Of a stretch of 64,000 nucleotides of DNA, positions 1-64,000 are shown one piece after another. The translations under genes and the position numbers were made by a program. The notes under the pieces are model-generated. The model made no database searches. It saw nothing but the letters and a program-made list of their open reading frames with translations, and had not been told where the DNA came from. Position 1 is the first letter of the stretch. Each line of letters begins with the position of its first letter. Source of the DNA: Spirochaetaceae bacterium. Its GTDB lineage: Bacteria; Spirochaetota; Spirochaetia; WTKD01. The stretch lies in contig WTKD01000006.1 of assembly GCA_011524535.1 (NCBI GenBank), forward strand, positions 105,601 through 169,600, written 5' to 3'.

Positions 1-116
1 ATCGATCTGCAGAGTGGCTAAAAAATAACAAAAACAAGGTCGCTGAAGCAGAAAAAAAGCCAGTTTCGCTGGATGCTTCGAGTAAAATTTTGGAAGTGGA
101 AATAGTAATGCGGTAG
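1..116 (+). CDS. C-terminal end of an unknown protein (partial)
   Basis: An open frame enters from the left edge (first full codon at 3) and stops at TAG 114-116, giving 37 residues. The tail is charged and probably helical, rich in Lys, Glu and Asn, and ends ILEVEIVMR. No motif is recognisable and the N-terminus lies outside the window. The other two forward frames stop within the first 30 bases, which mildly favours this frame as coding. Confidence 0.4.
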   Translation, partial: RSAEWLKNNKNKVAEAEKKPVSLDASSKILEVEIVMR

Positions 117-145
117 GCATGCTCTGGCAATGAGGAGGTATTCCA

Positions 146-376
146 TTGTATTTGAGCCGCAGATTGATGTTTGCGCAAAGTGGCGATAGCATCGAGACGT
201 TCTGTGAGCAATGTTGCGGCGGAGTTAGCAAGGATGTCTGCGTTAAAAGTAATTACAGGAGCTATACGAAATACACCTGTGTGAAGTGTAATGTTGGATG
301 GATGAGGTATCATTTATTAGTATCATATCGCAAACAAATGAATACCGCTAATCACTTGAAAAAGGAGAGGAGTTAG
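146..376 (+). CDS. Possible small Cys-rich protein, unknown
   Basis: This 76-residue frame begins with TTG and has a strong AGGAGG ribosome-binding site at 133-138, seven bases upstream. It contains two CxxC-type clusters (CEQCC near residue 20 and CVKC near residue 45), which could bind a metal. I do not recognise a family. The codon pattern is not clearly coding, and the stretch could equally be a decayed gene. It fills the 300 bases between the partial gene at the left edge and the convergent glucosidase. Confidence 0.25.
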   Translation: MYLSRRLMFAQSGDSIETFCEQCCGGVSKDVCVKSNYRSYTKYTCVKCNVGWMRYHLLVSYRKQMNTANHLKKERS

Positions 377-417
377 CAGAATACTCAGGGAAATGTAGCG
401 ATGGGTTGGGCTGAAAA

Positions 418-2112
418 TTATCGGGATGTCTCTATAAAAATTGTCGATTCCCAGGGGCGAAGCTCTTTTTGCGAGGTGATTGTTTGCTCATCAATGTAAT
501 TAGAACAGAGTATTTTCATTCCGGTACTAGGTATATCCCTTGGTATTGGCGCATAATGAGATGAAAGGTTTGAACAAACAAAGATTTTTCCTTGTTCTGA
601 TGATCTAGAGAATACCAGTATGGATTGTTCATCTGATGAATGCGGTTGATGAATATTCATGTCGCCGTAGACCATCGAAGGATTTGTTTTTCGGTACGTG
701 ATGAGCTTCTGAGTATAGGCATAGATGGACTGTGGGTCCTTACGCTGTGCAGATGCATGTATTGTTTTGAAATTTGGATTTACAGATAGCCAGGGCGTTC
801 CAGTAGTAAATCCGGCATGTGGGGAGTTATCCCATTGCATGGGGGTTCGTGAATTGTCCCGGCTGTTTGGTCGTATTATTTCTAGGATTTCATCGTCTTT
901 TAGCCCTTTTGCTCGTTGTGCTTCGATGAAATGTAATGCGTCGACGTCTTTGAAATCGTCAAAGCTAGTGAATGGATAATTAGTCATACCCAATTCTTCC
1001 CCTTGAAATAAGATAGGGGTTCCGTGGGCAAAGAGTGAAATACTCAAAAAGGCCTTTGCTGCCTGTTCTCGATATTCGGTGTCATTTCCAAATTTAGAGA
1101 CGACACGCGGAAGGTCATGGTTGTTGAAATAGTTTGTTAACCAGGCCTTACCGTACAATTCAGACAGCCAGGAAGTAAAATATTTTCTGAGTTTCGTTGC
1201 AATGTTTTTCTCACGATCGCGGGCTTCCTGGGATTTCATAAGGTCGTTCTTCGTGAGGTCAAAAGAATACAAGAGGTTTAAGGCATCATTTTCATAGCCA
1301 ATAAGCGGGAGGGCTGTGTGCGCATACTGCTCAGGGCATTCTCCTAACATGAGAAAATCATCTCCGGCATAGGCTCTCGTTTTCTGACACAGTTCTTGAA
1401 GATATTCTTGTAGCCGTGGTCCATTCAAAAAATCAAACGCGGAAAGGGTATCTGTTTTGGAACGTTTTGAGAAGAGAGAGGTGTCCTTTGAAATCGCATT
1501 CGCAACATCTATGCGAAATCCATCAATACCACAGTCTTTCCAGAATTTCACCACGTCGAGCATTTCCTTGCGAACGGCTGGGTTGTCCCAGTTGAGATCT
1601 GGTTGCTCTTTCAAAAACATGTGCAAGTAGTATTCGCGGGTGGCTTCGTTCCATTCCCAAGCATTTCCTTGAAAAAAACCGATATGGTCGCTTGGGGAGC
1701 GTCCCTGCTCTCCGGGATGCCATATATAGTAATCGTGATATTTATTATCTATCGAACTACTCGCCTGGTGAAACCATGGGTGTTGGTGAGAACTATGGTT
1801 TGCAACCAAATCACCGAGTATGTGTATGCCTCGTGAATGCAGTTCGGATGCCAGAATTTGCCATTCTTCCAGCGTTCCATACATCGGGTCTATGTTTCGG
1901 TAGTCTGCAACATCGTATCCATTATCGTATTGTGGGGATGTGTAGATAGGACTCAACCAGACAGCACTCACTCCCAAATCCGCTATATAATCCAATTTTT
2001 CACAGATTCCAGGGATATCCCCGATCCCATCGCCATTGGAGTCAAAAAAACTTCGCGGATAGATTTGATACAATATCCCTTCTTTCCACCAGGTGCGTTT
2101 TTCGTGAGTCAT
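418..2112 (-). CDS. GH13 alpha-glucosidase (oligo-1,6-glucosidase type)
   Basis: This cytoplasmic glycoside hydrolase family 13 enzyme removes glucose from the ends of alpha-glucosides. The 564 residues open with the typical WWKEGILYQIYPRSF stretch. The conserved regions are visible: DLVANH (101-106), GFRIDVAN with nucleophile Asp202, LGE with acid Glu258, and NNHD with Asp333. A Val follows the nucleophile, which in this subfamily usually goes with alpha-1,6 activity, as in oligo-1,6- or dextran glucosidases; specificity is inferred. I chose ATG 2112 because AGGAGG (reverse complement of 2123-2128) lies 10 bases upstream; the frame stays open to 2169 without a better site. No signal peptide is seen. 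It is transcribed away from the pnt operon. Confidence 0.9.
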   Translation of the reverse strand: MTHEKRTWWKEGILYQIYPRSFFDSNGDGIGDIPGICEKLDYIADLGVSAVWLSPIYTSPQYDNGYDVADYRNIDPMYGTLEEWQILASELHSRGIHILGDLVANHSSHQHPWFHQASSSIDNKYHDYYIWHPGEQGRSPSDHIGFFQGNAWEWNEATREYYLHMFLKEQPDLNWDNPAVRKEMLDVVKFWKDCGIDGFRIDVANAISKDTSLFSKRSKTDTLSAFDFLNGPRLQEYLQELCQKTRAYAGDDFLMLGECPEQYAHTALPLIGYENDALNLLYSFDLTKNDLMKSQEARDREKNIATKLRKYFTSWLSELYGKAWLTNYFNNHDLPRVVSKFGNDTEYREQAAKAFLSISLFAHGTPILFQGEELGMTNYPFTSFDDFKDVDALHFIEAQRAKGLKDDEILEIIRPNSRDNSRTPMQWDNSPHAGFTTGTPWLSVNPNFKTIHASAQRKDPQSIYAYTQKLITYRKTNPSMVYGDMNIHQPHSSDEQSILVFSRSSEQGKIFVCSNLSSHYAPIPRDIPSTGMKILCSNYIDEQTITSQKELRPWESTIFIETSR

Positions 2113-2220
2113 GCTGATAAGGCCTCCTACTTTTTTGAATATGAATTTAATTTTAACAGTATGAGTCAAGCAATAAAAGAGGTGAAAAAAATGGTGAGAA
2201 ATTTACTAATGGGATATTTT

Positions 2221-2238
2221 CTATCTATGTATAGATAG
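2221..2238. promoter_or_regulatory. Palindrome upstream of pntAA
   Basis: CTATCTATGTATAGATAG is a near-perfect inverted repeat (7-bp arms) followed by ACCTTTTT. It lies 60 bases before the pntAA start, in the divergent spacer shared with the glucosidase gene. It could be an operator or a weak attenuator hairpin; the AT-rich stem is weak as a terminator. Its role is not known. Confidence 0.35.
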
Positions 2239-2297
2239 ACCTTTTTAATTTCAATAGGTAGCATATAACCATATATGAGTGAGGAGTTTGCAATAGT

Positions 2298-3443
2298 ATG
2301 AACGTAGTTGTTCCGAAAGAGCTTTTTCCAGGAGAGTTGCGGGTTGCCTTAATTCCTGCGCAGGTGCCTCAATTGGTGCAGGCAGGGGCTCACGTTTTTA
2401 TTGAGCAGGGAGCTGGAGAAGCATCGGGGTATATTGATGAAGAATATAAAAAAAAGGGAGCCGAGATAGTAAACTCTCGAAAAAACTTGTTGGCAAAAGC
2501 CCAAGTTGTTCTCAAGGTACGAGCAGGGGCAGCTGATTCTGAGCATCCAAATGATTTGAAAGATGTTCCAGAAGAGGCAGTAGTTATTGCCATGCTCGAG
2601 CCGTATATGCGACATGAAAGCTTTGGTCTTTTTTTGAAAAAGAAACTGACAGCGTTTTCATTAGAGCGCGTCCCTCGAACCACCAGAGCCCAGGCAATGG
2701 ATGTTCTTTCATCGATGGCCTCTGTGGCTGGGTATAAATCGGTGCTCATTGGAGCAATGCATTCGCAGAAGATGTTTCCAATGATGATGACTGCGGCAGG
2801 TACAATTCGCTCTGCTGAAGTATTTGTTATAGGAGCGGGAGTTGCAGGTCTACAGGCGATTGCAACCGCAAAGCGTCTTGGTGCGCATGTTAGAGCCTAT
2901 GATATACGTACAGCTAGCAAAGAACAGGTTGAGAGTTTGGGCGCACGGTTCGTTGAATTTGATTTGGACACTGGTTCATCAGAATCGAACCAGGGCTATG
3001 CAAAGCAAATGAGTGAAGAATTCTATCGACGTCAGCGAGAATTGATGACCGCTGAACTTGCCAAAAGCGATGTGGTCATAACAACCGCGGCGGTACCTGG
3101 AAAGAAAGCTCCTGTGCTAATAACCGCTTCGATGGTGGATGCAATGACCGACGGATCGGTTATTGTTGATCTTGCTGCAGAGCGGGGAGGGAATTGTGAG
3201 CTCACTAAACTAAATGAGACGGTTGTTGCCAAGAATGTTCGTGTTGTAGGACCGAACAATCTTGCCTCATCAAGTGCGTATCATGCCAGTCAGATGTTTT
3301 CAAAAAACATAAGCACTTTTTTTCTCAACATGATAAAAGACAAACAATGGAATATCGACTTGGAGGATGACATAATTTCCTCATGTCTCGTGTGCCGCAA
3401 TGGCTCGGTATTCGATGAATCTTTAACGGAATATTTTTCTTAG
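2298..3443 (+). CDS. pntAA: NAD(P) transhydrogenase subunit alpha, part 1 (NAD-binding dI)
   Basis: This is the peripheral NAD(H)-binding domain of proton-translocating transhydrogenase, which passes hydride from NADH to NADP using the proton gradient. The 381 residues have the alanine-dehydrogenase-like fold: N-terminal VPKE, RVPRTTRAQ with RAQ near residue 130, and the dinucleotide fold VIGAGVAGLQA at about 177-187. The start ATG 2298 has GAGGAG at 2281-2286. The usual alpha subunit is split here: this protein ends before the membrane helices, which are encoded by the next gene. It is first of a three-gene operon. Confidence 0.93.
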   Translation: MNVVVPKELFPGELRVALIPAQVPQLVQAGAHVFIEQGAGEASGYIDEEYKKKGAEIVNSRKNLLAKAQVVLKVRAGAADSEHPNDLKDVPEEAVVIAMLEPYMRHESFGLFLKKKLTAFSLERVPRTTRAQAMDVLSSMASVAGYKSVLIGAMHSQKMFPMMMTAAGTIRSAEVFVIGAGVAGLQAIATAKRLGAHVRAYDIRTASKEQVESLGARFVEFDLDTGSSESNQGYAKQMSEEFYRRQRELMTAELAKSDVVITTAAVPGKKAPVLITASMVDAMTDGSVIVDLAAERGGNCELTKLNETVVAKNVRVVGPNNLASSSAYHASQMFSKNISTFFLNMIKDKQWNIDLEDDIISSCLVCRNGSVFDESLTEYFS

Positions 3444-3460
3444 GAGACAGTGGAACAGAT

Positions 3461-3739
3461 ATGGTTTTGCTATTAGTTGTTTTTGTGTTATCTGTATTTT
3501 TGGGCTTTGAGGTGATTACGAAAGTACCCCCTACACTGCACACTCCCTTGATGTCTGGATCAAATGCGATTTCAGGGATCACGATCATTGGTGCAGTGGC
3601 AGCTACAAAAACTGGTTATGGAACCATGGCAACAGTTCTTGGAGTTGCAGCGCTTTGTTTCGCAACCATAAATGTGGTTGGCGGATTCGTGGTGACGCAC
3701 CGCATGCTCATGAAGTTTAAACGGGGTAAGAACAAATGA
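3461..3739 (+). CDS. pntAB: NAD(P) transhydrogenase subunit alpha, part 2 (membrane)
   Basis: This 92-residue inner-membrane protein supplies the C-terminal helices of the alpha subunit. Hydrophobic segments fall at about 2-17, 36-52 and 56-78. The sequence PLMSGSNAISGI is typical of the PntA membrane domain that forms part of the proton channel with PntB. The ribosome-binding site AGGAGA overlaps the stop of pntAA (3441-3443). Its own stop overlaps the start of pntB by four bases (ATGA), so the genes are translationally coupled. Confidence 0.93.
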   Translation: MVLLLVVFVLSVFLGFEVITKVPPTLHTPLMSGSNAISGITIIGAVAATKTGYGTMATVLGVAALCFATINVVGGFVVTHRMLMKFKRGKNK

Positions 3740-5124
3740 ATATAGATATTCAAAATATATTCTATTTGCTGTCTGCGGTGATGTTTATTTCTGGGTTGAA
3801 ATTGTTGGGACATCCGCGCTCAGCGGTTGCTGGAAATCTTGTGGGGGCATTGGGAATGTTGGTGGCTGTTGTAGTCACATTGATTGCACAAGAAATACTT
3901 AATCCGGAATTATTGCTCATAGGTATAGGAATCGGATCTATCGTTGGAGTTGTGCTCGCCGTAGCAATTCGGATGACGGCCATGCCCCAATTGGTGGGGT
4001 TATTTAATGGGCTTGGAGGTATCGCCTCGGTACTTGTTGCGAGTACGGTCATTTATGATAATTCGATAGCATCCCTGGGCTTGGTTGCTTATATTGCCTG
4101 CGCAGCATCGGCATTAATCGGAGCGGTTACGTTCTGGGGCAGCTTTGTTGCATTTGGAAAATTGCAAGGATTGGTCACCGAAAAGCCAGTTAGATACCCA
4201 GGCGAACAAATCGTAAAAATTCTATTTCTAATCGGTTCACTCTATGTAGGATACCTCTTTGTTCAGACGCTTGATATTGGAGTAGGATTGACTTACTATT
4301 GGTTGCTTGCGGGACTTGCTAGCGTATTGGGAATATTGTTGGTTATCCCGATAGGCGGCGCCGACATGCCAATTGTTATCGCCTTGTTGAATTCGTATTC
4401 AGGGTTGGCTGCAACTGCAACGGGGTTTGTACTCGATAATCTTGTCCTCATCGTTGCAGGTTCATTAGTGGGTGCCTCTGGAATTATTTTGACTAAAATC
4501 ATGTGTAAGGCCATGAATCGATCTTTGGCAAATGTCTTGTTTGGGGGTATAGAAAGCAAACAAGAGGATATCCAGGCCGACGATGTCTATGAAGGAAAAA
4601 TAAAGGCAACCTCGGCGGACGAAGTTGCTCTTTTGTTGGACTCTGTTGAGCGTGTTGTATTTGTACCTGGCTATGGAATGGCTGTTGCACACGCACAAAC
4701 CGCGGTACGAGGAATTACCGAGTATCTAGAATCTCGTGATGTTGATGTTTCTTTTGGTATCCACCCCGTTGCTGGGCGTATGCCAGGACATATGAACGTT
4801 CTACTTGCGGAAGAAAATATAGATTATGAGAAACTTCTTGATCTTGATCAGATAAATGCGGTTCTTCCACAAACCGATGTGACCATAGTGCTCGGTGCAA
4901 ACGATGTTATAAACCCACTCGCTCGTGAAGAAGGAAGTGCCATTTCTGGTATGCCTATCATAAATGCGGATGCTTCGCGGACCGTGGTGGTAGTTAAGCG
5001 TAGTTTAAGTCCTGGTTTTGCGGGTATTCCCAACCCTCTTTTTGCCATGGATAATACATTGATGTTGTTCGGAGATGGTAAAAAGGCGATGGAAGAAGTC
5101 CTAAAAGCCTTGAAAGAATTGTAA
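3736..5124 (+). CDS. pntB: NAD(P) transhydrogenase subunit beta
   Basis: PntB carries the remaining membrane helices and the NADP(H)-binding dIII domain. The 462 residues show about eight hydrophobic segments up to residue 265 and then a soluble domain. That domain contains [32 protein letters not shown]-like text, and ANDVINP, all hallmarks of dIII. The length matches the family. It begins inside the stop of pntAB and ends the operon. It faces the HD-GYP gene across 43 bases with no clear terminator hairpin. Confidence 0.95.
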   Translation: [462 protein letters not shown]

Positions 5125-5167
5125 TAGAGCAAGATACAAATTAGAAATATTTTAGAATAGACACAAG

Positions 5168-6382
5168 CTAAGGTATATCTAATTCGTATTTCTTGTTTAT
5201 TTTTCTAATTTCCGCTTTAATCTGAAAAAAGATGCTGACAAGTTCAGGATCAAACTGCTTACCCGACTGCATTTTTATTTCTTGCAGGCAAATTTCTTCT
5301 CTGAGAGCCTCTTTGTAGGATCTCTTTGTTCGCATAGCATCATAGGCATCGGCAAGTGCAACGATACGTCCCGAAAGGGGGATTTCCTTCTCCTTTCGAG
5401 GGATAGGAACAGGATGATTCGGGTAGAGAGATTTGCCATCGTTAATATCGACATATCCGGGATATCCGGTGCCATCCCATCGTTCATGGTGCGTAAGGGT
5501 TACATCTCTGACAGTGAGTTCAAGTTCCGTTTCTGCGTATTGAAAGAGTTTAGACCCTTTCCAGGTATGTGTTTTCAATAGCTGCAATTGTTCAGGATCA
5601 AGCGAAGAATAGGAATGGAGGATATTATTTGGGATAGAAATTTTCCCTAAATCGTGGAGCATCGCTGCATGCTTGATATTTGCTCGTTCTCGCTCCAGTT
5701 TTTTTTGTGGGCGATTGCGCAAATTTGCCCATCGAGTGTAGATAGCCGAAGAATATTCAGCAACTCGTTGCACGTGTGGAGCTGTTTCATTTGGATCGTG
5801 CATTTCAACAATATCGACCAATTTTGCTATAAGGGTCTTGGTCACTTGGGCTTGCTCAATTGCAATGGTTGCATTCAAGGCGAACAAAGACAGCAAAAAC
5901 GCATCTTCTTCCTTGAATGGTATCACGCGCCCCCGTGGACTTTTTTTGTTTATTAATTGTATTACTCCGTATATCTGTTGATTGTCTTTTAAGGGAATAA
6001 CAATCATCGACTTACTTCGGTATTCTATGGTCTCATCTATCCAGCTTCGAAATAGATAGGGTAGTTTTTTTGGAATGTTGTAGACGTCTGAAATAATGAG
6101 GGGTTCTTTTGTGAGGGCGCAGTATCCAGAAATAGATTCCTTGTTTATAGGAACAGATAGTCGTTCAATATCGATGTTATTGTATTCTTCTCGAGAAAGA
6201 GATTTATTCTGCGCATAATAGGGAAGCAACATGTTCTCTTTTACAACATAAATAGTTCCTGCATCAGCGTTGGTAAATCCTCGTGCTTCATATAATATTT
6301 TTTCAATTAATACATCTGGATCACGAATCTCTCGTAGGTTGTTAGAAGCTGAAACAGCTTTAAGTAAGTTCTTTTGACTCAT
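5168..6382 (-). CDS. GAF plus HD-GYP domain protein, probable c-di-GMP phosphodiesterase
   Basis: The 404 residues have a GAF-like sensor at about 20-175 (PLIISDVY, SMIVIPL, GVIQLIN) and an HD-GYP domain from about 185. The metal site is visible: LHDLGK with His243-Asp244, and the full signature HHERWDGTGYP at 298-308. HD-GYP enzymes hydrolyse cyclic di-GMP; the GAF domain presumably senses a small ligand. No membrane segment or signal peptide is seen, so it should be cytosolic. ATG 6382 has an AGAGG-like site. Only 26 bases separate it from the divergent yidD gene, so the promoters must overlap coding sequence. Confidence 0.9.
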   Translation of the reverse strand: MSQKNLLKAVSASNNLREIRDPDVLIEKILYEARGFTNADAGTIYVVKENMLLPYYAQNKSLSREEYNNIDIERLSVPINKESISGYCALTKEPLIISDVYNIPKKLPYLFRSWIDETIEYRSKSMIVIPLKDNQQIYGVIQLINKKSPRGRVIPFKEEDAFLLSLFALNATIAIEQAQVTKTLIAKLVDIVEMHDPNETAPHVQRVAEYSSAIYTRWANLRNRPQKKLERERANIKHAAMLHDLGKISIPNNILHSYSSLDPEQLQLLKTHTWKGSKLFQYAETELELTVRDVTLTHHERWDGTGYPGYVDINDGKSLYPNHPVPIPRKEKEIPLSGRIVALADAYDAMRTKRSYKEALREEICLQEIKMQSGKQFDPELVSIFFQIKAEIRKINKKYELDIP

Positions 6383-6408
6383 AGCATGCCTCTGTATATT
6401 ATTTTCAT

Positions 6409-6687
6409 ATGCATTGGAGACGACTTTTGAAAGAGATAGGCGTTCTGCCTATAAGATTGTATCAATTATTTATCTCGCCTTTTCTTCCCCGTCATTGCAT
6501 CTATTCTCCGAGTTGTTCCGAATACACCATACGTGCAATACGAGCATTCAATATTTTCCGAGGGTTATACCTAGGTTTACATCGAGTAAGTCGCTGCTCC
6601 GCACGATATAGTGGAGGAAAAGACCCAGTTCCTGAAACATGGGATTCAAGAAACATTAGGGAAAATCGAAGGAAGTTCAAAATATGA
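6409..6687 (+). CDS. yidD: Membrane protein insertion efficiency factor YidD
   Basis: YidD is a small membrane-associated protein that helps YidC insert inner-membrane proteins. The 92-residue product has the family pattern: RLYQLFISPF, YSPSCSEYTIRAI, a Gly-rich turn, RCS near residue 63, and GGKDPVPE. The ATG at 6409 has no good ribosome-binding site. A TTG at 6427 follows GGAG (6415-6418) at normal spacing and would give an 86-residue protein, so the start is uncertain. Unlike the usual rpmH-rnpA-yidD order, here it stands beside HD-GYP and faces rpmB. Confidence 0.88.
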   Translation: MHWRRLLKEIGVLPIRLYQLFISPFLPRHCIYSPSCSEYTIRAIRAFNIFRGLYLGLHRVSRCSARYSGGKDPVPETWDSRNIRENRRKFKI

Positions 6688-6719
6688 ATCCGTCTCAATG
6701 CTCGACAGTGGAGTTGAAA

Positions 6720-6959
6720 TTAACGAAGACTTTTCAAAGAAATGTTTCGTTTGCGTAAATAGGGCAACAATCCTATTTTTTCAATCGTGCGTAAAGCGTG
6801 AGTAGAAACCTTTAACAACAAATATTTTCCGGTCTCTGCAACAAAAATACGTTTTTTCTGTATGTTCGGTCGCTGAACTTTTTTTGTTTTATTATGTGCG
6901 TGAGAAACGTTATTGCCGAACAAGGGGCGTTTCTTCGATAAAGTACATTTTCGTGACAT
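6720..6959 (-). CDS. rpmB: 50S ribosomal protein L28
   Basis: The 79-residue basic protein begins MSRKCTLSKKRPLFGNNVSHA, followed by the NKTKK and KVSTHALRTIEKIGL blocks of bacterial L28. It sits in the large subunit. Only one Cys is present, so it is a zinc-free form. It starts three bases after the rpmG stop, so the two form a pair, with L33 first. It ends 32 bases from the convergent yidD. Confidence 0.95.
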   Translation of the reverse strand: MSRKCTLSKKRPLFGNNVSHAHNKTKKVQRPNIQKKRIFVAETGKYLLLKVSTHALRTIEKIGLLPYLRKRNISLKSLR

Positions 6960-6962
6960 ATT

Positions 6963-7136
6963 TTAAGCCTTTCCCATTTCTTTATATTCTACGTGTTTAC
7001 GAATAGTAGGGTCGTATTTCATAAATGACATTTTTTCGGGTGTGTTTTTTTTGTTTCTGGTCATGTAATAGCTGTGTTTACTCTCTGTGCTCTGCATTCG
7101 TATTTTCAATAAGTTTGTTTTCTTCGATTTTGCCAT
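6963..7136 (-). CDS. rpmG: 50S ribosomal protein L33, cysteine-free type
   Basis: A 57-residue basic protein starting [17 protein letters not shown], with [28 protein letters not shown] and a stop at 6963-6965. This is the L33 pattern. The positions that carry zinc-binding cysteines in the C+ form are not cysteines here, so it should not bind zinc. ATG 7136 is preceded by GAGGAG at good spacing. The gene lies upstream of rpmB on the same strand, 48 bases after the end of the acyltransferase gene, and may be read through from it. Confidence 0.93.
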
Positions 7137-7184
7137 ATTTCGAACTCCTCAAGATGCAAATATTCAATCATATATTTCCTTGTT

Positions 7185-8498
7185 TTACAAGCCGCTGGCA
7201 GATTTGGGAGAGAAGTAGTGAATGAAGAGAAGCCATCGTAGCATAGAAAATCGCGGGCCAGGAGGTCTGAGTTGGTATCTATCGGTCTTATAAAAGAATT
7301 CCGCAATTTCATTTTTTTGTATATTAAATCCTGAAATATCTTTTAGAGGGAATGTGCGAGAATAATTATTGAAATCCTTTGAATGTATGATTATCTGATC
7401 TGCGTATCCATATAAGTGGCCGGACAATCGAAGAATATTCTTGTTGTGTCGATATTGTATCAAGGTCAGATTTTCACTCGAGATGAGAGATGCATCAAGA
7501 GCCATTTCCTTTTTTTGTTTGAGAAATGTTTCGAAATATCGTCTTTGGGCTTCCATGTAATCGGGTATGGACAAGCGAAGATGGGTAACAGCAGAGTCAT
7601 TACTACTCATGATTTTTTGCATAGATTGGATCAAGGCGGGAATGATTTCTTCTGGATGTGAATAGAGTAGAGCGCCGGTTCGATCGTATGTCAGGTAGTG
7701 CGAACAATTCTTGCATATAAGACGTGTGTGACGCGATTTCATGTGATCCTGTGAAAGACAGTTTGGACAAACAAACAAAATTCGTTCAAGATATTCCGCA
7801 GGAAATAATCCTTTGTAGGGCTGATTATACAGTTCTTGGTGAGTGCAGGCGTTGTATTGCAGAGCTGAGGCTAATTCTTTTTCGAAGGTTTCAAGGTTCA
7901 TTGATTTCTGGGTCTCAACATCAAAATAGCGCCTAAGTGTGATTCGAACACGCCCCTTACGAATGCCCCGCATCCAACGAGAAGAAGCAAAATAAGACCC
8001 TTCTATTGAAAAACACAGAACGGGGAGTGAGAGCAGGCGTATGAGTTTTGCCGTACCTTTTACCAAGGAGATTGTTTTTCCATCCCATGAAGATTGTCCT
8101 TCTGGAAAAATCGCAAGCGATTCGCCTCGGCGTGCCCGGTCAATCATAGTGCGTAGATTTTTTATATCGTTTTTCCCTTTGGTCTTTGGGATAGCACTTA
8201 GCAGGCGCATGACATTTCGCAGATAGGGGGTGCGAAAGTGGGTGTCTGAGGCGATGAAGGATACTTTTCTTTTTATGAATGTTCCCAACAAAATAGGGTC
8301 CCAGTTTGAGGTATGGTTTGCTAGTATGATAGCGTTCGATGCGTATAATATATTTCTATCAGGAAATGTCATGTCCAGCCGGAACATAAAATTCATCAAG
8401 GGAATGACAAGTGCCCGGCATAAGTGGTAGGCGTGCAGCAAAAAAGCTGTCTTTATAAACAAAAAGGCCTTTTTTAAAAACAGCAAGAAAGAAGCCAT
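7185..8498 (-). CDS. PlsC-type acyltransferase with C-terminal zinc-ribbon extension
   Basis: Residues 1-220 are a 1-acyl-glycerol-3-phosphate acyltransferase-like domain: the HX4D motif NHTSNWD (His62, Asp67), FPEGQSSWDG near 131-140, and an N-terminal hydrophobic stretch. It probably acylates a lysophospholipid or related acceptor at the inner membrane. The protein is 437 residues, about 190 longer than plain PlsC. The extra part contains CPNC and CKNC about 22 residues apart, which looks like a zinc ribbon, then a region I do not recognise. ATG 8498 is chosen over an in-frame TTG at 8516; neither has a strong ribosome-binding site. Confidence 0.8.
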   Translation of the reverse strand: MASFLLFLKKAFLFIKTAFLLHAYHLCRALVIPLMNFMFRLDMTFPDRNILYASNAIILANHTSNWDPILLGTFIKRKVSFIASDTHFRTPYLRNVMRLLSAIPKTKGKNDIKNLRTMIDRARRGESLAIFPEGQSSWDGKTISLVKGTAKLIRLLSLPVLCFSIEGSYFASSRWMRGIRKGRVRITLRRYFDVETQKSMNLETFEKELASALQYNACTHQELYNQPYKGLFPAEYLERILFVCPNCLSQDHMKSRHTRLICKNCSHYLTYDRTGALLYSHPEEIIPALIQSMQKIMSSNDSAVTHLRLSIPDYMEAQRRYFETFLKQKKEMALDASLISSENLTLIQYRHNKNILRLSGHLYGYADQIIIHSKDFNNYSRTFPLKDISGFNIQKNEIAEFFYKTDRYQLRPPGPRFSMLRWLLFIHYFSPKSASGL

Positions 8499-8581
8499 AC
8501 AATTATAATATATCAAGACATGGTGTCGGAAAACTATATGAATACAAAAGAATGACTAACGTATAGGGAGTTTTTTGTAGA

Positions 8582-10639
8582 TTGATAATACACCGGTGTT
8601 ATCAGAAAGCATACGTTTTGATACACTCGATTATGCTCATAGCTTTTTTAGCGACCTCCTTCCTTCTCTTGGGATTGGCTCTTGTCGGTCCATTTTCAAT
8701 GCTGCCTCTCGATTTCGGCGGATACTTGTATTTGTCTTTGCTTGTGGCGCATCTAACAACCCTTGGAGTGGAATTCTGGCGTAAACACTCAACAGGAGAA
8801 CGGTCCAATCAGTATATTGTCTATGAAGTTCTGATGGTGCTTTGGCTCTTTTTATTCGTTTTTTCGTGGATATATGCTCGCAATGCAAATATGGATTATG
8901 CACAGCGGATTGCTGCGGGCAGTACTGCTATATCATTTGAACAGTCTAGCCTCATCGCGCGGATATACGCATTAATACGATATATTCCACTCTTTTCTAT
9001 GGCCGTCTATTTATTCGTGAAGTATTCAAAGGGCATATCATTAATTTCGCGTGGCGCTACTCTATTTGTTGCACTTTCGGTTATCGTAATAACCCTTGCC
9101 CTGCCTTCGTTTCTTTCCTTGGAAGGGATAGGAGGGCTCGCCTGGATAGCTCTAGTGCCATTATTTTTTATATTACGTAGGTCTAGCTATGCTCGTGGGC
9201 TGTGGCTGATCGGTGTATACGCAGCATTTTCTACGATGTTGATTCATTATTGGCTTGGAGGATTTAATTTGGTTGCCCTGCAAGGCTCCACTATTATTAT
9301 AATTGGATATTACATTATTTTTTTCTCGGTGGGCTATTTTTTTCTAAGGCGTTTTCGTAATCCATTATTTTGGGCCATGGTGTGGACGGTTTTCGCGTTT
9401 TATCGACATTATGGGTTTTCTGCTTTTCCTTGGGGGCTTCTCACACATGCACAGTATAATTCGCCTACTCTTATTCAAATTGCTGATGTTACGGGTATCT
9501 GGGGCATTGAGTTTGTGTTGGTGTATTGCAATGCTGCTCTTGCTTTTTGTCTTGATTCTGTGGGGTCAGAAAATATCACTCATAAGAGATCATTCAGTAC
9601 GGTATTGCATAAGATGCTATCGGTTCAGCAATGGAAATCCGTTGGTATTGGAGTTTCGCTAATCGTGGGTCTTTTGATCTATGGTAGCATACAAAAATCA
9701 AATCCCGAGCAAGGTGAAGAAAAAGTAAGGGTGGCTCTGGTTCAAAATAATACCGATCCAAGAAAAAAAGATTATCGTGAAACATTTTCTATTCTAAAAC
9801 GTGAAACAAGTGTGGTGCTTTCTGAAAATCCTGATATCGTTATCTGGCCGGAAACGGCGATAGTTCCAAATATACGCAGGTGGTCCGAGGAAAATCCAGA
9901 AGAGTTTTCCTATGCAGCCATTATAAGAGATTTTATTGAATATCAACGTGTTATAGACACATATCTGTTGACCGGGAATGATGATTATGTATTAGAGCTC
10001 GATGATTCTGGACGGGAAATTGGAAGAAAGAATAGAAATGGAGCGGTCCTCTTTTCAGATCAAGGAGAGCGTCTAGATACGTATCATAAAATACGCTTGG
10101 TTCCTTTTACCGAACATTTTCCATACAAGGACCTGTTACCGGGGTTACACGACTATCTGCTCAATTTTGATGTTTCCTATTGGGAACCAGGAACAGAACC
10201 CACTATTTTTGAACACCCAAAAGTTTCATTTGGTGTGATGATTTGTTTTGAAGATAGTTTTCCCGATGGAGGGCTTCTACTTGCGCGCGAAGGCGCACGA
10301 ATGTTTGTGAACATAGGAAATGATTATTGGGCCCAAGATCCAGTAGAAGCTCAGCAACATTTGGCAACTGCGGTGTTTCGGAGCGTTGAACATCGCCTTC
10401 CATTTGTACGATCAACTACTTCTGGAGTCACTTCGATCATCAATATGAAGGGTGAAATTCTTCAAACCATTGACCCATACACAACAGATAGCCTTGTTGG
10501 AGATGTTTTTGTCCAAGATGAACCATCAAAGACAGTGTACACACGGTTTGGGAATTGGTTTGCGTACACGCTTATCGGGGGGATAGCTGTTTATATAGGT
10601 CTTGGATGGCTAATAAAGAAAAAGAAGAAAAATGGTTAG
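8582..10639 (+). CDS. lnt: Apolipoprotein N-acyltransferase with extra N-terminal membrane region
   Basis: Lnt adds the third acyl chain to the N-terminal Cys of lipoproteins in the inner membrane. The nitrilase-type catalytic residues are visible: Glu424 in WPETAI, Lys503 in YHKIRLVPF and Cys555 in MICFED. At 685 residues it is about 170 longer than the E. coli enzyme. The normal N-terminus seems to begin near residue 155; the first 150 residues carry four or five additional hydrophobic segments. The start is TTG 8582 with GGGAG 11 bases upstream. It ends three bases from the convergent lgt, the first enzyme of the same pathway. Confidence 0.9.
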   Translation: MIIHRCYQKAYVLIHSIMLIAFLATSFLLLGLALVGPFSMLPLDFGGYLYLSLLVAHLTTLGVEFWRKHSTGERSNQYIVYEVLMVLWLFLFVFSWIYARNANMDYAQRIAAGSTAISFEQSSLIARIYALIRYIPLFSMAVYLFVKYSKGISLISRGATLFVALSVIVITLALPSFLSLEGIGGLAWIALVPLFFILRRSSYARGLWLIGVYAAFSTMLIHYWLGGFNLVALQGSTIIIIGYYIIFFSVGYFFLRRFRNPLFWAMVWTVFAFYRHYGFSAFPWGLLTHAQYNSPTLIQIADVTGIWGIEFVLVYCNAALAFCLDSVGSENITHKRSFSTVLHKMLSVQQWKSVGIGVSLIVGLLIYGSIQKSNPEQGEEKVRVALVQNNTDPRKKDYRETFSILKRETSVVLSENPDIVIWPETAIVPNIRRWSEENPEEFSYAAIIRDFIEYQRVIDTYLLTGNDDYVLELDDSGREIGRKNRNGAVLFSDQGERLDTYHKIRLVPFTEHFPYKDLLPGLHDYLLNFDVSYWEPGTEPTIFEHPKVSFGVMICFEDSFPDGGLLLAREGARMFVNIGNDYWAQDPVEAQQHLATAVFRSVEHRLPFVRSTTSGVTSIINMKGEILQTIDPYTTDSLVGDVFVQDEPSKTVYTRFGNWFAYTLIGGIAVYIGLGWLIKKKKKNG

Positions 10640-10642
10640 TGT

Positions 10643-11665
10643 TTATTTCTTGCGAAATCTTTTTCTTTGATTCTTTTTAGGCTTTTGATTTTCTCGCAAT
10701 AGCTGACTACGCATCGAAATGCTTTGTTTCTTTTTGAATATCGCAAGAATAGCAATCCCAGCCAACACCATGCCGAAGGAAAGAAGTTGCCCCATTGTGA
10801 TATTGAATATTGAAAGAAAAAGCCAGTTTGGGTTGTTTGGAACCGCCTGAATAACAAAATCTAGACCGGTGTCTGGTTGACGAAAGTATTCAGCAATAAA
10901 TCGAGTAATTCCATACAACACCGTATAGGCTCCTAAGGCGAACCCTGGATAAGATTTTCGCTTTCTTATTACAAACCACATGATCAGCCAAACAAGGACC
11001 CCTTCCAATAAGGCTTCATATATTTGCGAAGGGTGTCGCGGTAAGTTGACTAAACCGGAATCGGATGCAGAGATGCCTAGTTGTTCGGCAGCAGAGGCCA
11101 CACGAGTATCGGTGATCGAGAGTCGTTCAGCATTGGGAAACAATACGGCAAAGGGGAGGGTGCTTATCCGGCCATACAGTTCTCCATTGATAAAGTTTCC
11201 AAGTCTCCCAAACGTATAGCCAAGGGGAAAAGCAATGGCCAAAAGGTCTGCTAATTCTAGGAATGAATATGCCTTTTCTTTTATACGTGAATAGAGATAT
11301 AGTCCTAGCCCAGCTCCGACAAGGCCACCGTGATAACTCATGCCTTGTAGTCCAACAAACTGCATGTTTGCATCGAAAGGCCAAATTATTTCCCAAGGCC
11401 GACTAAGATAGTAACCAGATGTGTCATATATTGTTGTAGCAAATATGCGTGCACCAATGAGAACACCTACAATGGTCCAAAACATTACATCGAGTAATTT
11501 TTGATTTGTGAGTGCTGGTTCGATATCGTTTTTTTGACGTTTGAGTAGCATGTAACACAAAACAAAATTGACAACGTACATGAGACCATACCAGCGCAAG
11601 GGTAATCCAGGAATAATCTCTGGAATAAGCCATTTCGGATATTCGATAAACAAGAACACTGACAT
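10643..11665 (-). CDS. lgt: Prolipoprotein diacylglyceryl transferase
   Basis: Lgt transfers diacylglycerol from phosphatidylglycerol to the lipobox Cys of prolipoproteins. The 340-residue inner-membrane protein has about seven hydrophobic segments. It shows the family motifs PLRWYGLMY, SYHGGLVGAGLG (with the HGG motif) and GRLGNFINGELYG (with essential Arg, Asn and Glu). The C-terminal tail is strongly basic (RKRFRKK). It is convergent with lnt and divergent from the ctpA-type protease, whose start is 46 bases away. Having both lipoprotein acylation enzymes side by side fits a lipoprotein-rich envelope. Confidence 0.95.
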   Translation of the reverse strand: MSVFLFIEYPKWLIPEIIPGLPLRWYGLMYVVNFVLCYMLLKRQKNDIEPALTNQKLLDVMFWTIVGVLIGARIFATTIYDTSGYYLSRPWEIIWPFDANMQFVGLQGMSYHGGLVGAGLGLYLYSRIKEKAYSFLELADLLAIAFPLGYTFGRLGNFINGELYGRISTLPFAVLFPNAERLSITDTRVASAAEQLGISASDSGLVNLPRHPSQIYEALLEGVLVWLIMWFVIRKRKSYPGFALGAYTVLYGITRFIAEYFRQPDTGLDFVIQAVPNNPNWLFLSIFNITMGQLLSFGMVLAGIAILAIFKKKQSISMRSQLLRENQKPKKNQRKRFRKK

Positions 11666-11711
11666 GATATATAGTAATATTATATGTGTCCGAAAGCAAC
11701 AAGGAGAATAT

Positions 11712-13298
11712 ATGACAAATAAAAATACTGCAAAACGTAACGAGAACAGATGCCTAAATCTTTTTTCTGTTATTTGGGTGGGGCTTCTTTTAGGAGGAGC
11801 GATTCTGGGAGGATGTGCGGGGGGTCCTCTTAGCGCGCAGGAAACAGACGAAGATTTACGACTTTTTCAATTTTTGTATGAGAAAATGCAGAGTCATTAC
11901 GTCGATGAACTCGATGCGAACGATTTAATATATGCGGGAATCGAAGGATTATACGAGGAAGATGATACAATACTTGATACCTTGGTGTCCGAAGAAGAAT
12001 TTGTTCAATTGGAGGAAGAAGAAGCTTGGAATACATTTGTTCAATGGTATTATGTAGCCTTGGAGGAACAAACCATCGAGGAGAATGATTCTGAAGAACC
12101 GAAGCCCTTGATGTATTCTGCGATAGAAAGCATGTTTAGCGTTGCAAATGATCAGCACACTCGCTTTATGGATGAATGGGAACTTGAGCAGCTTAGCGTT
12201 TCTACTGCGGGAGCGTTTGGGGGAGTTGGGATGTATGTAAACAAATATCGCTCAGAGATCGAAGAGGAACAATTTCTTGAAGTGATTTCTCCCATTGAAG
12301 GGACCCCGGCTTTTTATGCAGGGTTGCAGGCTGGAGACCTTATCGTTGATATAGAGGGTAAATCCACCCAGCTATTGAGTACAACTGAGGCTGTTTTGTT
12401 ATTGCGAGGCGTGCCTGGAACGTCTGTGACCATTGGGGTGAAAAGGGGTTCTAGCGAAATATACAAAGTTACATTAAAACGAGAGACCATTCAAATTCCA
12501 TCGGTTCGATTTGGTGTAATAAACGACGATATTGCGTATATCGAGTTGATACTGTTTAGCGAGAATACTGTAGAGTTGTTTGAGGAAGCCTACAAGGAAA
12601 TGGATGCTGAATACGATCTCTCTGGTTTAATTGTCGATATGCGGGGAAATGGAGGAGGACTCTTGTCTTCTGCGATTCAACTTGGTGACTTTTTCTTTAG
12701 AAATGGGACTATTGTCAGTATCGAAGGGCGTATCAAATCACGCAACCAAGAGTTTAAGGCTCGCCGAGCTACCTTGATCCCGACGGATCTTCCTGTTGCT
12801 GTATTGGTTGATGGAGGCTCTGCGTCTGCTTCTGAAATTCTTGTGGGAGCTCTCAAAGATCGTACTCGCGCAATTACCATAGGAGAGAAAACCTATGGGA
12901 AGGGTTCGGTACAAGAAATATTTAGATTTGGAGAGGTCGGAGCCAGGCTAACCGTGGCACGATATTATACGCCAGCGGGGGAAACCATCGATGGGGTTGG
13001 AATTGAGCCGGATATTGAAATTTCGAATCCTTCTCTTGATGAAGAAAAAAGCGCTGAATTTTTGGAATTAATTCAAAGCGGAAAAATAGTAGATTTTGCT
13101 CAAGCAAACAAATCTGCCTCAGATGATCAGATCGAAAAATTTGTGAATTCTCTTACAGAAGGAGATGAAACATATAGGTGGCATGTAGGCCGGTATCTAC
13201 GGCAAGAAATGTTCCGATTTAATGAAAATAAACCATTAGCATTTGATCTTGATTACGATGATGTATTGCAAAGAGCGGTTGAAGAGGTGAGTAAATAA
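11712..13298 (+). CDS. C-terminal processing peptidase, S41 family, probable lipoprotein
   Basis: A 528-residue secreted serine protease of the CtpA/Prc type. The N-terminus has a basic stretch, a hydrophobic core and a lipobox LGGC (Cys35). A PDZ domain lies at about 165-255 (GLQAGDLIVDIEG). The S41 domain has MRGNGGG near 310-316, the nucleophile region GGSASASEI (Ser372 by spacing) and TYGKGSVQ (Lys397), the Ser-Lys dyad. Residues 95-130 are very acidic. Start ATG 11712 has AAGGAGA nine bases upstream; the frame is open to 11568 but that part lies in the divergent lgt gene. It probably trims envelope proteins in the periplasm. Confidence 0.92.
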   Translation: MTNKNTAKRNENRCLNLFSVIWVGLLLGGAILGGCAGGPLSAQETDEDLRLFQFLYEKMQSHYVDELDANDLIYAGIEGLYEEDDTILDTLVSEEEFVQLEEEEAWNTFVQWYYVALEEQTIEENDSEEPKPLMYSAIESMFSVANDQHTRFMDEWELEQLSVSTAGAFGGVGMYVNKYRSEIEEEQFLEVISPIEGTPAFYAGLQAGDLIVDIEGKSTQLLSTTEAVLLLRGVPGTSVTIGVKRGSSEIYKVTLKRETIQIPSVRFGVINDDIAYIELILFSENTVELFEEAYKEMDAEYDLSGLIVDMRGNGGGLLSSAIQLGDFFFRNGTIVSIEGRIKSRNQEFKARRATLIPTDLPVAVLVDGGSASASEILVGALKDRTRAITIGEKTYGKGSVQEIFRFGEVGARLTVARYYTPAGETIDGVGIEPDIEISNPSLDEEKSAEFLELIQSGKIVDFAQANKSASDDQIEKFVNSLTEGDETYRWHVGRYLRQEMFRFNENKPLAFDLDYDDVLQRAVEEVSK

Positions 13299-13323
13299 AA
13301 TACTCTGATGCACGAGGGAGTAC

Positions 13324-13881
13324 GTGGTGAAAGTTCGTGAAGCGGTTTCAACCGATTGTTTAAAAAGTGTATACGAGGATTGGAATAGAGAAAGATCCCT
13401 GCGCCATATTAGATTATTGTATCATCCGGATCCATTCTTAAAGAAACTTTCGGGTTCGTTTAAGCGCATGCAAGAATCTTGTTCCGATGTTATCAATTTT
13501 TATACGTTGCGTAGACAAGAAAAAAAGCCTATACCCGAATTGATTTTTTCTTCGTTACTACATTTATTGTCCTATCTCGAAGAACGTGGAGATTCAATAT
13601 TCTTACTGGGGGGTCAGGTGCAACAATGCGAGACGGTATACATAAATTGCAAACACACATTTCCTCGTTTGAAAATTTTGGGTCGTCACCCGAGTGTTAA
13701 TTCAGAAAATCAAAATAAACCTGTATTGGCTGCTCTTCAAAAGTTATGTCCCAGCTTACTCTTTCTTGGGAGCAATATGCACGATGGAGATGCGTGGATA
13801 TATCGCAATAGAGCACAACTTCCAGCGTCTATGTGTATATGGTTACCTAGTTGCTTTTTGCGTATGACTAGAAGTGGTTGA
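13324..13881 (+). CDS. WecG/TagA/CpsF (GT26)-like protein, divergent
   Basis: A 185-residue protein with the outline of glycosyltransferase family 26. SIFLLGG near residue 92 matches the family's nucleotide-sugar strand. It is followed by FPRLKILGRHP and then PSLLFLG, WIYRNR and a hydrophobic end. The family normally has GxPxQE at the second glycine site; here it reads GSNMHDGDAW, so the key residues differ and activity is doubtful. The start is GTG 13324 or GTG 13327, both within range of GAGGGAG at 13314-13320. It follows the protease gene by 25 bases, so co-transcription is likely. Confidence 0.55.
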   Translation: MVKVREAVSTDCLKSVYEDWNRERSLRHIRLLYHPDPFLKKLSGSFKRMQESCSDVINFYTLRRQEKKPIPELIFSSLLHLLSYLEERGDSIFLLGGQVQQCETVYINCKHTFPRLKILGRHPSVNSENQNKPVLAALQKLCPSLLFLGSNMHDGDAWIYRNRAQLPASMCIWLPSCFLRMTRSG

Positions 13882-13930
13882 GCAGGATATCTTTTCGTTT
13901 AGCGTAACGCCAAGAGTTAGGCCCCCGGTA

Positions 13931-14446
13931 TCAGCGGCTTTTTTGCGATTGTGTTGAGAGGGCATCTTTCTCATCGCCTGGTCGTAATTCTGCACAGAAT
14001 TGGAGAAAGACCTGTTCGAGGGTATCCTTTGCGTAGAGGCCAAACATATGCGTAGCAAGTTGCCGAATTGGTGGAATGAACAACAGCAGACCGAGAGCAT
14101 CAGAAAATAACCCTGGAATACATAATAGGCCGGATGCGATAAAATAATAGGCAATGCGCTGAATGTGCTTTCGACTTGGATTCCCGTGATGAACGGCGTT
14201 TTTCAGATTGTTAAGTTGTGCGAGTAAATTCGCACGAAATAGTAACGCTAGTCCTAGCGAAAGGCCAGTCTGCAACGCCAACATTGCATATATCCCAATA
14301 GCTCGGGCTGTAATGACTGCAAAATAGCAGTCGGCAAGTATGATGAGCCCGAGAAGTAGTACCCCCTGTAGGTGCTTTTGTAATCGCTGTGGTGTTGTTA
14401 TTGCATGCAGAAGAATGGAAAGCAAAGTGAGGCGAGGCTGAGACAT
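13931..14446 (-). CDS. FxsA family membrane protein
   Basis: FxsA-family proteins are small cytoplasmic-membrane proteins first noted for suppressing phage F exclusion; their general role is unclear. The 171 residues have three or four hydrophobic segments. They include the signature GLLCIPGLFSDALGLLLFIPPIR, whose PGLFSDALG core is characteristic. The start is ATG 14446, with an in-frame ATG at 14467 as alternative; neither has a clear ribosome-binding site. It is divergent from the SDR gene, whose start is two bases away (or overlaps if the longer start is used). Confidence 0.75.
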   Translation of the reverse strand: MSQPRLTLLSILLHAITTPQRLQKHLQGVLLLGLIILADCYFAVITARAIGIYAMLALQTGLSLGLALLFRANLLAQLNNLKNAVHHGNPSRKHIQRIAYYFIASGLLCIPGLFSDALGLLLFIPPIRQLATHMFGLYAKDTLEQVFLQFCAELRPGDEKDALSTQSQKSR

Positions 14447-14448
14447 AC

Positions 14449-15201
14449 ATGAGTATATCCGAATCATCTAGCAAATCACAGCAAGAAAAAACCTGTCTCA
14501 TGGTAGGGGGAGGAAGTGGTATCGGGCTTGCAATATGCGAAATGCTTGCAAAGAGAGGATATCGATGCCTCGTACAATCAAGAACCCTCAAAGAAGAATT
14601 GAAGATTCTGGCTTCTCGGTTTGATAAAAAAATAATACCGATGTTGATCGATGCGAGAACTATAGATGATCTTGTGGTTAGACTTTCTCCCCATCTAAGT
14701 GTGGATCTTCTTGTTTTGGTGCATGGTCCGATGTATCAAAAAAAGACAGAAGAAACCGTTTCGGAAGATTGGAAAGAGATGATGGATTGGAATGTGCATT
14801 TGGCGATCGATCTGACCTTGGAGGCTCGAAAAGCAATGAAGTCGGGAGGGACTATTATTTATTTTGGGTTCGATCAACCTCCATATAAAACAAACACCCA
14901 TACCGCTGCCTATGTGGTAGCGAAAAAAAGCCTTCTACAATTCATACATCAATACGCACCGGTGTTATACGAACGACACATCAGGAGTTTTTGTATAGCT
15001 CCTGATTTTGTAGACTCTCCTCTGCTTGATGAAAAACAGAGGAAAAGATGGATATCGTACGCGGAAACAGGCTTTTTGTTAGACCCGGAAGATATTGCGG
15101 AAGGAATTCGATGGATATTGGACGCTCCTCCTTCTATTAATAGGCTCGTAGTGCCGATAAAGAAATGGAGGAGTTGTCGCAAAAACAAATCCAGCTTATG
15201 A
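14449..15201 (+). CDS. Short-chain dehydrogenase/reductase, atypical active site
   Basis: A 250-residue Rossmann-fold protein with GGGSGIG at 20-26 for NAD(P) and the catalytic YVVAK (Tyr155, Lys159). The conserved Asn-Asn-Ala-Gly strand is replaced by VHGPM. The catalytic Ser expected around 138-142 is absent (the text is IIYFGFD), so it may be a specialised reductase or poorly active. No substrate can be assigned. It starts an apparent operon with the two membrane proteins that follow; its stop overlaps the next start (ATGA). Confidence 0.75.
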   Translation: MSISESSSKSQQEKTCLMVGGGSGIGLAICEMLAKRGYRCLVQSRTLKEELKILASRFDKKIIPMLIDARTIDDLVVRLSPHLSVDLLVLVHGPMYQKKTEETVSEDWKEMMDWNVHLAIDLTLEARKAMKSGGTIIYFGFDQPPYKTNTHTAAYVVAKKSLLQFIHQYAPVLYERHIRSFCIAPDFVDSPLLDEKQRKRWISYAETGFLLDPEDIAEGIRWILDAPPSINRLVVPIKKWRSCRKNKSSL

Positions 15202-16124
15202 AGCTCTTAGGTATATGCACACGTAATATCATTCTTCTTGCCCTATTGTTTGCATTTGGAGTGTTCTTTGAAATGATGAGGTATGCAATGATTGGGGCAG
15301 AAGAACCTTATTCACTGATCCTCTATATCATAGGAAGCGATGGAACGAAATTGTTGTGGATTGCCGCGATAACAACCCTATTTGCGATTTTGGCTTCTGT
15401 CGTGTATGCTCCTAAATTCACTAAGAGACAAAAACTAGGGTCCTGTATTGCATGTTTTTTATTCTTTTTGGGAGCCATTTGGGGATCATTTTCGATCCAG
15501 GATATCAGCGATTCTTCCCCACCTGAGATGACCTCTTTGTTTAATGTGAGTTCACAAGAAACCTACCGGGCAGAAGATGGGACAGGCTTCTGGTTTGCTC
15601 GACGAACCGCTGCAGATCAGGTAGAGAGAGCAATTACTGTGGATCCGAACGATCCAATTGTTATGGATACAACCGAGAATGGGTTGATTGACCTTAAGTC
15701 GGATACGTTGCAATTTGATAGACGTGTTGTAATGTGGGATACGGTTCAAGATGTAGATATGTCATTTGGAGCGAATGCTCAACTGTATCCGTTTTTTGAG
15801 GATTTACACAGGAGTTTTGATATCATCAGTGAATCGTTTTATCGGGAAAGCGGCATGGTTCGTTTGTTGGTTTTACTGCAAATAGTCATAATCTTTTTTG
15901 CAATTTCATTATTTTTATTCGTATCTACGCGGGCATTTTCATTTGCATTGCTACTTGTCCTAGCTGCTTTCAGAGTCGTTGTGCTTGGCTACCCTAGGTG
16001 GATTACCTTTGGGTTCACGATATATCCGGATATGTTTACTTTGCAATGGGTATTTGTTGGAGGAGTCTTGGTAATAATGACGTGTTTGGCATTGTTATTC
16101 AGACGGAAACATAGAGATGAGTAA
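15198..16124 (+). CDS. Six-helix membrane protein with LptF/LptG-like layout, first of a pair
   Basis: I do not recognise the family by sequence. The 308 residues read as three helices (about 9-32, 51-71, 80-100), a 120-residue extracytoplasmic part rich in Asp and Thr, then three helices (222-243, 247-264, 281-301) and a basic tail. This 3 + soluble + 3 layout matches LptF/LptG of the lipopolysaccharide export ABC transporter, but also other transporters. The chosen start overlaps the SDR stop by four bases; an in-frame ATG at 15165 would add 11 residues. It overlaps the next gene by eight bases. Confidence 0.6.
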   Translation: MKLLGICTRNIILLALLFAFGVFFEMMRYAMIGAEEPYSLILYIIGSDGTKLLWIAAITTLFAILASVVYAPKFTKRQKLGSCIACFLFFLGAIWGSFSIQDISDSSPPEMTSLFNVSSQETYRAEDGTGFWFARRTAADQVERAITVDPNDPIVMDTTENGLIDLKSDTLQFDRRVVMWDTVQDVDMSFGANAQLYPFFEDLHRSFDIISESFYRESGMVRLLVLLQIVIIFFAISLFLFVSTRAFSFALLLVLAAFRVVVLGYPRWITFGFTIYPDMFTLQWVFVGGVLVIMTCLALLFRRKHRDE

Positions 16125-17790
16125 GATATTTTTTCGATACTGGGGATTAATGATACTCGGTATCATTGGATACGCTGGATACATTTTCTTTTTTGGTGAG
16201 TATCAGCAGGTGTTTGAGGAATTCTCGAGGCGATATTATATTTTTGAAGTATTGACTGGATTCCTAAAATATATGTTGGTCTTTCATATGGTTGTATCAG
16301 TAATCTACTGGTGCTGGCACCGTGTGAGATCTGCAACCGCGACGCATACTGTTTCTCACGTTTTTCTTGTAACTCTTCCCAGTATTTTGCTGTACATAAT
16401 AGCGATATCGTGGCTATATCCCCAGCTTGAATTGACAAAACAACGGTATTTTTACACCTCACGCTATTTAGAATTGCTGGTGAAACAAGCAGAAACAGCG
16501 ATAGAAGAAGGGCGTCCGGAGTTTGCAGTGAGATTGCTCGAAAAATATACAAGTTTGACAACGAGGGATGAGCCAGTTGAAACATTATTGTTGAAAACTC
16601 GGGCCCAGCTTGGAAGTCGCCCAGCAAGAGAGGATAATACCGATTCTCTGGGGCTTGCCATCGAATTGCGAGAAAGCAATGCTTCCGAATTGTACGCCAG
16701 AGCGGAAGAATATTTTGATGAGGATGATTATGTTTCTAGCTTCTATTTTGCGGGAGCTGCGGCTTTGTTGAGCGAACCTCCGCGCGAAGACGCAATTTTG
16801 TTGCAGGAAGAAACCAGACTTTTAATAGAGGAAGGAGAACTAGTTGGTCAAGAAACCTCTGCGCGGGAATTGTTCTTCAGGAAATCAGCCGCGGTTCAAG
16901 CTTTGATCGCTGGACGGATGGACCCCGATGAAGCGTTGCGAGCTTATAAAATGCTTAGGGTCTTACGCGATGCTTTTCCAGAAGATATAGAGATCACTCA
17001 ATGGTACGCAGAAAGTTTTGAAGGGGTCAAAAAGCGATCCTTTTTTCTTGTGGATGCTATTGTGAACGAGAATCGGCCGGGATTCTATAATGTTTGGTTT
17101 CTCGACACATTTGAAGACAGGTACCTTGTGTTTTTTGCAAAGCACATGAGTTATGAAACAGGCATAAGTTATGCTTTCGATGTTGAAATTATCGAAATTG
17201 AAAGAGAATCATTCAGAACCAGCGGGCATATTCAAGTAGAAGTTGTGCAGATCATCGATAACGTTGTGCATATGCGAGGTCTGACAGCAGACGGAGTGCA
17301 GCAAGAAATTCAAATTTTGGACGGAAGTCTTTCTGATGATGTGTACGTGTTTAGGAGAAATATTGCTGATGTTGTGAGCCGTAATCGTATTCAGCAGAAC
17401 TGGAACACGGTTGGAATGCTTGATTTTTTTCGTATATTGCGGGAAAGCAGTGAAAGAATACAGTTTTTTATGATTTCCTATTTGGTAATTCAGGGAGCTG
17501 TGGTACTGTTATTTTTTGTATTTTCGTTTTGGATATATGTCATTGTAGACAAATATATCTACATCAGGAGAGAAAAAGACGAATGGTATGCTTGGCTTGT
17601 CGTTCCTCTAATTTTCTTTGTAATCTTGTTTTGTTATGAATGGATCATGTATGTGATAACCACGCTAAGTATGGCGTTGCATCGAATGATTGGACTGACA
17701 GGAGCGATTGCAGGGGTAGGTGGCTTGTTGTTGGCAGCTCTGGTGGTTGGTGTTATTCAGACCCAAAGAGAACCCAATGCGGGTACATAG
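16117..17790 (+). CDS. Six-helix membrane protein with LptF/LptG-like layout and large soluble domain
   Basis: A 557-residue membrane protein of unknown family. Helices lie near 9-26, 50-66 and 80-100. A soluble region of about 350 residues follows, first helical and TPR-like (about 105-300), then rich in beta strands (about 305-430, including FFAKHMSY and VVQIIDNVVHM). Three more helices come near 450-475, 490-512 and 525-547. The strand-rich part with helices on both sides recalls the LptF/LptG jellyroll, but the helical insert is not part of those proteins. It overlaps the preceding similar gene by eight bases, so the two are probably partners. It is convergent with murA. Confidence 0.6.
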   Translation: MSKIFFRYWGLMILGIIGYAGYIFFFGEYQQVFEEFSRRYYIFEVLTGFLKYMLVFHMVVSVIYWCWHRVRSATATHTVSHVFLVTLPSILLYIIAISWLYPQLELTKQRYFYTSRYLELLVKQAETAIEEGRPEFAVRLLEKYTSLTTRDEPVETLLLKTRAQLGSRPAREDNTDSLGLAIELRESNASELYARAEEYFDEDDYVSSFYFAGAAALLSEPPREDAILLQEETRLLIEEGELVGQETSARELFFRKSAAVQALIAGRMDPDEALRAYKMLRVLRDAFPEDIEITQWYAESFEGVKKRSFFLVDAIVNENRPGFYNVWFLDTFEDRYLVFFAKHMSYETGISYAFDVEIIEIERESFRTSGHIQVEVVQIIDNVVHMRGLTADGVQQEIQILDGSLSDDVYVFRRNIADVVSRNRIQQNWNTVGMLDFFRILRESSERIQFFMISYLVIQGAVVLLFFVFSFWIYVIVDKYIYIRREKDEWYAWLVVPLIFFVILFCYEWIMYVITTLSMALHRMIGLTGAIAGVGGLLLAALVVGVIQTQREPNAGT

Positions 17791-17820
17791 TGCATGAAAT
17801 TCGCTCTTGCACAGATTCGA

Positions 17821-19104
17821 TTAATCGTCTGCATTCACTCGAGTGATGCGCGCCCCTAAGAGGGAAAGCCTCTCGTGTATATGTTCGTATCCCCTGTCTA
17901 TTTGATAAATATTATTAATAACACTTTTTCCTGGTGCGATTAAGGCCGCGATAAGCATCGCCATACCAGCTCTGACATCGGGAGATGTAAGCTCTGCGGG
18001 GTGTAGCTGGGTTGGCCCTATGACAACGGCACGATGAGGGTCGCATAGAACGATGCGTGCTCCCATTTCTATGAGTTTATCAACAAAGAACATACGAGAT
18101 TCAAACATTTTTTCGTGGATGAGAATGGTTCCCTCCACTTGGGTTGCAGTTACGGTTGCTATACTGGTTAGATCTGGTGGAAATCCTGGCCATGGAGCAT
18201 CGTCTATTTTTGGAATTGCGTTACCAAAATCAGGGACAATTCGTAATGTCTCCTTTTTATCAAGGATAAGTACATCATCTTCATAGGTCCAAGAGATTCC
18301 GAGTTTTCCAAATCCGATGCCCAGCCCATTCAACATACGGGGCTGTACTGGGCTTATCTGAATAGCAGCTCCTGTAATGGCTCCTAGACCGATGAGGGAG
18401 CCAATTTCCATATAATCGCTTCCAATGCTAAAGGGTGTGCCTCGTAACGATGATACTCCTGATATGTATAGAATATTAGACCCTACGCCCGTGATCCGTG
18501 CACCCATTGAAATTAGCATATTGCAAAGGTCCTGTACGTGTGGTTCGCTCGCAGCGTTTTCGATTACCGTGTTGCCTTCTGCCAGCACCGCGGCCATGAT
18601 TGTGTTTTCGGTTGCGGTGACGGATGCTTCGTCTAAGAACAGATCGGTTCCAGAGAGCTTTCCCGCAGAGAACGATATGGTTTCATCGATTGTTATATGA
18701 GCTCCAAGTTCTTTCAAGGCAAGAAAATGGGTATCAAGTCTTCGTTTTCCTATGATGTCTCCGCCCGGTGGATAGAGATGTGCTTCTTTGCATCGAGAAA
18801 GCAAGGGCCCTGCAAAAAGGATAGAAGCACGTATTTTTTGGGCTAGAGATCTCGGAATTGTTGATTCAGATACATTTTTTGCACATATCGTAGCGGTGTT
18901 GTTTTCAAAAGTTACATCAACACCGATGTGGCGTAGTATTTCAAGCATGATGTGAACATCTTCTATGTCTGGAATATTTTTCAATTCCATCGGTTCAGAA
19001 GTAAGCAAACAGGCCGCGATACAGGGAAGAGCGGCATTTTTATTCCCCTTTACCGAGATAGCCCCAGACAACGGATGCCCACCTTCAACAATGAATTTCA
19101 GCAT
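17821..19104 (-). CDS. murA: UDP-N-acetylglucosamine 1-carboxyvinyltransferase, Cys-to-Asp form
   Basis: MurA transfers enolpyruvate from PEP to UDP-GlcNAc, the first committed step of peptidoglycan synthesis, in the cytosol. The 427-residue length is typical. The N-terminus has GAISVKGNKNAALP with the catalytic Lys (KGNKN). The PEP-binding loop reads PPGGDIIGKRR: the usual active-site Cys (Cys115 in E. coli) is Asp116, encoded by GTC (reverse GAC) at 18757-18759. Asp at this position occurs naturally in Mycobacterium, Chlamydia and Borrelia and confers fosfomycin insensitivity. Ninety-three bases separate it from the divergent aspartokinase-like gene. Confidence 0.95.
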   Translation of the reverse strand: MLKFIVEGGHPLSGAISVKGNKNAALPCIAACLLTSEPMELKNIPDIEDVHIMLEILRHIGVDVTFENNTATICAKNVSESTIPRSLAQKIRASILFAGPLLSRCKEAHLYPPGGDIIGKRRLDTHFLALKELGAHITIDETISFSAGKLSGTDLFLDEASVTATENTIMAAVLAEGNTVIENAASEPHVQDLCNMLISMGARITGVGSNILYISGVSSLRGTPFSIGSDYMEIGSLIGLGAITGAAIQISPVQPRMLNGLGIGFGKLGISWTYEDDVLILDKKETLRIVPDFGNAIPKIDDAPWPGFPPDLTSIATVTATQVEGTILIHEKMFESRMFFVDKLIEMGARIVLCDPHRAVVIGPTQLHPAELTSPDVRAGMAMLIAALIAPGKSVINNIYQIDRGYEHIHERLSLLGARITRVNADD

Positions 19105-19197
19105 AAGTAATGCTTGTCTTATGGAAGGATATTGTCAAGTTTCTTGTTTTATTTTGACATCTTTTCTGGCTAGATATTTTCTGATAGTCTCGAATAT

Positions 19198-20562
19198 ATG
19201 CGCATAATCAAAATAGACGGAGATTCACTTTGGAATCCCTCATCCCTTGAGCGCATTGGTGAACTATGTACATCTAGACCAGGGGGCGGTGTTTTTGTAC
19301 TGTCAGCGCCAACTACCATCTATGGTATCCTCGAACAGATAGCGAACATCGCTCCGAGTGATGCCGAGAAAAGCAAAAAATTACTTTATTCTTGTTTGAA
19401 TGCATATAAGAATTTATGTGATAGATACAATCTCAGCGAGGCCTATCAAACAATAGAAGAAATGTCAGAAAATCTGAATGATGTTGTTGGCGGTGTGGTT
19501 CGTATTCGTGAATGTTCGATCCGTTCTTCTGATTGTATTCGAAGTTATGCGGTGCTATTTGCGATCGAATTTTTTGCAAAACTATTAGAGTCACGTGGTA
19601 ATGATGTTGTGCGGTATGCTCCTTCAGAAGGAATTATATTCGACGAACCCCAGGGAGATGTTTTGTTCGATGAATCGTACGCTAGGCTTGAAATTTTACG
19701 GAATACCCAACAAGAAAAAAAAGTGCATTTGGTAGCTGGAGGCATTGGAAGCCTGAAAGAGAGTGATGCCATAACCTGTTTTGGTCCTGGCGGAGCAGAT
19801 CTGACAGCGGTTCTTTTTGCTGTTGCCTTTCGGGTAGACAAATTGACCTTGCTTACCAAGAAGGAGGGGCTCTTTGTTGTCGATCCTTCATTGGTGAGTG
19901 GAGCATCGGTAATACAAGAATTGTCTATGCAAGAGGCGTTAGAATTGACATATTGTGGTGGACATACGATACATTCAGAAGCACTCATCCCTTTGGAAAC
20001 CCACAACATCGATGTGCACATAAAGAGCATAGAAAAAATAGATGCAAGCGGGACATGGATTCGATGGAATCCTCCATCATCAGCAAATCCAGTGAAGGGA
20101 ATCAGTGTGGTGCACGATGTTGCATTGGTTGTAGTGTCGGGAAGGGGGATGCGCGGGACGCAAGGAACCGCTTCGAGAGTATTTGCCGCATTGGCGCAAT
20201 CATCCATAAACGCCGTAATGATCAGTCAAACAGCGAGCGAGCAAAATATTTGTATTGTATGCACGAAAAGCCAAATAGCTCAGGCGCAGGGAACCTTACA
20301 AAACTCACTCAAAGAAGATTTACAAAAACACAGAATATCTCATATTTCAGCGATCAATGATGTTGCGATCCTTGGAGTTGTTGGTGAGCATATGCGAGGC
20401 CGGCATGGCATAGCTGGGGCAATTTTTAGTAGTTTGGGGAAGGCGAATATCAATGTAGTAGCTATTGCCCAGGGATCGTCGGAAGTAAATATATCCTTTG
20501 CGGTTGCACAGGCAGACGTGCATAAGGCCGCAAATACCCTCTACCAGGAGTTTTTTGGATGA
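19198..20562 (+). CDS. Aspartokinase-family protein with two ACT domains, degenerate motifs
   Basis: The 454 residues follow the aspartate kinase layout: an amino-acid kinase domain (1-290) and two C-terminal ACT domains (about 300-375 and 380-454) that normally bind Lys or Thr for feedback control. The N-terminal KFGGTS is here KIDGDS (Lys5 kept), and the usual TTLGRGGSD is TCFGPGGAD near 193-201. YCGGHTIHSEALIP matches the family's conserved late segment. The altered nucleotide and substrate loops make activity uncertain. It overlaps thrC by four bases (ATGA), so a role in aspartate-family synthesis or its regulation is likely. Homoserine dehydrogenase is not in the window. Confidence 0.78.
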   Translation: MRIIKIDGDSLWNPSSLERIGELCTSRPGGGVFVLSAPTTIYGILEQIANIAPSDAEKSKKLLYSCLNAYKNLCDRYNLSEAYQTIEEMSENLNDVVGGVVRIRECSIRSSDCIRSYAVLFAIEFFAKLLESRGNDVVRYAPSEGIIFDEPQGDVLFDESYARLEILRNTQQEKKVHLVAGGIGSLKESDAITCFGPGGADLTAVLFAVAFRVDKLTLLTKKEGLFVVDPSLVSGASVIQELSMQEALELTYCGGHTIHSEALIPLETHNIDVHIKSIEKIDASGTWIRWNPPSSANPVKGISVVHDVALVVVSGRGMRGTQGTASRVFAALAQSSINAVMISQTASEQNICIVCTKSQIAQAQGTLQNSLKEDLQKHRISHISAINDVAILGVVGEHMRGRHGIAGAIFSSLGKANINVVAIAQGSSEVNISFAVAQADVHKAANTLYQEFFG

Positions 20563-21839
20563 ATTTGTGTAGTACACGTAATAAATCACTACGAGTCAAT
20601 TTTTCAGAAGCAGTAGCCAGTGGATTGGCTTCCGATGGTGGATTGTTTTATCCAATCGATTCGATAGATTTACGTCGGGTGCTTGAATCTGATCCACCGA
20701 GTTTTCAAGATTTTGCCTTCACCGTATTATCTGAATTGCTAGCTGGAGAATGTACATCCGAAGACCTAGAAGCAATCGCTCACGAAGCTTTTTATTTTTC
20801 TCCGGACATGTTCACTATACACGAACGTATTAGCTTGTTGGATCTTTCTACGGGAAAAACAGCTGCCTTCAAGGATTATGGTGCGAGCTTTTTGGCCTCT
20901 TGGATGTCGCGTTTCCAATCGGACCCAGTAGTAATTCTCACGGCGACGAGTGGAGATACCGGCAGTGCGGTTGCGCAGGCGTTTTATAATAAGCGGAATA
21001 TATCCGTTGTCGTTTTGTTTCCGGAGGGAAAAATAAGCCAGATACAAGAAAGGCAGATGACGACTCTGGGGGATAATATAGATTGCCTTGCTGTAAATGG
21101 TTCTTTTGATGATTGTCAGGCCATGGTAAAAGCATGCTTTGCCGATGATCAGTTACGCGATTCTATCCATATCAGTTCAGCGAATAGCATAAACATTGGA
21201 AGACTCATCCCGCAATCGTTGTATTATCTATATGCGCGTAAGCGTATCGAAGGAGACATACGATTTTGTGTTCCTTCTGGAAATTTTGGAAATATGGTTG
21301 CAGCTATGTTTGCGCGACAGTGGGGGATGGACTGCGACCCATTCCTGGCGGCCTGTAACGAAAATGACACAATCCCATCCTTTCTATCTTCCGATACATA
21401 TGCGGCAAAACCATCGATTGAGACCTATGCCACGGCGATGGATGTTGGTAATCCAAGTAATTTTGAACGATTTATGTTCTTGTGCGAACAGCGGTCGATA
21501 TCTCCACAAAAGCTTGTTTCGGCAATTTCGGTGACCGATGATCAAATACTAGAAACAATCCGCCGGTATTATGAAATGTACGGGCAATTCGTTTGTCCCC
21601 ATACAGCAACCGGGTTGTATTATGCAGAGCAAGAATTAGATAAAGGCCTGGAAGGACATGTGGTGTGTGTTAGCACCGCTCATGCTGGAAAGTTCAGAGA
21701 GACGGTACACAAAGCCTGTGGGCATACTCCCGATCTACCTCCACAACTTCAGGGGCTTGAAGACAAACCTACACACAAAAAAAATATTGATGCGAATATT
21801 GAACAATTTAAACAGCATCTTAGGAAACGATATGGCTGA
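20559..21839 (+). CDS. thrC: Threonine synthase
   Basis: This PLP enzyme converts O-phosphohomoserine to threonine. The 426 residues have the PLP-lysine motif TAAFKDYGA (Lys105), the phosphate loop TSGDTGSAV, and SANSINIGRLIPQ typical of the long-form enzymes. The start overlaps the stop of the aspartokinase-like gene. Its own last eight bases overlap the start of the GH31 gene, so translation of all three is probably coupled. Confidence 0.93.
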   Translation: MNLCSTRNKSLRVNFSEAVASGLASDGGLFYPIDSIDLRRVLESDPPSFQDFAFTVLSELLAGECTSEDLEAIAHEAFYFSPDMFTIHERISLLDLSTGKTAAFKDYGASFLASWMSRFQSDPVVILTATSGDTGSAVAQAFYNKRNISVVVLFPEGKISQIQERQMTTLGDNIDCLAVNGSFDDCQAMVKACFADDQLRDSIHISSANSINIGRLIPQSLYYLYARKRIEGDIRFCVPSGNFGNMVAAMFARQWGMDCDPFLAACNENDTIPSFLSSDTYAAKPSIETYATAMDVGNPSNFERFMFLCEQRSISPQKLVSAISVTDDQILETIRRYYEMYGQFVCPHTATGLYYAEQELDKGLEGHVVCVSTAHAGKFRETVHKACGHTPDLPPQLQGLEDKPTHKKNIDANIEQFKQHLRKRYG

Positions 21840-24153
21840 TACAATCACCACCAAACGAGTAACACAATATGAATTATCTCTGGAGCATACCCAATTTCTC
21901 CGCATAACCAACAGGGGGCAGGGGTTTTGGAGATTCCAAGTGGGAGAAAAAGAAGAAATTAGTCTTCCGGATTACACTGCAATAGAGGAATCAACGGAGA
22001 ATGAATTTCAGGTATCTGAAGAAGAGCGCATAGTACGGGTATACGACAAAGATATCATATGTGAGTTATGTATCGATGCGGAATGGGGAATGTTAAATAG
22101 TATTACCTACAGCTTCCTGAAACATGGGGGCACCGAAATTCTTGCGCAAGGTATGTTGCTGCGTAGATATGAACACGGAATACAATGCAGTGTTGATACA
22201 GATTCTTCTTGGAGGGTTTTGGGGCTTGGGGAAAAAACGGGGGGTCTCAACAAGAAGGGAAATATTTGGGAAATGTGGAATACTGATGAACCAACGCAAT
22301 TTGCCGAAACGGATCCCCTCTATGCTTCTATACCCATTTTTTTTCATCACCGGCCAGGACAATGTCTAGGAGTTCTGGTCAATAGCACAGCACGACTCGT
22401 ATTTGATTGTGGGAAGACCTATAATCGTGAAATACTTGTTTCTGTTCCCGAACCTAATTTGGATATATGTATGGCTTTTGGCGATGGATTGAGTTCAATC
22501 CAGAAGGGTATTGCCGAATTGGCTGGATATATCTCCTTGCCACCGATATGGAGCCTAGGATTCCATCAAAGTAGATATAGCTATTACTCGGATATGCAGG
22601 TCAAAAATGTTGTAAGTGAATTTCGTAGAAGAAGAATTCCATGCGATGTCATTCATCTAGATATACATTATATGGATTATTTCAGGGTTTTTACGTGGAA
22701 TAACACACGATTTCCGAATATAGTTGCATTCATAGAAGAGATGAAAAAACAAAACATTCATTTCATAGCTATTGTTGATCCGGGTGTAAAAGTAGATGAG
22801 GATTATCCCGTCTACCAAGAAGGAATAGAAAAGGGATTATTTGTTACGAGGGATGATGGAACTGTGTATATAGGCGAAGTTTGGCCTGGAGATGCAGTAT
22901 ATCCAGATTTTTTTAACAAAGAAACTCATGAATTTTGGGCGAAATGGCATTCTAAATTGCTGGGAATGGGTATATCGGGGATATGGAATGATATGAATGA
23001 ACCCGCGAATTTTAGTAATACCGATGATCTTGCTTCACATGGAAGATCGCTTCCATCGAAAACAGAAGTTATCTTTGATGGAAAAAAAGTACCATTCGAT
23101 CGTTTGCACAATGCGTATGGCACGGCAATGGCAATTGCAACGATTCATGCTTTCGCTAAACATGCCCCAGAAAGAAGACCATTCATACTTACAAGAGCGG
23201 CATCTTTGGGGGCTCAGCGACATGCTGCGTTATGGACAGGAGATAATACGAGTTGGTGGGAGCATTTGAGGCAGGCTGTGCCTATGCTATTAAACCTTGG
23301 TCTATCGGCCTTTCCTTTTGTCGGAGGGGACGTAGGGGGTTTTCAAGAGGAATCAAATGCAGAATTGTACACTAGATGGATGGGTGCGGCCTGTCTCATG
23401 CCTTTTTTCCGCGGACACAGTGTACTGGATTCTGGTAACCATGAACCCTGGGCCTTCGATGAACAATGCGAAGAAGACTGTCGATCGTTTATTTCTTTGC
23501 GCTATCGTCTTTTGCCGTATTTGTACACACAGTTCTATTTGGCATCTCGTTCGGGGGTGCCGATTATGCGATCCTTGGGATACGAATTCGAGAACGACAT
23601 TATCGCCCACAATGTGCAAGATCAATTTCTGGTAGGAGATGCCTTGCTCGTGGCTCCTATCCTGGTAGAAGGAAATCGAGCGAGGACCGTATATTTGCCC
23701 GATACTACGGAGTGGTATGAGTGGGAAACGAAACGAATTCACAAGGGTGGAGCTCAGGTTCAGGCAAGAGGAGAACTTTCTGACCTGCCTATGTACGTAA
23801 AGGCAGGATCAATTATCGCAAATGAGCACCCCCGTGAGCACACTGGAGAAGAAAGAAACACCCCGTTGATATTGCATGTGTATCCCGACAAAAAGGGGTG
23901 CGGGTCACAGACCCTATATATTGATGCAGGAGAAGGTATGGAATACATGAAGGGTGAATATCTCGTTATAGAATGCGATTATACAGATCATGTGTGTGCT
24001 TTGCGTCTTCGAGATGGGCATGGGTTGTTTCCCTGGGAAGGGGTTCGTGTACAGGTGTTTGATGACCCAATCCGTGATGGGGAGGAAATCTTTGCGCAGT
24101 CTTTTTTTCTTAGTAATCAGGAGATTATGATTGAAACTACTTCGTCCACTTGA
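21832..24153 (+). CDS. GH31 alpha-glucosidase
   Basis: A 773-residue family 31 glycoside hydrolase, which releases alpha-glucose or alpha-xylose from non-reducing ends. The catalytic domain starts near 230 (LPPIWSLGFHQSRYSY). It has WNDMNEP with nucleophile Asp387, and TGD with probable acid/base Asp471. FVGGDVGGFQ and MGAACLMPFFRGHS follow. No signal peptide is present, so it should act in the cytosol on imported oligosaccharides. The chosen ATG 21832 has AGGA at 21822; the frame is open back to 21658 inside thrC but that part is not coding. It overlaps both neighbours, an odd companion for thrC. Confidence 0.92.
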   Translation: MADTITTKRVTQYELSLEHTQFLRITNRGQGFWRFQVGEKEEISLPDYTAIEESTENEFQVSEEERIVRVYDKDIICELCIDAEWGMLNSITYSFLKHGGTEILAQGMLLRRYEHGIQCSVDTDSSWRVLGLGEKTGGLNKKGNIWEMWNTDEPTQFAETDPLYASIPIFFHHRPGQCLGVLVNSTARLVFDCGKTYNREILVSVPEPNLDICMAFGDGLSSIQKGIAELAGYISLPPIWSLGFHQSRYSYYSDMQVKNVVSEFRRRRIPCDVIHLDIHYMDYFRVFTWNNTRFPNIVAFIEEMKKQNIHFIAIVDPGVKVDEDYPVYQEGIEKGLFVTRDDGTVYIGEVWPGDAVYPDFFNKETHEFWAKWHSKLLGMGISGIWNDMNEPANFSNTDDLASHGRSLPSKTEVIFDGKKVPFDRLHNAYGTAMAIATIHAFAKHAPERRPFILTRAASLGAQRHAALWTGDNTSWWEHLRQAVPMLLNLGLSAFPFVGGDVGGFQEESNAELYTRWMGAACLMPFFRGHSVLDSGNHEPWAFDEQCEEDCRSFISLRYRLLPYLYTQFYLASRSGVPIMRSLGYEFENDIIAHNVQDQFLVGDALLVAPILVEGNRARTVYLPDTTEWYEWETKRIHKGGAQVQARGELSDLPMYVKAGSIIANEHPREHTGEERNTPLILHVYPDKKGCGSQTLYIDAGEGMEYMKGEYLVIECDYTDHVCALRLRDGHGLFPWEGVRVQVFDDPIRDGEEIFAQSFFLSNQEIMIETTSST

Positions 24154-24499
24154 TTGGGTGATAATTGGAGTGGCTATTTCCGGTTTGATTTTGCTTGGTT
24201 GGTATAGTTATGGGTCTGGAGGAACAGGATCAATTGTGGAGGTACGTAGTGATGATGGGGTAGCTGCTTATCCATTATCCGAAGACAGAGAACTCTTTCT
24301 GACCGGTCCCATCGGGGAAACACATATATCGATAGAAAATAGCACGGTTAGGGTATTGGCAGATCCAGGACCCTTACAGATATGCGTTAACGCAGGAGCG
24401 ATAGAACGCCATGGAGAATGGCTTGCTTGTTTGCCTAATAAGATACTTATTACTATTCAAGGAGCCATCGAAGGGGATATAGACATAATCAGTCGATGA
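24131..24499 (+). CDS. NusG domain II-containing membrane-anchored protein
   Basis: A 122-residue protein with an N-terminal membrane anchor (about 8-26) and a NusG-II-like domain outside: AAYPLSEDRE, the central GETHISIENSTVRVLADPG, ICVNAGAI and GEWLACLPNKILI. Related proteins have a CP..IC motif pair plus ACLPN; here the first Cys is missing (DPGPLQIC) while Cys in ICV and in ACLP remain. The start is TTG 24131 with AGGAG at 24119-24123, inside the end of the GH31 gene. Function is unknown; in other bacteria such proteins sit near redox or lipid genes. Confidence 0.75.
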   Translation: MKLLRPLDWVIIGVAISGLILLGWYSYGSGGTGSIVEVRSDDGVAAYPLSEDRELFLTGPIGETHISIENSTVRVLADPGPLQICVNAGAIERHGEWLACLPNKILITIQGAIEGDIDIISR

Positions 24500-24560
24500 T
24501 ATACATCACCAACCGATCTATGTTTTGGATTGTGAGTTTCTTATGATGAAGTTGTAGGAC

Positions 24561-25166
24561 CTAGGCTGAGTAGGCGAAATACAGTCCTTCTAGTGCATTC
24601 CAGAGCGATTCAGACATGCGTCGACAGGCATCAAGGGCCTTTTCTCGCTTATCGGTATCGAGTGATTCCATGCGGGTGAACAATTTTTCAGCCTCGTGCT
24701 CATTGTGTAAATGGGCCTCGAAATAGGGCTCTACCCCTTTTGGAAGGTCGTATTTTGTTTTGAGCCCGTCTAACTTTGTACGGGCCGTTTCGGGTTGTTG
24801 AACCTCGAAAGCATATAATGCTCCGGGGGCGGCGTTTTGATCTGAGAATAATTCCTTTGTTGTATCTATGAGGGCTTGAACTTCGGGAACGCGAGCCTGG
24901 CCAACCTTTGTATCCAGGGCTTCCGCAAAATCATCCCAGAGTTCCATATGTTCTTGTTCCTCTTGTGTTGTTTCTGCGTCCGAGAGGGTTGTCCACCCTT
25001 CAGGAAGACAGGAAATAAAGGCTCCATATTCTTCTGCATAGGCCTGGAGTGCTCGGCGGGACAAACGTCCTTCGGTCCAGGCAACATAAAATGGATTCTT
25101 TAACAGATTCCAACGAGATACAATAGATGATAGAGAATCTTTCAAATACGATGTAGGATGTGACAT
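24561..25166 (-). CDS. CADD/TenA-like iron-dependent oxidase family protein
   Basis: The 201 residues resemble Chlamydia CADD (CT610) and the PqqC/TenA helical fold: NPFYVAWTEGRL, LQAYAEEYGAF, EHMELWDDFA, ALYAFEVQQPE and HNEHEAEKLF. Those Glu and His residues match the positions that bind a di-metal centre in CADD. CADD-like proteins make para-aminobenzoate from a Tyr of their own in some organisms; that function here is only inferred. ATG 25166 is the best start; the frame is open to 25256 over the divergent thioesterase promoter. Confidence 0.7.
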   Translation of the reverse strand: MSHPTSYLKDSLSSIVSRWNLLKNPFYVAWTEGRLSRRALQAYAEEYGAFISCLPEGWTTLSDAETTQEEQEHMELWDDFAEALDTKVGQARVPEVQALIDTTKELFSDQNAAPGALYAFEVQQPETARTKLDGLKTKYDLPKGVEPYFEAHLHNEHEAEKLFTRMESLDTDKREKALDACRRMSESLWNALEGLYFAYSA

Positions 25167-25215
25167 ACGATAACGTACTTCTTCATTAGAATTTTGTAAA
25201 GGATAAGGGGTAAAT

Positions 25216-25626
25216 ATGGATAAAAAGCCGCTTGTTTTTCGGATGCCCATTGGCATCTATACTTATGATATAGATTATGCAGGTCATGTAAGTAATACTG
25301 CCTATGTTCGTTGGCTTGAGGTACTTCGGTATCATTTTCTTGAGGAATATTATCCTGTTAAAAATTTGATAGAAGAGGGCTATTTTCCCGTGGTTGTCCG
25401 AACACAGATTCTATATAAAAGACCATTGAAGCTTTTTGATGAATGCATTGGTTCGATCTGGGTATCTCAATACAAACAGGTTCGCCATACATTGAAGGCT
25501 CATTTTTCTGTGCAAGATATTATATACGCGGAAGCAGAGCATATAATGGCTTTCATAGATGCTGAAACATCAACGATACGTAAAATTCCTGATGCGCTCA
25601 TGGCTTTATTTCGTAAGTATTGTTAA
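25216..25626 (+). CDS. Acyl-CoA thioesterase, hotdog fold (4HBT/YbgC type)
   Basis: A 136-residue hotdog-fold protein. The active-site helix region reads YDIDYAGHVSNTAYVRWLE, in which the Asp of DYAGHV is the usual catalytic residue of the 4-hydroxybenzoyl-CoA thioesterase group. YKRPLKLFDE and AEHIMAFID fit the remaining strands. It probably hydrolyses an acyl-CoA or acyl-ACP in the cytosol; the substrate is unknown. It is divergent from the CADD-like gene by 49 bases. Confidence 0.85.
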   Translation: MDKKPLVFRMPIGIYTYDIDYAGHVSNTAYVRWLEVLRYHFLEEYYPVKNLIEEGYFPVVVRTQILYKRPLKLFDECIGSIWVSQYKQVRHTLKAHFSVQDIIYAEAEHIMAFIDAETSTIRKIPDALMALFRKYC

Positions 25627-25920
25627 TCTTCCCATTGGGGGGCACATTCATAAGCGCTATAGTTTATTTTTGGAGTCTCAATTCGATCTCATTAAAATTG
25701 TATGGGTTAAAAGTATGCCTAATAGCCCGTGTCAAAGGAAAATCCCTAAGACTTTAGACCTATGCTTGCATTAAATCTGGTGGAAGAACAGAAAGAAAAA
25801 TTTTTCCTATTTCTTATAGAGGAATTGAAATTGCGTCAACATACCATCGGGTGTGTTGATATCGATGTTCATAGCGTTTAAAAAACAACTACAGATCGGT
25901 CCAAAACGGAATGCGTCTTG
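25627..25920. other. Intergenic stretch with a possible integrase remnant
   Basis: This 294-base spacer lies between the thioesterase and the convergent MGMT-like gene. The only coding-like piece is a 39-codon ORF at 25762-25881, listed separately. No terminator hairpin with a T-run is evident. Confidence 0.4.
25762..25881 (+). pseudogene. Possible remnant of a tyrosine recombinase N-terminal domain
   Basis: A 39-residue ORF reads FFLFLIEELKLRQHTIG near its middle. This pattern resembles the N-terminal SAM-like core-binding domain of XerC/XerD-type recombinases (a 'FLxYLxxExGLSxxTxxxY' shape). It stops at TAA 25879, and no catalytic domain follows in any frame. It has no ribosome-binding site. 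The position, 540 bases from tRNA-Ser, would suit a decayed integrase. The match is short and may be chance. Confidence 0.2.
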
Positions 25921-26322
25921 CTACCGCTCGGATGCTCTCAACAATTTCAGCTCATCCTTGTCGATGCTGAGCTTGCTAGCTGTGGAGGTTCCCTCGAGGT
26001 CGACGCGCCAGAATGGTGTTATTTCGGCTAAGGGTGTGTTTTGGTTTCGTTCTTCGATCGCTGCCTCGCAGACGATTCGAAAAAATATACCCGTTGAAAC
26101 AGGACAAGTTGCGTCTGCTTTGTGTTTCTTCGCTAGAGATTTTCTCATTTCTAGGGGTGAGACGGTTGTCCCCCGAGGAAGCTGACGAATAAATTCGTCA
26201 ATTTCTTGAGGTGATGAAATCAGCATGGTATATCCCGACGGAATTCCAGCAAAGGGTTTATGCAACACCTTCGTATGAGGGGTTTTTCCGCAATCTCGTT
26301 TTTCAACCCATGTCTTTGGCAT
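25921..26322 (-). CDS. MGMT-like family protein (conserved, no alkyl-acceptor motif)
   Basis: The 133 residues match a widespread family often labelled MGMT-like. The blocks are PFAGIPSGYTMLI, IDEFIRQLPRGTTV, a KKHKADATCPVSTGIF segment, and ITPFWRV. The overall shape resembles the DNA-binding domain of O6-alkylguanine methyltransferase, but the PCHR active-site motif is absent, so a repair role is not supported. Start ATG 26322 has GGGAGG five bases upstream. The frame runs on to 26517, but that part is the tRNA-Ser gene. Confidence 0.7.
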   Translation of the reverse strand: MPKTWVEKRDCGKTPHTKVLHKPFAGIPSGYTMLISSPQEIDEFIRQLPRGTTVSPLEMRKSLAKKHKADATCPVSTGIFFRIVCEAAIEERNQNTPLAEITPFWRVDLEGTSTASKLSIDKDELKLLRASER

Positions 26323-26421
26323 ATTGCCTCCCAAAAAACGATGTGTGTTCTGTGGATAATGCGCCCACACAAGGTTCACATCTATATCTGTTTGGTCCTC
26401 CATTACCTGCTTTTGGCAGGA

Positions 26422-26508
26422 CGGAGAGAGAGGGATTCGAACCCTCGGTACCCTTACGAGCACAATGGTTTTCAAGACCATCTCCTTAAACCACTCGGAC
26501 ACCTCTCC
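26422..26508 (-). tRNA. tRNA-Ser (anticodon UGA)
   Basis: The minus strand from 26508 to 26422 folds as an 87-base class II tRNA. The acceptor stem GGAGAGG pairs with TCTCTCC. The anticodon stem ATGGT/ACCAT encloses the loop CTTGAAA with anticodon TGA. A long variable arm follows, and the T-arm is GAGGG/CCCTC with TTCGAAT. The discriminator base is G, as expected for Ser, and CCA is not encoded. Anticodon UGA reads UCA and related Ser codons. Confidence 0.97.
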
Positions 26509-26621
26509 TTCACGCAATTTATTGTATCGAATAATAAACCACGCTACGTGAAAGTGTACGAACAGTCAAGAAACTCGTCAAGCAAACAAGAGATCCTGCC
26601 GATCAACTGGGAATTCTATAA

Positions 26622-27536
26622 TCAGGTAAAATTCTGAACAATCGTTTTACCATTCAAATTTGCGATGGTGGTTGCATCGGTAATGACGAGTACCGTTTGC
26701 AGAACATGCAATAGTTTGTCGAGGTAAGAATGAAAAAAACCCTCGGTTGAGGCTGCTATCTCTGCGACCATGTAATCAAATTCTTCCTGAGCGGGTGATT
26801 GGTTGTGCAGTAAGGCATGGGTTAATTGAGTGACCGATAGTGTATCTATAATCACAATATCAGCCCCAAGGGCAAAGAGTTTTGGCACATCTGAAAAACG
26901 TTCTAGAGGACAATGTACGAGTAACAACATTTCGTGCTTTATGGTTTTTTCTTTTACCCTGGGAAGTATTTCAGCAAAAGGGGCGTATACCCCATATTCG
27001 GTCATACACATTTTTTGTGATAACCCATAGCCAAAGACAAAAGCATTGCATCCAACATCGGCTAGATAATCTATTTTATAGAAATCATCGCTCGGCCCCC
27101 AGGCCATAGGGGTCTGTGGGAATTCTTCACGCCATTGGGATAGAGTATGTAATGACAATTGCTCATCTTGATCATAGGTAGAGAGATACAATATTAGTGA
27201 TGATGTTTTATCTATAGAAATTTCTTGCAGCATGGTTTTTACTTTTTTTGGTTCGTGCTTTCCTGTGGGTATAGACAAGGCATAGAATGTCTCGGGTTGA
27301 AATGAAAACAATCCAATCTGTTCGAGGTGTGTCATGTGCACACAAGCTTCGTGTGCTGGGGATAGAACGAGTGGAGAGGAAGGAATCATGAGGGGGATAT
27401 TGTTCTTGGTTAATTTATCTTTCCATCGAATGGGAAGAGACAGAGATGGTGAGGCGTTGGGGTGGTAGGCTTTTGTTTGAACAATATGTAATTGTTCTAA
27501 TGGATTACATCGCGGAATGTATTTTTTTGGATTCAT
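26622..27536 (-). CDS. Degenerate IMPDH/GMP-reductase-like TIM-barrel protein
   Basis: A 304-residue protein whose blocks follow IMP dehydrogenase/GMP reductase in order. They are a PSLSLPIRW start, NIPLMIPSSP, LADVGCNAFVFGYG, then SQKMCMTEYGVYAP where the catalytic Cys loop GSxCxTR would be, and finally FALGADIVIIDT. A Cys is present at the loop, but the surrounding glycines and Arg are lost. No CBS domains occur. It may be a pseudoenzyme or a distant barrel enzyme. ATG 27536 lacks a strong ribosome-binding site. It stands alone between tRNA-Ser and the OTC gene. Confidence 0.45.
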   Translation of the reverse strand: MNPKKYIPRCNPLEQLHIVQTKAYHPNASPSLSLPIRWKDKLTKNNIPLMIPSSPLVLSPAHEACVHMTHLEQIGLFSFQPETFYALSIPTGKHEPKKVKTMLQEISIDKTSSLILYLSTYDQDEQLSLHTLSQWREEFPQTPMAWGPSDDFYKIDYLADVGCNAFVFGYGLSQKMCMTEYGVYAPFAEILPRVKEKTIKHEMLLLVHCPLERFSDVPKLFALGADIVIIDTLSVTQLTHALLHNQSPAQEEFDYMVAEIAASTEGFFHSYLDKLLHVLQTVLVITDATTIANLNGKTIVQNFT

Positions 27537-27627
27537 ATAGGTGATACGTTCAGAATGTTCGCATAGCTTGCGTCAAATCTAGGATATCTCTTCGAAACAG
27601 TAGCAAAAGGTAATTAAGAGATTGCTA

Positions 27628-28629
27628 TTACGGAGTAAAAATACGTATATCATGCAAGGCATAAATCATAAGGCTTTGCATGATGTATTGTTTGTTGATC
27701 GCTTGTACTTTGTGGATAGAACGTGGACTAGTATATACATCTTCTGATATTTCCGATCCTATATGAGCAGGCAAGCAATGCATCACCAGGGAATTTTCTG
27801 GCGCACATGATAGGAGGCTAGAATTCACCTGATAGTCTTTGAACATTTTCTCTCGTGTACTCTGCTCTGATTCATCTCCGATAGAAACCCATGTATCGGT
27901 GTAGATGATATCTGCATCGGAGACGGCTTCTCGCGGGTCTTCTATGTACTGGGCGGGGACCCGTTCTTTGAATTTGTAAGATTTTGGGGATGAGTACACC
28001 ATAGTCATATTCATCTTTTCTGCCAAAAATGCGAGTGATCTTGAGACGTTATTGGCGTCTCCGATAAATGCAAGTTTTAGATTCGAGAAATCGGTTTTGA
28101 AACATTCGTTTATTGTAAAAAAATCGGTTAGGGCTTGTGTTGGGTGTTGGACGGTGGACATAGCATTTACGAAAGGCACGGAAGAAGCCTTGCTGAGTTC
28201 TACCAAAAGAGCATGATCGTACATACGTACAAAAATCATAGAATAGAGTTCAGATAAAATCTTTATTTCTTCTGTGGGATGGGTGAGATGTAAATTGGTT
28301 GTGTGCCAGTCCATGTACGTAAAAGTTGTGCGTAACTCATGGGCTGCTATATCCAAAGATGAACGCGTTCGGGTCGATGTTTGCTGAAACAATCCCAATA
28401 CAGGGCGCGCAAATTGCAAAGAAGTAATAATAGATTTTGCGTATTTTATTCTTTTAGAAACGTCCAGAAAATAATTGCAGAGATCGACCGACAAGTCTTG
28501 AATTTCATTCAATATAAAAATATTTTTCTTGGTTTGTTGGTTTTCATGGAGATATAGAATATGTTCTAAGCTCGATTTTTTGGCATCCATTGTAAAAGAT
28601 ATCAATTTCTTGACATCTAGTGAAGTCAT
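27628..28629 (-). CDS. argF: Ornithine carbamoyltransferase family protein
   Basis: This enzyme makes citrulline from ornithine and carbamoyl phosphate, in arginine synthesis or in the arginine deiminase route. The 333 residues have the carbamoyl-phosphate site QQTSTRTRSS, HPTQALTDF, the DTWVSIGDE loop (usually SMG) and HCLPAH. It probably acts in the cytosol as a trimer. ATG 28629 is chosen; an upstream in-frame TTG at 28650 is possible. No other arginine gene is nearby. The paralogous aspartate or putrescine carbamoyltransferases are less likely given the SIG loop, but not excluded. Confidence 0.8.
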   Translation of the reverse strand: MTSLDVKKLISFTMDAKKSSLEHILYLHENQQTKKNIFILNEIQDLSVDLCNYFLDVSKRIKYAKSIITSLQFARPVLGLFQQTSTRTRSSLDIAAHELRTTFTYMDWHTTNLHLTHPTEEIKILSELYSMIFVRMYDHALLVELSKASSVPFVNAMSTVQHPTQALTDFFTINECFKTDFSNLKLAFIGDANNVSRSLAFLAEKMNMTMVYSSPKSYKFKERVPAQYIEDPREAVSDADIIYTDTWVSIGDESEQSTREKMFKDYQVNSSLLSCAPENSLVMHCLPAHIGSEISEDVYTSPRSIHKVQAINKQYIMQSLMIYALHDIRIFTP

Positions 28630-28852
28630 CAGAAAAGAAATATAGCACAAAATATTTTAAAAATACGAGGATAGAGTAATATGCGAGTTAGGCATTGAAA
28701 ATAATATGAGGGCTAATATCGAAGTATTCTTGTTACGGTACATATTCAGAAAGTGTCGAGGTAATTTATCTATAGTGGCATAGCATTCGATGTACGAAAG
28801 ACGAAAATCTGCATTGGTATAGTCTTGTTTTTGTATAAGCAAGACAAGTTCA
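28630..28852. other. Intergenic stretch with an unsupported minus-strand frame
   Basis: This AT-rich spacer lies between the OTC gene and the Cas4-like gene. A minus-strand frame (28657-28842, TTG start) translates to a plausible 61-residue sequence, but it lacks a ribosome-binding site. It runs open upstream into the end of the nuclease gene in the +1 frame. I see no terminator or promoter with confidence. Confidence 0.3.
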
Positions 28853-29611
28853 TTATGAACTGCTTGTGGGGTCGGAGGGGGACGTTGTGTTAAGGAGGGC
28901 TGTTTGTTCTTCTTCTGTTAAAGATTTCCAGCAATACTCGCTGTATGGACAAAGAAAGGGATGTACACAATGGGGACCAGGAGGACAGCTCGGTGGTGTA
29001 TGGTTTCGAATAACTGCGAATAATTCAAAATTTGTTTTTGTGATGGATTGCTGCATAGATATGATCGGTGAAGTCACATCAACTCGGGTGAAAATTCCTG
29101 AAACATTGGTTACGGGTGTATCTGCAGGGATTTGTTTCTTTAGATGGATAATATAAGCAGATGCTAAATCATAGCCAGCTGCTTTGAATACTCGCCACTG
29201 AAAAGCAAGGTCATCGAGGTGATGAGGAAGAACCTCCGAGGCTGCCTTTACTTCATACAATATCCATCGGTTATCCGAGTTCATAGAAAGTATGTCTATG
29301 CGGGCATGAGAATGATCAAGGGGATGCTCTGCGCAGGCTTCGAATAATATTCGAGCTCCCTCTGCGATCAAGTTTTTTGTGCGGATAATTGATAACGATG
29401 TATTCCAAGGAGGAGTATCAACTAGCTTTCCTTCGAGGAATAGTTGTCGGGCTCGTTCTCCTATTGTTGTCCCAAACGTGAGATTTTTTTGGACCTCTTC
29501 GCGTGGTGGCGTATATATGTCCTTACGATGTCGATAGAACCATAGGGCCAAGGGGCATTGTTTTCCTCTTAGAAATTCAGATTTTGAGATACCACGAACA
29601 AGGGGGACCAT
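28853..29611 (-). CDS. Cas4-like PD-(D/E)XK nuclease, stand-alone
   Basis: A 252-residue protein with the N-terminal pattern SKSEFLRGKQCPLALWFYRH and the nuclease core ARIDIL...YEVKAAS, giving the Asp and Glu-x-Lys of PD-(D/E)XK enzymes. The C-terminal cluster CVHPFLCPYSEYC, with Cys19, forms the usual four-Cys iron-sulphur site of Cas4/AddB-type nucleases. This N-terminal domain is often fused to an RNase T-like DUF2779 part, which is missing here. There is no CRISPR array or other cas gene in the window, so a general DNA-end-processing role is more likely. ATG 29611 lacks a clear ribosome-binding site. Confidence 0.75.
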   Translation of the reverse strand: MVPLVRGISKSEFLRGKQCPLALWFYRHRKDIYTPPREEVQKNLTFGTTIGERARQLFLEGKLVDTPPWNTSLSIIRTKNLIAEGARILFEACAEHPLDHSHARIDILSMNSDNRWILYEVKAASEVLPHHLDDLAFQWRVFKAAGYDLASAYIIHLKKQIPADTPVTNVSGIFTRVDVTSPIISMQQSITKTNFELFAVIRNHTPPSCPPGPHCVHPFLCPYSEYCWKSLTEEEQTALLNTTSPSDPTSSS

Positions 29612-29710
29612 TAGTTAGTATACCTTTGAAAAATATTTCTTAAAATGATATTTGTAAAACGTAACCGTATACGTGTAACCTGTGAATCGAAACTTTGTTT
29701 AGATTCTGTA

Positions 29711-30340
29711 ATGTACAAAATACTGTTACTGAGTGTCATCATTATCAGCGGGTTGAATATCGTATTTGCGCATGATGGTCATCATGAATCCATGGTCAAT
29801 GTGTTCGAAAATGAAGTACTGCAAGAACTTTATATTATTGAATTCACCCTGAGTGAAACGATGAAGGAAGTTTCTAGTCAGATAGATGAAGCGTGGATAT
29901 TTCCGCCTGATATACGAATAATGGAACGAATTGACGATATTGAATCTGCGATTATTATCCAAAATGGCACAGTTCCCACCATGTCTCCCCCACTGGTTGG
30001 TTCTGTTTCTACACTCGAGCAGGCGTTAGAAGTTGTTATTACCGCTGCAGAAAGTGCGGAGCAGGCGTACATGAGGCTTATAGAGGCTGAGAGCGATTCG
30101 GTTCGTCAAACGACCTTACGGACCGCTCTTAGTTCTGGCCCTGCACGTATATTTCAGGTGTATACTGTGCTCCTGACAGCTCTCGAATCTGATGAGTTCA
30201 TGGGTGAATTTAGGAAGTTGAGAAATAGACTTTCGAGGAAGAGTTTGGGTGATGAAAAAAGAGATCGAAATTCTAGAAAAGAACAAAGTGACATGGATAA
30301 GCATGGGCACAGAAAAAATTCAGAAAGCGAAAACAGTTAA
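29711..30340 (+). CDS. Secreted protein with His-rich N-terminus, unknown
   Basis: The 209 residues begin with a clear signal peptide (MYKILLLSVIIISG, likely cut after VFA). The mature protein starts HDGHHESM, a metal-binding-like His cluster. The middle is helical and acidic, and the last 45 residues are strongly charged (many Arg, Lys, Asp) and end in KHGHRK. No family is recognised. The chosen ATG 29711 fits the signal peptide; the frame is open to 29645. It could be a periplasmic metal-binding protein, but this is only an inference from the histidines. Confidence 0.6.
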   Translation: MYKILLLSVIIISGLNIVFAHDGHHESMVNVFENEVLQELYIIEFTLSETMKEVSSQIDEAWIFPPDIRIMERIDDIESAIIIQNGTVPTMSPPLVGSVSTLEQALEVVITAAESAEQAYMRLIEAESDSVRQTTLRTALSSGPARIFQVYTVLLTALESDEFMGEFRKLRNRLSRKSLGDEKRDRNSRKEQSDMDKHGHRKNSESENS

Positions 30341-30394
30341 ACAATGAGATAAAACCAATTGCCGATTGCTAGGGCTTTGTGAGTTAGTGCAGGA

Positions 30395-30423
30395 TTGTTG
30401 AAGTGCAAAAAATTTGCTACACT
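30395..30423 (+). promoter_or_regulatory. Promoter of the SRP RNA gene
   Basis: TTGTTG at 30395-30400 and TACACT at 30418-30423 are separated by 17 bases. They resemble a sigma-70 promoter and place the start about eight bases downstream, at the 5' end of the SRP RNA stem (30431). Confidence 0.6.
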
Positions 30424-30430
30424 TTGTTGC

Positions 30431-30523
30431 ACTGGGTGCTGTGCACGTCATAATTGCAAAACCCCGTCAGGTTCGGAAGAAAGCAGCGGTATGTATGAGT
30501 GGTGGTGCTGCAGGTCACCTAGT
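30431..30523 (+). ncRNA. ffs: Signal recognition particle RNA (4.5S type)
   Basis: The conserved domain IV core GTCAGGTTCGGAAGAAAGCAGC is present at about 30466-30487 (E. coli reads GTCAGGTCCGGAAGGAAGCAGC). The ends pair as a closing stem, ACTGGGTG (30431-30438) with CACCTAGT (30516-30523). The RNA of about 93 bases binds Ffh and directs membrane proteins to the translocon. It lies directly upstream of dnaX, as in many bacteria. Exact ends are estimated from the stem. Confidence 0.92.
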
Positions 30524-30531
30524 GCGTTTAT

Positions 30532-32277
30532 ATGCGTCGCCACATAACAGCAACCCGTAGAAGACCTGTTTCATTCGAAGAATTGAAAGGGCAGGATTTG
30601 ATTGCTACGTCTTTAGACAAGGCTGTGCGAACCGGAGAGATCAGCAACGCCTATTTGTTTTCGGGTCCTCAGGGGGTAGGAAAAACTACAGCGGCACGCC
30701 TGTTGGCTGCTGCGCTACAAGGAACTTCGTCCGAGCAAGGAACGCCTTCTGGCAAAAAAAAACAAGCGTCTGTTACGTATGCTCCTTGGGTGAACGGAGG
30801 GGTTGCGGTGGATGTTATCGAAATAGACGGAGCCTCACACAGCGGTGTACACGATGTTCGAGCGATTCGAGATCAAGTACTGTACCCTCCGATTGAATAC
30901 CCATACAAAATATATATTATTGATGAAGTGCATATGCTTTCCAATAGTGCATTCAATGCTCTATTGAAAACAATCGAAGAACCTCCTTCCTATATTGTAT
31001 TTATATTCGCAACCACAGAACTACAAAGAATGCCCGTGACAATCCGCTCGCGATGTCAACAATTTCATTTCCAAACGATCGAATCTCCGGTTATTGTTTC
31101 TTCGCTCCAAGAGGCAGGAAAAGAAGATTCATTGACTATAGAGCCAATGGCTGCCGAACTAATGGCGAGAGAAGCACATGGATCTTTACGCGATGCTTAT
31201 ATGTTGTATGATCAAATCAAGACCATAGCTCCCAAAGGAAAAATTTCAGAGAAACTTGCCTTAGAACATCTTGGGTATCACGGTATGCCTACATTTCGAA
31301 AGCTGGTTCTTCATATTTTGAATGCAGAAGAAAAAGAAGCTCAAAACTGTCTAAAAACCCTGTTTGCGAATGGGAATAGCGTTCAAACGATATTGTCTTT
31401 TCTTATGCGGATGTTTCGGACAGCGTATTGTTATACATTGGATATCGAAGAAGATACACTTTCATTTTTTGGTTTGACTCCAGAATCGATACAGCGATAC
31501 TCCACCATGCAATGTGAACATGGGGTGTTCAGATGTATAGAAGTCCTTCGTGATGTGCAGCGATCCGATTTTGCACAGGTTGAAGCCGAATTACTCATTT
31601 CTGATATGTGTAGGTTGTCATCATATAGATCATTGACCGAATTGGTTGCCGATCTTCAGACACTCGCAAGTGGAGATGCTGTTGTAAATGCTTCTTCGAA
31701 TGATTTTTCTATCCCATCCAAGGGATTGGATTACGAAGAGCGCACCACTGAGGGCATTAACATATCTGTTGATATTTCAGAATCAACGGAGAACAATGTG
31801 TCCTGGAAATCGCAGCAAAAGCAAGAAATGACCGGTCTAGAAGATACTGCTTCAAAAGACAAAGCCCTCGATAATTATTCGGTCGCTAAGACAGATGTGC
31901 AAGAGGAGAAGAAAACACGGAAAGCAAAAACCTCTTCAAAATTAGAAGCGGAGCGGAGCGGAGATTCAAAGCAAAACCCGTTGCAGTGGTTTAAAGAAGT
32001 TATTGCCCATTCTCAAGACAAGAAATATTTGATTGATTCGCTAAGCATGATCAAACGTGCGTGGATAGAAGGAAAGATCATGCATATAGAAGTCCCTGAT
32101 CAAGGGGTTAATCATGTAATATCAGAAAACAAACAACATACCTTGGGTGTTTTACGTTCTTTTGATAGTATTGAAAATATCATTTGTCACATAAAGCTTA
32201 GGAAGGACGGTCACAATCCCACATTATCAGAGATGCAACCGATTTTACAAGGAAAAATATCAAGCAACCATGAATGA
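30532..32277 (+). CDS. dnaX: DNA polymerase III subunit gamma/tau lacking the zinc-finger cysteines
   Basis: DnaX is the clamp-loader ATPase of the replicative polymerase. The 581 residues show Walker A GPQGVGKTT (45-53), Walker B YIIDEVHML (127-135), the SRC motif RSRC (172-175), and a sensor ATTEL. Between residues 61 and 93 the family normally has four zinc-binding Cys; here that stretch (GTSSEQG to VNGG) has none. Residues 370-470 form a charged linker, and the C-terminus has a tau-like domain. It follows ffs, overlaps ybaB by eight bases, and heads the dnaX-ybaB-recR run. Confidence 0.94.
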   Translation: MRRHITATRRRPVSFEELKGQDLIATSLDKAVRTGEISNAYLFSGPQGVGKTTAARLLAAALQGTSSEQGTPSGKKKQASVTYAPWVNGGVAVDVIEIDGASHSGVHDVRAIRDQVLYPPIEYPYKIYIIDEVHMLSNSAFNALLKTIEEPPSYIVFIFATTELQRMPVTIRSRCQQFHFQTIESPVIVSSLQEAGKEDSLTIEPMAAELMAREAHGSLRDAYMLYDQIKTIAPKGKISEKLALEHLGYHGMPTFRKLVLHILNAEEKEAQNCLKTLFANGNSVQTILSFLMRMFRTAYCYTLDIEEDTLSFFGLTPESIQRYSTMQCEHGVFRCIEVLRDVQRSDFAQVEAELLISDMCRLSSYRSLTELVADLQTLASGDAVVNASSNDFSIPSKGLDYEERTTEGINISVDISESTENNVSWKSQQKQEMTGLEDTASKDKALDNYSVAKTDVQEEKKTRKAKTSSKLEAERSGDSKQNPLQWFKEVIAHSQDKKYLIDSLSMIKRAWIEGKIMHIEVPDQGVNHVISENKQHTLGVLRSFDSIENIICHIKLRKDGHNPTLSEMQPILQGKISSNHE

Positions 32278-32572
32278 GAACTTTTTTCAGTCACTCCAAA
32301 AACTAAACGCACAAGCAAAACAAGTACAGGAATCTCTTGAGAACATAACGGCTACGGGAAATTCCGGGGGCGACATGGTTTCGGTGGTTATGGATGGTCA
32401 TTTCATGGTTCAATCGGTAACAATAGATGAATCATTACTCGCAGAGGAACATAAAAAAGTCCTCGAGGAAATGGTTCAGGCAGCATCCATCGATGCAACA
32501 AAAAAAATAAGAGAACAGATTCAACAAAAGGTAGGAGGCCAATGGTCTTCGCTTATGAACTTCGGCGGCTGA
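32270..32572 (+). CDS. Nucleoid-associated protein, YbaB/EbfC family
   Basis: A 100-residue protein that binds DNA as a dimer. It has the family features: a helical start with LNAQAKQVQESL, a GDMVSVVMDGHF strand pair, VTIDESLL, and a helical LEEMVQAASIDATKKI end. In Borrelia the homologue EbfC binds specific sites and has gene-regulatory effects. It overlaps dnaX by eight bases and precedes recR by three. Confidence 0.9.
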   Translation: MNENFFQSLQKLNAQAKQVQESLENITATGNSGGDMVSVVMDGHFMVQSVTIDESLLAEEHKKVLEEMVQAASIDATKKIREQIQQKVGGQWSSLMNFGG

Positions 32573-32575
32573 TGT

Positions 32576-33163
32576 ATGCGTGCGATTGATACGTTGGTTG
32601 CTCTTTTGACTCGGCTGCCGAGCATTGGACCAAAAAGTGCGGCGCGCATGGTATATGCATTGTTGTATCGCGATAGATCATATGTGGCGGCCTTATCCGA
32701 ATCGATTCGTACACTCCATGAGGAGGTGCGTTTTTGTCCTCGGTGTGGAGGGTATAGTTCTGGCGATTTATGCGATGTGTGCACCGATCCTTCACGCGAT
32801 CAGAGCTCGGTCTGCGTTGTTGAATATGCACAGGATGTATTTACTCTTGAAAAAGTACAAATATTTAAGGGCGTTTTCCATGTGCTGCAGGGGGTAATAG
32901 ATCCCCTTCATGGAGTTAGCATCGATCAATTACGTGTCCATGAACTCGACAAGAGAGTTGAGAATGAAGTCATAACAGAACTTATCATTGCTACGAATCC
33001 TAGCGTAGAAGGCGATACAACCGCCGTTTTTTTGCAAGAACGTTATAAAGAAAAAACTCGAGTTACAAGACTTGCTCGAGGAATGCCCTTTGGGGGTTCC
33101 TTGGAATATTCAGACAGGCAGACGCTTCGCCGAGCTATTCAAGGCAGAGTGATGATGGAATAA
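32576..33163 (+). CDS. recR: Recombination protein RecR
   Basis: RecR works with RecF and RecO to load RecA at gaps. The 195 residues start with the helix-hairpin-helix region LTRLPSIGPKSAARM, then the zinc finger CPRCGG...CDVC (Cys54, 57, 66, 69 by count). A TOPRIM domain (VCVVEYAQDV, TNPSVEGDTTA) and the C-terminal conserved LARGMPFGGSLEYSD follow. The gene follows ybaB by three bases, the normal order. Confidence 0.95.
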   Translation: MRAIDTLVALLTRLPSIGPKSAARMVYALLYRDRSYVAALSESIRTLHEEVRFCPRCGGYSSGDLCDVCTDPSRDQSSVCVVEYAQDVFTLEKVQIFKGVFHVLQGVIDPLHGVSIDQLRVHELDKRVENEVITELIIATNPSVEGDTTAVFLQERYKEKTRVTRLARGMPFGGSLEYSDRQTLRRAIQGRVMME

Positions 33164-33187
33164 TCGCTCGATGGCGATAGTACGCAG

Positions 33188-34225
33188 ATGAGTGCGCAGG
33201 TATATTTTAGCAATGAACGTGACCCGCATATAAATCAAACAATCGAAGAAACCGTTTTTCATAGGGATTTTTCCCATGGAGGAGGAGAACACGTACCGCC
33301 TTCGAATAAAGCAATGATGGTTTGGCAGAATGATCCCGCGGTGTTTATTGGGAGAAACCAAGTTCCATGGTTTGAGTGTAGACTGCTAAATATGTGGGAG
33401 GATGCCATTCCTCTATGCAGGAGGATCAGCGGCGGCGGAGCGGTATATCATGACAAGCATACTATTTCAATGTCGTACATTGTTGATCGAAAAGAATTTA
33501 ATAGAATTACTCTTGTTCGGTTTCTGCAATCGGTATGCCAATCCTGGGGGGCAAAAACATTTCTTGATAATCGTCAGAACATATTTTTAGAACCTAAGAC
33601 ATCAGAGAACACAGGAGATGATTCGTCGAAACTGTTAAAAATAGGCGGCAGTGCGTTTCGTATAGAAAAAGGAAGAGCTCTTCATCATGTATCATTGTTG
33701 TTTGATTCTAATGCACAGGCTATGTGGAAATATCTTCGCTACAATAAGAAATTTCTCTCCCCGTCGGGGGGGACAGAATCCCAACGTAGTTCTGTTGGGT
33801 CCCTGTGCGAATACTCAAAGTCGCTGGCCAATAAGGAATCAAAACAGCAAGATTTTTTGACTTTATTGATCAATTCTGCACAGGAATTTCTGGATGCTAG
33901 GGTTGTAAGGCTCGATAAGGACATTGCTGATACGGCAGTTTTCGCAGAAAAAACTTCTCGAAAATGGATTCTTGGGATGACTCCAAGGCATACATTTGAT
34001 GCGATGATTTCAGGTATTCCCTATCGTTTTACAATCGCTTCTAATAATATTCTGACTTGTGAAAATATCTTGAATGGTGAGATATCATCGGGTACAATAG
34101 GCTCTGAGTTATTCAAAGACTTACCATTAACGCAGGAAGAAATATCCAGTGGTCAACAGTATACCAATATTTCACCGCAAACCTGCACTACACTTGAAAA
34201 ATTTGAGGAGACATTAGGAAGATGA
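33188..34225 (+). CDS. lplA: Lipoate-protein ligase A
   Basis: LplA activates free lipoate with ATP and attaches it to lipoyl domains of 2-oxoacid dehydrogenases or the glycine cleavage H protein. The 345 residues have [17 protein letters not shown], the lipoate/AMP-binding loop, and [19 protein letters not shown] with the catalytic Lys. The C-terminal accessory domain is present ([17 protein letters not shown]). It starts 25 bases after recR and overlaps deoD by four bases (ATGA). Confidence 0.9.
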
Positions 34226-34932
34226 GTGTTCATATAGCTGCAAAACCAGGAGATATTGCCGAAACAGTATTGCTGCCAGGAGATCCTTTACGGGCAAAAT
34301 TTATCGCCGAGTCATTTTTACAAGATGCAGAATGCTATAACAATGTGCGTGGTATGATGGGTTTCACGGGCGTTTACAAAGATCAAAAGATATCGGTGCA
34401 GGGGTCCGGGATGGGGATGCCTTCGATGGCTATTTATGTGAATGAGCTCATTACGAGTTATGGAGTCAAGAAAATCATCCGTGTTGGGTCTTGTGGAAGT
34501 TTACAAGAATACGTACACCCTCGCGATATAATTATTGCTATGTCTGCTTCCACCGATTCTGCGATGAATGCAACCCGATTGCAACCAGGGGCGGTATTTG
34601 CTCCAACGGCTTCATATGCTTTACTCGAAGCAAGCGTATCGGCGGCTCGAACGCTGGATATTCCTGTGCATGTGGGAAGTATTTTTTCTAGTGATACATT
34701 TTATCATGATGATCCAGACACATGGAAATTGTGGCAAAAGTATGGATTGCTCGGAGTCGAGATGGAAGCTGCGCAATTGTATTCACTTGGAGCGAAGCAT
34801 GGCATTGATACTTTGGCCTTGCTCACCGTAAGCGATAGCCTTGTGACGCATAAAGAGTTATCAAGCGAGGAGCGGCAAACCGGATTTCATGACATGATGA
34901 GGGTTGCTCTAGAAACCATACGCCCAAAATAA
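34222..34932 (+). CDS. deoD: Purine nucleoside phosphorylase, DeoD type
   Basis: This hexameric enzyme cleaves purine nucleosides with phosphate in salvage. The 236 residues have [15 protein letters not shown] (phosphate site), [29 protein letters not shown] with the nucleoside-binding Glu, and LLTVSDS with the catalytic Asp. The length is typical. It ends the dnaX-to-deoD run; 90 bases separate it from the next, convergent gene. Confidence 0.95.
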
Positions 34933-35022
34933 AGATGCTGGCGCTCCAATAATTTGGATATTCTTGATAGGTCTATTTTATCCGAATCAGGTTTTCACAC
35001 ATGATGTTTTTCGCATGACTGG

Positions 35023-35367
35023 TTAGTCGGGGAGTTCACCCAGACGATAGATGGGTTTCAAATCGTAGGCGGGCACTTCATAGGGGTGAGATTCTATCAA
35101 TGCTTCGATCACAGCTTCTACTTTTTTTCGAGGACAAATCGTCTCTACTCTGAGCTCGGGGACGAGGGATCTTTCGCCTACCTTTCCAATATATGGGGTG
35201 CTCGTCTGTTGAGGAACAAACTGACCAACTCCCAACACCTCCCAGCAGGATTCTGCGTATCCTTTTTCACTTCCCGCTCCCGACTGAAAAATCGCTTTTT
35301 TTACTTTCTCTGCATGTCGTATAGGAACAAAAAAAGTTAGTCGGTAGGCGGTGAATCCATCCATCAT
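35023..35367 (-). CDS. NIF3-like PII/CutA-fold domain protein
   Basis: A 114-residue protein matching the PII-like insert domain of NIF3/YqfO proteins as a stand-alone unit: YRLTFFVPIRHAEKVKKAI, GAGSEKGYAESCWEV, GVGQFVPQ, IGKVGE, LRVETICP and HPYEVPAYDL. The His-Pro-Tyr-Glu motif is diagnostic. The molecular role is not known; the fold is often oligomeric and may sense metals or small ligands. It lies three bases after the malate dehydrogenase stop, so it is probably co-transcribed. Confidence 0.85.
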   Translation of the reverse strand: MMDGFTAYRLTFFVPIRHAEKVKKAIFQSGAGSEKGYAESCWEVLGVGQFVPQQTSTPYIGKVGERSLVPELRVETICPRKKVEAVIEALIESHPYEVPAYDLKPIYRLGELPD

Positions 35368-35370
35368 AGA

Positions 35371-36300
35371 TCAAAGACTGTTCAATAAAGTTATGCCTTG
35401 TTGCACTGCTTCTGCAGATTTTTTGAGGGCTGTTGATTCTTCATCATTTAGAGGGAGTTCGAATATTTTTTCTACTCCTTCGGAACCGAGTAAGACGGGA
35501 ACCCCGAGATACAAATCTGAGTAGCCGTATTCTCCAGTGAGGTAGGCGGAGATAGGAGAAACCGTTTTTGTATTGCTGAGGACCGCGTGTACCATTTTTG
35601 CAGTTGAAGCCGCTGGGGCATAATAGGCGCTACCAGTTTTTAGATGGTTTACTATTTCTGCGCCACCGGTTCTCGTTCTATCAACCATAGAATCGATTGC
35701 TTTTTTGTCCAAAATTTCGGTGATAGGAATGCCAGAAATAGTGGTATATCTCGGAAGAGGAACCATTGTATCGCCATGTCCACCGAGAACCATGGCAAAC
35801 ACATCTTCTGGAATGGTACGCGTTGCTTCGGCGATAAAGTATCTAAAGCGTGTTGCATCGAGGATACCGGCCATTCCGAACACGCGTTTATGGGGGAACC
35901 CCGTTTCCTTCAGACAAACCATGGCGATGACATCGAGAGGGTTCGCAACCGCAATGACGATAGAATCGGGGGCATAGGTGAGAATAGCTTTGGCTGCTTT
36001 GCGTGCGATGTCTACGTTTATTCGAAGGAGGTCCATACGATCCATGCCGGGTTTGCGAGCTATACCCGCTGTGTGGACAACAATATCAGCGTTTTTGATT
36101 GCCTCATAATCGTTGCTACCGGTTATGGTCACCCCAAATCCCTGGAGTCGGTCGACATGTGAAAATTCCTGAGCTCGGCTTTGTGGTAACCCTGGGACTA
36201 CGTCTATGAGTACAACATCTGCAATTCCTTGACTAGCAACAAAATAGGCGGTCGAAGAACCGACATTTCCAGCACCGATGATGGCAACTTTTTTTCTCAT
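35371..36300 (-). CDS. mdh: Malate dehydrogenase, LDH-like type
   Basis: The 309 residues form an NAD-dependent LDH/MDH fold enzyme interconverting malate and oxaloacetate. GAGNVGSS binds NAD. The substrate loop has ARKPGM with Arg at the position that is Gln in lactate dehydrogenases, which favours malate. NPLDV, GILDATR (Asp, Arg) and LGGHGDTM with the catalytic His are intact. It follows, with a four-base overlap, a degenerate paralogue. Fumarase diverges from the pair, so malate metabolism is grouped here. Confidence 0.9.
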   Translation of the reverse strand: MRKKVAIIGAGNVGSSTAYFVASQGIADVVLIDVVPGLPQSRAQEFSHVDRLQGFGVTITGSNDYEAIKNADIVVHTAGIARKPGMDRMDLLRINVDIARKAAKAILTYAPDSIVIAVANPLDVIAMVCLKETGFPHKRVFGMAGILDATRFRYFIAEATRTIPEDVFAMVLGGHGDTMVPLPRYTTISGIPITEILDKKAIDSMVDRTRTGGAEIVNHLKTGSAYYAPAASTAKMVHAVLSNTKTVSPISAYLTGEYGYSDLYLGVPVLLGSEGVEKIFELPLNDEESTALKKSAEAVQQGITLLNSL

Positions 36301-37208
36301 AATAGCTCCTTAGCTAGAGATGCAATCTCGGTTTCTGCTTTTTTAAGGAGCTCTTGAGAAGAGGTGGAGAGGGTTGGGGTTCTTTCTTCGAGATGTAAAG
36401 TGCCATTGTATCCAAATACATAATGTGGTTTGCCGACAGCAACACCCGTCTGACTATCGGGGACTGCAACAGGAATTATTTGAGGAGCTGCATTTACGAT
36501 GCTTTTCAATAAGGATGTACAGCAGGCAGCCGGCCCATAGAAGGGGTAATTTCGCTGTGTAAGTTGAAGAAAATCATTGTCGTAATTTTTAACGGTATTC
36601 GCAATTTCTTCAAATTTTTTCTCGGTCATTAAACTTGTGATTGGAATGCCAGAAACACTTACATAGTCTGTGTCCATTATCGTTGTCCCGCCGTGGTGGC
36701 CAAGTACGGTCGCACTAACATCACTGCTATTGATAGATAGCGATGTAGATAAGAGCGATGAAAGCCTCACACTATCTATATAGCTACTCATTGTGATTAG
36801 ACGATCTCGTATCTTTGGTATCTTCATCCCGAGATATGTTGTTATTATTTCAAAAGGTTCGCTTGCGACAACAATGGGGGATTCTGACTGACTCAATGGT
36901 TCCAAATAGGGCTCGAGCGTTGCGACTGTCTTCCGTGCTCGCTCCAATGTACTTGATTCGGTATCAGAACTATTGCCAAGGGCGAGGACTATGGCGTCTT
37001 TTTTAATAAGGTCTACAAGATCTGTTGTAGGAGAGATATATGTGCTGTATTTTCTGATTGGAGCTGCTTCGAGAAGATCTAGCGATTTTCCAGTAGCGAT
37101 TCCAGATTCTTCGTGAAATATATGTACGAATCCAATATGCTGTTCCGCGAGGAAGAAAGCAATATTGGCACCCATGTCATTTGCTCCGATGATTCCAATT
37201 GTTCCCAT
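36297..37208 (-). CDS. Degenerate malate/lactate dehydrogenase paralogue
   Basis: A 303-residue relative of the adjacent MDH with conserved fold signs. IIGANDMGANIA replaces GAGNVGSS. SYIDSVR keeps the Asp-Arg pair and GHHGGTTIM keeps the catalytic His, followed by VSVSGIPIT. The substrate-binding ARKPGM loop is lost (NSSDTESS), and the NPLD Asn becomes SEPF. It may be a pseudoenzyme or act on another substrate, perhaps as a partner of the intact MDH. It overlaps that gene by four bases and comes first in the operon. Confidence 0.7.
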   Translation of the reverse strand: MGTIGIIGANDMGANIAFFLAEQHIGFVHIFHEESGIATGKSLDLLEAAPIRKYSTYISPTTDLVDLIKKDAIVLALGNSSDTESSTLERARKTVATLEPYLEPLSQSESPIVVASEPFEIITTYLGMKIPKIRDRLITMSSYIDSVRLSSLLSTSLSINSSDVSATVLGHHGGTTIMDTDYVSVSGIPITSLMTEKKFEEIANTVKNYDNDFLQLTQRNYPFYGPAACCTSLLKSIVNAAPQIIPVAVPDSQTGVAVGKPHYVFGYNGTLHLEERTPTLSTSSQELLKKAETEIASLAKELL

Positions 37209-37274
37209 GGCATTTACTTATAGTATACGTTACCATGGTATGAGCGTCATCTGATGCTGTCAATGAGGAACACT

Positions 37275-38681
37275 ATGTCAAACAAAAAAAAATTATCGAA
37301 GGGTGAGACGCGAACAGAACACGATAGTATGGGGGGGGTAAGCATCCCCGGCGATGCTTATTGGGGAGCGCAGACAGCTCGAGCGATCGACAATTTTGAT
37401 ATATCGAATCATAGAATACCGCCCAGTATGATTGTTGCGTTGGGATTGATCAAGAAACACGCAGCGATTACCAATGCAAACCTCGATCTCATTCCAAAGG
37501 ACATCAATAGGGTTATTGTGGAAGCGGCTGATGAAATTATTGCAGGGACATGGAATAACCAATTCCCACTGGACGTGTTCCAAACGGGCAGCGGAACCTC
37601 ATGGAATATGAACGCCAACGAATTAATTGCAAATCGTGCCAATCAGTTGCTTGGGATGGATTTAGGAACTCGCTCTCCGGTACATCCAAACGATCATGTA
37701 AATCGCGGTCAATCTTCTAATGATGTGATTCCAACCGCGGTGCATATTGCCAATCGACTTGATGTTTCTGGATTGATTGCATCTCTGCAAAAATTGATTG
37801 AAAGCATAGAAAAAAAAGGGAAGGAGTATGCGGATGTGGTAAAGCTTGGAAGAACACATGCACAAGATGCGGTTCCCATGACCGTTGGTCAGGAGTTTTC
37901 TGCCTTTGCTACGCAATTTCTAAAAGCAAAAGAGCGTATCCAACGATGCCTGCCTTCTCTTGAGGAACTTGCCTTGGGAGGGACCGCTATTGGCACCGGA
38001 TTAAACACTCACCCAGACTACAAAGAGGCTGTTATACAGGGTATTGCAAAAGAAACAGATATTCCATTTCGTCCAGCAGACAATACATTTGAGGCTATTG
38101 CTGCTCGAGATGCTCAGGTAGAACTCATGGGAGCTTTGAATGTTTTAGCGACGGCTTTGATGAAAATCGCAAATGATCTTAGACTTCTTGCCAGTGGCCC
38201 GCGCGGGGCTTTGGGCGAAATACAATTGCCCACGTTACAGCCAGGATCTTCGATCATGCCTGGAAAAGTGAATCCTGTGATCCCGGAAATGCTCATTCAA
38301 GTAGCTGCGCACATTTCAGGAAAGGCGGTTTCGGTAAGTATTGCGGGACAACATGGTCCTCTACAGCTGAATATGATGCATCCGCTTATTGTGTTTGAAA
38401 CCAGTGAATCTATTCTTATTCTTAAAAATGCAATAGACGCCCTTCGCACACGTTGCATAGACGGCCTAACGGTTGACGAGGAACGTATGGCTTCATGGAT
38501 CGAATGGTCTTTAGCCTTAGTTACTCCATTAGCGCTTGAGATAGGGTATGATGCAGCGGCAACCCTGGCTTATAGAGCCTTCACAGAAAAGAAAAAAATT
38601 AGAGATATACTAGAAGAAGAAAAAATTCTCCCCCCTGAAAAAATAGCAGCGCTGTTAGATCCAAAAAATATGATTCCCTAG
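37275..38681 (+). CDS. fumC: Fumarate hydratase, class II
   Basis: The oxygen-stable fumarase interconverts fumarate and malate. The 468 residues have DSMGGVSIPGDAYWGAQT, GSGTSWNMNANE, HPNDHVNRGQSSNDVIPT, GRTHAQDAVP and the flexible loop GSSIMPGKVNPV with the catalytic Ser. ATG 37275 follows AGGA; an in-frame ATG at 37254 would add seven residues. It is divergent from the MDH pair by 66 bases. Confidence 0.95.
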   Translation: MSNKKKLSKGETRTEHDSMGGVSIPGDAYWGAQTARAIDNFDISNHRIPPSMIVALGLIKKHAAITNANLDLIPKDINRVIVEAADEIIAGTWNNQFPLDVFQTGSGTSWNMNANELIANRANQLLGMDLGTRSPVHPNDHVNRGQSSNDVIPTAVHIANRLDVSGLIASLQKLIESIEKKGKEYADVVKLGRTHAQDAVPMTVGQEFSAFATQFLKAKERIQRCLPSLEELALGGTAIGTGLNTHPDYKEAVIQGIAKETDIPFRPADNTFEAIAARDAQVELMGALNVLATALMKIANDLRLLASGPRGALGEIQLPTLQPGSSIMPGKVNPVIPEMLIQVAAHISGKAVSVSIAGQHGPLQLNMMHPLIVFETSESILILKNAIDALRTRCIDGLTVDEERMASWIEWSLALVTPLALEIGYDAAATLAYRAFTEKKKIRDILEEEKILPPEKIAALLDPKNMIP

Positions 38682-38835
38682 CCCTTTGGGGGCATCAAAC
38701 ATTTACACACGAAGGACTGTACGTTTTTCATACAAAAAACATGTTTTGTGAGATATATACAAGGCATATGACTTATTGTAATTCTTTGTTACAATGAAAT
38801 ATAAACCAATAATACCTTTTTGAAGGACATAAGCA

Positions 38836-40863
38836 GTGTTTCTACCCTCAGTTTTTGATATAGGACAGGCGTTTCCAACTTTTATTGTTGCAATCCTTAT
38901 ATGCGTATATTCCTTGTATATACATGTAAACAGGAAATTCCGAGAGGGAATGAGGATTCTTTGGATTGTGCCTTTTTTCTTCATAGTAAGTATTCTTGTA
39001 GGCTTTTTGAATTTAGGAAATGCGCAATACACTATTGCCATAATAGCTATAGATCTGGTCATTGCAGGATTGTATATCTCGTGGTTTATTGCTGATTCGG
39101 GGAGTAATAAGGCTATTAAATGGTATTGGGCGTATGGGGTTATGATTACTGTTGTACAAATCTTACCCTTGGTCATAGGGATTGATACCAGCTCCTATTT
39201 ACGGATATTCCGCCTAGCAGCTACACTTTTTACATTATTATATTTTGGGATTACATTACGACGGGCAGCGCTTCGAGGGGATCCAATTATGAAACTGTTG
39301 CAAGTTCGCTTTTTTGTGGTCCCGGTGGGCTTTTTCCTCTTGATGGTTTTCAATCAACGAGGAGCAGATAGCCTTGTTGTTCTTTTTATCGAACATGCGT
39401 TGATGCTTGGGTATTTCTACCCTGTTTTTCTGTACGATAGAGAAACCTATAAACAAGCTACCCAAACCATTGATGTACAAACAAAAACCTTTGTGCGATT
39501 GTTCAACGACCTTCGAGAAATTAGCACCGAATTATTGAGCGGCGGTACGACGGTAGAAGATAGAGATAAAAATGTTGGTGGTGTGCTTGAGAGGCTTTTG
39601 GAATCTGTTGTTACAGCGGTAAAACCAGACGGGGTAGCGGTCTTCTTGTTGGATAGGTTTAATGAAAACCTTGAAGTCAGTAATGTATATGGACTATTTC
39701 CACCGGTTGTTGAAATCCCTTCTAATGTATTGCGGGCTCATGTGGGGGCGGTTGAAGACTATTTGAAATCGGTGTCAATTAAACCTGGAGAAACCTTTCT
39801 TTGGCAAGTCTTTAAGAGAAGAGAACCCTTGTTTAGACGAACATTGAGCGATCGAGACAGAAAACGATTGTTTTTTGACGTTCCCACACGTGGTAATATC
39901 GAGTCGTTGCTTGTGCTTCCTCTCTATGCCGACAAAAAGAATTTTGGGGTAATGACCTTGGTTAGAAATGTGACGAATAAACCATTTGATATGGTTGATG
40001 TATCGCAAAGCGAATTTCTTTCTCGATATGTTTCTTTGGCTATAGATAACCGTAATACCTATGTTGAACTGTTTGAAAAACAGCAAATTGAACAAGAAAT
40101 TACGATTGCTGGAGACATACAGAAATCACTTCTGCCGACTCCTGACATGATGTCTTCTCAAATGGCGAATGTGGAAGTTTTGTCTGTCCCATTGAAAGGG
40201 GTTAGTGGAGATTATGTTGATATCATCTCACTGCCAGAATCAAATGCGGTCATTGCGATGATCTGTGATGTTGCAGGAAAAGGTATACCTGCTGCGCTAT
40301 TAATGATGTTGATACGTTCGGTATTGCATATGATTGTAAAATCGCAAAAAATATACGATCCCGGAAGAATTATAACCGAGATAAATGTGGCCATCTCTGA
40401 AGCAAAATCCATCGACAGATTCGCTACAATGAAGGTGCTCTATCTTCAAAAACAGGATAATAACGAGATTACCCTCGATTTTGCGAGCGCTGGGCACCAT
40501 CCCTTGATTGCAGCGACGATGAAAGCTGGGGAAAAGCCAAACGTTGAAGAACTAGATACGGAAGGAATACCCGTAGGAATAGATTCTACCGTAGAATATA
40601 CACAGGTTCGCCACATATTGCAGGGTGGTGACTATATAGCGTTATATACGGATGGTGTATCGGAGATTAGAAAAGGAAACACACAGGAAGAATACGGCGT
40701 TGGGCGTATGTCAAATATTCTCGAGGAAGTAAGAGCGGCAAATGTTGATCCTTCTCAGGCAATTATGCTTTTCAGAGAGGATATGAAAAAATATGCAGCA
40801 GGAAGTAAACAACATGATGATCAAACATTTGTGTTGATTAAATTGAAGGAACAAGAAGCGTGA
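38836..40863 (+). CDS. Membrane-bound SpoIIE-type serine phosphatase with GAF domain (RsbU-like)
   Basis: The 675 residues have an N-terminal membrane region of about seven segments (10-200), a coiled stretch, a GAF-like domain (about 245-410), and a PP2C/SpoIIE phosphatase domain (about 420-670). The phosphatase part has GVSGDYVDI (Asp459), CDVAGKGIPAAL, SAGHHP, YTDGVSE and DDQT metal ligands. Such enzymes dephosphorylate STAS anti-sigma antagonists. The start is GTG 38836 with AAGGAC upstream. It overlaps the STAS gene (GTGA) and the HATPase gene follows, so the three form a partner-switch module. Confidence 0.9.
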   Translation: MFLPSVFDIGQAFPTFIVAILICVYSLYIHVNRKFREGMRILWIVPFFFIVSILVGFLNLGNAQYTIAIIAIDLVIAGLYISWFIADSGSNKAIKWYWAYGVMITVVQILPLVIGIDTSSYLRIFRLAATLFTLLYFGITLRRAALRGDPIMKLLQVRFFVVPVGFFLLMVFNQRGADSLVVLFIEHALMLGYFYPVFLYDRETYKQATQTIDVQTKTFVRLFNDLREISTELLSGGTTVEDRDKNVGGVLERLLESVVTAVKPDGVAVFLLDRFNENLEVSNVYGLFPPVVEIPSNVLRAHVGAVEDYLKSVSIKPGETFLWQVFKRREPLFRRTLSDRDRKRLFFDVPTRGNIESLLVLPLYADKKNFGVMTLVRNVTNKPFDMVDVSQSEFLSRYVSLAIDNRNTYVELFEKQQIEQEITIAGDIQKSLLPTPDMMSSQMANVEVLSVPLKGVSGDYVDIISLPESNAVIAMICDVAGKGIPAALLMMLIRSVLHMIVKSQKIYDPGRIITEINVAISEAKSIDRFATMKVLYLQKQDNNEITLDFASAGHHPLIAATMKAGEKPNVEELDTEGIPVGIDSTVEYTQVRHILQGGDYIALYTDGVSEIRKGNTQEEYGVGRMSNILEEVRAANVDPSQAIMLFREDMKKYAAGSKQHDDQTFVLIKLKEQEA

Positions 40864-41207
40864 CCATAGATATTCAAGAAGAAGGCACAAGCATAATTTT
40901 GAAGATCGCAGGGGACGTGGATTTGTTTTCTTCAAAAGAATTGAAAGAAAAATTGATGGAGATATTCGAGGGCGCATTTGTAGGAATTGTTCTCGATATG
41001 GAAGAGGTGAGTTATCTAGATAGTATGGGAGTTGGATGTCTACTGTTTGCATTTTCTGAGAGCAAAAAAAAGCACAAGTCCATTTTTTTTAGTTCAATCA
41101 TAGGTATGCCACGCAAGGTTATCCAACTAACAAAACTAGACAATTATTTTCCTCTTGTAGAATCTATCGATGTAGCATTAACTCGACTAGGAAAAGCAGA
41201 TGAATAA
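40860..41207 (+). CDS. STAS-domain anti-sigma factor antagonist (RsbV/SpoIIAA-like)
   Basis: A 115-residue STAS protein. IAGDVDLFSSKEL opens the fold and LDSMGVGCLL contains the Ser that is phosphorylated by the partner kinase in this family. When dephosphorylated by the upstream phosphatase it would bind the anti-sigma-like HATPase. It starts at GTG 40860 inside the stop of the phosphatase gene and overlaps the next gene by eight bases. Confidence 0.9.
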   Translation: MTIDIQEEGTSIILKIAGDVDLFSSKELKEKLMEIFEGAFVGIVLDMEEVSYLDSMGVGCLLFAFSESKKKHKSIFFSSIIGMPRKVIQLTKLDNYFPLVESIDVALTRLGKADE

Positions 41208-41730
41208 AGGTATACGAATAGACGAAAATAGCCCGTTTTTTGATACAAAGAACCTGTTCTTCAAAGAATTCCCCAGTGATTATCGGCAAGTGCGCTTTTT
41301 TGGCTTATTGATGATACAAAAATCGCCGGCCTCTATCAGGGATGTGAACTTGTTAGAGCAACAAGTAACCGAACTTCTCAAAAATGCAATAAAACATGGA
41401 AACAAACGCGATGTTTCCAAGAAAATAAAAGTGTGGCATGGATATACCGAGAATTCTGCACATCTCATCATAGAGGATGAAGGTGAAGGTTTCAAAAATC
41501 TTGAAGAATGGAATGAATTCTATCAAAAAAGACAAGGTTTTCTAGAAGCGGGGGATTTCGAGAAATTGATCGATTATGCTTCTTTTCGAAATCTTGATAG
41601 CGATTTTGAAGACGGCGGGAACGCGCTCTTTGCGGCTTTAGAGTACTGGAACGAAGGGGTCGTATTTAATGCAAAACGCAACAAAGTTGCAGTCAAGCGG
41701 AAATTTAAACGTAGAATAATTGGAGACTGA
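41200..41730 (+). CDS. HATPase-domain anti-sigma factor-like serine kinase (RsbW-like)
   Basis: The 176 residues have the GHKL ATPase pattern: N-box ELLKNAIKHGNK (about 59-70) and G1 DEGEGF (about 92-97). The family phosphorylates the STAS partner and sequesters a sigma factor or another effector. Here the region after G1 is enlarged (DLSxF-type tail replaced by FYQKRQGF and SDFEDGGNALFA). No sigma gene is adjacent, so the output is unknown. It ends the three-gene module. Confidence 0.85.
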   Translation: MNKGIRIDENSPFFDTKNLFFKEFPSDYRQVRFFGLLMIQKSPASIRDVNLLEQQVTELLKNAIKHGNKRDVSKKIKVWHGYTENSAHLIIEDEGEGFKNLEEWNEFYQKRQGFLEAGDFEKLIDYASFRNLDSDFEDGGNALFAALEYWNEGVVFNAKRNKVAVKRKFKRRIIGD

Positions 41731-41742
41731 ATCTTCTCTCAA

Positions 41743-42846
41743 TCATATCAAGAGAGATACATTATAGAGGGTTTGTTCTAGATCGGGAATACTGCTAACG
41801 AACGATTCGAAATGAAGTTTTAGACGTTTGCATTCTTGTTCAACGTAAAACAAATAAGAGAGACCGAGTTTTGCTTCTTTTTCTGGATCGGAGCTAGATA
41901 GGTAGTACTCTTGGATATTTGTGTGACGGAGCACTTCATCGGTGTCCGAGGTCAATCTCGAGTGGAGGTTGTGGTATTCTGACTTCTTGTTTGAGAATGC
42001 TATTCGGAGTAGAACCCTTTCCCGAGGTATATTCTGTCTTGTGTTGAAATTCCAAATAACATAGGTTTTTGGTGCTTTTTTTTGAGTATTATGACTGTTT
42101 AAAAGCTCTTCTATATTATTCTCGCCTGTATGCAATAGATTAGTTTCATGCATAGAGACTTGTAAAATGAGTTCAACTAGGAGCATGCTAAAATAATCTG
42201 CGATACTTGCTTTTTGTATGTAGGAGGTAAGCAGTTTCCCGAATTCTTTGTATACCTGGAGTTGATTGTTGTGCTTCATTAGGTATATGAGTAGTTTGGT
42301 GACGGGGCTACAGTTCACGAGAAATTTTCGTGTTATTTGTTTCAGAAATCCTTCAGATTCTTTTAATGGCCCAAGAGTTTTTAAATAGTTAATTGCTTCA
42401 TCACTCACAGCGTTCTGCATGGTGTTTATATAATTCTTTTTATTGGCTAGCCAGGACGCTACCTTTTGTTGATTTCTGCGTTCATAGGTGATCAAGAATC
42501 TGGAATTTTTCCTATTCCATAAGCTTACAATGCCAAACTGATCGAGCATGTCAAATGACGCGCAATCGAATCTACGATATAGGGCTGCATAGACAAATCC
42601 CTTCGCTATGTCCATAAAAGCAGCCCTTTCCTGGGCTATATCAGTGATACATATTTCATTGCTGATGAGATATCCATTGAACAAAAAGCTCTGTAAAAAA
42701 TTCATGTGGTATTTATTTATGCGGATACCGGGCAGAACTCTGCCGTCGGATAAGTGTACGTTTGATGCGTGTATGTTGTTTTGACGTAAGAATATACGTG
42801 CATCATTACTCAAAATGAAGGTGAGCGGCAACTGTATTCGTTCCAT
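41743..42846 (-). CDS. Conserved-looking hypothetical protein, unknown
   Basis: The 367 residues have no recognisable motif. The N-terminus (MERIQLPLTF) is strand-like, and the middle (about 80-240) looks helical, with Leu- and Lys-rich stretches. No signal peptide or membrane segment is seen, so it is probably cytosolic. It is convergent with the partner-switch module (12 bases) and divergent from thiB (102 bases). I cannot assign a function. Confidence 0.6.
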   Translation of the reverse strand: MERIQLPLTFILSNDARIFLRQNNIHASNVHLSDGRVLPGIRINKYHMNFLQSFLFNGYLISNEICITDIAQERAAFMDIAKGFVYAALYRRFDCASFDMLDQFGIVSLWNRKNSRFLITYERRNQQKVASWLANKKNYINTMQNAVSDEAINYLKTLGPLKESEGFLKQITRKFLVNCSPVTKLLIYLMKHNNQLQVYKEFGKLLTSYIQKASIADYFSMLLVELILQVSMHETNLLHTGENNIEELLNSHNTQKKAPKTYVIWNFNTRQNIPRERVLLRIAFSNKKSEYHNLHSRLTSDTDEVLRHTNIQEYYLSSSDPEKEAKLGLSYLFYVEQECKRLKLHFESFVSSIPDLEQTLYNVSLLI

Positions 42847-42948
42847 TGATATATATTATATTTTACAGGATTTTTTACAGAAATAGCAATAAGCCAGTGG
42901 TCGAGAGAAGTTGTATTTAATAAAAAAAAGTAGTACTCTCATTTCATA

Positions 42949-43971
42949 ATGAAACTTTATATGTTTTTTCTAATTGGGGTCATTTTTGTTAATTTTTTGT
43001 TTGCAGCACCACAAAAAGAGGCTGAAAATAAAGAACTTATTGTTTTAGCGTATGATTCTTTTGTCGCAGATTGGGGATTGGGCCCCCTTGTTGCTGAACA
43101 ATTCGAAGCAGAGACAAGTATCAAGGTACAGTACATAAATGGTGGAGATTCTATCGCAACGGTTGTGTTGGCACAGCAGTATGCAGAAGATGATATGAAT
43201 CGCCCCGATGTTATTGTTGGGGTTGATAATAATATGATCTCACTGGTAAACTCTCTGGATATCCTAAGCACAGACCCTATAGAAGGGCAGAAAAAAATTG
43301 AGGTGACGGAAGATTCACTCCCTTCGTATCTTGTTCCATTCGATTATGGGTATTTTAGCATTGTGTACAATTCTGAGATGTTGACTGAACCGCCGAGCTC
43401 TTTGCAGGAATTGACCGATCCGCGATTTCTTGATTCTTTAGTTTTGATGCATCCAAGTAGCTCAGGACCAGGAGCATCATTCCTTTATTGGACGATTGCT
43501 GAATTTGGAGAAGAAGGGATTGCTGATTTTTGGAGCGCATTAAAACCATCGATATTATCAGTTACCGATAGTTGGGAAACCGGGTACGGCATGTTTATTG
43601 CAGGTGAAGCTCCAATGGTTTTGAGCTATACTTCAAGCCCTGCATATCACATAGAATACGAACAAACAGATATATACAAAACTGCAATTTTTCCATCGGG
43701 ACATTATATCCATATCGAAGGAGCAGGGGTTACAAGCTATGCACGAGATGTTCAAAATGCGAGAGAATTCGTTCTTTTTTTGCAGACAGAAGCAATACAG
43801 CAAGCCGTTCCTCTCACGAATATAATGTATCCTATATCGACTGAAACAGAGCTGCCTGCTTCTTTCCAATCTTTGGAGAAGCCAAGCGAGGTATATGTAC
43901 TTGAAGATTCAATGATCGAAGAAAAAGGCCAGCAATGGCTGGATGAATGGAATCTTCTGATGAGTCAGTGA
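42949..43971 (+). CDS. thiB: Thiamine ABC transporter, periplasmic binding protein
   Basis: The 340 residues begin with a signal peptide (MKLYMFFLIGVIFVN, likely cut after FAA). The matching ThiB features are LAYDSFVADWGLGPLV, PDVIVGVDNN and VPFDYGYFSIVYN. It captures thiamine or its phosphates in the periplasm for ThiP and ThiQ. Its last 25 bases overlap the start of thiP. I looked for a TPP riboswitch in the 102 bases upstream and did not find the conserved CTGAGA/ACCTGA elements. Confidence 0.88.
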   Translation: MKLYMFFLIGVIFVNFLFAAPQKEAENKELIVLAYDSFVADWGLGPLVAEQFEAETSIKVQYINGGDSIATVVLAQQYAEDDMNRPDVIVGVDNNMISLVNSLDILSTDPIEGQKKIEVTEDSLPSYLVPFDYGYFSIVYNSEMLTEPPSSLQELTDPRFLDSLVLMHPSSSGPGASFLYWTIAEFGEEGIADFWSALKPSILSVTDSWETGYGMFIAGEAPMVLSYTSSPAYHIEYEQTDIYKTAIFPSGHYIHIEGAGVTSYARDVQNAREFVLFLQTEAIQQAVPLTNIMYPISTETELPASFQSLEKPSEVYVLEDSMIEEKGQQWLDEWNLLMSQ

Positions 43972-45581
43972 TTCGACTGTCGACAGGCCAATGGGCTCTT
44001 CTTGGGTTTGTTGGTCTGATCGTTTTTCCAGTTTCTTTTTCTTTTCTTTCCCATTTTTCTTTTGAAGAATTCTCAGAGCTTCTTGGTAGCGAGCGCTTTC
44101 AGTTGATCTTTTTTCGGACCCTGAGGCAGGCGAGTATTAGTACGGCAGGATGTCTTATCCTCGGGTTGCCGGGAGCCTGGCTATACGCACAGCATAAATC
44201 GGCTTTGAGCGTGCCAGGAATACAAACGATGTTGAGAGTATTCTCGATTATTCCTTTTTGTGTTCCTCCTATTGTGTTTGTGTTCTGTGTTGTGTTGGTG
44301 TTTGGGAATAATGGACTTATCAATAGATGGCTTGCATTACCTAAAATTTCCTTTCTATACAGCCAATGGTCTATCATTGGGGTGCACGTTATCTATGATT
44401 TCGGGATATGTGTCCGGTTTGTTGGGCAAGCACTCAGAGAATCGATATTTGGTCATGTGCACAGTTCGAGGATATTGGGCGCCTCTCGATTACAATCCTT
44501 TTTTACGGTTCTTTTGCCTTTGATTGTTCCATCTGTTGCACATGCAGCAAGTGTTACCTTTTTGTTTTGTTTTACAAGTTTTGTCATCGTTATGTCCTTG
44601 GGAAGTGGGCCCCGGGATATCAGTCTTGAAGTTATGATATACGAAGCAATACGTAATGGGTACGATATCACACGAGCAAGCGCACTTGGAGCGGTACAAT
44701 TGGTGGTTGGATTTGTCATAATAGGTTCTTATTCTATGGCTTTGCGGAAGAATATTCCGATTCAGCGGTATTCAATGACTCTAAGAAAGGATTCTATGAT
44801 CCATTTAGGCCTATGGCAATGGGGATTTGCTCTACTATTCGTGGTGCTTTTTGGCGGTTCGGCCCTGGCTTTTATCTTGCGGATATTTGGGAAGGGGCCA
44901 AACTTATTTGGGAGTAATCTCATCGCTATTGTTCCAATTCTGAGGAGCCTGGGGAAAAGTCTTCTGATAGGGGGAAGCACAGCGATGTTCTGCGGTTTTC
45001 TTTCAACGCTTTTGTGTTCCATTGGCATTCAAAGATCGAGATTGTATCGCAGTGTGATGAATTCTTGGGCTAGTATACCGTTAGCAATATCTCCTCTCAT
45101 GATAACACTTTCGCTTATTACAATATTCCCTCGGAACATACCCGGTACAGTATTGGTCGTGTTGGTACATTGTGGCTTGAGCCTGCCCTTTATTGTTCCT
45201 ATCTGTATGCAATATATTCAAAATATTCAAGAAAATCTTGTGCAGGCTCCACGAAACTTGGGGGCAAATTGGGTGCAAAGTTTTTTTCACGTGCGCCTTC
45301 CTCAGGCAAGGTCGCCTATATGGGCGAGTGCAAGCATGGGAATGTTACTGTCGATTGGTGAATTTAACGCTGCTTTTTATCTTGGGGCTCGAGAAAGAGT
45401 TCCTACACTTTCGGTGTATTTATATCAGAGTATTGGTCGATACCGATTTGAAGAGGGCATGGTTGCTATGCTTTTATTAGTACTATTCGTCGTATTATTC
45501 ACTTCTTTTGTTGAACGATTTCGCTCTCGAGGTTCTAGAATTTCTGCGTACGTTCAATATAAGGCGAATTCTTTAACATAG
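43947..45581 (+). CDS. thiP: Thiamine ABC transporter permease (two fused domains)
   Basis: A 544-residue inner-membrane permease with about twelve hydrophobic segments. It has two permease domains, each with an EAA-like loop (ASRLQSFFTVLLPLIVPS in the first half and LGANWVQSFFHVRLPQARSP in the second). The layout is that of ThiP, where one protein forms the whole pore. The start overlaps thiB. A 159-base gap with no recognised feature separates it from thiQ. Confidence 0.9.
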   Translation: MESSDESVIRLSTGQWALLGFVGLIVFPVSFSFLSHFSFEEFSELLGSERFQLIFFRTLRQASISTAGCLILGLPGAWLYAQHKSALSVPGIQTMLRVFSIIPFCVPPIVFVFCVVLVFGNNGLINRWLALPKISFLYSQWSIIGVHVIYDFGICVRFVGQALRESIFGHVHSSRILGASRLQSFFTVLLPLIVPSVAHAASVTFLFCFTSFVIVMSLGSGPRDISLEVMIYEAIRNGYDITRASALGAVQLVVGFVIIGSYSMALRKNIPIQRYSMTLRKDSMIHLGLWQWGFALLFVVLFGGSALAFILRIFGKGPNLFGSNLIAIVPILRSLGKSLLIGGSTAMFCGFLSTLLCSIGIQRSRLYRSVMNSWASIPLAISPLMITLSLITIFPRNIPGTVLVVLVHCGLSLPFIVPICMQYIQNIQENLVQAPRNLGANWVQSFFHVRLPQARSPIWASASMGMLLSIGEFNAAFYLGARERVPTLSVYLYQSIGRYRFEEGMVAMLLLVLFVVLFTSFVERFRSRGSRISAYVQYKANSLT

Positions 45582-45740
45582 AAGCTAAAAAAAGGCGTTT
45601 GTAGTTCGAAACGATGTGATAGACTTTTTGTATAATTCTTGATGTTGTCTTTAAATGGCGATGGTTTATTGCTAATAATGCGCGAGCTATACTACACGTC
45701 ACTAATAATATTTTTTTAGTGCATTTCTGGAGGATGATTT

Positions 45741-46841
45741 ATGGCTTTAGAACTTCGGAATCTTGTGTGCGAGAGAGACTCTTTTCGTTTAGAAATAAAC
45801 GTTGAATTTTCTTCTGGAGCAATAACAACGATTGTTGGAAAAAGCGGGGCGGGTAAAACGAGCCTTTTGTACGCTATTGCAGGGTTTCTACCTGTAAAGC
45901 ATGGACATATTATTCACAAAAAAAGAGAAATACAGGCGCTCCCGCTTGAAAAACGGAACGTAGGGATAGTGTTTCAGGATTATGCATTGTTTTCACATAT
46001 GACGGTGTATGAGAATATTGCATATGGGCTGAAAGTTCGAAAAACAGGGAATGAGGAGATGAGGCGACGTGTTGTGGAGCTTGTGGAACGTTGTTCTCTG
46101 GGAGGTTTGACAACGAGAATGGCAACCGAACTTTCAGGAGGACAACAACAACGAGTTGCTATCGCAAGAGCGCTAGCCTATGATCCTGATATTCTGCTTT
46201 GTGATGAAGCCCTAGGATCGCTCGAAGGAAAATTGCGTCAGGATATGCAATTGCTCCTTCAAGATCATACACAGCGTACAAATGCGACGGTTCTGTATGT
46301 AACGCATGATCGTAAAGAAGCCTTGTCCCTCGGGGATCACATCCTTGGTATTAATGATGGCACTTTTTTATTTCAAGGGAAACCGGAAGCATTGTACCAG
46401 ACGCCAAAGTCATCAATTGCAGCTGGATTACTGGGAGATTACAACGAAATTTGGGCAAGAGTTGATGGAAAAGAGGACAAGAGCTGGCGGTTGGTGCATG
46501 CAGAATGGGGAATACTGTTTTGCCGAGGCTCCGATGATGCGGCTTGGCGGGTTGATGAGAAAAGATGCATTCTTGTTCGCCCAGAGAAAATACGAATAGC
46601 TCCAGACACTCCTGCACAGCGCAGCAGGCAGAAAAAGAAGACCACCGAAATCGCATCTACAACCGGGTTATGCGCAAGGGCGAAAATTATTTCACAGCGA
46701 TTCCATGGACAATATTGGGTTTTAGAACTTGTACCAAGTGCGGAAAATAATCGAACGATACTACACGCATTTTCTCCTGAACCCATGCCATCGAGTACGT
46801 GCATGGTGGAGATCGCCACTGAGGATATGTGTCCAATATAA
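45741..46841 (+). CDS. thiQ: Thiamine ABC transporter ATP-binding protein
   Basis: The 366 residues have Walker A GKSGAGKT (33-40), Q-loop FQD, signature LSGGQQQR, Walker B ILLCDEALGSLE and the switch His in THDRKEA. It supplies ATP for thiamine uptake. The C-terminal 130 residues are an extension with a possible TOBE-like fold (ILVRPEKIRIAP), longer than E. coli ThiQ and more like iron or sugar ABC ATPases. The start has GGAGGAT six bases upstream. Because of the 159-base gap after thiP it may have its own promoter. Confidence 0.85.
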   Translation: MALELRNLVCERDSFRLEINVEFSSGAITTIVGKSGAGKTSLLYAIAGFLPVKHGHIIHKKREIQALPLEKRNVGIVFQDYALFSHMTVYENIAYGLKVRKTGNEEMRRRVVELVERCSLGGLTTRMATELSGGQQQRVAIARALAYDPDILLCDEALGSLEGKLRQDMQLLLQDHTQRTNATVLYVTHDRKEALSLGDHILGINDGTFLFQGKPEALYQTPKSSIAAGLLGDYNEIWARVDGKEDKSWRLVHAEWGILFCRGSDDAAWRVDEKRCILVRPEKIRIAPDTPAQRSRQKKKTTEIASTTGLCARAKIISQRFHGQYWVLELVPSAENNRTILHAFSPEPMPSSTCMVEIATEDMCPI

Positions 46842-46862
46842 TTATTGTCTTAGACCGATGAT

Positions 46863-46888
46863 TTCCTGCTTGTAGGATCAAGCAGGAA
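46863..46888. terminator. Bidirectional terminator hairpin between thiQ and troD
   Basis: A perfect 10-bp stem, TTCCTGCTTG and CAAGCAGGAA, with a six-base loop TAGGAT lies between the convergent thiQ and troD genes and overlaps the last codons of troD. A modest T-rich run (TTTGATTTT) follows on the plus strand. It probably ends transcription from both sides. Confidence 0.65.
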
Positions 46889-47777
46889 GGTTTGATTTTG
46901 TAGGTTTTCGGAAGTTTGTTTTTGATTTAATCATCATAGAGAAGAGCAAGATAATAAAACCAGTCGTAGCAGCTCCTCCGGCTATGCTTGTGTTAGGGAG
47001 TGAGGCTAGCGCTGGCAATGCTATCGAGATCAGAAAACCACTAATCATTGCGGTAACCCCGAAAGCTGTTGTTACAAGAAAAAAGACCGTGATATTCTTT
47101 GAGAAAAGTTGGGCTGTTGCCGCAGGAATTACGAACAAGGCAATAGTGATAATACTGCCAGCGATTTCAAATAATGCAACGTTTGTGATTGCTATATCAA
47201 TGATCAAAAGATAGCGTATTGTTCGTACAGGAATCCCCTGCATACGGGCGTACAAGGGATCAAATATAAACAAAGAAATTTCTTTCTTAAAAAAAACGAA
47301 TACCACGAGGTGAATGATTGAAAGCACAAACAGTTGTATAAAGGCTGGAGGTATGGACAGGCCAAATATCGATATTGAAATGAGAGGAGTCAATTCTAAA
47401 GCTCCGAATAATACACAGGAAGGATCTAGATCGACATTATCTGCTCCCTGTACCATAAGTAAGAGGCCAATAGAAAAGAATATGCTGAACAGTATACCAA
47501 GCAAGGCATTTGCTTCGGTACGTAATGTTTTTTGAAGGTATTCAAGGAGCAAGACCAGCAAAACGGCGACAATGACTGCCCCGATAAACATTATAATACT
47601 ATTGCGAGAGTTGGTTATTATGAATGCGATAGCGAGACCAGGGAGAATAGCATGTGATATGGCATCGGACATGAGGGCATTTTTTCGGAGTACAAGTATT
47701 CCACCAGGGAGAGCCGCGGCGATTGCGGCGAAGATGCTTATGCCCAATATCCATGCGTCGATCGAAGTAAATATCAT
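46878..47777 (-). CDS. troD: Metal ABC transporter permease (TroD-like)
   Basis: A 299-residue membrane protein of the ABC-3 family (zinc/manganese/iron permeases) with about eight or nine helices. The family text is present: LPGGILVLRKNALMSDAISHAILPGLA near residue 24-50 and GIPVRTIRYLLI. It pairs with TroC to form the pore. It overlaps troC by four bases and ends the troABCD operon. Confidence 0.88.
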   Translation of the reverse strand: MIFTSIDAWILGISIFAAIAAALPGGILVLRKNALMSDAISHAILPGLAIAFIITNSRNSIIMFIGAVIVAVLLVLLLEYLQKTLRTEANALLGILFSIFFSIGLLLMVQGADNVDLDPSCVLFGALELTPLISISIFGLSIPPAFIQLFVLSIIHLVVFVFFKKEISLFIFDPLYARMQGIPVRTIRYLLIIDIAITNVALFEIAGSIITIALFVIPAATAQLFSKNITVFFLVTTAFGVTAMISGFLISIALPALASLPNTSIAGGAATTGFIILLFSMMIKSKTNFRKPTKSNLPA

Positions 47778-49099
47778 ACGTAGCGTTCTCCCATTAATAA
47801 TTCTACGGTTTCAGAAAAGAGGATAGGGTGTTCTTCTTGTAGTAAGCTATGAATTTCTGGGGATAATTGGGTACGTGCTCGCGTTTCTTGCATGTTATTC
47901 GTATTAGAGAAGGTGTGTAAGAGACTTGGTTCATTACGAATAAGGAAATGGTATAATTCATGTCTTCGCATCGTTGTAAGTGCGGCTCTAACCCCATCGG
48001 GGGTGAGGGTATATTCTTCGACTATTTCTATCCATCCGTTTCTGCGAAGTAATTTGGCAATTCCATACAGTTGAGTGGGAGTCCATCCCGTTTTTTCTAG
48101 TACGTAGGCGTGAGGAAGGGATAGGCTTGATAAAGAATCTAATGAGAATTCTTCATCAGGGGAGATATTTTCAAAACTTGTTTGCCAGACGCGCAGCAGT
48201 TGCTGGATACATCGCTTTTTTTTCTGAGAACGAAGCTCTAGAGAGGTGGATATGATCCCTCCTCGTTTTCCTAATAAAACACTAAAGACAAATATCACAC
48301 TCGATGACAGCACAATGATGGGACCTGCAGGTGCATTCTCAAATCGTGTACTAAGCATTGTTCCGATAAAGGTACTACACAAACCGAATCCACCCGACAA
48401 AAAGAGCATTGTTGGGAGCTGCTTGGTCCATAATTGGGCAGAGACCGCGGGAATAATTAAGAATGTGATAATAAGGATTATTCCGGTTGCTTGTAGTCCA
48501 GACAATACCATCAGAAGCGATGATAGTCCTAAAAGGATGTCTACTCGTTCGGGTTTATAGCCAAGGGTCCGAGCAAAAAGGGAGTCGAATACGCAGGCAT
48601 GTATGGGGCGGTAGAAAATCAGTATAAGGGTCAACGTGATACATGAAATGATACTTATGACTATAGCATCAGAAAAGAGCATAGCTGCCGGTTTCCCATA
48701 TAGGAATCGATTGATGCCACTGGCGCTACTAGTAGGCAATTTTTGAATGATTGTCAGTAGAAATATGCCAAATCCAAATAATGCGCTCAAAATAACCGCG
48801 ATACTCGTTCCCTCATCGAGTATCTTCAATGAGCTAAAATATTGCAAGGAAGATAACGCAATAAAACAGGTGACTGCGGCCCCTAAGAGGAGTCCAAACG
48901 TTGATATGCGCATACCCAATGCAAACAATATGAGAAAGGCGAGTGCAATACCTGGAAGGCTTCCATGCGAGATAGCATCGCCGATCAAGGAACGTCGCCG
49001 GAGCAATAGAAAAACACCCAAAACTCCAGAAGAAAGCCCAAGAGTACAAGTGCCAAAAAGGACAACAAGGGTATTGTAATGGAATGGTAATTCATGCAT
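47774..49099 (-). CDS. troC: Metal ABC transporter permease fused to a DtxR-like domain (TroC)
   Basis: Residues 1-280 are an ABC-3 permease (GVFLLLRRRSLIGDAISHGSLPGIAL, several helices). Residues about 295-441 are a soluble winged-helix region: VLEKTGWTPTQLYGIAKLLRRNGW, EYTLTPDGVRAALTTMRRHELYHFL and LSPEIHSLL. This follows the DNA-binding and dimer parts of DtxR/TroR. Several metal ligands of DtxR are not obvious. No separate troR lies in the window, so this fused domain may replace it or gate the transporter. ATG 49099 with AGGA is chosen over TTG 49105. It is 2 bases after the troB stop. Confidence 0.85.
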   Translation of the reverse strand: MHELPFHYNTLVVLFGTCTLGLSSGVLGVFLLLRRRSLIGDAISHGSLPGIALAFLILFALGMRISTFGLLLGAAVTCFIALSSLQYFSSLKILDEGTSIAVILSALFGFGIFLLTIIQKLPTSSASGINRFLYGKPAAMLFSDAIVISIISCITLTLILIFYRPIHACVFDSLFARTLGYKPERVDILLGLSSLLMVLSGLQATGIILIITFLIIPAVSAQLWTKQLPTMLFLSGGFGLCSTFIGTMLSTRFENAPAGPIIVLSSSVIFVFSVLLGKRGGIISTSLELRSQKKKRCIQQLLRVWQTSFENISPDEEFSLDSLSSLSLPHAYVLEKTGWTPTQLYGIAKLLRRNGWIEIVEEYTLTPDGVRAALTTMRRHELYHFLIRNEPSLLHTFSNTNNMQETRARTQLSPEIHSLLQEEHPILFSETVELLMGERYV

Positions 49100-49101
49100 G
49101 A

Positions 49102-49884
49102 TCAAAATTCCTGAAAGAAGGATTTTGGTTCGCCTGCATAGGTGTTACGTATATTTTCTTTTGTAAATGTTTCCTGTATCGGTCCATATGCTATGACCGT
49201 TCCGTTCAAGAAAATGATTTGATCGAATAATTTTTGTGCAGTGTGCAGATTATGATGGATTATGATGATGCATTTATCACGTTTTTTTAACATACGTAAT
49301 ACTTCCTGCAACACGTCTTCTGTTTTTGCATCTACTCCTGCGAATGGTTCATCCAAGAAATAGATATTCGAATCTTGTATCAAGGATCTTGCAAAGAAAA
49401 CGCGTTGCTGTTGTCCTCCGGACAGTTCGCCGATTTGTGCATCTCCATATTCTGACATACCGACGGTTTCCAAAGCCTGTATACAGGCATAGCGTTCGGC
49501 CATAGAAACACGTTTAAACATCCCCAATTTTCGATAGAGGCCCATCATCACGAGGTTTGTTACGGTGATTGGATAGTTCCAGTCTATGCTTTCTCTTTGT
49601 GGAACATAGGATAATTGGTGTAATTGATGTTTAACCGGTTTCCCAAAAATTTTAATAACACCGGTGGTGTTTGGGATTACGTCTAGAATTGCTTTCAATA
49701 ACGTTGATTTTCCTGCTCCATTTGGGCCCATGACACCAACGATACATCCGGATTCAATATCCAAGTGTACATCCCACAAGACAGGATCTTTTCCATAGTG
49801 AACCATCAAGTCGGCCACGGAAAGGGGATATGCATTGCGTAGGGATTGTTCTTTGTTATGGGCATGTAGTATTTTTGCGTTCAT
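49102..49884 (-). CDS. troB: Metal ABC transporter ATP-binding protein (TroB)
   Basis: A 260-residue ABC ATPase with Walker A GPNGAGKST, signature LSGGQQQR, Walker B YFLDEPFAGVD and switch His in IIIHHNLHT. It energises Mn, Zn or Fe uptake through TroC and TroD. The start overlaps the troA stop by four bases. Confidence 0.92.
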   Translation of the reverse strand: MNAKILHAHNKEQSLRNAYPLSVADLMVHYGKDPVLWDVHLDIESGCIVGVMGPNGAGKSTLLKAILDVIPNTTGVIKIFGKPVKHQLHQLSYVPQRESIDWNYPITVTNLVMMGLYRKLGMFKRVSMAERYACIQALETVGMSEYGDAQIGELSGGQQQRVFFARSLIQDSNIYFLDEPFAGVDAKTEDVLQEVLRMLKKRDKCIIIIHHNLHTAQKLFDQIIFLNGTVIAYGPIQETFTKENIRNTYAGEPKSFFQEF

Positions 49885-50885
49885 TGTTCCTCTTCATCGA
49901 GTAGATCTTGAAATCCTCCCGGGCGAGGGATTCCATGTAATGCTTGGGTGATGAGAGTAGCATTGTGATCGATCATGCCTACATATGTACCTCGATATGT
50001 TTCTGGGTGACCCATAGCGTCAGAGAACAATGACCCACCGATAGACACAGTATGCCCTTGCGCTGCAGCCCCTTCTATTAAACTTCGGACATACCTGTCT
50101 TGAACACTACTTTCAACAAAAATTGATGGTATTTTGCGCTCTACTATGAAATTTACGAGACTGTTTACTCGCTCAAGGCTTGCCTCGCTGAGGGTAGACA
50201 GACCTTGAATACCCCTCACTGTAATGCCGTATGCCTCACCAAAATAGCTAAATGCATCGTGAGCAGTGATTACGATGCGATGCGCTTCCGGAATTGTTCT
50301 TATTGATTCATGTACATAAGCATCCAATGCGGAAAGAGTTTCCTGGTATGTACTGGCATTTGCTTCGTAGTTATTTTTGTTTTCTGGATCGATGCCCGAG
50401 AGTATATTTGCAATAATTGGAATGGTCTGCGACCAGAGAGATACATCCATCCATGCATGGGGGTCGGGGGTTTCTTCTGAATAGATTAGAGAAGAAGGAG
50501 ACAGTTGTTCTGCAAGGGCAAAAATGTTCGTTGGATTTTCTTTCTGTAAAACTTCTAATACATTTGCCATCGCTCCTTCAAGATGTAGTCCGTGAAAAAA
50601 TACAAGGTCAGCAGTGCTAAGCGCGTTAACATCATTACGCGTGGGAGTGTAAAGGTGAGGGTCTATTCCAGATCCCATGATTACAGTAACACGAGCATGA
50701 GCACCAGCTATTTGGCTTACAACATCTCCTATCATACCGGTTGTAGTAACAACGTGTATGGCCGATGAGGAATACGATTTTTCAGAAGTAGAAGGGTTGC
50801 TGTTGCCGATAATTAGAGCAAATACAATGACAGCAGCTATAAAGAGAATCAATAGAATTGAGAATAGTCTTACCGAGTACTTCAT
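49881..50885 (-). CDS. troA: Metal ABC transporter substrate-binding protein (TroA)
   Basis: The 334-residue zinc/manganese-binding protein has an N-terminal hydrophobic segment (VRLFSILLILFIAAVIVFAL) that may stay as an anchor. Its metal ligands are in GIDPHLYTPT, DPHAWMD, TAHDAFSYFGEAYG and GGSLFSDAMG (three His and one Asp). It delivers the metal to TroC/TroD. ATG 50885 is the start; TTG 50888 is one codon upstream. Two direct repeats lie about 56 and 78 bases upstream and may be operator sites. Confidence 0.92.
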   Translation of the reverse strand: MKYSVRLFSILLILFIAAVIVFALIIGNSNPSTSEKSYSSSAIHVVTTTGMIGDVVSQIAGAHARVTVIMGSGIDPHLYTPTRNDVNALSTADLVFFHGLHLEGAMANVLEVLQKENPTNIFALAEQLSPSSLIYSEETPDPHAWMDVSLWSQTIPIIANILSGIDPENKNNYEANASTYQETLSALDAYVHESIRTIPEAHRIVITAHDAFSYFGEAYGITVRGIQGLSTLSEASLERVNSLVNFIVERKIPSIFVESSVQDRYVRSLIEGAAAQGHTVSIGGSLFSDAMGHPETYRGTYVGMIDHNATLITQALHGIPRPGGFQDLLDEEEQ

Positions 50886-50940
50886 CAATACAGCATAGAG
50901 AAAAAAATAAATATTTGCAAGAGCAAAACAAAATTTTTGA

Positions 50941-50970
50941 TCAACAAAGAATTAGAGGTTAGTCAACAAA
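50941..50970. promoter_or_regulatory. Direct repeats TCAACAAA upstream of troA
   Basis: TCAACAAA occurs at 50941-50948 and again at 50963-50970, 22 bases apart (about two helix turns), upstream of troA on the minus strand. They may bind a metalloregulator such as a TroR-type protein. This is inference; no such regulator is identified nearby apart from the DtxR-like domain of TroC. Confidence 0.35.
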
Positions 50971-51005
50971 TAAGGGTATAATTTATCTATTCAGTCAAAA
51001 CGATG

Positions 51006-51611
51006 CTAGGGTCGTTCAAGCAAGGTTGCGCCAGCTTGCTCCATATTATGTAGAGCATTTTCTACGTCTTTCGGGTGCAGGTTCACGCCACGAATAGCGT
51101 CACAATGCAGCCGAACGGTATAGCCGAGGGAAATTGCATCAAGAACGGTATAGAGGACGCAATAGTCGGTTGCCAAGCCACAGATATTCAGGTTTGACTC
51201 ATTCATACCGGATAATATCTGGTGGAGCGAAGTTTCGTTTTTTCTGTGATTATCGAAAAATCCGCTATAACTATCGATGTCTAGATTGGTTCCTTTATGA
51301 ATAACCTCGGTGATGAGACGAATGTCTAACTCTGAGGCGAATGATGCTCCAAAGCTCCCTTGTACGCAATGTTCTGGCCACATGATCTGGGGCAAGGAAT
51401 CTATCTCTATGGTATCCCCTACGTTTGTACCCTTATTATTACTCGCAAAACTACAATGATCAGGGGGGTGCCAGTCCATTGTTGCAATAACATGCTCGTA
51501 TTCCGTTTGCAAATGGTTGATTCGTTCAATAATCTTGTCTCCTTCGGGTACAGCGAGTGCGCCGCCAGGAAGAAAGTCGTTTTGTACATCGACGATAATC
51601 AATGCAGCCAT
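51006..51611 (-). CDS. pncA: Nicotinamidase
   Basis: PncA converts nicotinamide to nicotinate in NAD salvage. The 201 residues have ALIIVDVQNDF with the catalytic Asp, the metal-binding DWHPPDH, MWPEHCVQGSFGA, and GLATDYCVLYT with the nucleophile Cys. The start at ATG 51611 (MAALIIVDV) fits the family length; the frame is open to 51743 but that part overlaps the divergent neighbour and is not conserved. It is alone on this strand. Confidence 0.93.
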   Translation of the reverse strand: MAALIIVDVQNDFLPGGALAVPEGDKIIERINHLQTEYEHVIATMDWHPPDHCSFASNNKGTNVGDTIEIDSLPQIMWPEHCVQGSFGASFASELDIRLITEVIHKGTNLDIDSYSGFFDNHRKNETSLHQILSGMNESNLNICGLATDYCVLYTVLDAISLGYTVRLHCDAIRGVNLHPKDVENALHNMEQAGATLLERP

Positions 51612-51764
51612 GGGACAGAGTACTATTTTCCTATTATTGTGTACATAATCGCTTATCAAAGATGCGAAGCATAGAGGGGTACAGGGAGATCGATGCAGCG
51701 AGGATACAATCCATACAAAAATTCTTTGCTTGTTATCATACATGAATGGGGTGTACAGTTGGTC

Positions 51765-52280
51765 ATGTGTGCTGCAATAGTATTGAATAGAGGTGCAGAA
51801 TATAATTCCTTGTATCGTTCGTATTCTTCAGGTCCATTTCAAGAAAAATTTGCCGGAAATACGCAGCTGGGATTTGCCTACTGGGATCCGCATCCTCTCT
51901 TGCCGGTACGTAAAAAAGATGAAATCGTTCTTTTTGATTGGGGTCATAGAGACGGCGATAGAAATTTACCGAAAACCGGTTGGGCCCGTCTCGAATCCTT
52001 ATCACAAAATGCATGGGATCGCTATAATCCGATAGTTGTCCGTATTCCGGCGCATTATGGATGTGAAAAAAAGGTTTGGTTTGCGGTTCAAGGTGATATA
52101 CGGGGTATCCTTATTCGAGAAGGAAATTATTCCTGTGTGTATATGATTACTCAAGAAGCGACAGAGGCTTATAAAGCTTTGACCAAACATGCCAGGATGC
52201 CTCGATTTCATGATGGACCAAACTCTTTTTCGGTCATCTCTGAACCTACTTACAGAAACTCTGTCGAAAAGCTTGTGTAA
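51765..52280 (+). CDS. Divergent SRAP (YedK/HMCES)-like protein
   Basis: The 171 residues start MCAAIVL, so Cys2 is kept, as in YedK/HMCES, which shield abasic sites by bonding Cys2 to them. LPVRKKDEIVLFDWGH matches the core strand and KTGWARLESL replaces NARAES. PAHYGCEKK stands where GFYEW would be, and TKHARMPRF matches HDRMP with the active His. The central residues differ from the family, so the call rests on order and the ends. The frame is open upstream to 51693, but a start there would place Cys internally and block the chemistry. Confidence 0.6.
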   Translation: MCAAIVLNRGAEYNSLYRSYSSGPFQEKFAGNTQLGFAYWDPHPLLPVRKKDEIVLFDWGHRDGDRNLPKTGWARLESLSQNAWDRYNPIVVRIPAHYGCEKKVWFAVQGDIRGILIREGNYSCVYMITQEATEAYKALTKHARMPRFHDGPNSFSVISEPTYRNSVEKLV

Positions 52281-52375
52281 CTTCTTCTCTCATTGTGTGC
52301 ATATATAAAATTTTTGATATCGAAAAAGAATATTCTTTAGAAAGTGTTTTACATTTCGGAGTAAGGTTATTTGTG

Positions 52376-52404
52376 TTGACAATGAAGTAGGAATATTGTT
52401 GAAT
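52376..52404 (+). promoter_or_regulatory. Promoter of the rubredoxin gene
   Basis: TTGACA at 52376-52381 and TTGAAT at 52399-52404, separated by 17 bases, form a good -35 and a fair -10. The start codon lies 18 bases beyond the -10 end. Confidence 0.6.
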
Positions 52405-52421
52405 ACCACACAGGAGATTGT

Positions 52422-52586
52422 ATGAAGAAATACGTTTGCGATGTATGCGGCTACATATACGACCCCGAAGATGGTGACCCCGAAGAGGGCATTGAACCTG
52501 GGACCCCGTTTGAAGATTTGCCTGAGGAATGGGTGTGTCCGGTATGTGGTGCAGAAAAATCAGAGTTTAAACCAGAAGAAGAATAA
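52422..52586 (+). CDS. Rubredoxin
   Basis: A 54-residue iron protein that carries single electrons. It has [17 protein letters not shown] and [13 protein letters not shown] with the four Cys ligands, and the acidic surface typical of the family. AGGAG lies six bases before ATG 52422. It probably serves anaerobic redox or oxygen/peroxide detoxification; the partner is not in the window. Confidence 0.96.
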
Positions 52587-52618
52587 TCTGCACTTGTTTT
52601 CAATCTAGATTGTATATA

Positions 52619-52643
52619 GCAGGACTCCTTAAGAAGGACCTGC
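52619..52643. terminator. Hairpin between rubredoxin and fabF
   Basis: GCAGG-AC-TCCTT-AAG-AAGGA-CCTGC folds as a ten-pair stem with a small bulge between the convergent genes. The T-run is short (CTTTTT eight bases later), so termination is only likely. Confidence 0.45.
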
Positions 52644-52695
52644 ATACAGTACTTTTTGAGTTGTCTTATCCCTTTTATTCTAACCTAATTGCTAA

Positions 52696-53946
52696 CTAGG
52701 TGTAACGCTTTATGATCAGCACTCCGTTATGTCCACCAAACCCGAATGTGTTTGACATTGCTACATTGATGGATTTCTCTTCAGCCTTGTGCGGCACGTA
52801 ATCAAGATCACAACGTTCATCAGGAGTATCGAGGTTGATGGTTGGAGGTATGAATCCTTCACGTATGGCGACCAAAGATGCAATGGCTTCGAGTGCGCCC
52901 GCTGCGCCAATACAGTGACCCGTCATCGATTTTGTAGAGGAGACCTTTAATGCATCGGCGTGGGGGCCAAAAACTTCGCGTATGGCGTGTGTTTCGGTAG
53001 GATCATTAATGGGAGTTGAGGTTCCGTGGGCGTTTATATAGTCTATATCCGTCAAAGCTAAATTGGCATCTTGTAGAGCGAGTTTCATAGCATCTTGAGC
53101 TCCAATACCTTCGGGGTGGGGCGCTGTTTGGTGATACGCATCACAGGTTGCAGCGTAACCAGCAATCTCTCCGAGTATGGGTGCGTTTCGAGCTTTTGCA
53201 TGTTCTTCTGATTCTAGAACCAATACGCCAGCAGCTTCGCCTATGACGAATCCGTCTCGATCTTTATCGAAGGGTCGGGATGCCTTGGAGGGATCTTCAG
53301 AGAATTTCGTGGATAATGCATGGAGCGCATTGAAACCACTGATGCCAACATGGGTAATGGGGGCTTCAACCCCACCGGTGATAACTGCATCGACGCTTCC
53401 CGATCGTATCAATGTATACGATTGACCTATTGCATCATTGCCCGAAGCACAAGCAGTTGCAACGGTATAGCAAGGACCACGAAGTTGGTGGTGAAGCGCT
53501 ACGTTTCCTGCCCCTATGTTTATGATAAGTTTTGGAATCGATAGAGGTGGGATGGAAATATGATCTGAATCGTGTTCTGAATCGAGATGCTTTATGTATA
53601 TATCTTCGATTGTTTTGAATCCTCCGATCCCCACACCAAAAATGACCCCTACACGAGTAGGATCGAAGGATGATTCTGTCAATCCTGAGATAGAGAGAGC
53701 TTCTTTGCTGGCTAGATGTGCAAATACGCTATAAGGGTCCATTCTGCGCAATTCGCGCGAATTGTATTGAGAATGCTGCTCTATGTTTTTTACTTCTGCA
53801 GCATAGGTGGTTGTATGACGTTGTGGATCTATATGCGTAATGCGCCCAATCCCACTTGTTCCGGCTCTCAGAGATTGAGAGAATTCACCTATACTATTTC
53901 CTATGGGAGTGACTGCGCCCCATCCTGTAATTACTACTCGTTTCAT
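52696..53946 (-). CDS. fabF: 3-oxoacyl-ACP synthase II
   Basis: FabF extends acyl-ACP chains by condensing them with malonyl-ACP. The 416 residues have the Cys-His-His triad: TACASGND with the nucleophile Cys, NAHGTSTPINDPTE and MTGHCIGAAGA. The gene follows fabG by three bases on the minus strand; fabD is first. No acpP lies between them, so the acyl carrier protein gene must be elsewhere. Confidence 0.96.
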   Translation of the reverse strand: MKRVVITGWGAVTPIGNSIGEFSQSLRAGTSGIGRITHIDPQRHTTTYAAEVKNIEQHSQYNSRELRRMDPYSVFAHLASKEALSISGLTESSFDPTRVGVIFGVGIGGFKTIEDIYIKHLDSEHDSDHISIPPLSIPKLIINIGAGNVALHHQLRGPCYTVATACASGNDAIGQSYTLIRSGSVDAVITGGVEAPITHVGISGFNALHALSTKFSEDPSKASRPFDKDRDGFVIGEAAGVLVLESEEHAKARNAPILGEIAGYAATCDAYHQTAPHPEGIGAQDAMKLALQDANLALTDIDYINAHGTSTPINDPTETHAIREVFGPHADALKVSSTKSMTGHCIGAAGALEAIASLVAIREGFIPPTINLDTPDERCDLDYVPHKAEEKSINVAMSNTFGFGGHNGVLIIKRYT

Positions 53947-53949
53947 ATG

Positions 53950-54690
53950 CTATACTCCTAGCCCCCCGCTTACTCGAATTGTTTCACCTGTTATATAACT
54001 TGCATATGAGGATAGCAAGAACACGCAGGTTTTTGCAACCTCTTCACTCGAACCAGGTCGCGCTAGAGGGATGCTTTTAATAAATGTTTTTCTGTGATCT
54101 TCACTGAGAGCCTCGGTCATATCGGTTTCGATAAATCCTGGAGCAATGGCGTTTACGCGAAGACCTCGTCCACCCAATTCACGGGCAAGACTTTTTGTAA
54201 GACCAATTATGCCCGCCTTGGCAGCACAATAATTGCTTTGTCCCGCATTGCCAATAACACCGACGATTGAGCTTATATTCACGATAGATCCTGCTCGTTT
54301 TTTTGCCATGGGCATTGCAATCGCTCTGGTGGTGAGGAAGCAGCTTTTGAGATTGGTATCTATCACCGAATTCCAAGCCTCGACAGGCATTCTAAAAATA
54401 AAGCCGTCTTTTGCGATTCCGGCATTGTTCACTAGACCGTCTATATGGGGGGCGTCTTTAAGAATCGATTCAAATGTGGTTTTTACCGCCGATTCATCAG
54501 AAACATCACAGGGATAGAATTTGATAGAAGCACCTTGAGCACATAGCGGGGTGTATTCAGATACGATGTCCATTTCGTTCCTGCTAACGCAGTAGACAGA
54601 TGCTCCGTGTTCAACGCAAGCTCGAACGATTGAGCGCCCAATGCCGCGTGAACTTCCTGTTACAATGATGTGTTTGCCAATCAGTTCCAT
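53950..54690 (-). CDS. fabG: 3-oxoacyl-ACP reductase
   Basis: FabG reduces 3-oxoacyl-ACP with NADPH in the fatty acid cycle. The 246 residues have TGSSRGIGR, NNAG, NISSIVG with the catalytic Ser, and YCAAKAG with Tyr and Lys; the C-terminus IRVSGGLGV is typical. It starts 11 bases after fabD and precedes fabF. Confidence 0.95.
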   Translation of the reverse strand: MELIGKHIIVTGSSRGIGRSIVRACVEHGASVYCVSRNEMDIVSEYTPLCAQGASIKFYPCDVSDESAVKTTFESILKDAPHIDGLVNNAGIAKDGFIFRMPVEAWNSVIDTNLKSCFLTTRAIAMPMAKKRAGSIVNISSIVGVIGNAGQSNYCAAKAGIIGLTKSLARELGGRGLRVNAIAPGFIETDMTEALSEDHRKTFIKSIPLARPGSSEEVAKTCVFLLSSYASYITGETIRVSGGLGV

Positions 54691-54701
54691 ATATTCCTCG
54701 A

Positions 54702-55625
54702 TTATGAGTCTAAAACACCGGTCAGAATTACTTCTGGTGGGGTGTTAGTAGATTGTGTTTTCATGAAATTTTTCCAAAGCCCCTGCAGGACCCGTCCGGG
54801 ACCAACCTCGTATAGTGAAAGGTTGTTGATTATGGATATAGATTGCATTGTGTCGACCCATTGAACTGGAGAAACAAGTTGCAGGGCACACAGAGAACGT
54901 AATGTTTCCGGGCTTGATTCGGGAGCTCCTGTTACATTCGAGTATACAATTTTTTGAGGAGGGTTGAACGTATACCCAGAGAGTACCTCGGCAAATTTGA
55001 TCCGAGCTTCTTCCATAAGTGGTGAATGGAAGGGACCCGATACGGCTAGAGGGACGCATCTTCGGGCATGTGATAACGCTTCTTTTGCTTTGACCAAACC
55101 CATATAGGTTCCCGATAAGACGGTCTGCTGGGGGCTGTTGTGGATCGCGATATAGGCCCGATCTACGTTCTTCACTGCTTCTATAATTTCTTCACTCGTT
55201 AGACCCAATACGGCAAGCATACCCGATGGTTGGTTATCTTCATCCCAGGTTCGTGAATGCTCTTCCATTACTTTTCCTCGAGCATGGACAATTTCCAATA
55301 CATCGCCAATAGATAGGACTTCGGCATCGGCCAAGGCAGCGTATTCGCCTAAGCTGAATCCAGCGACAGTCCCACTGGTTAGGGGTATATCTCTTTCTCT
55401 CAGAGTATAGGCCGCGGAAAGATTTACAAGGGTTATGAGTATCTGAGACATATCGGTGCGCGAAATCGTTTCGAGGGGTCCATCTTTCAACAAACGATGG
55501 ACATCACAACCGGCAATATCTGATGCTTGCTCGAACATTTCACGTACTTCTCGAAAAGAATCATAGAAATCGAGACCCATCCCGAGATACTGCGATCCTT
55601 GTCCAGGATATAAGAAAACATTCAT
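54702..55625 (-). CDS. fabD: Malonyl-CoA:ACP transacylase
   Basis: FabD loads malonate onto ACP. The 307 residues begin FLYPGQGSQYLGMG, with the active-site GFSLGEYAAL (Ser) and VSGPFHSPLM (His). It leads fabD-fabG-fabF. Seventy-seven bases separate it from the stop of the upstream ABC ATPase gene, so it may share the fbp transcript or have its own promoter. Confidence 0.95.
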   Translation of the reverse strand: MNVFLYPGQGSQYLGMGLDFYDSFREVREMFEQASDIAGCDVHRLLKDGPLETISRTDMSQILITLVNLSAAYTLRERDIPLTSGTVAGFSLGEYAALADAEVLSIGDVLEIVHARGKVMEEHSRTWDEDNQPSGMLAVLGLTSEEIIEAVKNVDRAYIAIHNSPQQTVLSGTYMGLVKAKEALSHARRCVPLAVSGPFHSPLMEEARIKFAEVLSGYTFNPPQKIVYSNVTGAPESSPETLRSLCALQLVSPVQWVDTMQSISIINNLSLYEVGPGRVLQGLWKNFMKTQSTNTPPEVILTGVLDS

Positions 55626-55702
55626 TTATATACGTATGGTATGTTCGGCACATGGTATTGTCAATAATTCACGATAAATTGAGAAATTGGTGGTAAGACG
55701 CC

Positions 55703-56785
55703 TCATTGTGCGTAGAGAGCAGCGGGTTGGGCGTCGGGGTGGAGGGATAGGCAATAGCTTTTTTGTTCTTTTAATACCTGTTGAGGGGGACAAGTACAAG
55801 TTATCAGTGTTTTTTGCGCAGTAAATTGCACTTCTTGGTAGGATCCATAGAATCGTTTTTGAATGAGCGTTCCTTGGCAACAGGTGCAGAATTCATCGTC
55901 TGTATGTTCTTCTATAAGCAACATCGATGGCCGAATCATAAGTGCCTCTATATGTGCATCATTCCTATAAGTATATATTTTATTTAGAGCAATGGGCCCG
56001 AGAGGGGTTATGACGTGATCCCCATTTGGACGTGCGGACACTTTGTTTGTTTTTCCAAAAAAGTTTGCTGTAAACATACTTTGAGGTTTTGAATAAATGC
56101 TTTTTGGGGACCCTTGTTGAATAATATGCCCGTTGTTCAACAAGATGATGTGATCGGCAATCCGAAAAGCTTCATCCCGATCGTGAGTAACAAAAATAGT
56201 CGTTATATTTTCCTCCAGAAGCATATTCCTGAGAGATTCGAGCATGCTGTCTTTAAGGTGTAGATCGATGCTGTTGAAGGGTTCGTCCAGGATGAGAATA
56301 TGTTTTTTTTGGGCGAGCGCTCGAGCAATGGCTACGCGCTGCTTTTGTCCTCCAGACAATTCGTGAGGAAAATTGTGCTCAACGTTTCCAAGATTGCTCA
56401 TATGGAGTAATTCCTGTAATCGTTTTTTTTGGGCGGCACGGGGAATAGAATCAATGCCAAAAAGGATGTTTTTGTGAACCGTTAGATGAGGGAATAGGGC
56501 AAAATCTTGGAAAACCATACCGATATTTCGCATCGCTGAAGGGATCGAATATGTGGGAGAGGCGACCAATTTTTCATCTATATGAATGGTTCCATGCGTG
56601 GTTTGCTCGAAACCGGCTATGATTCTTAGCAGGGTTGTTTTTCCAGAGCCGCTGCTTCCAACTAGAGCGGTGATCATCCCCTTCGGGATAGTACAGTTTA
56701 CATCGTTTAGAACGGGTCCATCAGCGGGGGTGAAAATTTTGCTTACGTTTGTGATTTCAATATGTTTCTTTTGTGAAGATTGCAT
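55703..56785 (-). CDS. fbpC: Iron(III)-type ABC transporter ATP-binding protein
   Basis: The 360 residues have Walker A GSSGSGKTT, Q-loop FQDFALFPHLT, signature LSGGQKQR, Walker B ILILDEPFNSID and switch His in THDRDEA, and a C-terminal TOBE-like part (LMIRPSML). It drives iron uptake with the adjacent permease and binding protein. The start at ATG 56785 overlaps the end of fbpB by about 43 bases. Confidence 0.88.
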   Translation of the reverse strand: MQSSQKKHIEITNVSKIFTPADGPVLNDVNCTIPKGMITALVGSSGSGKTTLLRIIAGFEQTTHGTIHIDEKLVASPTYSIPSAMRNIGMVFQDFALFPHLTVHKNILFGIDSIPRAAQKKRLQELLHMSNLGNVEHNFPHELSGGQKQRVAIARALAQKKHILILDEPFNSIDLHLKDSMLESLRNMLLEENITTIFVTHDRDEAFRIADHIILLNNGHIIQQGSPKSIYSKPQSMFTANFFGKTNKVSARPNGDHVITPLGPIALNKIYTYRNDAHIEALMIRPSMLLIEEHTDDEFCTCCQGTLIQKRFYGSYQEVQFTAQKTLITCTCPPQQVLKEQKSYCLSLHPDAQPAALYAQ

Positions 56786-58437
56786 AGAGGTATAGACTCA
56801 ATTCTAGCAAAAAAGAAAAGGGGGAGTAAGCCACAGAAGACAAGACAAAGGGCAGGAAATGAGGCTTCTATAACGAGTTCATATTCGATGAGTCGGTGTA
56901 CTTCTACTGGCAAAGTGCGGAAATTGAATGGATGTAAAAGCGCGGTGAGCGGAAGATCACGAAGAACATCGATAAATACCAAAATAGTAGTTGCTATGAT
57001 AAATTTTTTCATAACGGGGATTTGAACTTTTACGAGGGTTGATAGATTACTCTTTCCTAAACTGCGAGAAGCCTCTGCAAAGAGTCTACACCGGGTGGAC
57101 ATTGCTCCATAGAGTGGTGCGTATGCGACAACGATGTAGCGAGCGCAGAGTCCAAAGAGCAGTGGTAGCAATGAATTTCCCGCGAACAATATCGGAACCC
57201 ATTCGGGAGGAGAAATAAAGGCAAGTGCTTTGGCGATATAAGTACGCAATGCCATAATACCGATAGCCAATACGGCTCCTGGTATGGCATAGCTTGTGTG
57301 TAATGTGTGTGAAATAAGGGGATTTCGTTTTGTATGAAGAATTGAATGATGGTTTGCAATTAATAATGATCCTGCAACGCATAAAAAGGCAACGATTGTA
57401 GCAGACAAGAAGCTCCTAAATGCGAATAATACGGTGTTTTGCAGCGCAGGAGTTTGTAAAAATGACCAATATACAAGCTGAATGAGAGGCAAAACAAACC
57501 CTAGTAGGAAGGGAGTGAGAAGCATGCACCAGATCATAATTGTCTTTTTTGTAGATGCTCGAGTGAAGGAAATCGAATTTCCGGAGGGAACAAAATGGAA
57601 ATGGTTGGATCTGTTATTCTCAATCAATAAGGCAATAAGAACCAATCCCAATAAGATTAGAGATCCATATTTCGCGAATTGGAAATTATAAGCATAGGTC
57701 CATGATCTGAATAATTCAGTTGTCAGTGTTTTAACTCCCAAATACGAAGCGGCTGCATATTCATTCAAACTTTCAACGAATACAAGAGAAGCGGCGGCAC
57801 TCAGTGCTGGGCGTGATAATGGCAATGTGATAGTAAAGAATATATCTGATGGAGATCGCCTAAATCCCTGAGTGGCATCACTGATATGCTTGGATTGTTG
57901 CAAAAATGAAGCCCGTGCGGCCAGATACACATAGGGGTAGAGAACAAGGGCCAGAACGATAATCAATCCGAAATGTGAATGGATAGGAAAGGACACTGAA
58001 CCTTCTGAAACAAACATGGAGAAGAATCGCGAAACAATCCCGGGAAAGGTCAATGTTTCTCGGATACCAAACGCCGCTATGTACGCGGGGACTGCTTTTG
58101 GAAATATGATGAGTAATTCCAGCAGGCGTTTTCCAGGGAAATCATATACTGAGACGAGCCAGGCAGATCCTATACCAATAAAAAGAGTAAGAACCGTTGT
58201 AGATAACGCTACAATAATGCTGTTCCACATGAAGGGTATGAGCTGAGTCTGACCGACTATAATGCTGTTCCACATGAAGGGTATGAGCTGAGTCTGACCG
58301 ACTATTTCCGCGGATGCGTCCCCAAAAGGAAAGAAAAACAGGGCAATGATCGGAGCCGTCATGATAAGGGTAATGATTATACCGAGACGATTGGTCGCAA
58401 AAAATCGTGCTAGAGATTTCAGGCCTGTGATCATCAT
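56743..58437 (-). CDS. fbpB: Iron(III)-type ABC transporter permease with an internal 15-residue duplication
   Basis: A 564-residue permease with two permease halves, each with an EAA-type loop (ATQGFRRSPSDIFFTITLPLSRPAL and EASRSLGKSNLSTLVKVQIP). After the first helix the 15 residues VGQTQLIPFMWNSII occur twice in a row, caused by a 45-bp tandem repeat at 58214-58305. The frame is kept, so the extra copy may be tolerated in the first extracytoplasmic loop or helix 2. It follows fbpA by 16 bases. Confidence 0.88.
   Translation of the reverse strand: MMITGLKSLARFFATNRLGIIITLIMTAPIIALFFFPFGDASAEIVGQTQLIPFMWNSIIVGQTQLIPFMWNSIIVALSTTVLTLFIGIGSAWLVSVYDFPGKRLLELLIIFPKAVPAYIAAFGIRETLTFPGIVSRFFSMFVSEGSVSFPIHSHFGLIIVLALVLYPYVYLAARASFLQQSKHISDATQGFRRSPSDIFFTITLPLSRPALSAAASLVFVESLNEYAAASYLGVKTLTTELFRSWTYAYNFQFAKYGSLILLGLVLIALLIENNRSNHFHFVPSGNSISFTRASTKKTIMIWCMLLTPFLLGFVLPLIQLVYWSFLQTPALQNTVLFAFRSFLSATIVAFLCVAGSLLIANHHSILHTKRNPLISHTLHTSYAIPGAVLAIGIMALRTYIAKALAFISPPEWVPILFAGNSLLPLLFGLCARYIVVAYAPLYGAMSTRCRLFAEASRSLGKSNLSTLVKVQIPVMKKFIIATTILVFIDVLRDLPLTALLHPFNFRTLPVEVHRLIEYELVIEASFPALCLVFCGLLPLFFFARIESIPLCNLHKRNILKSQT
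58214..58305. repeat. 45-bp tandem duplication inside fbpB
   Basis: The unit ATAATGCTGTTC... is repeated exactly with a 45-base period: 58214-58260 matches 58259-58305 (47 matching bases, overlapping by two). Being a multiple of three it adds 15 codons. Perfect identity suggests a recent event or an assembly artefact. Confidence 0.95.
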
Positions 58438-58453
58438 CGCCCGCCTGGTTCAA

Positions 58454-59500
58454 TTAGTACCAACCGTTTTGTGAGGCTATGTTGATAGCTTCTTGTAAAT
58501 ACGGTCGTAAATCTGAGAGGTTGAAATTCGATTCTTTAAATGAACCCCAAGAAGCTACCGTCGGACCAGGGGGCACGGCTGGGTTCACCGGATATTCATA
58601 ATTCTCATTCGTATAGAGCTCTTGGATTTGCTCTGAGAGCAAATATTCAATGAATTTTTCGGCGAGTTCCTTGTTTTTTGTATATTTGATGAGCCCAGCG
58701 CCGCTGATGTTCATATGGGTACCCGAGCTGTCTTGGTTTGGAAACCATATGCGAAGCGATTCACCGATGGCGCGTTCTGCAGGGTCCTGCGAATGAATCA
58801 TAAGCCCAAGATAATAGGAATTTGATATAGCCACGTCGGCATTTCCAGAAGCAACGAGTTTTATTTGACCTCGGTCATTTCCCTGAGGTTCGCGCGCGAA
58901 GTTATTCACCAATCCCGCAACCCAAGCGATGGTTTGGTCTGTGCCTAGTTCTGCAATTCGAGAAGCGATAAGAGAAACATTGTAGGCGTTTGCGCTAGAA
59001 CGAGTCGCGATGGTTATATCCGACCGGGTTGCCAGTGATTCATAGGTTGGGAAATTGGTTGGATCTGTGACCAATGGATCGTATATAAGGACTCGTGCCC
59101 TTTTTGTAAATCCAATCCATGAATTGTCGTTTGCTTTAAACTTAGATGGAATAAAGGATCCGATGGATGAAGATATGGGTTGTAAAAACCCAGAATGCTG
59201 CGCTTGAGTCAATGCTCCGGCATCGGGGGCGATGAGTATGTCTGCTGGAGTGTTTTCTTGTTCCGCACTAAGCCGCGCGATCAGTTCGCGAGGATTTCCA
59301 GAAATTACATTGACCGTTGCTGAGTAGACGTTCTCAAATTGTGCAATGGCAATCTCATCGCTGGCATAATTTCTTGCAGCATAAATATTGAGAATCTTGT
59401 CTTTGGTTTCTGAAGAGCCAGAAGCATACAGCGAAGCCGTTGAAACGAATACAATTAGGATGATGAACAGACATTTGTAAAATAGTGGAAAATGTTTCAT
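58454..59500 (-). CDS. fbpA: Iron(III)-binding periplasmic protein
   Basis: The 348 residues begin with a signal peptide (MKHFPLFYKCLFIILIVFVS, likely cut after YAS; a GSSE-type mature start). IYAARNY, ENTPADILIAPDAG and AISNSYYLGLM with the Tyr pair match ferric-binding proteins. WFPNQDSSGTHMNISG is another family block. It captures iron for FbpB/FbpC. No strong ribosome-binding site precedes ATG 59500. It heads fbpABC. Confidence 0.88.
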   Translation of the reverse strand: MKHFPLFYKCLFIILIVFVSTASLYASGSSETKDKILNIYAARNYASDEIAIAQFENVYSATVNVISGNPRELIARLSAEQENTPADILIAPDAGALTQAQHSGFLQPISSSIGSFIPSKFKANDNSWIGFTKRARVLIYDPLVTDPTNFPTYESLATRSDITIATRSSANAYNVSLIASRIAELGTDQTIAWVAGLVNNFAREPQGNDRGQIKLVASGNADVAISNSYYLGLMIHSQDPAERAIGESLRIWFPNQDSSGTHMNISGAGLIKYTKNKELAEKFIEYLLSEQIQELYTNENYEYPVNPAVPPGPTVASWGSFKESNFNLSDLRPYLQEAINIASQNGWY

Positions 59501-59792
59501 TGGTTAAATTCTAAGATAAAAATCATACAGAGGTCAATTATTTGGGGAGCCTAAAATTTTATCGGATATGGAAAGGATTAAGACATACATAATGTCGTAG
59601 GGTGATCGATCGGCAGTTTACAGCGTTTACGTATGTCTTTGCATGTTACTGTTTATGCAAAACAAAAGCTTGCAAGTATTCTGCTTTAGTGTGAAATTTT
59701 TTGACATATTTTTACACAGTAATGATGAACTTTTATATAGGGAACGCCCATCAAAGGCTATAATCATTGTTCAGGAAATTATACCATATGGT
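59501..59792. other. Divergent spacer upstream of fbpA
   Basis: This spacer separates fbpA from the thioredoxin-like gene. On the minus strand TTGACC and TAGAAT, 18 bases apart, resemble a promoter, but the -10 would be only about seven bases before the fbpA ATG. No Fur-box-like palindrome is clear. The plus-strand frame open from 59643 lacks conserved character before 59793. Confidence 0.35.
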
Positions 59793-60158
59793 ATGCAGAC
59801 ACTTTCAAAACAAGACATACTCTCCCTCATTGAGAATAAAGAGCTCTCGAACGAGGTGATTAAGTCTTCACCAATAGTTGTAAGTATTTTCACACAAGGA
59901 TGGTGCGGTGATTGGCATCGAGTACAGACATGGCTGAAGAATGTCGAACCAAGCTCGGATGATTTTTCAATATTCTTGTGCGTATACGATGAAGATTCTC
60001 ATTTTGATCAAATCAAGGCGGTGAAGGAAGACCTTTGGGATAATCATTTGATCCCCTATTTTCGGTTCTACTCCGGGGGCGTGTTTAAAGAAGCCTATAA
60101 CGCCATTTCAGAAAGAAAATTTTTGAAAGTCATAGAATCCTTAAAGAGCGACACTTAG
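59793..60158 (+). CDS. Thioredoxin-like protein with a single active-site Cys
   Basis: A 121-residue thioredoxin fold. VSIFTQGWCGDWHRVQTWL occupies the active-site position: WCGDW keeps the first Cys but has Trp instead of the second. LIPYFRFYSGG has the cis-Pro and the last strands. A one-Cys thioredoxin cannot do ordinary dithiol exchange; it may bind thiols or be structural. ATG 59793 is the likely start, with AGGAA about 15 bases upstream. No other gene is nearby on this strand. Confidence 0.7.
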   Translation: MQTLSKQDILSLIENKELSNEVIKSSPIVVSIFTQGWCGDWHRVQTWLKNVEPSSDDFSIFLCVYDEDSHFDQIKAVKEDLWDNHLIPYFRFYSGGVFKEAYNAISERKFLKVIESLKSDT

Positions 60159-60265
60159 CATATTCCCGACAGTTCTTCGTAGAAGAACGTGGGCATTCAG
60201 ATTGTTGAAAAACAGTGCAGCCTGTGTAGGTAGTAGATAGTACCGGCTTGTGGCACTAGTCAGAC

Positions 60266-61363
60266 CTATGTTCCCAGCAAATACTTGAAGCGCTCTGTAA
60301 TTGCCCCACTCATATGAGAGGTAGATACAGCGGGCTTGCCCTGGGCTATGTCCTTTGTGAAGATGCCCTCGCTCAATGTATCAGAAACCGCTTGTTCTAA
60401 CATTCTAGCGGGTAATTCAAGTTTACAGGTAAGTCGTAGTAGGAGAGCAAGAGAAAGAATTTGGGCAATTGGATTTGCAATACCCATACCGGCGATGTCT
60501 GGAGCAGATCCACCCGCAGGTTCATAAAGATTTGGACTAGTTTCTTCGGAGCCCGCTAGAGCGATGCTAGCGCTCGGGAGCATGCCGAGTGACCCAGTAA
60601 GCATAGCTACTTCATCAGAGAGAATATCACCAAAAAGATTGCCACAGAGCATAACATCGAATTGTTGCGGATTGGAAACAACTTGCATTGCCGCATTGTC
60701 TACGTAGATGTTTGTATAATCAACGTCGGGGTATCGTTTGCTAACTTCTGCGACTACTTGTCGCCATAAGACCATGGTTTCGAGTACATTTGCTTTATCA
60801 ACCGAAGTAAGTTTTTTTCCTCTCGCTTGTGCTAATGAGAACGCGAGATCAGCGATACGTTCAATTTCTTCACGGGTATAGCGCATAGTATCGAGAGCTT
60901 CTGTGTCGTTACGGTGCTTGGGCGTGCCAAAATAGATACCGCTTGTAAGTTCTCTCACAATGAGGATATCGAGCCCACGCTTTGCAATGTCGCTACGGAG
61001 TGGAGAAAGGTCAGTGCAAGATGGATAAATGCGTGATGGGCGGAGGTTTGCAAACAAACCAAGTTTTTTACGCAGGGGAAGCAAGGCAGCTCGTTCTGGT
61101 TGTTCGGAAGGAGGCAAATGTTCCCATTTTGGTCCGCCGATACTACCAAACAATACCGCATCACTATTCATACAAGTTTCGAGTGTGTCATCTGGCAAGG
61201 CCTTGCCATTTTCATCGATAGCAACGCCTCCGACGTTTTTCTCTGTACATTGAAAACTGACCGAATAATGCTCCTCAACGATAGGTAGAAATTTTAATGT
61301 TTCTGCCATGACTTCTGGACCGATGCCATCTCCGGGCAACACGGCTATCTTAAAACTATGCAT
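60266..61363 (-). CDS. leuB: 3-isopropylmalate dehydrogenase
   Basis: LeuB oxidises and decarboxylates 3-isopropylmalate in leucine synthesis. The 365 residues have IAVLPGDGIGPEV, LRKKLGLFANLRP, RELTSGIYFGTPK, DKANVLE and EPAGGSAPDIAGMGIANP. Start ATG 61363 has GGAGGT five bases upstream; the longer frame to 61429 would add a hydrophobic tail over the tkt start and is rejected. It diverges from tkt with 36 bases between. Other leu genes are not in the window. Confidence 0.95.
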   Translation of the reverse strand: MHSFKIAVLPGDGIGPEVMAETLKFLPIVEEHYSVSFQCTEKNVGGVAIDENGKALPDDTLETCMNSDAVLFGSIGGPKWEHLPPSEQPERAALLPLRKKLGLFANLRPSRIYPSCTDLSPLRSDIAKRGLDILIVRELTSGIYFGTPKHRNDTEALDTMRYTREEIERIADLAFSLAQARGKKLTSVDKANVLETMVLWRQVVAEVSKRYPDVDYTNIYVDNAAMQVVSNPQQFDVMLCGNLFGDILSDEVAMLTGSLGMLPSASIALAGSEETSPNLYEPAGGSAPDIAGMGIANPIAQILSLALLLRLTCKLELPARMLEQAVSDTLSEGIFTKDIAQGKPAVSTSHMSGAITERFKYLLGT

Positions 61364-61399
61364 AGGACCTCCAAATAGGTACGATACGAACAGAATACC

Positions 61400-63385
61400 A
61401 TGCAGAAAACAAACATAAAAGACATACAAACCATTGCAAATACAGTGCGAGGATTAAGCATAGATGGAGTTGAACGGGCAAACTCAGGACATCCAGGAGC
61501 TCCCCTAGGCCTTGCTGAATTGGGAAGTTATTTGTTTTTTGATGCGATGCACCTTGATGCAAAGAATCCCGATTGGTTTAATCGTGACAGATTTGTTCTT
61601 TCTTGTGGGCATGCATCCATGCTTTTGTATTCCTTGTTACATCTTCGTGGGTTTGATCTTTCTCTCGATGATTTGCGGGCTTTTAGACAATTACATTCCC
61701 GAACACCGGGACATCCAGAGCGTGATGCTGCACTCGGTATCGAGGTTACTACCGGGCCCTTGGGGCAAGGTTTTGCCAATGCGGTGGGACTTGCTATTGC
61801 AGAACGGATGCTTTCAGAACGATTTAATACAGCGAAGCATGAGATATGTAATCACACCACGTATGCGATAGCGGGTGATGGATGTATGATGGAAGGCATC
61901 ACCTCAGAGGCAGCCTCTCTTGCTGGACATTTGAAGTTAGGAAAATTAATAATATTTTATGATGATAATGAAATAAGTATCGATGGAAGCACGGATTTGG
62001 CTTTTACTGAGGACGTTGCGGCGCGATTTGCTGCGTATGGGTGGCATTGCCTTTCTTGCGATGGGCATGATGTGGAAGAGATCGAGCGTTGCGTATATGA
62101 CGCAAAGAATGAGAGTGAACGTCCCAGTTTGATTGTGTGTAAGACTAGGATTGGCAGAGGTTCACCCAACAAAGAAGGAAGTGCTGCAGCACACGGAGCC
62201 CCTCTAGGTTCAGAAGAGGTTCTACAAACGAAGAAGAGATTGGGTATTTCTGAGGAAGAATTTTTTGTTCCCGAAACTATAAGAACTCTCAACGATCGAG
62301 CAGAAAAACGGTCTTCAAATGCTTATGCTGATTGGTGCGGTGTATTCGAAGAATGGAAAACAGAAAATCCAGGATTATATGCCGAGTGGAAGGAACGTTT
62401 TGAATTGTCTCATGCTACCAATTTGCGTGACATCGCGTTTCCCATTTACAAAGAAGGACAATCACTTGCAACACGCAAGGCAGGACAGGCATCAATACAA
62501 GCCATTGTAAACCTTTTGCCCTATGTTGTTGGAGGGTCTGCTGATCTTACGGGTTCGAACGGAACAGGAATGAGCGGGGTAGGGGTATTTCAAGCAGGCA
62601 GCCCTAGGGGGCGTCAGTTTCATTTTGGAGTCCGGGAACATGGAATGGCCGCCGTAGTGAATGGGATTGCTGCTCATGGAGGGTTTATTCCTTTTTGCGC
62701 GACTTTTTTGACCTTTAGCGATTATCTGAGACCTGCTTTGAGGCTGAGTTCGCTTATGAAACTTCGAGTGATATATGTGCTTAGTCACGATTCCATCTTT
62801 TTGGGAGAAGACGGGCCCACGCATCAGCCTATCGAGCATCTCGCAGCACTTAGGGCGATTCCTGGATTACAGGTTTGGCGTCCAGCGGATGGAGAGGAAA
62901 CAAATGAAGCCTGGCGGGCTGCATTGCTCCATGAAGGGCCGAGTTGCATTGTAGTCACGAGGCAGGCATTGCCGGTTCTTCCAAAGCATGATTCTTCATG
63001 GGAGAGCTCGTATCCTAAGGGAGCCTATATATATTACCAGACAGATGACACACCAAAGAACGTAATCTTGGCAACGGGTTCCGAAGTGCCACTTGCTCGA
63101 GAGGCAGTTGAAATATCGGGAATTTCAGCTCGGGTTATTTCTGTCTCCGAATTACAACGATTCAAATCAGATGGTGCATTACAACGCCAATTGATTCCAT
63201 CCTCAGCCAAGGTATTTACCATCGAAGCGGGAATTGCTCAATCTTGGGAATTTTTTGTACAGGGGACTCAAAACATTAGCATCCACGGATTTGGTATGTC
63301 CGGGGCGGCAGAAGATCTCGCCAAGGAATTTGGTTTTGACGCAGAGTCAGTAGCAGAACGTCTAAAAAAGCAGGCAAACACGTAG
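61400..63385 (+). CDS. tkt: Transketolase
   Basis: Transketolase moves two-carbon units in the pentose phosphate pathway using thiamine diphosphate. The 661 residues have NSGHPGAPLG, GPLGQGFANAVG, the TPP/metal motif GDGCMMEGITSEAA, and EDGPTHQPIEHLAALR. The C-terminal domain is complete. Length and order are normal. The enzyme gives thiamine uptake (thiBPQ) an obvious consumer. Confidence 0.96.
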   Translation: MQKTNIKDIQTIANTVRGLSIDGVERANSGHPGAPLGLAELGSYLFFDAMHLDAKNPDWFNRDRFVLSCGHASMLLYSLLHLRGFDLSLDDLRAFRQLHSRTPGHPERDAALGIEVTTGPLGQGFANAVGLAIAERMLSERFNTAKHEICNHTTYAIAGDGCMMEGITSEAASLAGHLKLGKLIIFYDDNEISIDGSTDLAFTEDVAARFAAYGWHCLSCDGHDVEEIERCVYDAKNESERPSLIVCKTRIGRGSPNKEGSAAAHGAPLGSEEVLQTKKRLGISEEEFFVPETIRTLNDRAEKRSSNAYADWCGVFEEWKTENPGLYAEWKERFELSHATNLRDIAFPIYKEGQSLATRKAGQASIQAIVNLLPYVVGGSADLTGSNGTGMSGVGVFQAGSPRGRQFHFGVREHGMAAVVNGIAAHGGFIPFCATFLTFSDYLRPALRLSSLMKLRVIYVLSHDSIFLGEDGPTHQPIEHLAALRAIPGLQVWRPADGEETNEAWRAALLHEGPSCIVVTRQALPVLPKHDSSWESSYPKGAYIYYQTDDTPKNVILATGSEVPLAREAVEISGISARVISVSELQRFKSDGALQRQLIPSSAKVFTIEAGIAQSWEFFVQGTQNISIHGFGMSGAAEDLAKEFGFDAESVAERLKKQANT

Positions 63386-63450
63386 ACTGACCTTGGCTAC
63401 GTAGCAAAGCGAATAAGATATACTCTACAGGCGAGAAATAAAAGAATAAA

Positions 63451-63476
63451 ACACCGAGGCCGAAGCCTCGATGTGT
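63451..63476 (-). terminator. Rho-independent terminator of the carbohydrate-binding gene
   Basis: On the minus strand CACATCGAGGC-TTCG-GCCTCGGTG forms a stable stem with a cUUCGg tetraloop, followed by TTTTATTC. It lies ten bases past the stop of the gene on that strand. It could also stop tkt readthrough. Confidence 0.85.
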
Positions 63477-63485
63477 GCAGATGGA

Positions 63486-64000
63486 TTAGTTCATCGTCAA
63501 TGAGACGTCATCGATGATAAGCGTGTAATCGCCAATCCCGTCAGCGAGGAGGAATTGTACCATCGCTTCGAGATCGGTTGCATACCCCATTGTGAAATCA
63601 AAAGAATATTCAGTTGGCGTATCGGTGAGTACCACTTGGGTTTGTCCAAAGCGGGTATAGGCCTTTCCTATTTCGCCGACCAATGCGGTTATCTTGCGTC
63701 CTTGGCTAATACTATCATCGATTACATTTGCAGTGAATGAGAGGGTGTAAGATGCTCCTTGCAAAATCGGAATCCCTTGGTTCATCAGCTGTAGATGCCA
63801 ATCATTTCCGCTATCGACGGCATCAACCGATAAGAGAAATTTATTTTCCTCTATTCTAAGATCGACTCCTCCATGTCCTGGTTGGGCATAAAAGCTCCAA
63901 AACGAACTCCCGGCTAGATCAGGAATACCAGGGGTGTCGGCGGATATTTGTATTGAATTGGCATCTTCCAGGGCGTACGAATTGTTTATGTTCCAGTCGA
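63486..64000 (-). CDS. C-terminal part of a secreted protein with a carbohydrate-binding domain (partial)
   Basis: The frame is open to the right edge, giving the last 171 codons of a longer gene. A beta-sandwich carbohydrate-binding-module pattern is visible: WSFYAQPGHGGVDLRIE, NDWHLQLMNQGIPILQGASYTLSFTANV, TPTEYSFDFTMG and DYTLIIDDVSL. This resembles CBM4/CBM9 domains, which bind beta-glucans or xylan. An ATG at 63785 lies within the domain, so it is not the start. It is probably the tail of an extracellular glycoside hydrolase or adhesin. Confidence 0.75.
   Translation of the reverse strand, partial: DWNINNSYALEDANSIQISADTPGIPDLAGSSFWSFYAQPGHGGVDLRIEENKFLLSVDAVDSGNDWHLQLMNQGIPILQGASYTLSFTANVIDDSISQGRKITALVGEIGKAYTRFGQTQVVLTDTPTEYSFDFTMGYATDLEAMVQFLLADGIGDYTLIIDDVSLTMN

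Follow-up and report, generated by a model that had tools for sequence, protein, structure and literature searches.

Malate dehydrogenase (MDH) is a textbook homo-oligomer. For the LDH-like (type 3) MDHs, represented by the enzymes of Chloroflexus (1guy/4cl3), Chlorobium (1guz/1gv0) and Thermaerobacter (7aob), an A+B dimer has been reported as the minimal catalytic unit (PMC4250060). Among other enzymes, the eukaryotic NAD-dependent isocitrate dehydrogenase (IDH3 alpha/beta/gamma, or IDH1/IDH2 in yeast) joins a catalytic subunit to a paralogue in which the modified site takes up an effector and passes the signal on through the heterodimer interface (PMC5241874). The deoxyhypusine synthase of trypanosomatids is a heterotetramer with a dead paralogue, in which activity is raised about 3000-fold (PMC3663545). 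For the gene pair discussed here, both can serve as analogies of how such an enzyme might work: the isocitrate dehydrogenase is unrelated in fold and reaction, and the synthase is a different enzyme from eukaryotic parasites. We found no description of a tandem or heteromeric bacterial MDH in the open-access literature.

The locus lies in a 64,000-nucleotide stretch of a Spirochaetaceae contig (WTKD01000006.1), the whole of which is referred to here as the window. In it, a canonical mdh gene is joined by the gene for a variant paralogue, which we designate MDH′; both ORFs are intact and read on the minus strand (Table 1). A preliminary description of the window had reported an MDH in tandem with a paralogue whose gene overlaps it. 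Both points hold, since the MDH scores above the TIGR01763 cut-off and the two genes share 4 bp (ATGA). The paralogue had been taken for the second gene, but in transcription order MDH′ lies upstream and is the first. A ribosome-binding-like motif, AAGGAG, is found inside the MDH′ gene five bases ahead of the MDH start, and together with the ATGA overlap it makes translational coupling of MDH′ and MDH likely. Overlaps of −4 and −8 are of a kind enriched among genes encoding the subunits of heteromeric complexes (PMC10666635). On the opposite strand, fumC starts 45 bp from the pair. The 114-aa ORF on the other side of the pair, a possible third gene of the transcript, matched P-II only below threshold (E=0.003), and it was not seen adjoining the MDH′-MDH pair at the other loci compared.

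Table 1. Features of the MDH′-MDH locus (positions within the window)
Feature	Position	Strand	Basis
MDH′ gene, for a 303-aa variant paralogue of malate dehydrogenase; comes first in the pair	36297..37208	−	ORF, profile, AF2 and fold matches
mdh gene, for a 309-aa canonical type-3 (LDH-like) malate dehydrogenase; comes second in the pair	35371..36300	−	TIGR01763 and catalytic residues
ATGA stop/start overlap (36300-36297) and AAGGAG at 36311-36306	36297..36311	−	sequence
GAA codon, Glu117 of MDH′, at the catalytic-Asn position (NPLD to SEPFE)	36858..36860	−	sequence, alignment
Degenerate substrate-loop region of MDH′, GNSSDTESSTLERA; relatives have GAxRxPGMKREDLF	36933..36974	−	alignment; residue-by-residue match inside the loop uncertain
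Segment of MDH′ in helix alphaC of the dimer interface (residues 36-54, GIATGKSLDLLEAAPIRKY); 11/12 family-conserved sites kept	37047..37103	−	model and conservation
fumC, class II fumarase, divergent; also adjoins the pair in many spirochaete copies	37254..38681	+	ORF, neighbourhoods
114-aa ORF, 3 bp past mdh; membership of the unit uncertain	35023..35367	−	weak sub-threshold P-II-like match

In a profile search, the window MDH reached 401.2 bits against the TIGR01763 equivalog model (cut-off 351.85). In the alignment it has the full catalytic set (Arg81, Arg87, Asn, the Asp-Arg pair, His and GxGxxG/Asp), and it is the sole Ldh_1_N match of the genome. On these grounds we assign it as a canonical LDH-like (type 3) malate dehydrogenase. 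Another contig of the genome carries gltA, lpd, sucB, sucA, sucD, sucC, sdhB and sdhA in a single run (G000:C5:48431-59791, L196), and the organism therefore seems to operate a TCA cycle, with a need for MDH; these gene names come from similarity to the compared pair loci and from sequence.

The window MDH′ matches TIGR01763 over its full length (E=7e-32), but with 110.9 bits it is far under the cut-off. In Pfam only a C-terminal domain match was obtained (PF02866, E=9.5e-9), and the 86 bits against the L-lactate dehydrogenase model TIGR01771 lie below its cut-off of 303.55. Alignment with MDH bears out what the preliminary description had said of the active site, namely that the catalytic His (His172) and the Asp-Arg pair (Asp145, Arg148) are retained while the ARKPG loop and the Asn of NPLD are not. 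The Asn is replaced by Glu117 (NPLD becoming SEPFE), and ARKPGMDR corresponds to GNSSDTESST in a loop that is not alignable residue by residue. The window MDH′ also lacks the NAD-ribose Asp32, now His; its GxGxxG motif reads GANDMG, the middle Gly having become Asn; and neither the dicarboxylate-binding arginines nor the NAD-site residues are present.

An AlphaFold2 model of the window MDH′ has the complete MDH fold (mean pLDDT 92.5, pTM 0.91), a prediction partly supported by the supplied alignment. The nearest PDB folds found by Foldseek are the LDH-like MDHs named above (TM 0.84-0.91), with which the sequence is collinear. Together with the PF02866 match, these comparisons give MDH′ the full-length LDH/MDH superfamily fold, with a Rossmann domain and an Ldh_1_C domain. 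A sequence search found no solved MDH′ structure.

At the catalytic-Asn position, 64 non-redundant MDH′ sequences have 62 Glu, one Asp, one Gly and no Asn, against Asn in 54/54 paired MDHs. MDH′ differs from the LDH-like MDHs in having Glu for an invariant catalytic Asn in all lineages, and in always having a canonical MDH as its partner gene. Of the 64 sequences, 63 have an intact GxGxxG and Asp32, the window copy being the sole exception, and we therefore consider the Asn-to-Glu change to be old and general and the wider decay in the window to be recent and local. Loss of the substrate loop is likewise, judging by the alignment, confined to the window MDH′. Loss of the Asn and the loop as a single event was considered and rejected, since the former change is ancestral to the family and the latter specific to the window. 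Arg81, Arg87, Asp145, Arg148 and His172 are all kept in 48/64 MDH′ sequences. At least one of them is lost in 16/64, compared with 0/53 scorable paired MDHs (Fisher p=4.5e-5, relatedness uncorrected), and those 16 fall in several separate lineages, with losses extending up to both catalytic partners. The earlier label "pseudo-paralogue" therefore suits the window copy but suits the family less well, as the 48 members with all five residues differ mainly by Asn to Glu. Arg81 is present in 61/64, so most MDH′ do not show the Gln for Arg at the specificity position that marks L-lactate dehydrogenases.

Outside the cassette, the nearest homologues of the paired MDH are the single-gene MDHs of Desulfobacterales and WOR-3, which group apart from it in the tree (SH-aLRT 96) and lack MDH′. 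The clearest positions separating MDH′, paired MDH and single MDH are in alphaB (Phe18, Tyr, and Gln or Arg, respectively) and alphaC (Glu47, His and mostly Glu); in the paired MDHs the Tyr is invariant and the His nearly so. The Glu/His difference in alphaC is only suggestive because single MDHs also have Glu there, and we know of no single MDH that is hetero-oligomeric.

The tandem was looked for in relatives and is present both in Spirochaetia and in at least four other lineages. A match was obtained in 14 of 41 genomes searched, counting that of the window, with the full tandem in three relatives; apart from the window's own genome, those searched came from outside its order. A sample of 297 Spirochaetia genomes, which included Borrelia-like and Treponema-like members and in which the named matches are Spirochaetes, had the tandem in about 40; in the 30 that were read out, MDH′ precedes MDH on the same strand in every case (30/30). 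A scan of ~85,000 species genomes gave 71 loci, from Spirochaetes, Desulfobacteraceae, WOR-3, an Acidobacteria MAG and two unclassified bacteria. Wherever a locus is not cut by a contig end, MDH′ immediately precedes MDH in the same orientation; the spacing lies between −8 and +35 bp except at three loci, and is never more than 145 bp. No orphan MDH′ gene was found among the loci, five of which (L100, L113, L118-L120) are cut by contig ends; the MDH half at L117 is from the same MAG as L113. WOR-3 has the pair in 11/147 genomes, in one of which (G584) both genes are at contig ends, and the phylum of loci L095 and L102 has an MDH′ match in 5/80. Among 194 sampled Desulfobacterales only one has the pair; an MDH match was obtained in 155, nearly always to a single plain MDH. 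Nearly all carriers are metagenome-assembled genomes. A plasmid search returned 128 records, with every match below 60% identity. In one genome an MDH′ match (G112:C28:14081-14983) has a single in-frame TAA, a possible pseudogene or assembly error.

Phylogenies of both genes showed a branching order common to MDH′ and its paired MDH. In both trees WOR-3 comes first, then Acidobacteria together with L095 and L102, then Spirochaetes, with Desulfobacteraceae nested inside the latter. A quick-method tree of 94 sequences, supported by SH-aLRT only, separates MDH′, paired MDH, single MDH and LDH with three label changes, the minimum possible; that MDH′ forms one clade in it depends on the root. Distances among MDH′ and among MDH proteins are correlated (r=0.79, 31 pairs; 0/5000 permutations as high), also within the spirochaete group alone (r=0.71), and MDH′ evolves at about twice the rate of MDH. 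From the matching deep order and the correlated distances, the pair can be taken as an ancient duplication inherited as a unit, with at least one transfer between phyla, and on this sequence evidence MDH′-MDH is one ancient co-inherited cassette. Local tandem duplication was rejected as the origin of the pair, since a deep branch parts MDH′ from all other MDHs and MDH′ proteins from different phyla group together. Vertical descent in Desulfobacteraceae was also rejected, given the single carrier among the 194 Desulfobacterales and the position of its MDH inside the spirochaete group, apart from the single MDHs of the order.

The recurrence of the pair in several phyla argues that MDH′ is probably not a stray pseudogene but a subunit dedicated to its MDH partner. 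With moderate confidence, we read MDH′ as a partner subunit, non-catalytic or ligand-binding, within a hetero-oligomeric MDH; in the window organism it would have been reduced to a structural subunit. The cassette would then encode a hetero-oligomeric LDH-like (type 3) malate dehydrogenase, with MDH as the catalytic subunit and MDH′ as a paralogous partner that completes a dimer or tetramer with it. With Glu in place of the Asn that touches the C2 oxygen of the substrate, MDH′ would no longer catalyse the malate/oxaloacetate hydride transfer. In most species, where the dinucleotide site and the arginines are kept, the former active site may still bind a dinucleotide and a C4-dicarboxylate, and MDH′ is therefore probably a ligand-sensing or stabilising subunit acting across the dimer interface. 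The window MDH′, having lost some NAD-site residues and the loop and kept the fold and the interface helices, is most likely a purely structural partner. We infer physical association of the two proteins, absence of catalysis in MDH′ and regulation; obligate adjacency, fixed order, co-inheritance and the one-sided loss of catalytic residues favour the idea of a mixed oligomer, which the preliminary description had offered (as mixed tetramers) beside activity on another 2-hydroxy acid. The well-kept alphaC sites of the window copy and the placing of the clearest separating positions in alphaB and alphaC also speak for it. As in IDH3, two paralogous proteins are encoded and inherited together, judging from genes and trees, and by this analogy the role of MDH′ is probably like that of the gamma subunit of NAD-dependent isocitrate dehydrogenase. 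Two points count against the partner-subunit reading. The full five-residue set in 48/64 MDH′ proteins and the NAD motif in nearly all go beyond what a purely structural subunit would need, and adjacency and co-inheritance are also compatible with two enzymes of one pathway. A bolder version, which we put forward only tentatively, is that this is the first hetero-oligomeric MDH known in bacteria: an ancient regulatory subunit, arisen by duplication and the Asn-to-Glu change, would sense a TCA metabolite at its former active site and tune its partner, the two having moved between phyla as a unit, and would have become a pure scaffold in the window lineage.

The chief alternative is that MDH′ is an independent NAD(H)-dependent dehydrogenase of the same pathway, acting on a C4-dicarboxylate other than malate or oxaloacetate. 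Glu117 would select this substrate, which might, for example, carry an amino group at C2 or be a malate substituted at C3. Most members of every lineage examined retain Arg81, Arg87, Asp145, Arg148, His172, Asp32 and GxGxxG; a dicarboxylate is therefore the probable ligand, and the machinery for hydride transfer may be functional. The surroundings in WOR-3 (L109-L116) also point this way. There, two LarA-family (lactate-racemase-family) genes flank or adjoin the pair, followed by genes for a GcvH-like protein and for an FAD-linked oxidase that contains Fe-S and CCG domains. This is a 2-hydroxy-acid context and a possible 2-hydroxy-acid racemase/dehydrogenase operon. Outside WOR-3, however, the pair has ordinary TCA-cycle neighbours, and the phyla share no further pathway genes around it. 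The order in many Spirochaetes is fumC (divergent), MDH′, MDH, gltA, lpd, sucB and sucA, or else the pair adjoins sdhA; in Desulfotignum, isocitrate dehydrogenase is near the pair. Moreover, His172, Asp145, Arg81 or Arg87 has been lost repeatedly in several lineages while the gene and its linkage stay. For the window MDH′ activity on another substrate is implausible, because the dicarboxylate-binding arginines and NAD-site residues have been lost. Overall, we regard an independent enzyme as unlikely.

For the window copy, decay must also be weighed, i.e., a functionless gene that merely happens to survive in a genome as small as 1.42 Mb. The terminal branch of the window MDH′ is very long (4.84), whereas the branches of its relatives have a median of 0.04 and reach 1.03 at most; those of other window genes are 1.10 (fumC), 1.38 (lipoamide dehydrogenase) and 0.64 (MDH). 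Cofactor and substrate residues are gone, and the upstream frame could stay open for the sake of translating the essential, overlapping mdh. However, the 303-codon ORF is intact, with start and stop, and is coupled to mdh. The window MDH′ also keeps 38 of 59-62 sites that are at least 90% conserved in other MDH′ proteins. The conserved positions that it has lost include NAD and substrate positions, and the best-kept stretches are residues 11-22 (alphaB), 36-54 (alphaC) and 181-190. In alphaC, 11/12 such sites are kept, compared with 27/47 elsewhere (p=0.04, a marginal value for a comparison chosen after the data were seen). Helix alphaC in LDH/MDH enzymes packs across the two-fold of the basic dimer, and we take alphaB and alphaC of MDH′ to be dimer-interface helices, by established family knowledge rather than from inspected coordinates. 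The full-length fold of this very fast-evolving protein, too, is predicted confidently, in part owing to the supplied alignment. Functionless decay is, in our judgement, improbable. Finally, MDH′ is always upstream and often overlapping, but that it serves only mdh expression, as a translational coupling leader, or as a folding aid is highly improbable, as a 300-residue folded protein conserved across phyla far exceeds the needs of coupling and some pairs are 83-145 bp apart.

If the partner-subunit reading is true, several bacterial phyla have a central TCA enzyme in a regulated or hetero-oligomeric version that has so far escaped notice. The TIGR01763 model does separate most MDH′ proteins tested, those of L050, L065, L102 and L104 scoring 260-313 bits, under its cut-off, and only the WOR-3 MDH′ of L110 scoring above it (368.9 bits). 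The broad NCBIfam model NF004863 (PRK06223), however, places all five of these over its cut-off with the label malate dehydrogenase, and the variant is therefore hidden in public annotation. The active sites of MDH′ range from almost complete to heavily eroded, and so also offer a natural series in which to study the change from an enzyme to a pseudoenzyme subunit. At two loci (L038:1501-2406 and L108:1298-2209), the catalytic pair of MDH′ is swapped, Asp145 being replaced by His and His172 by Asp.
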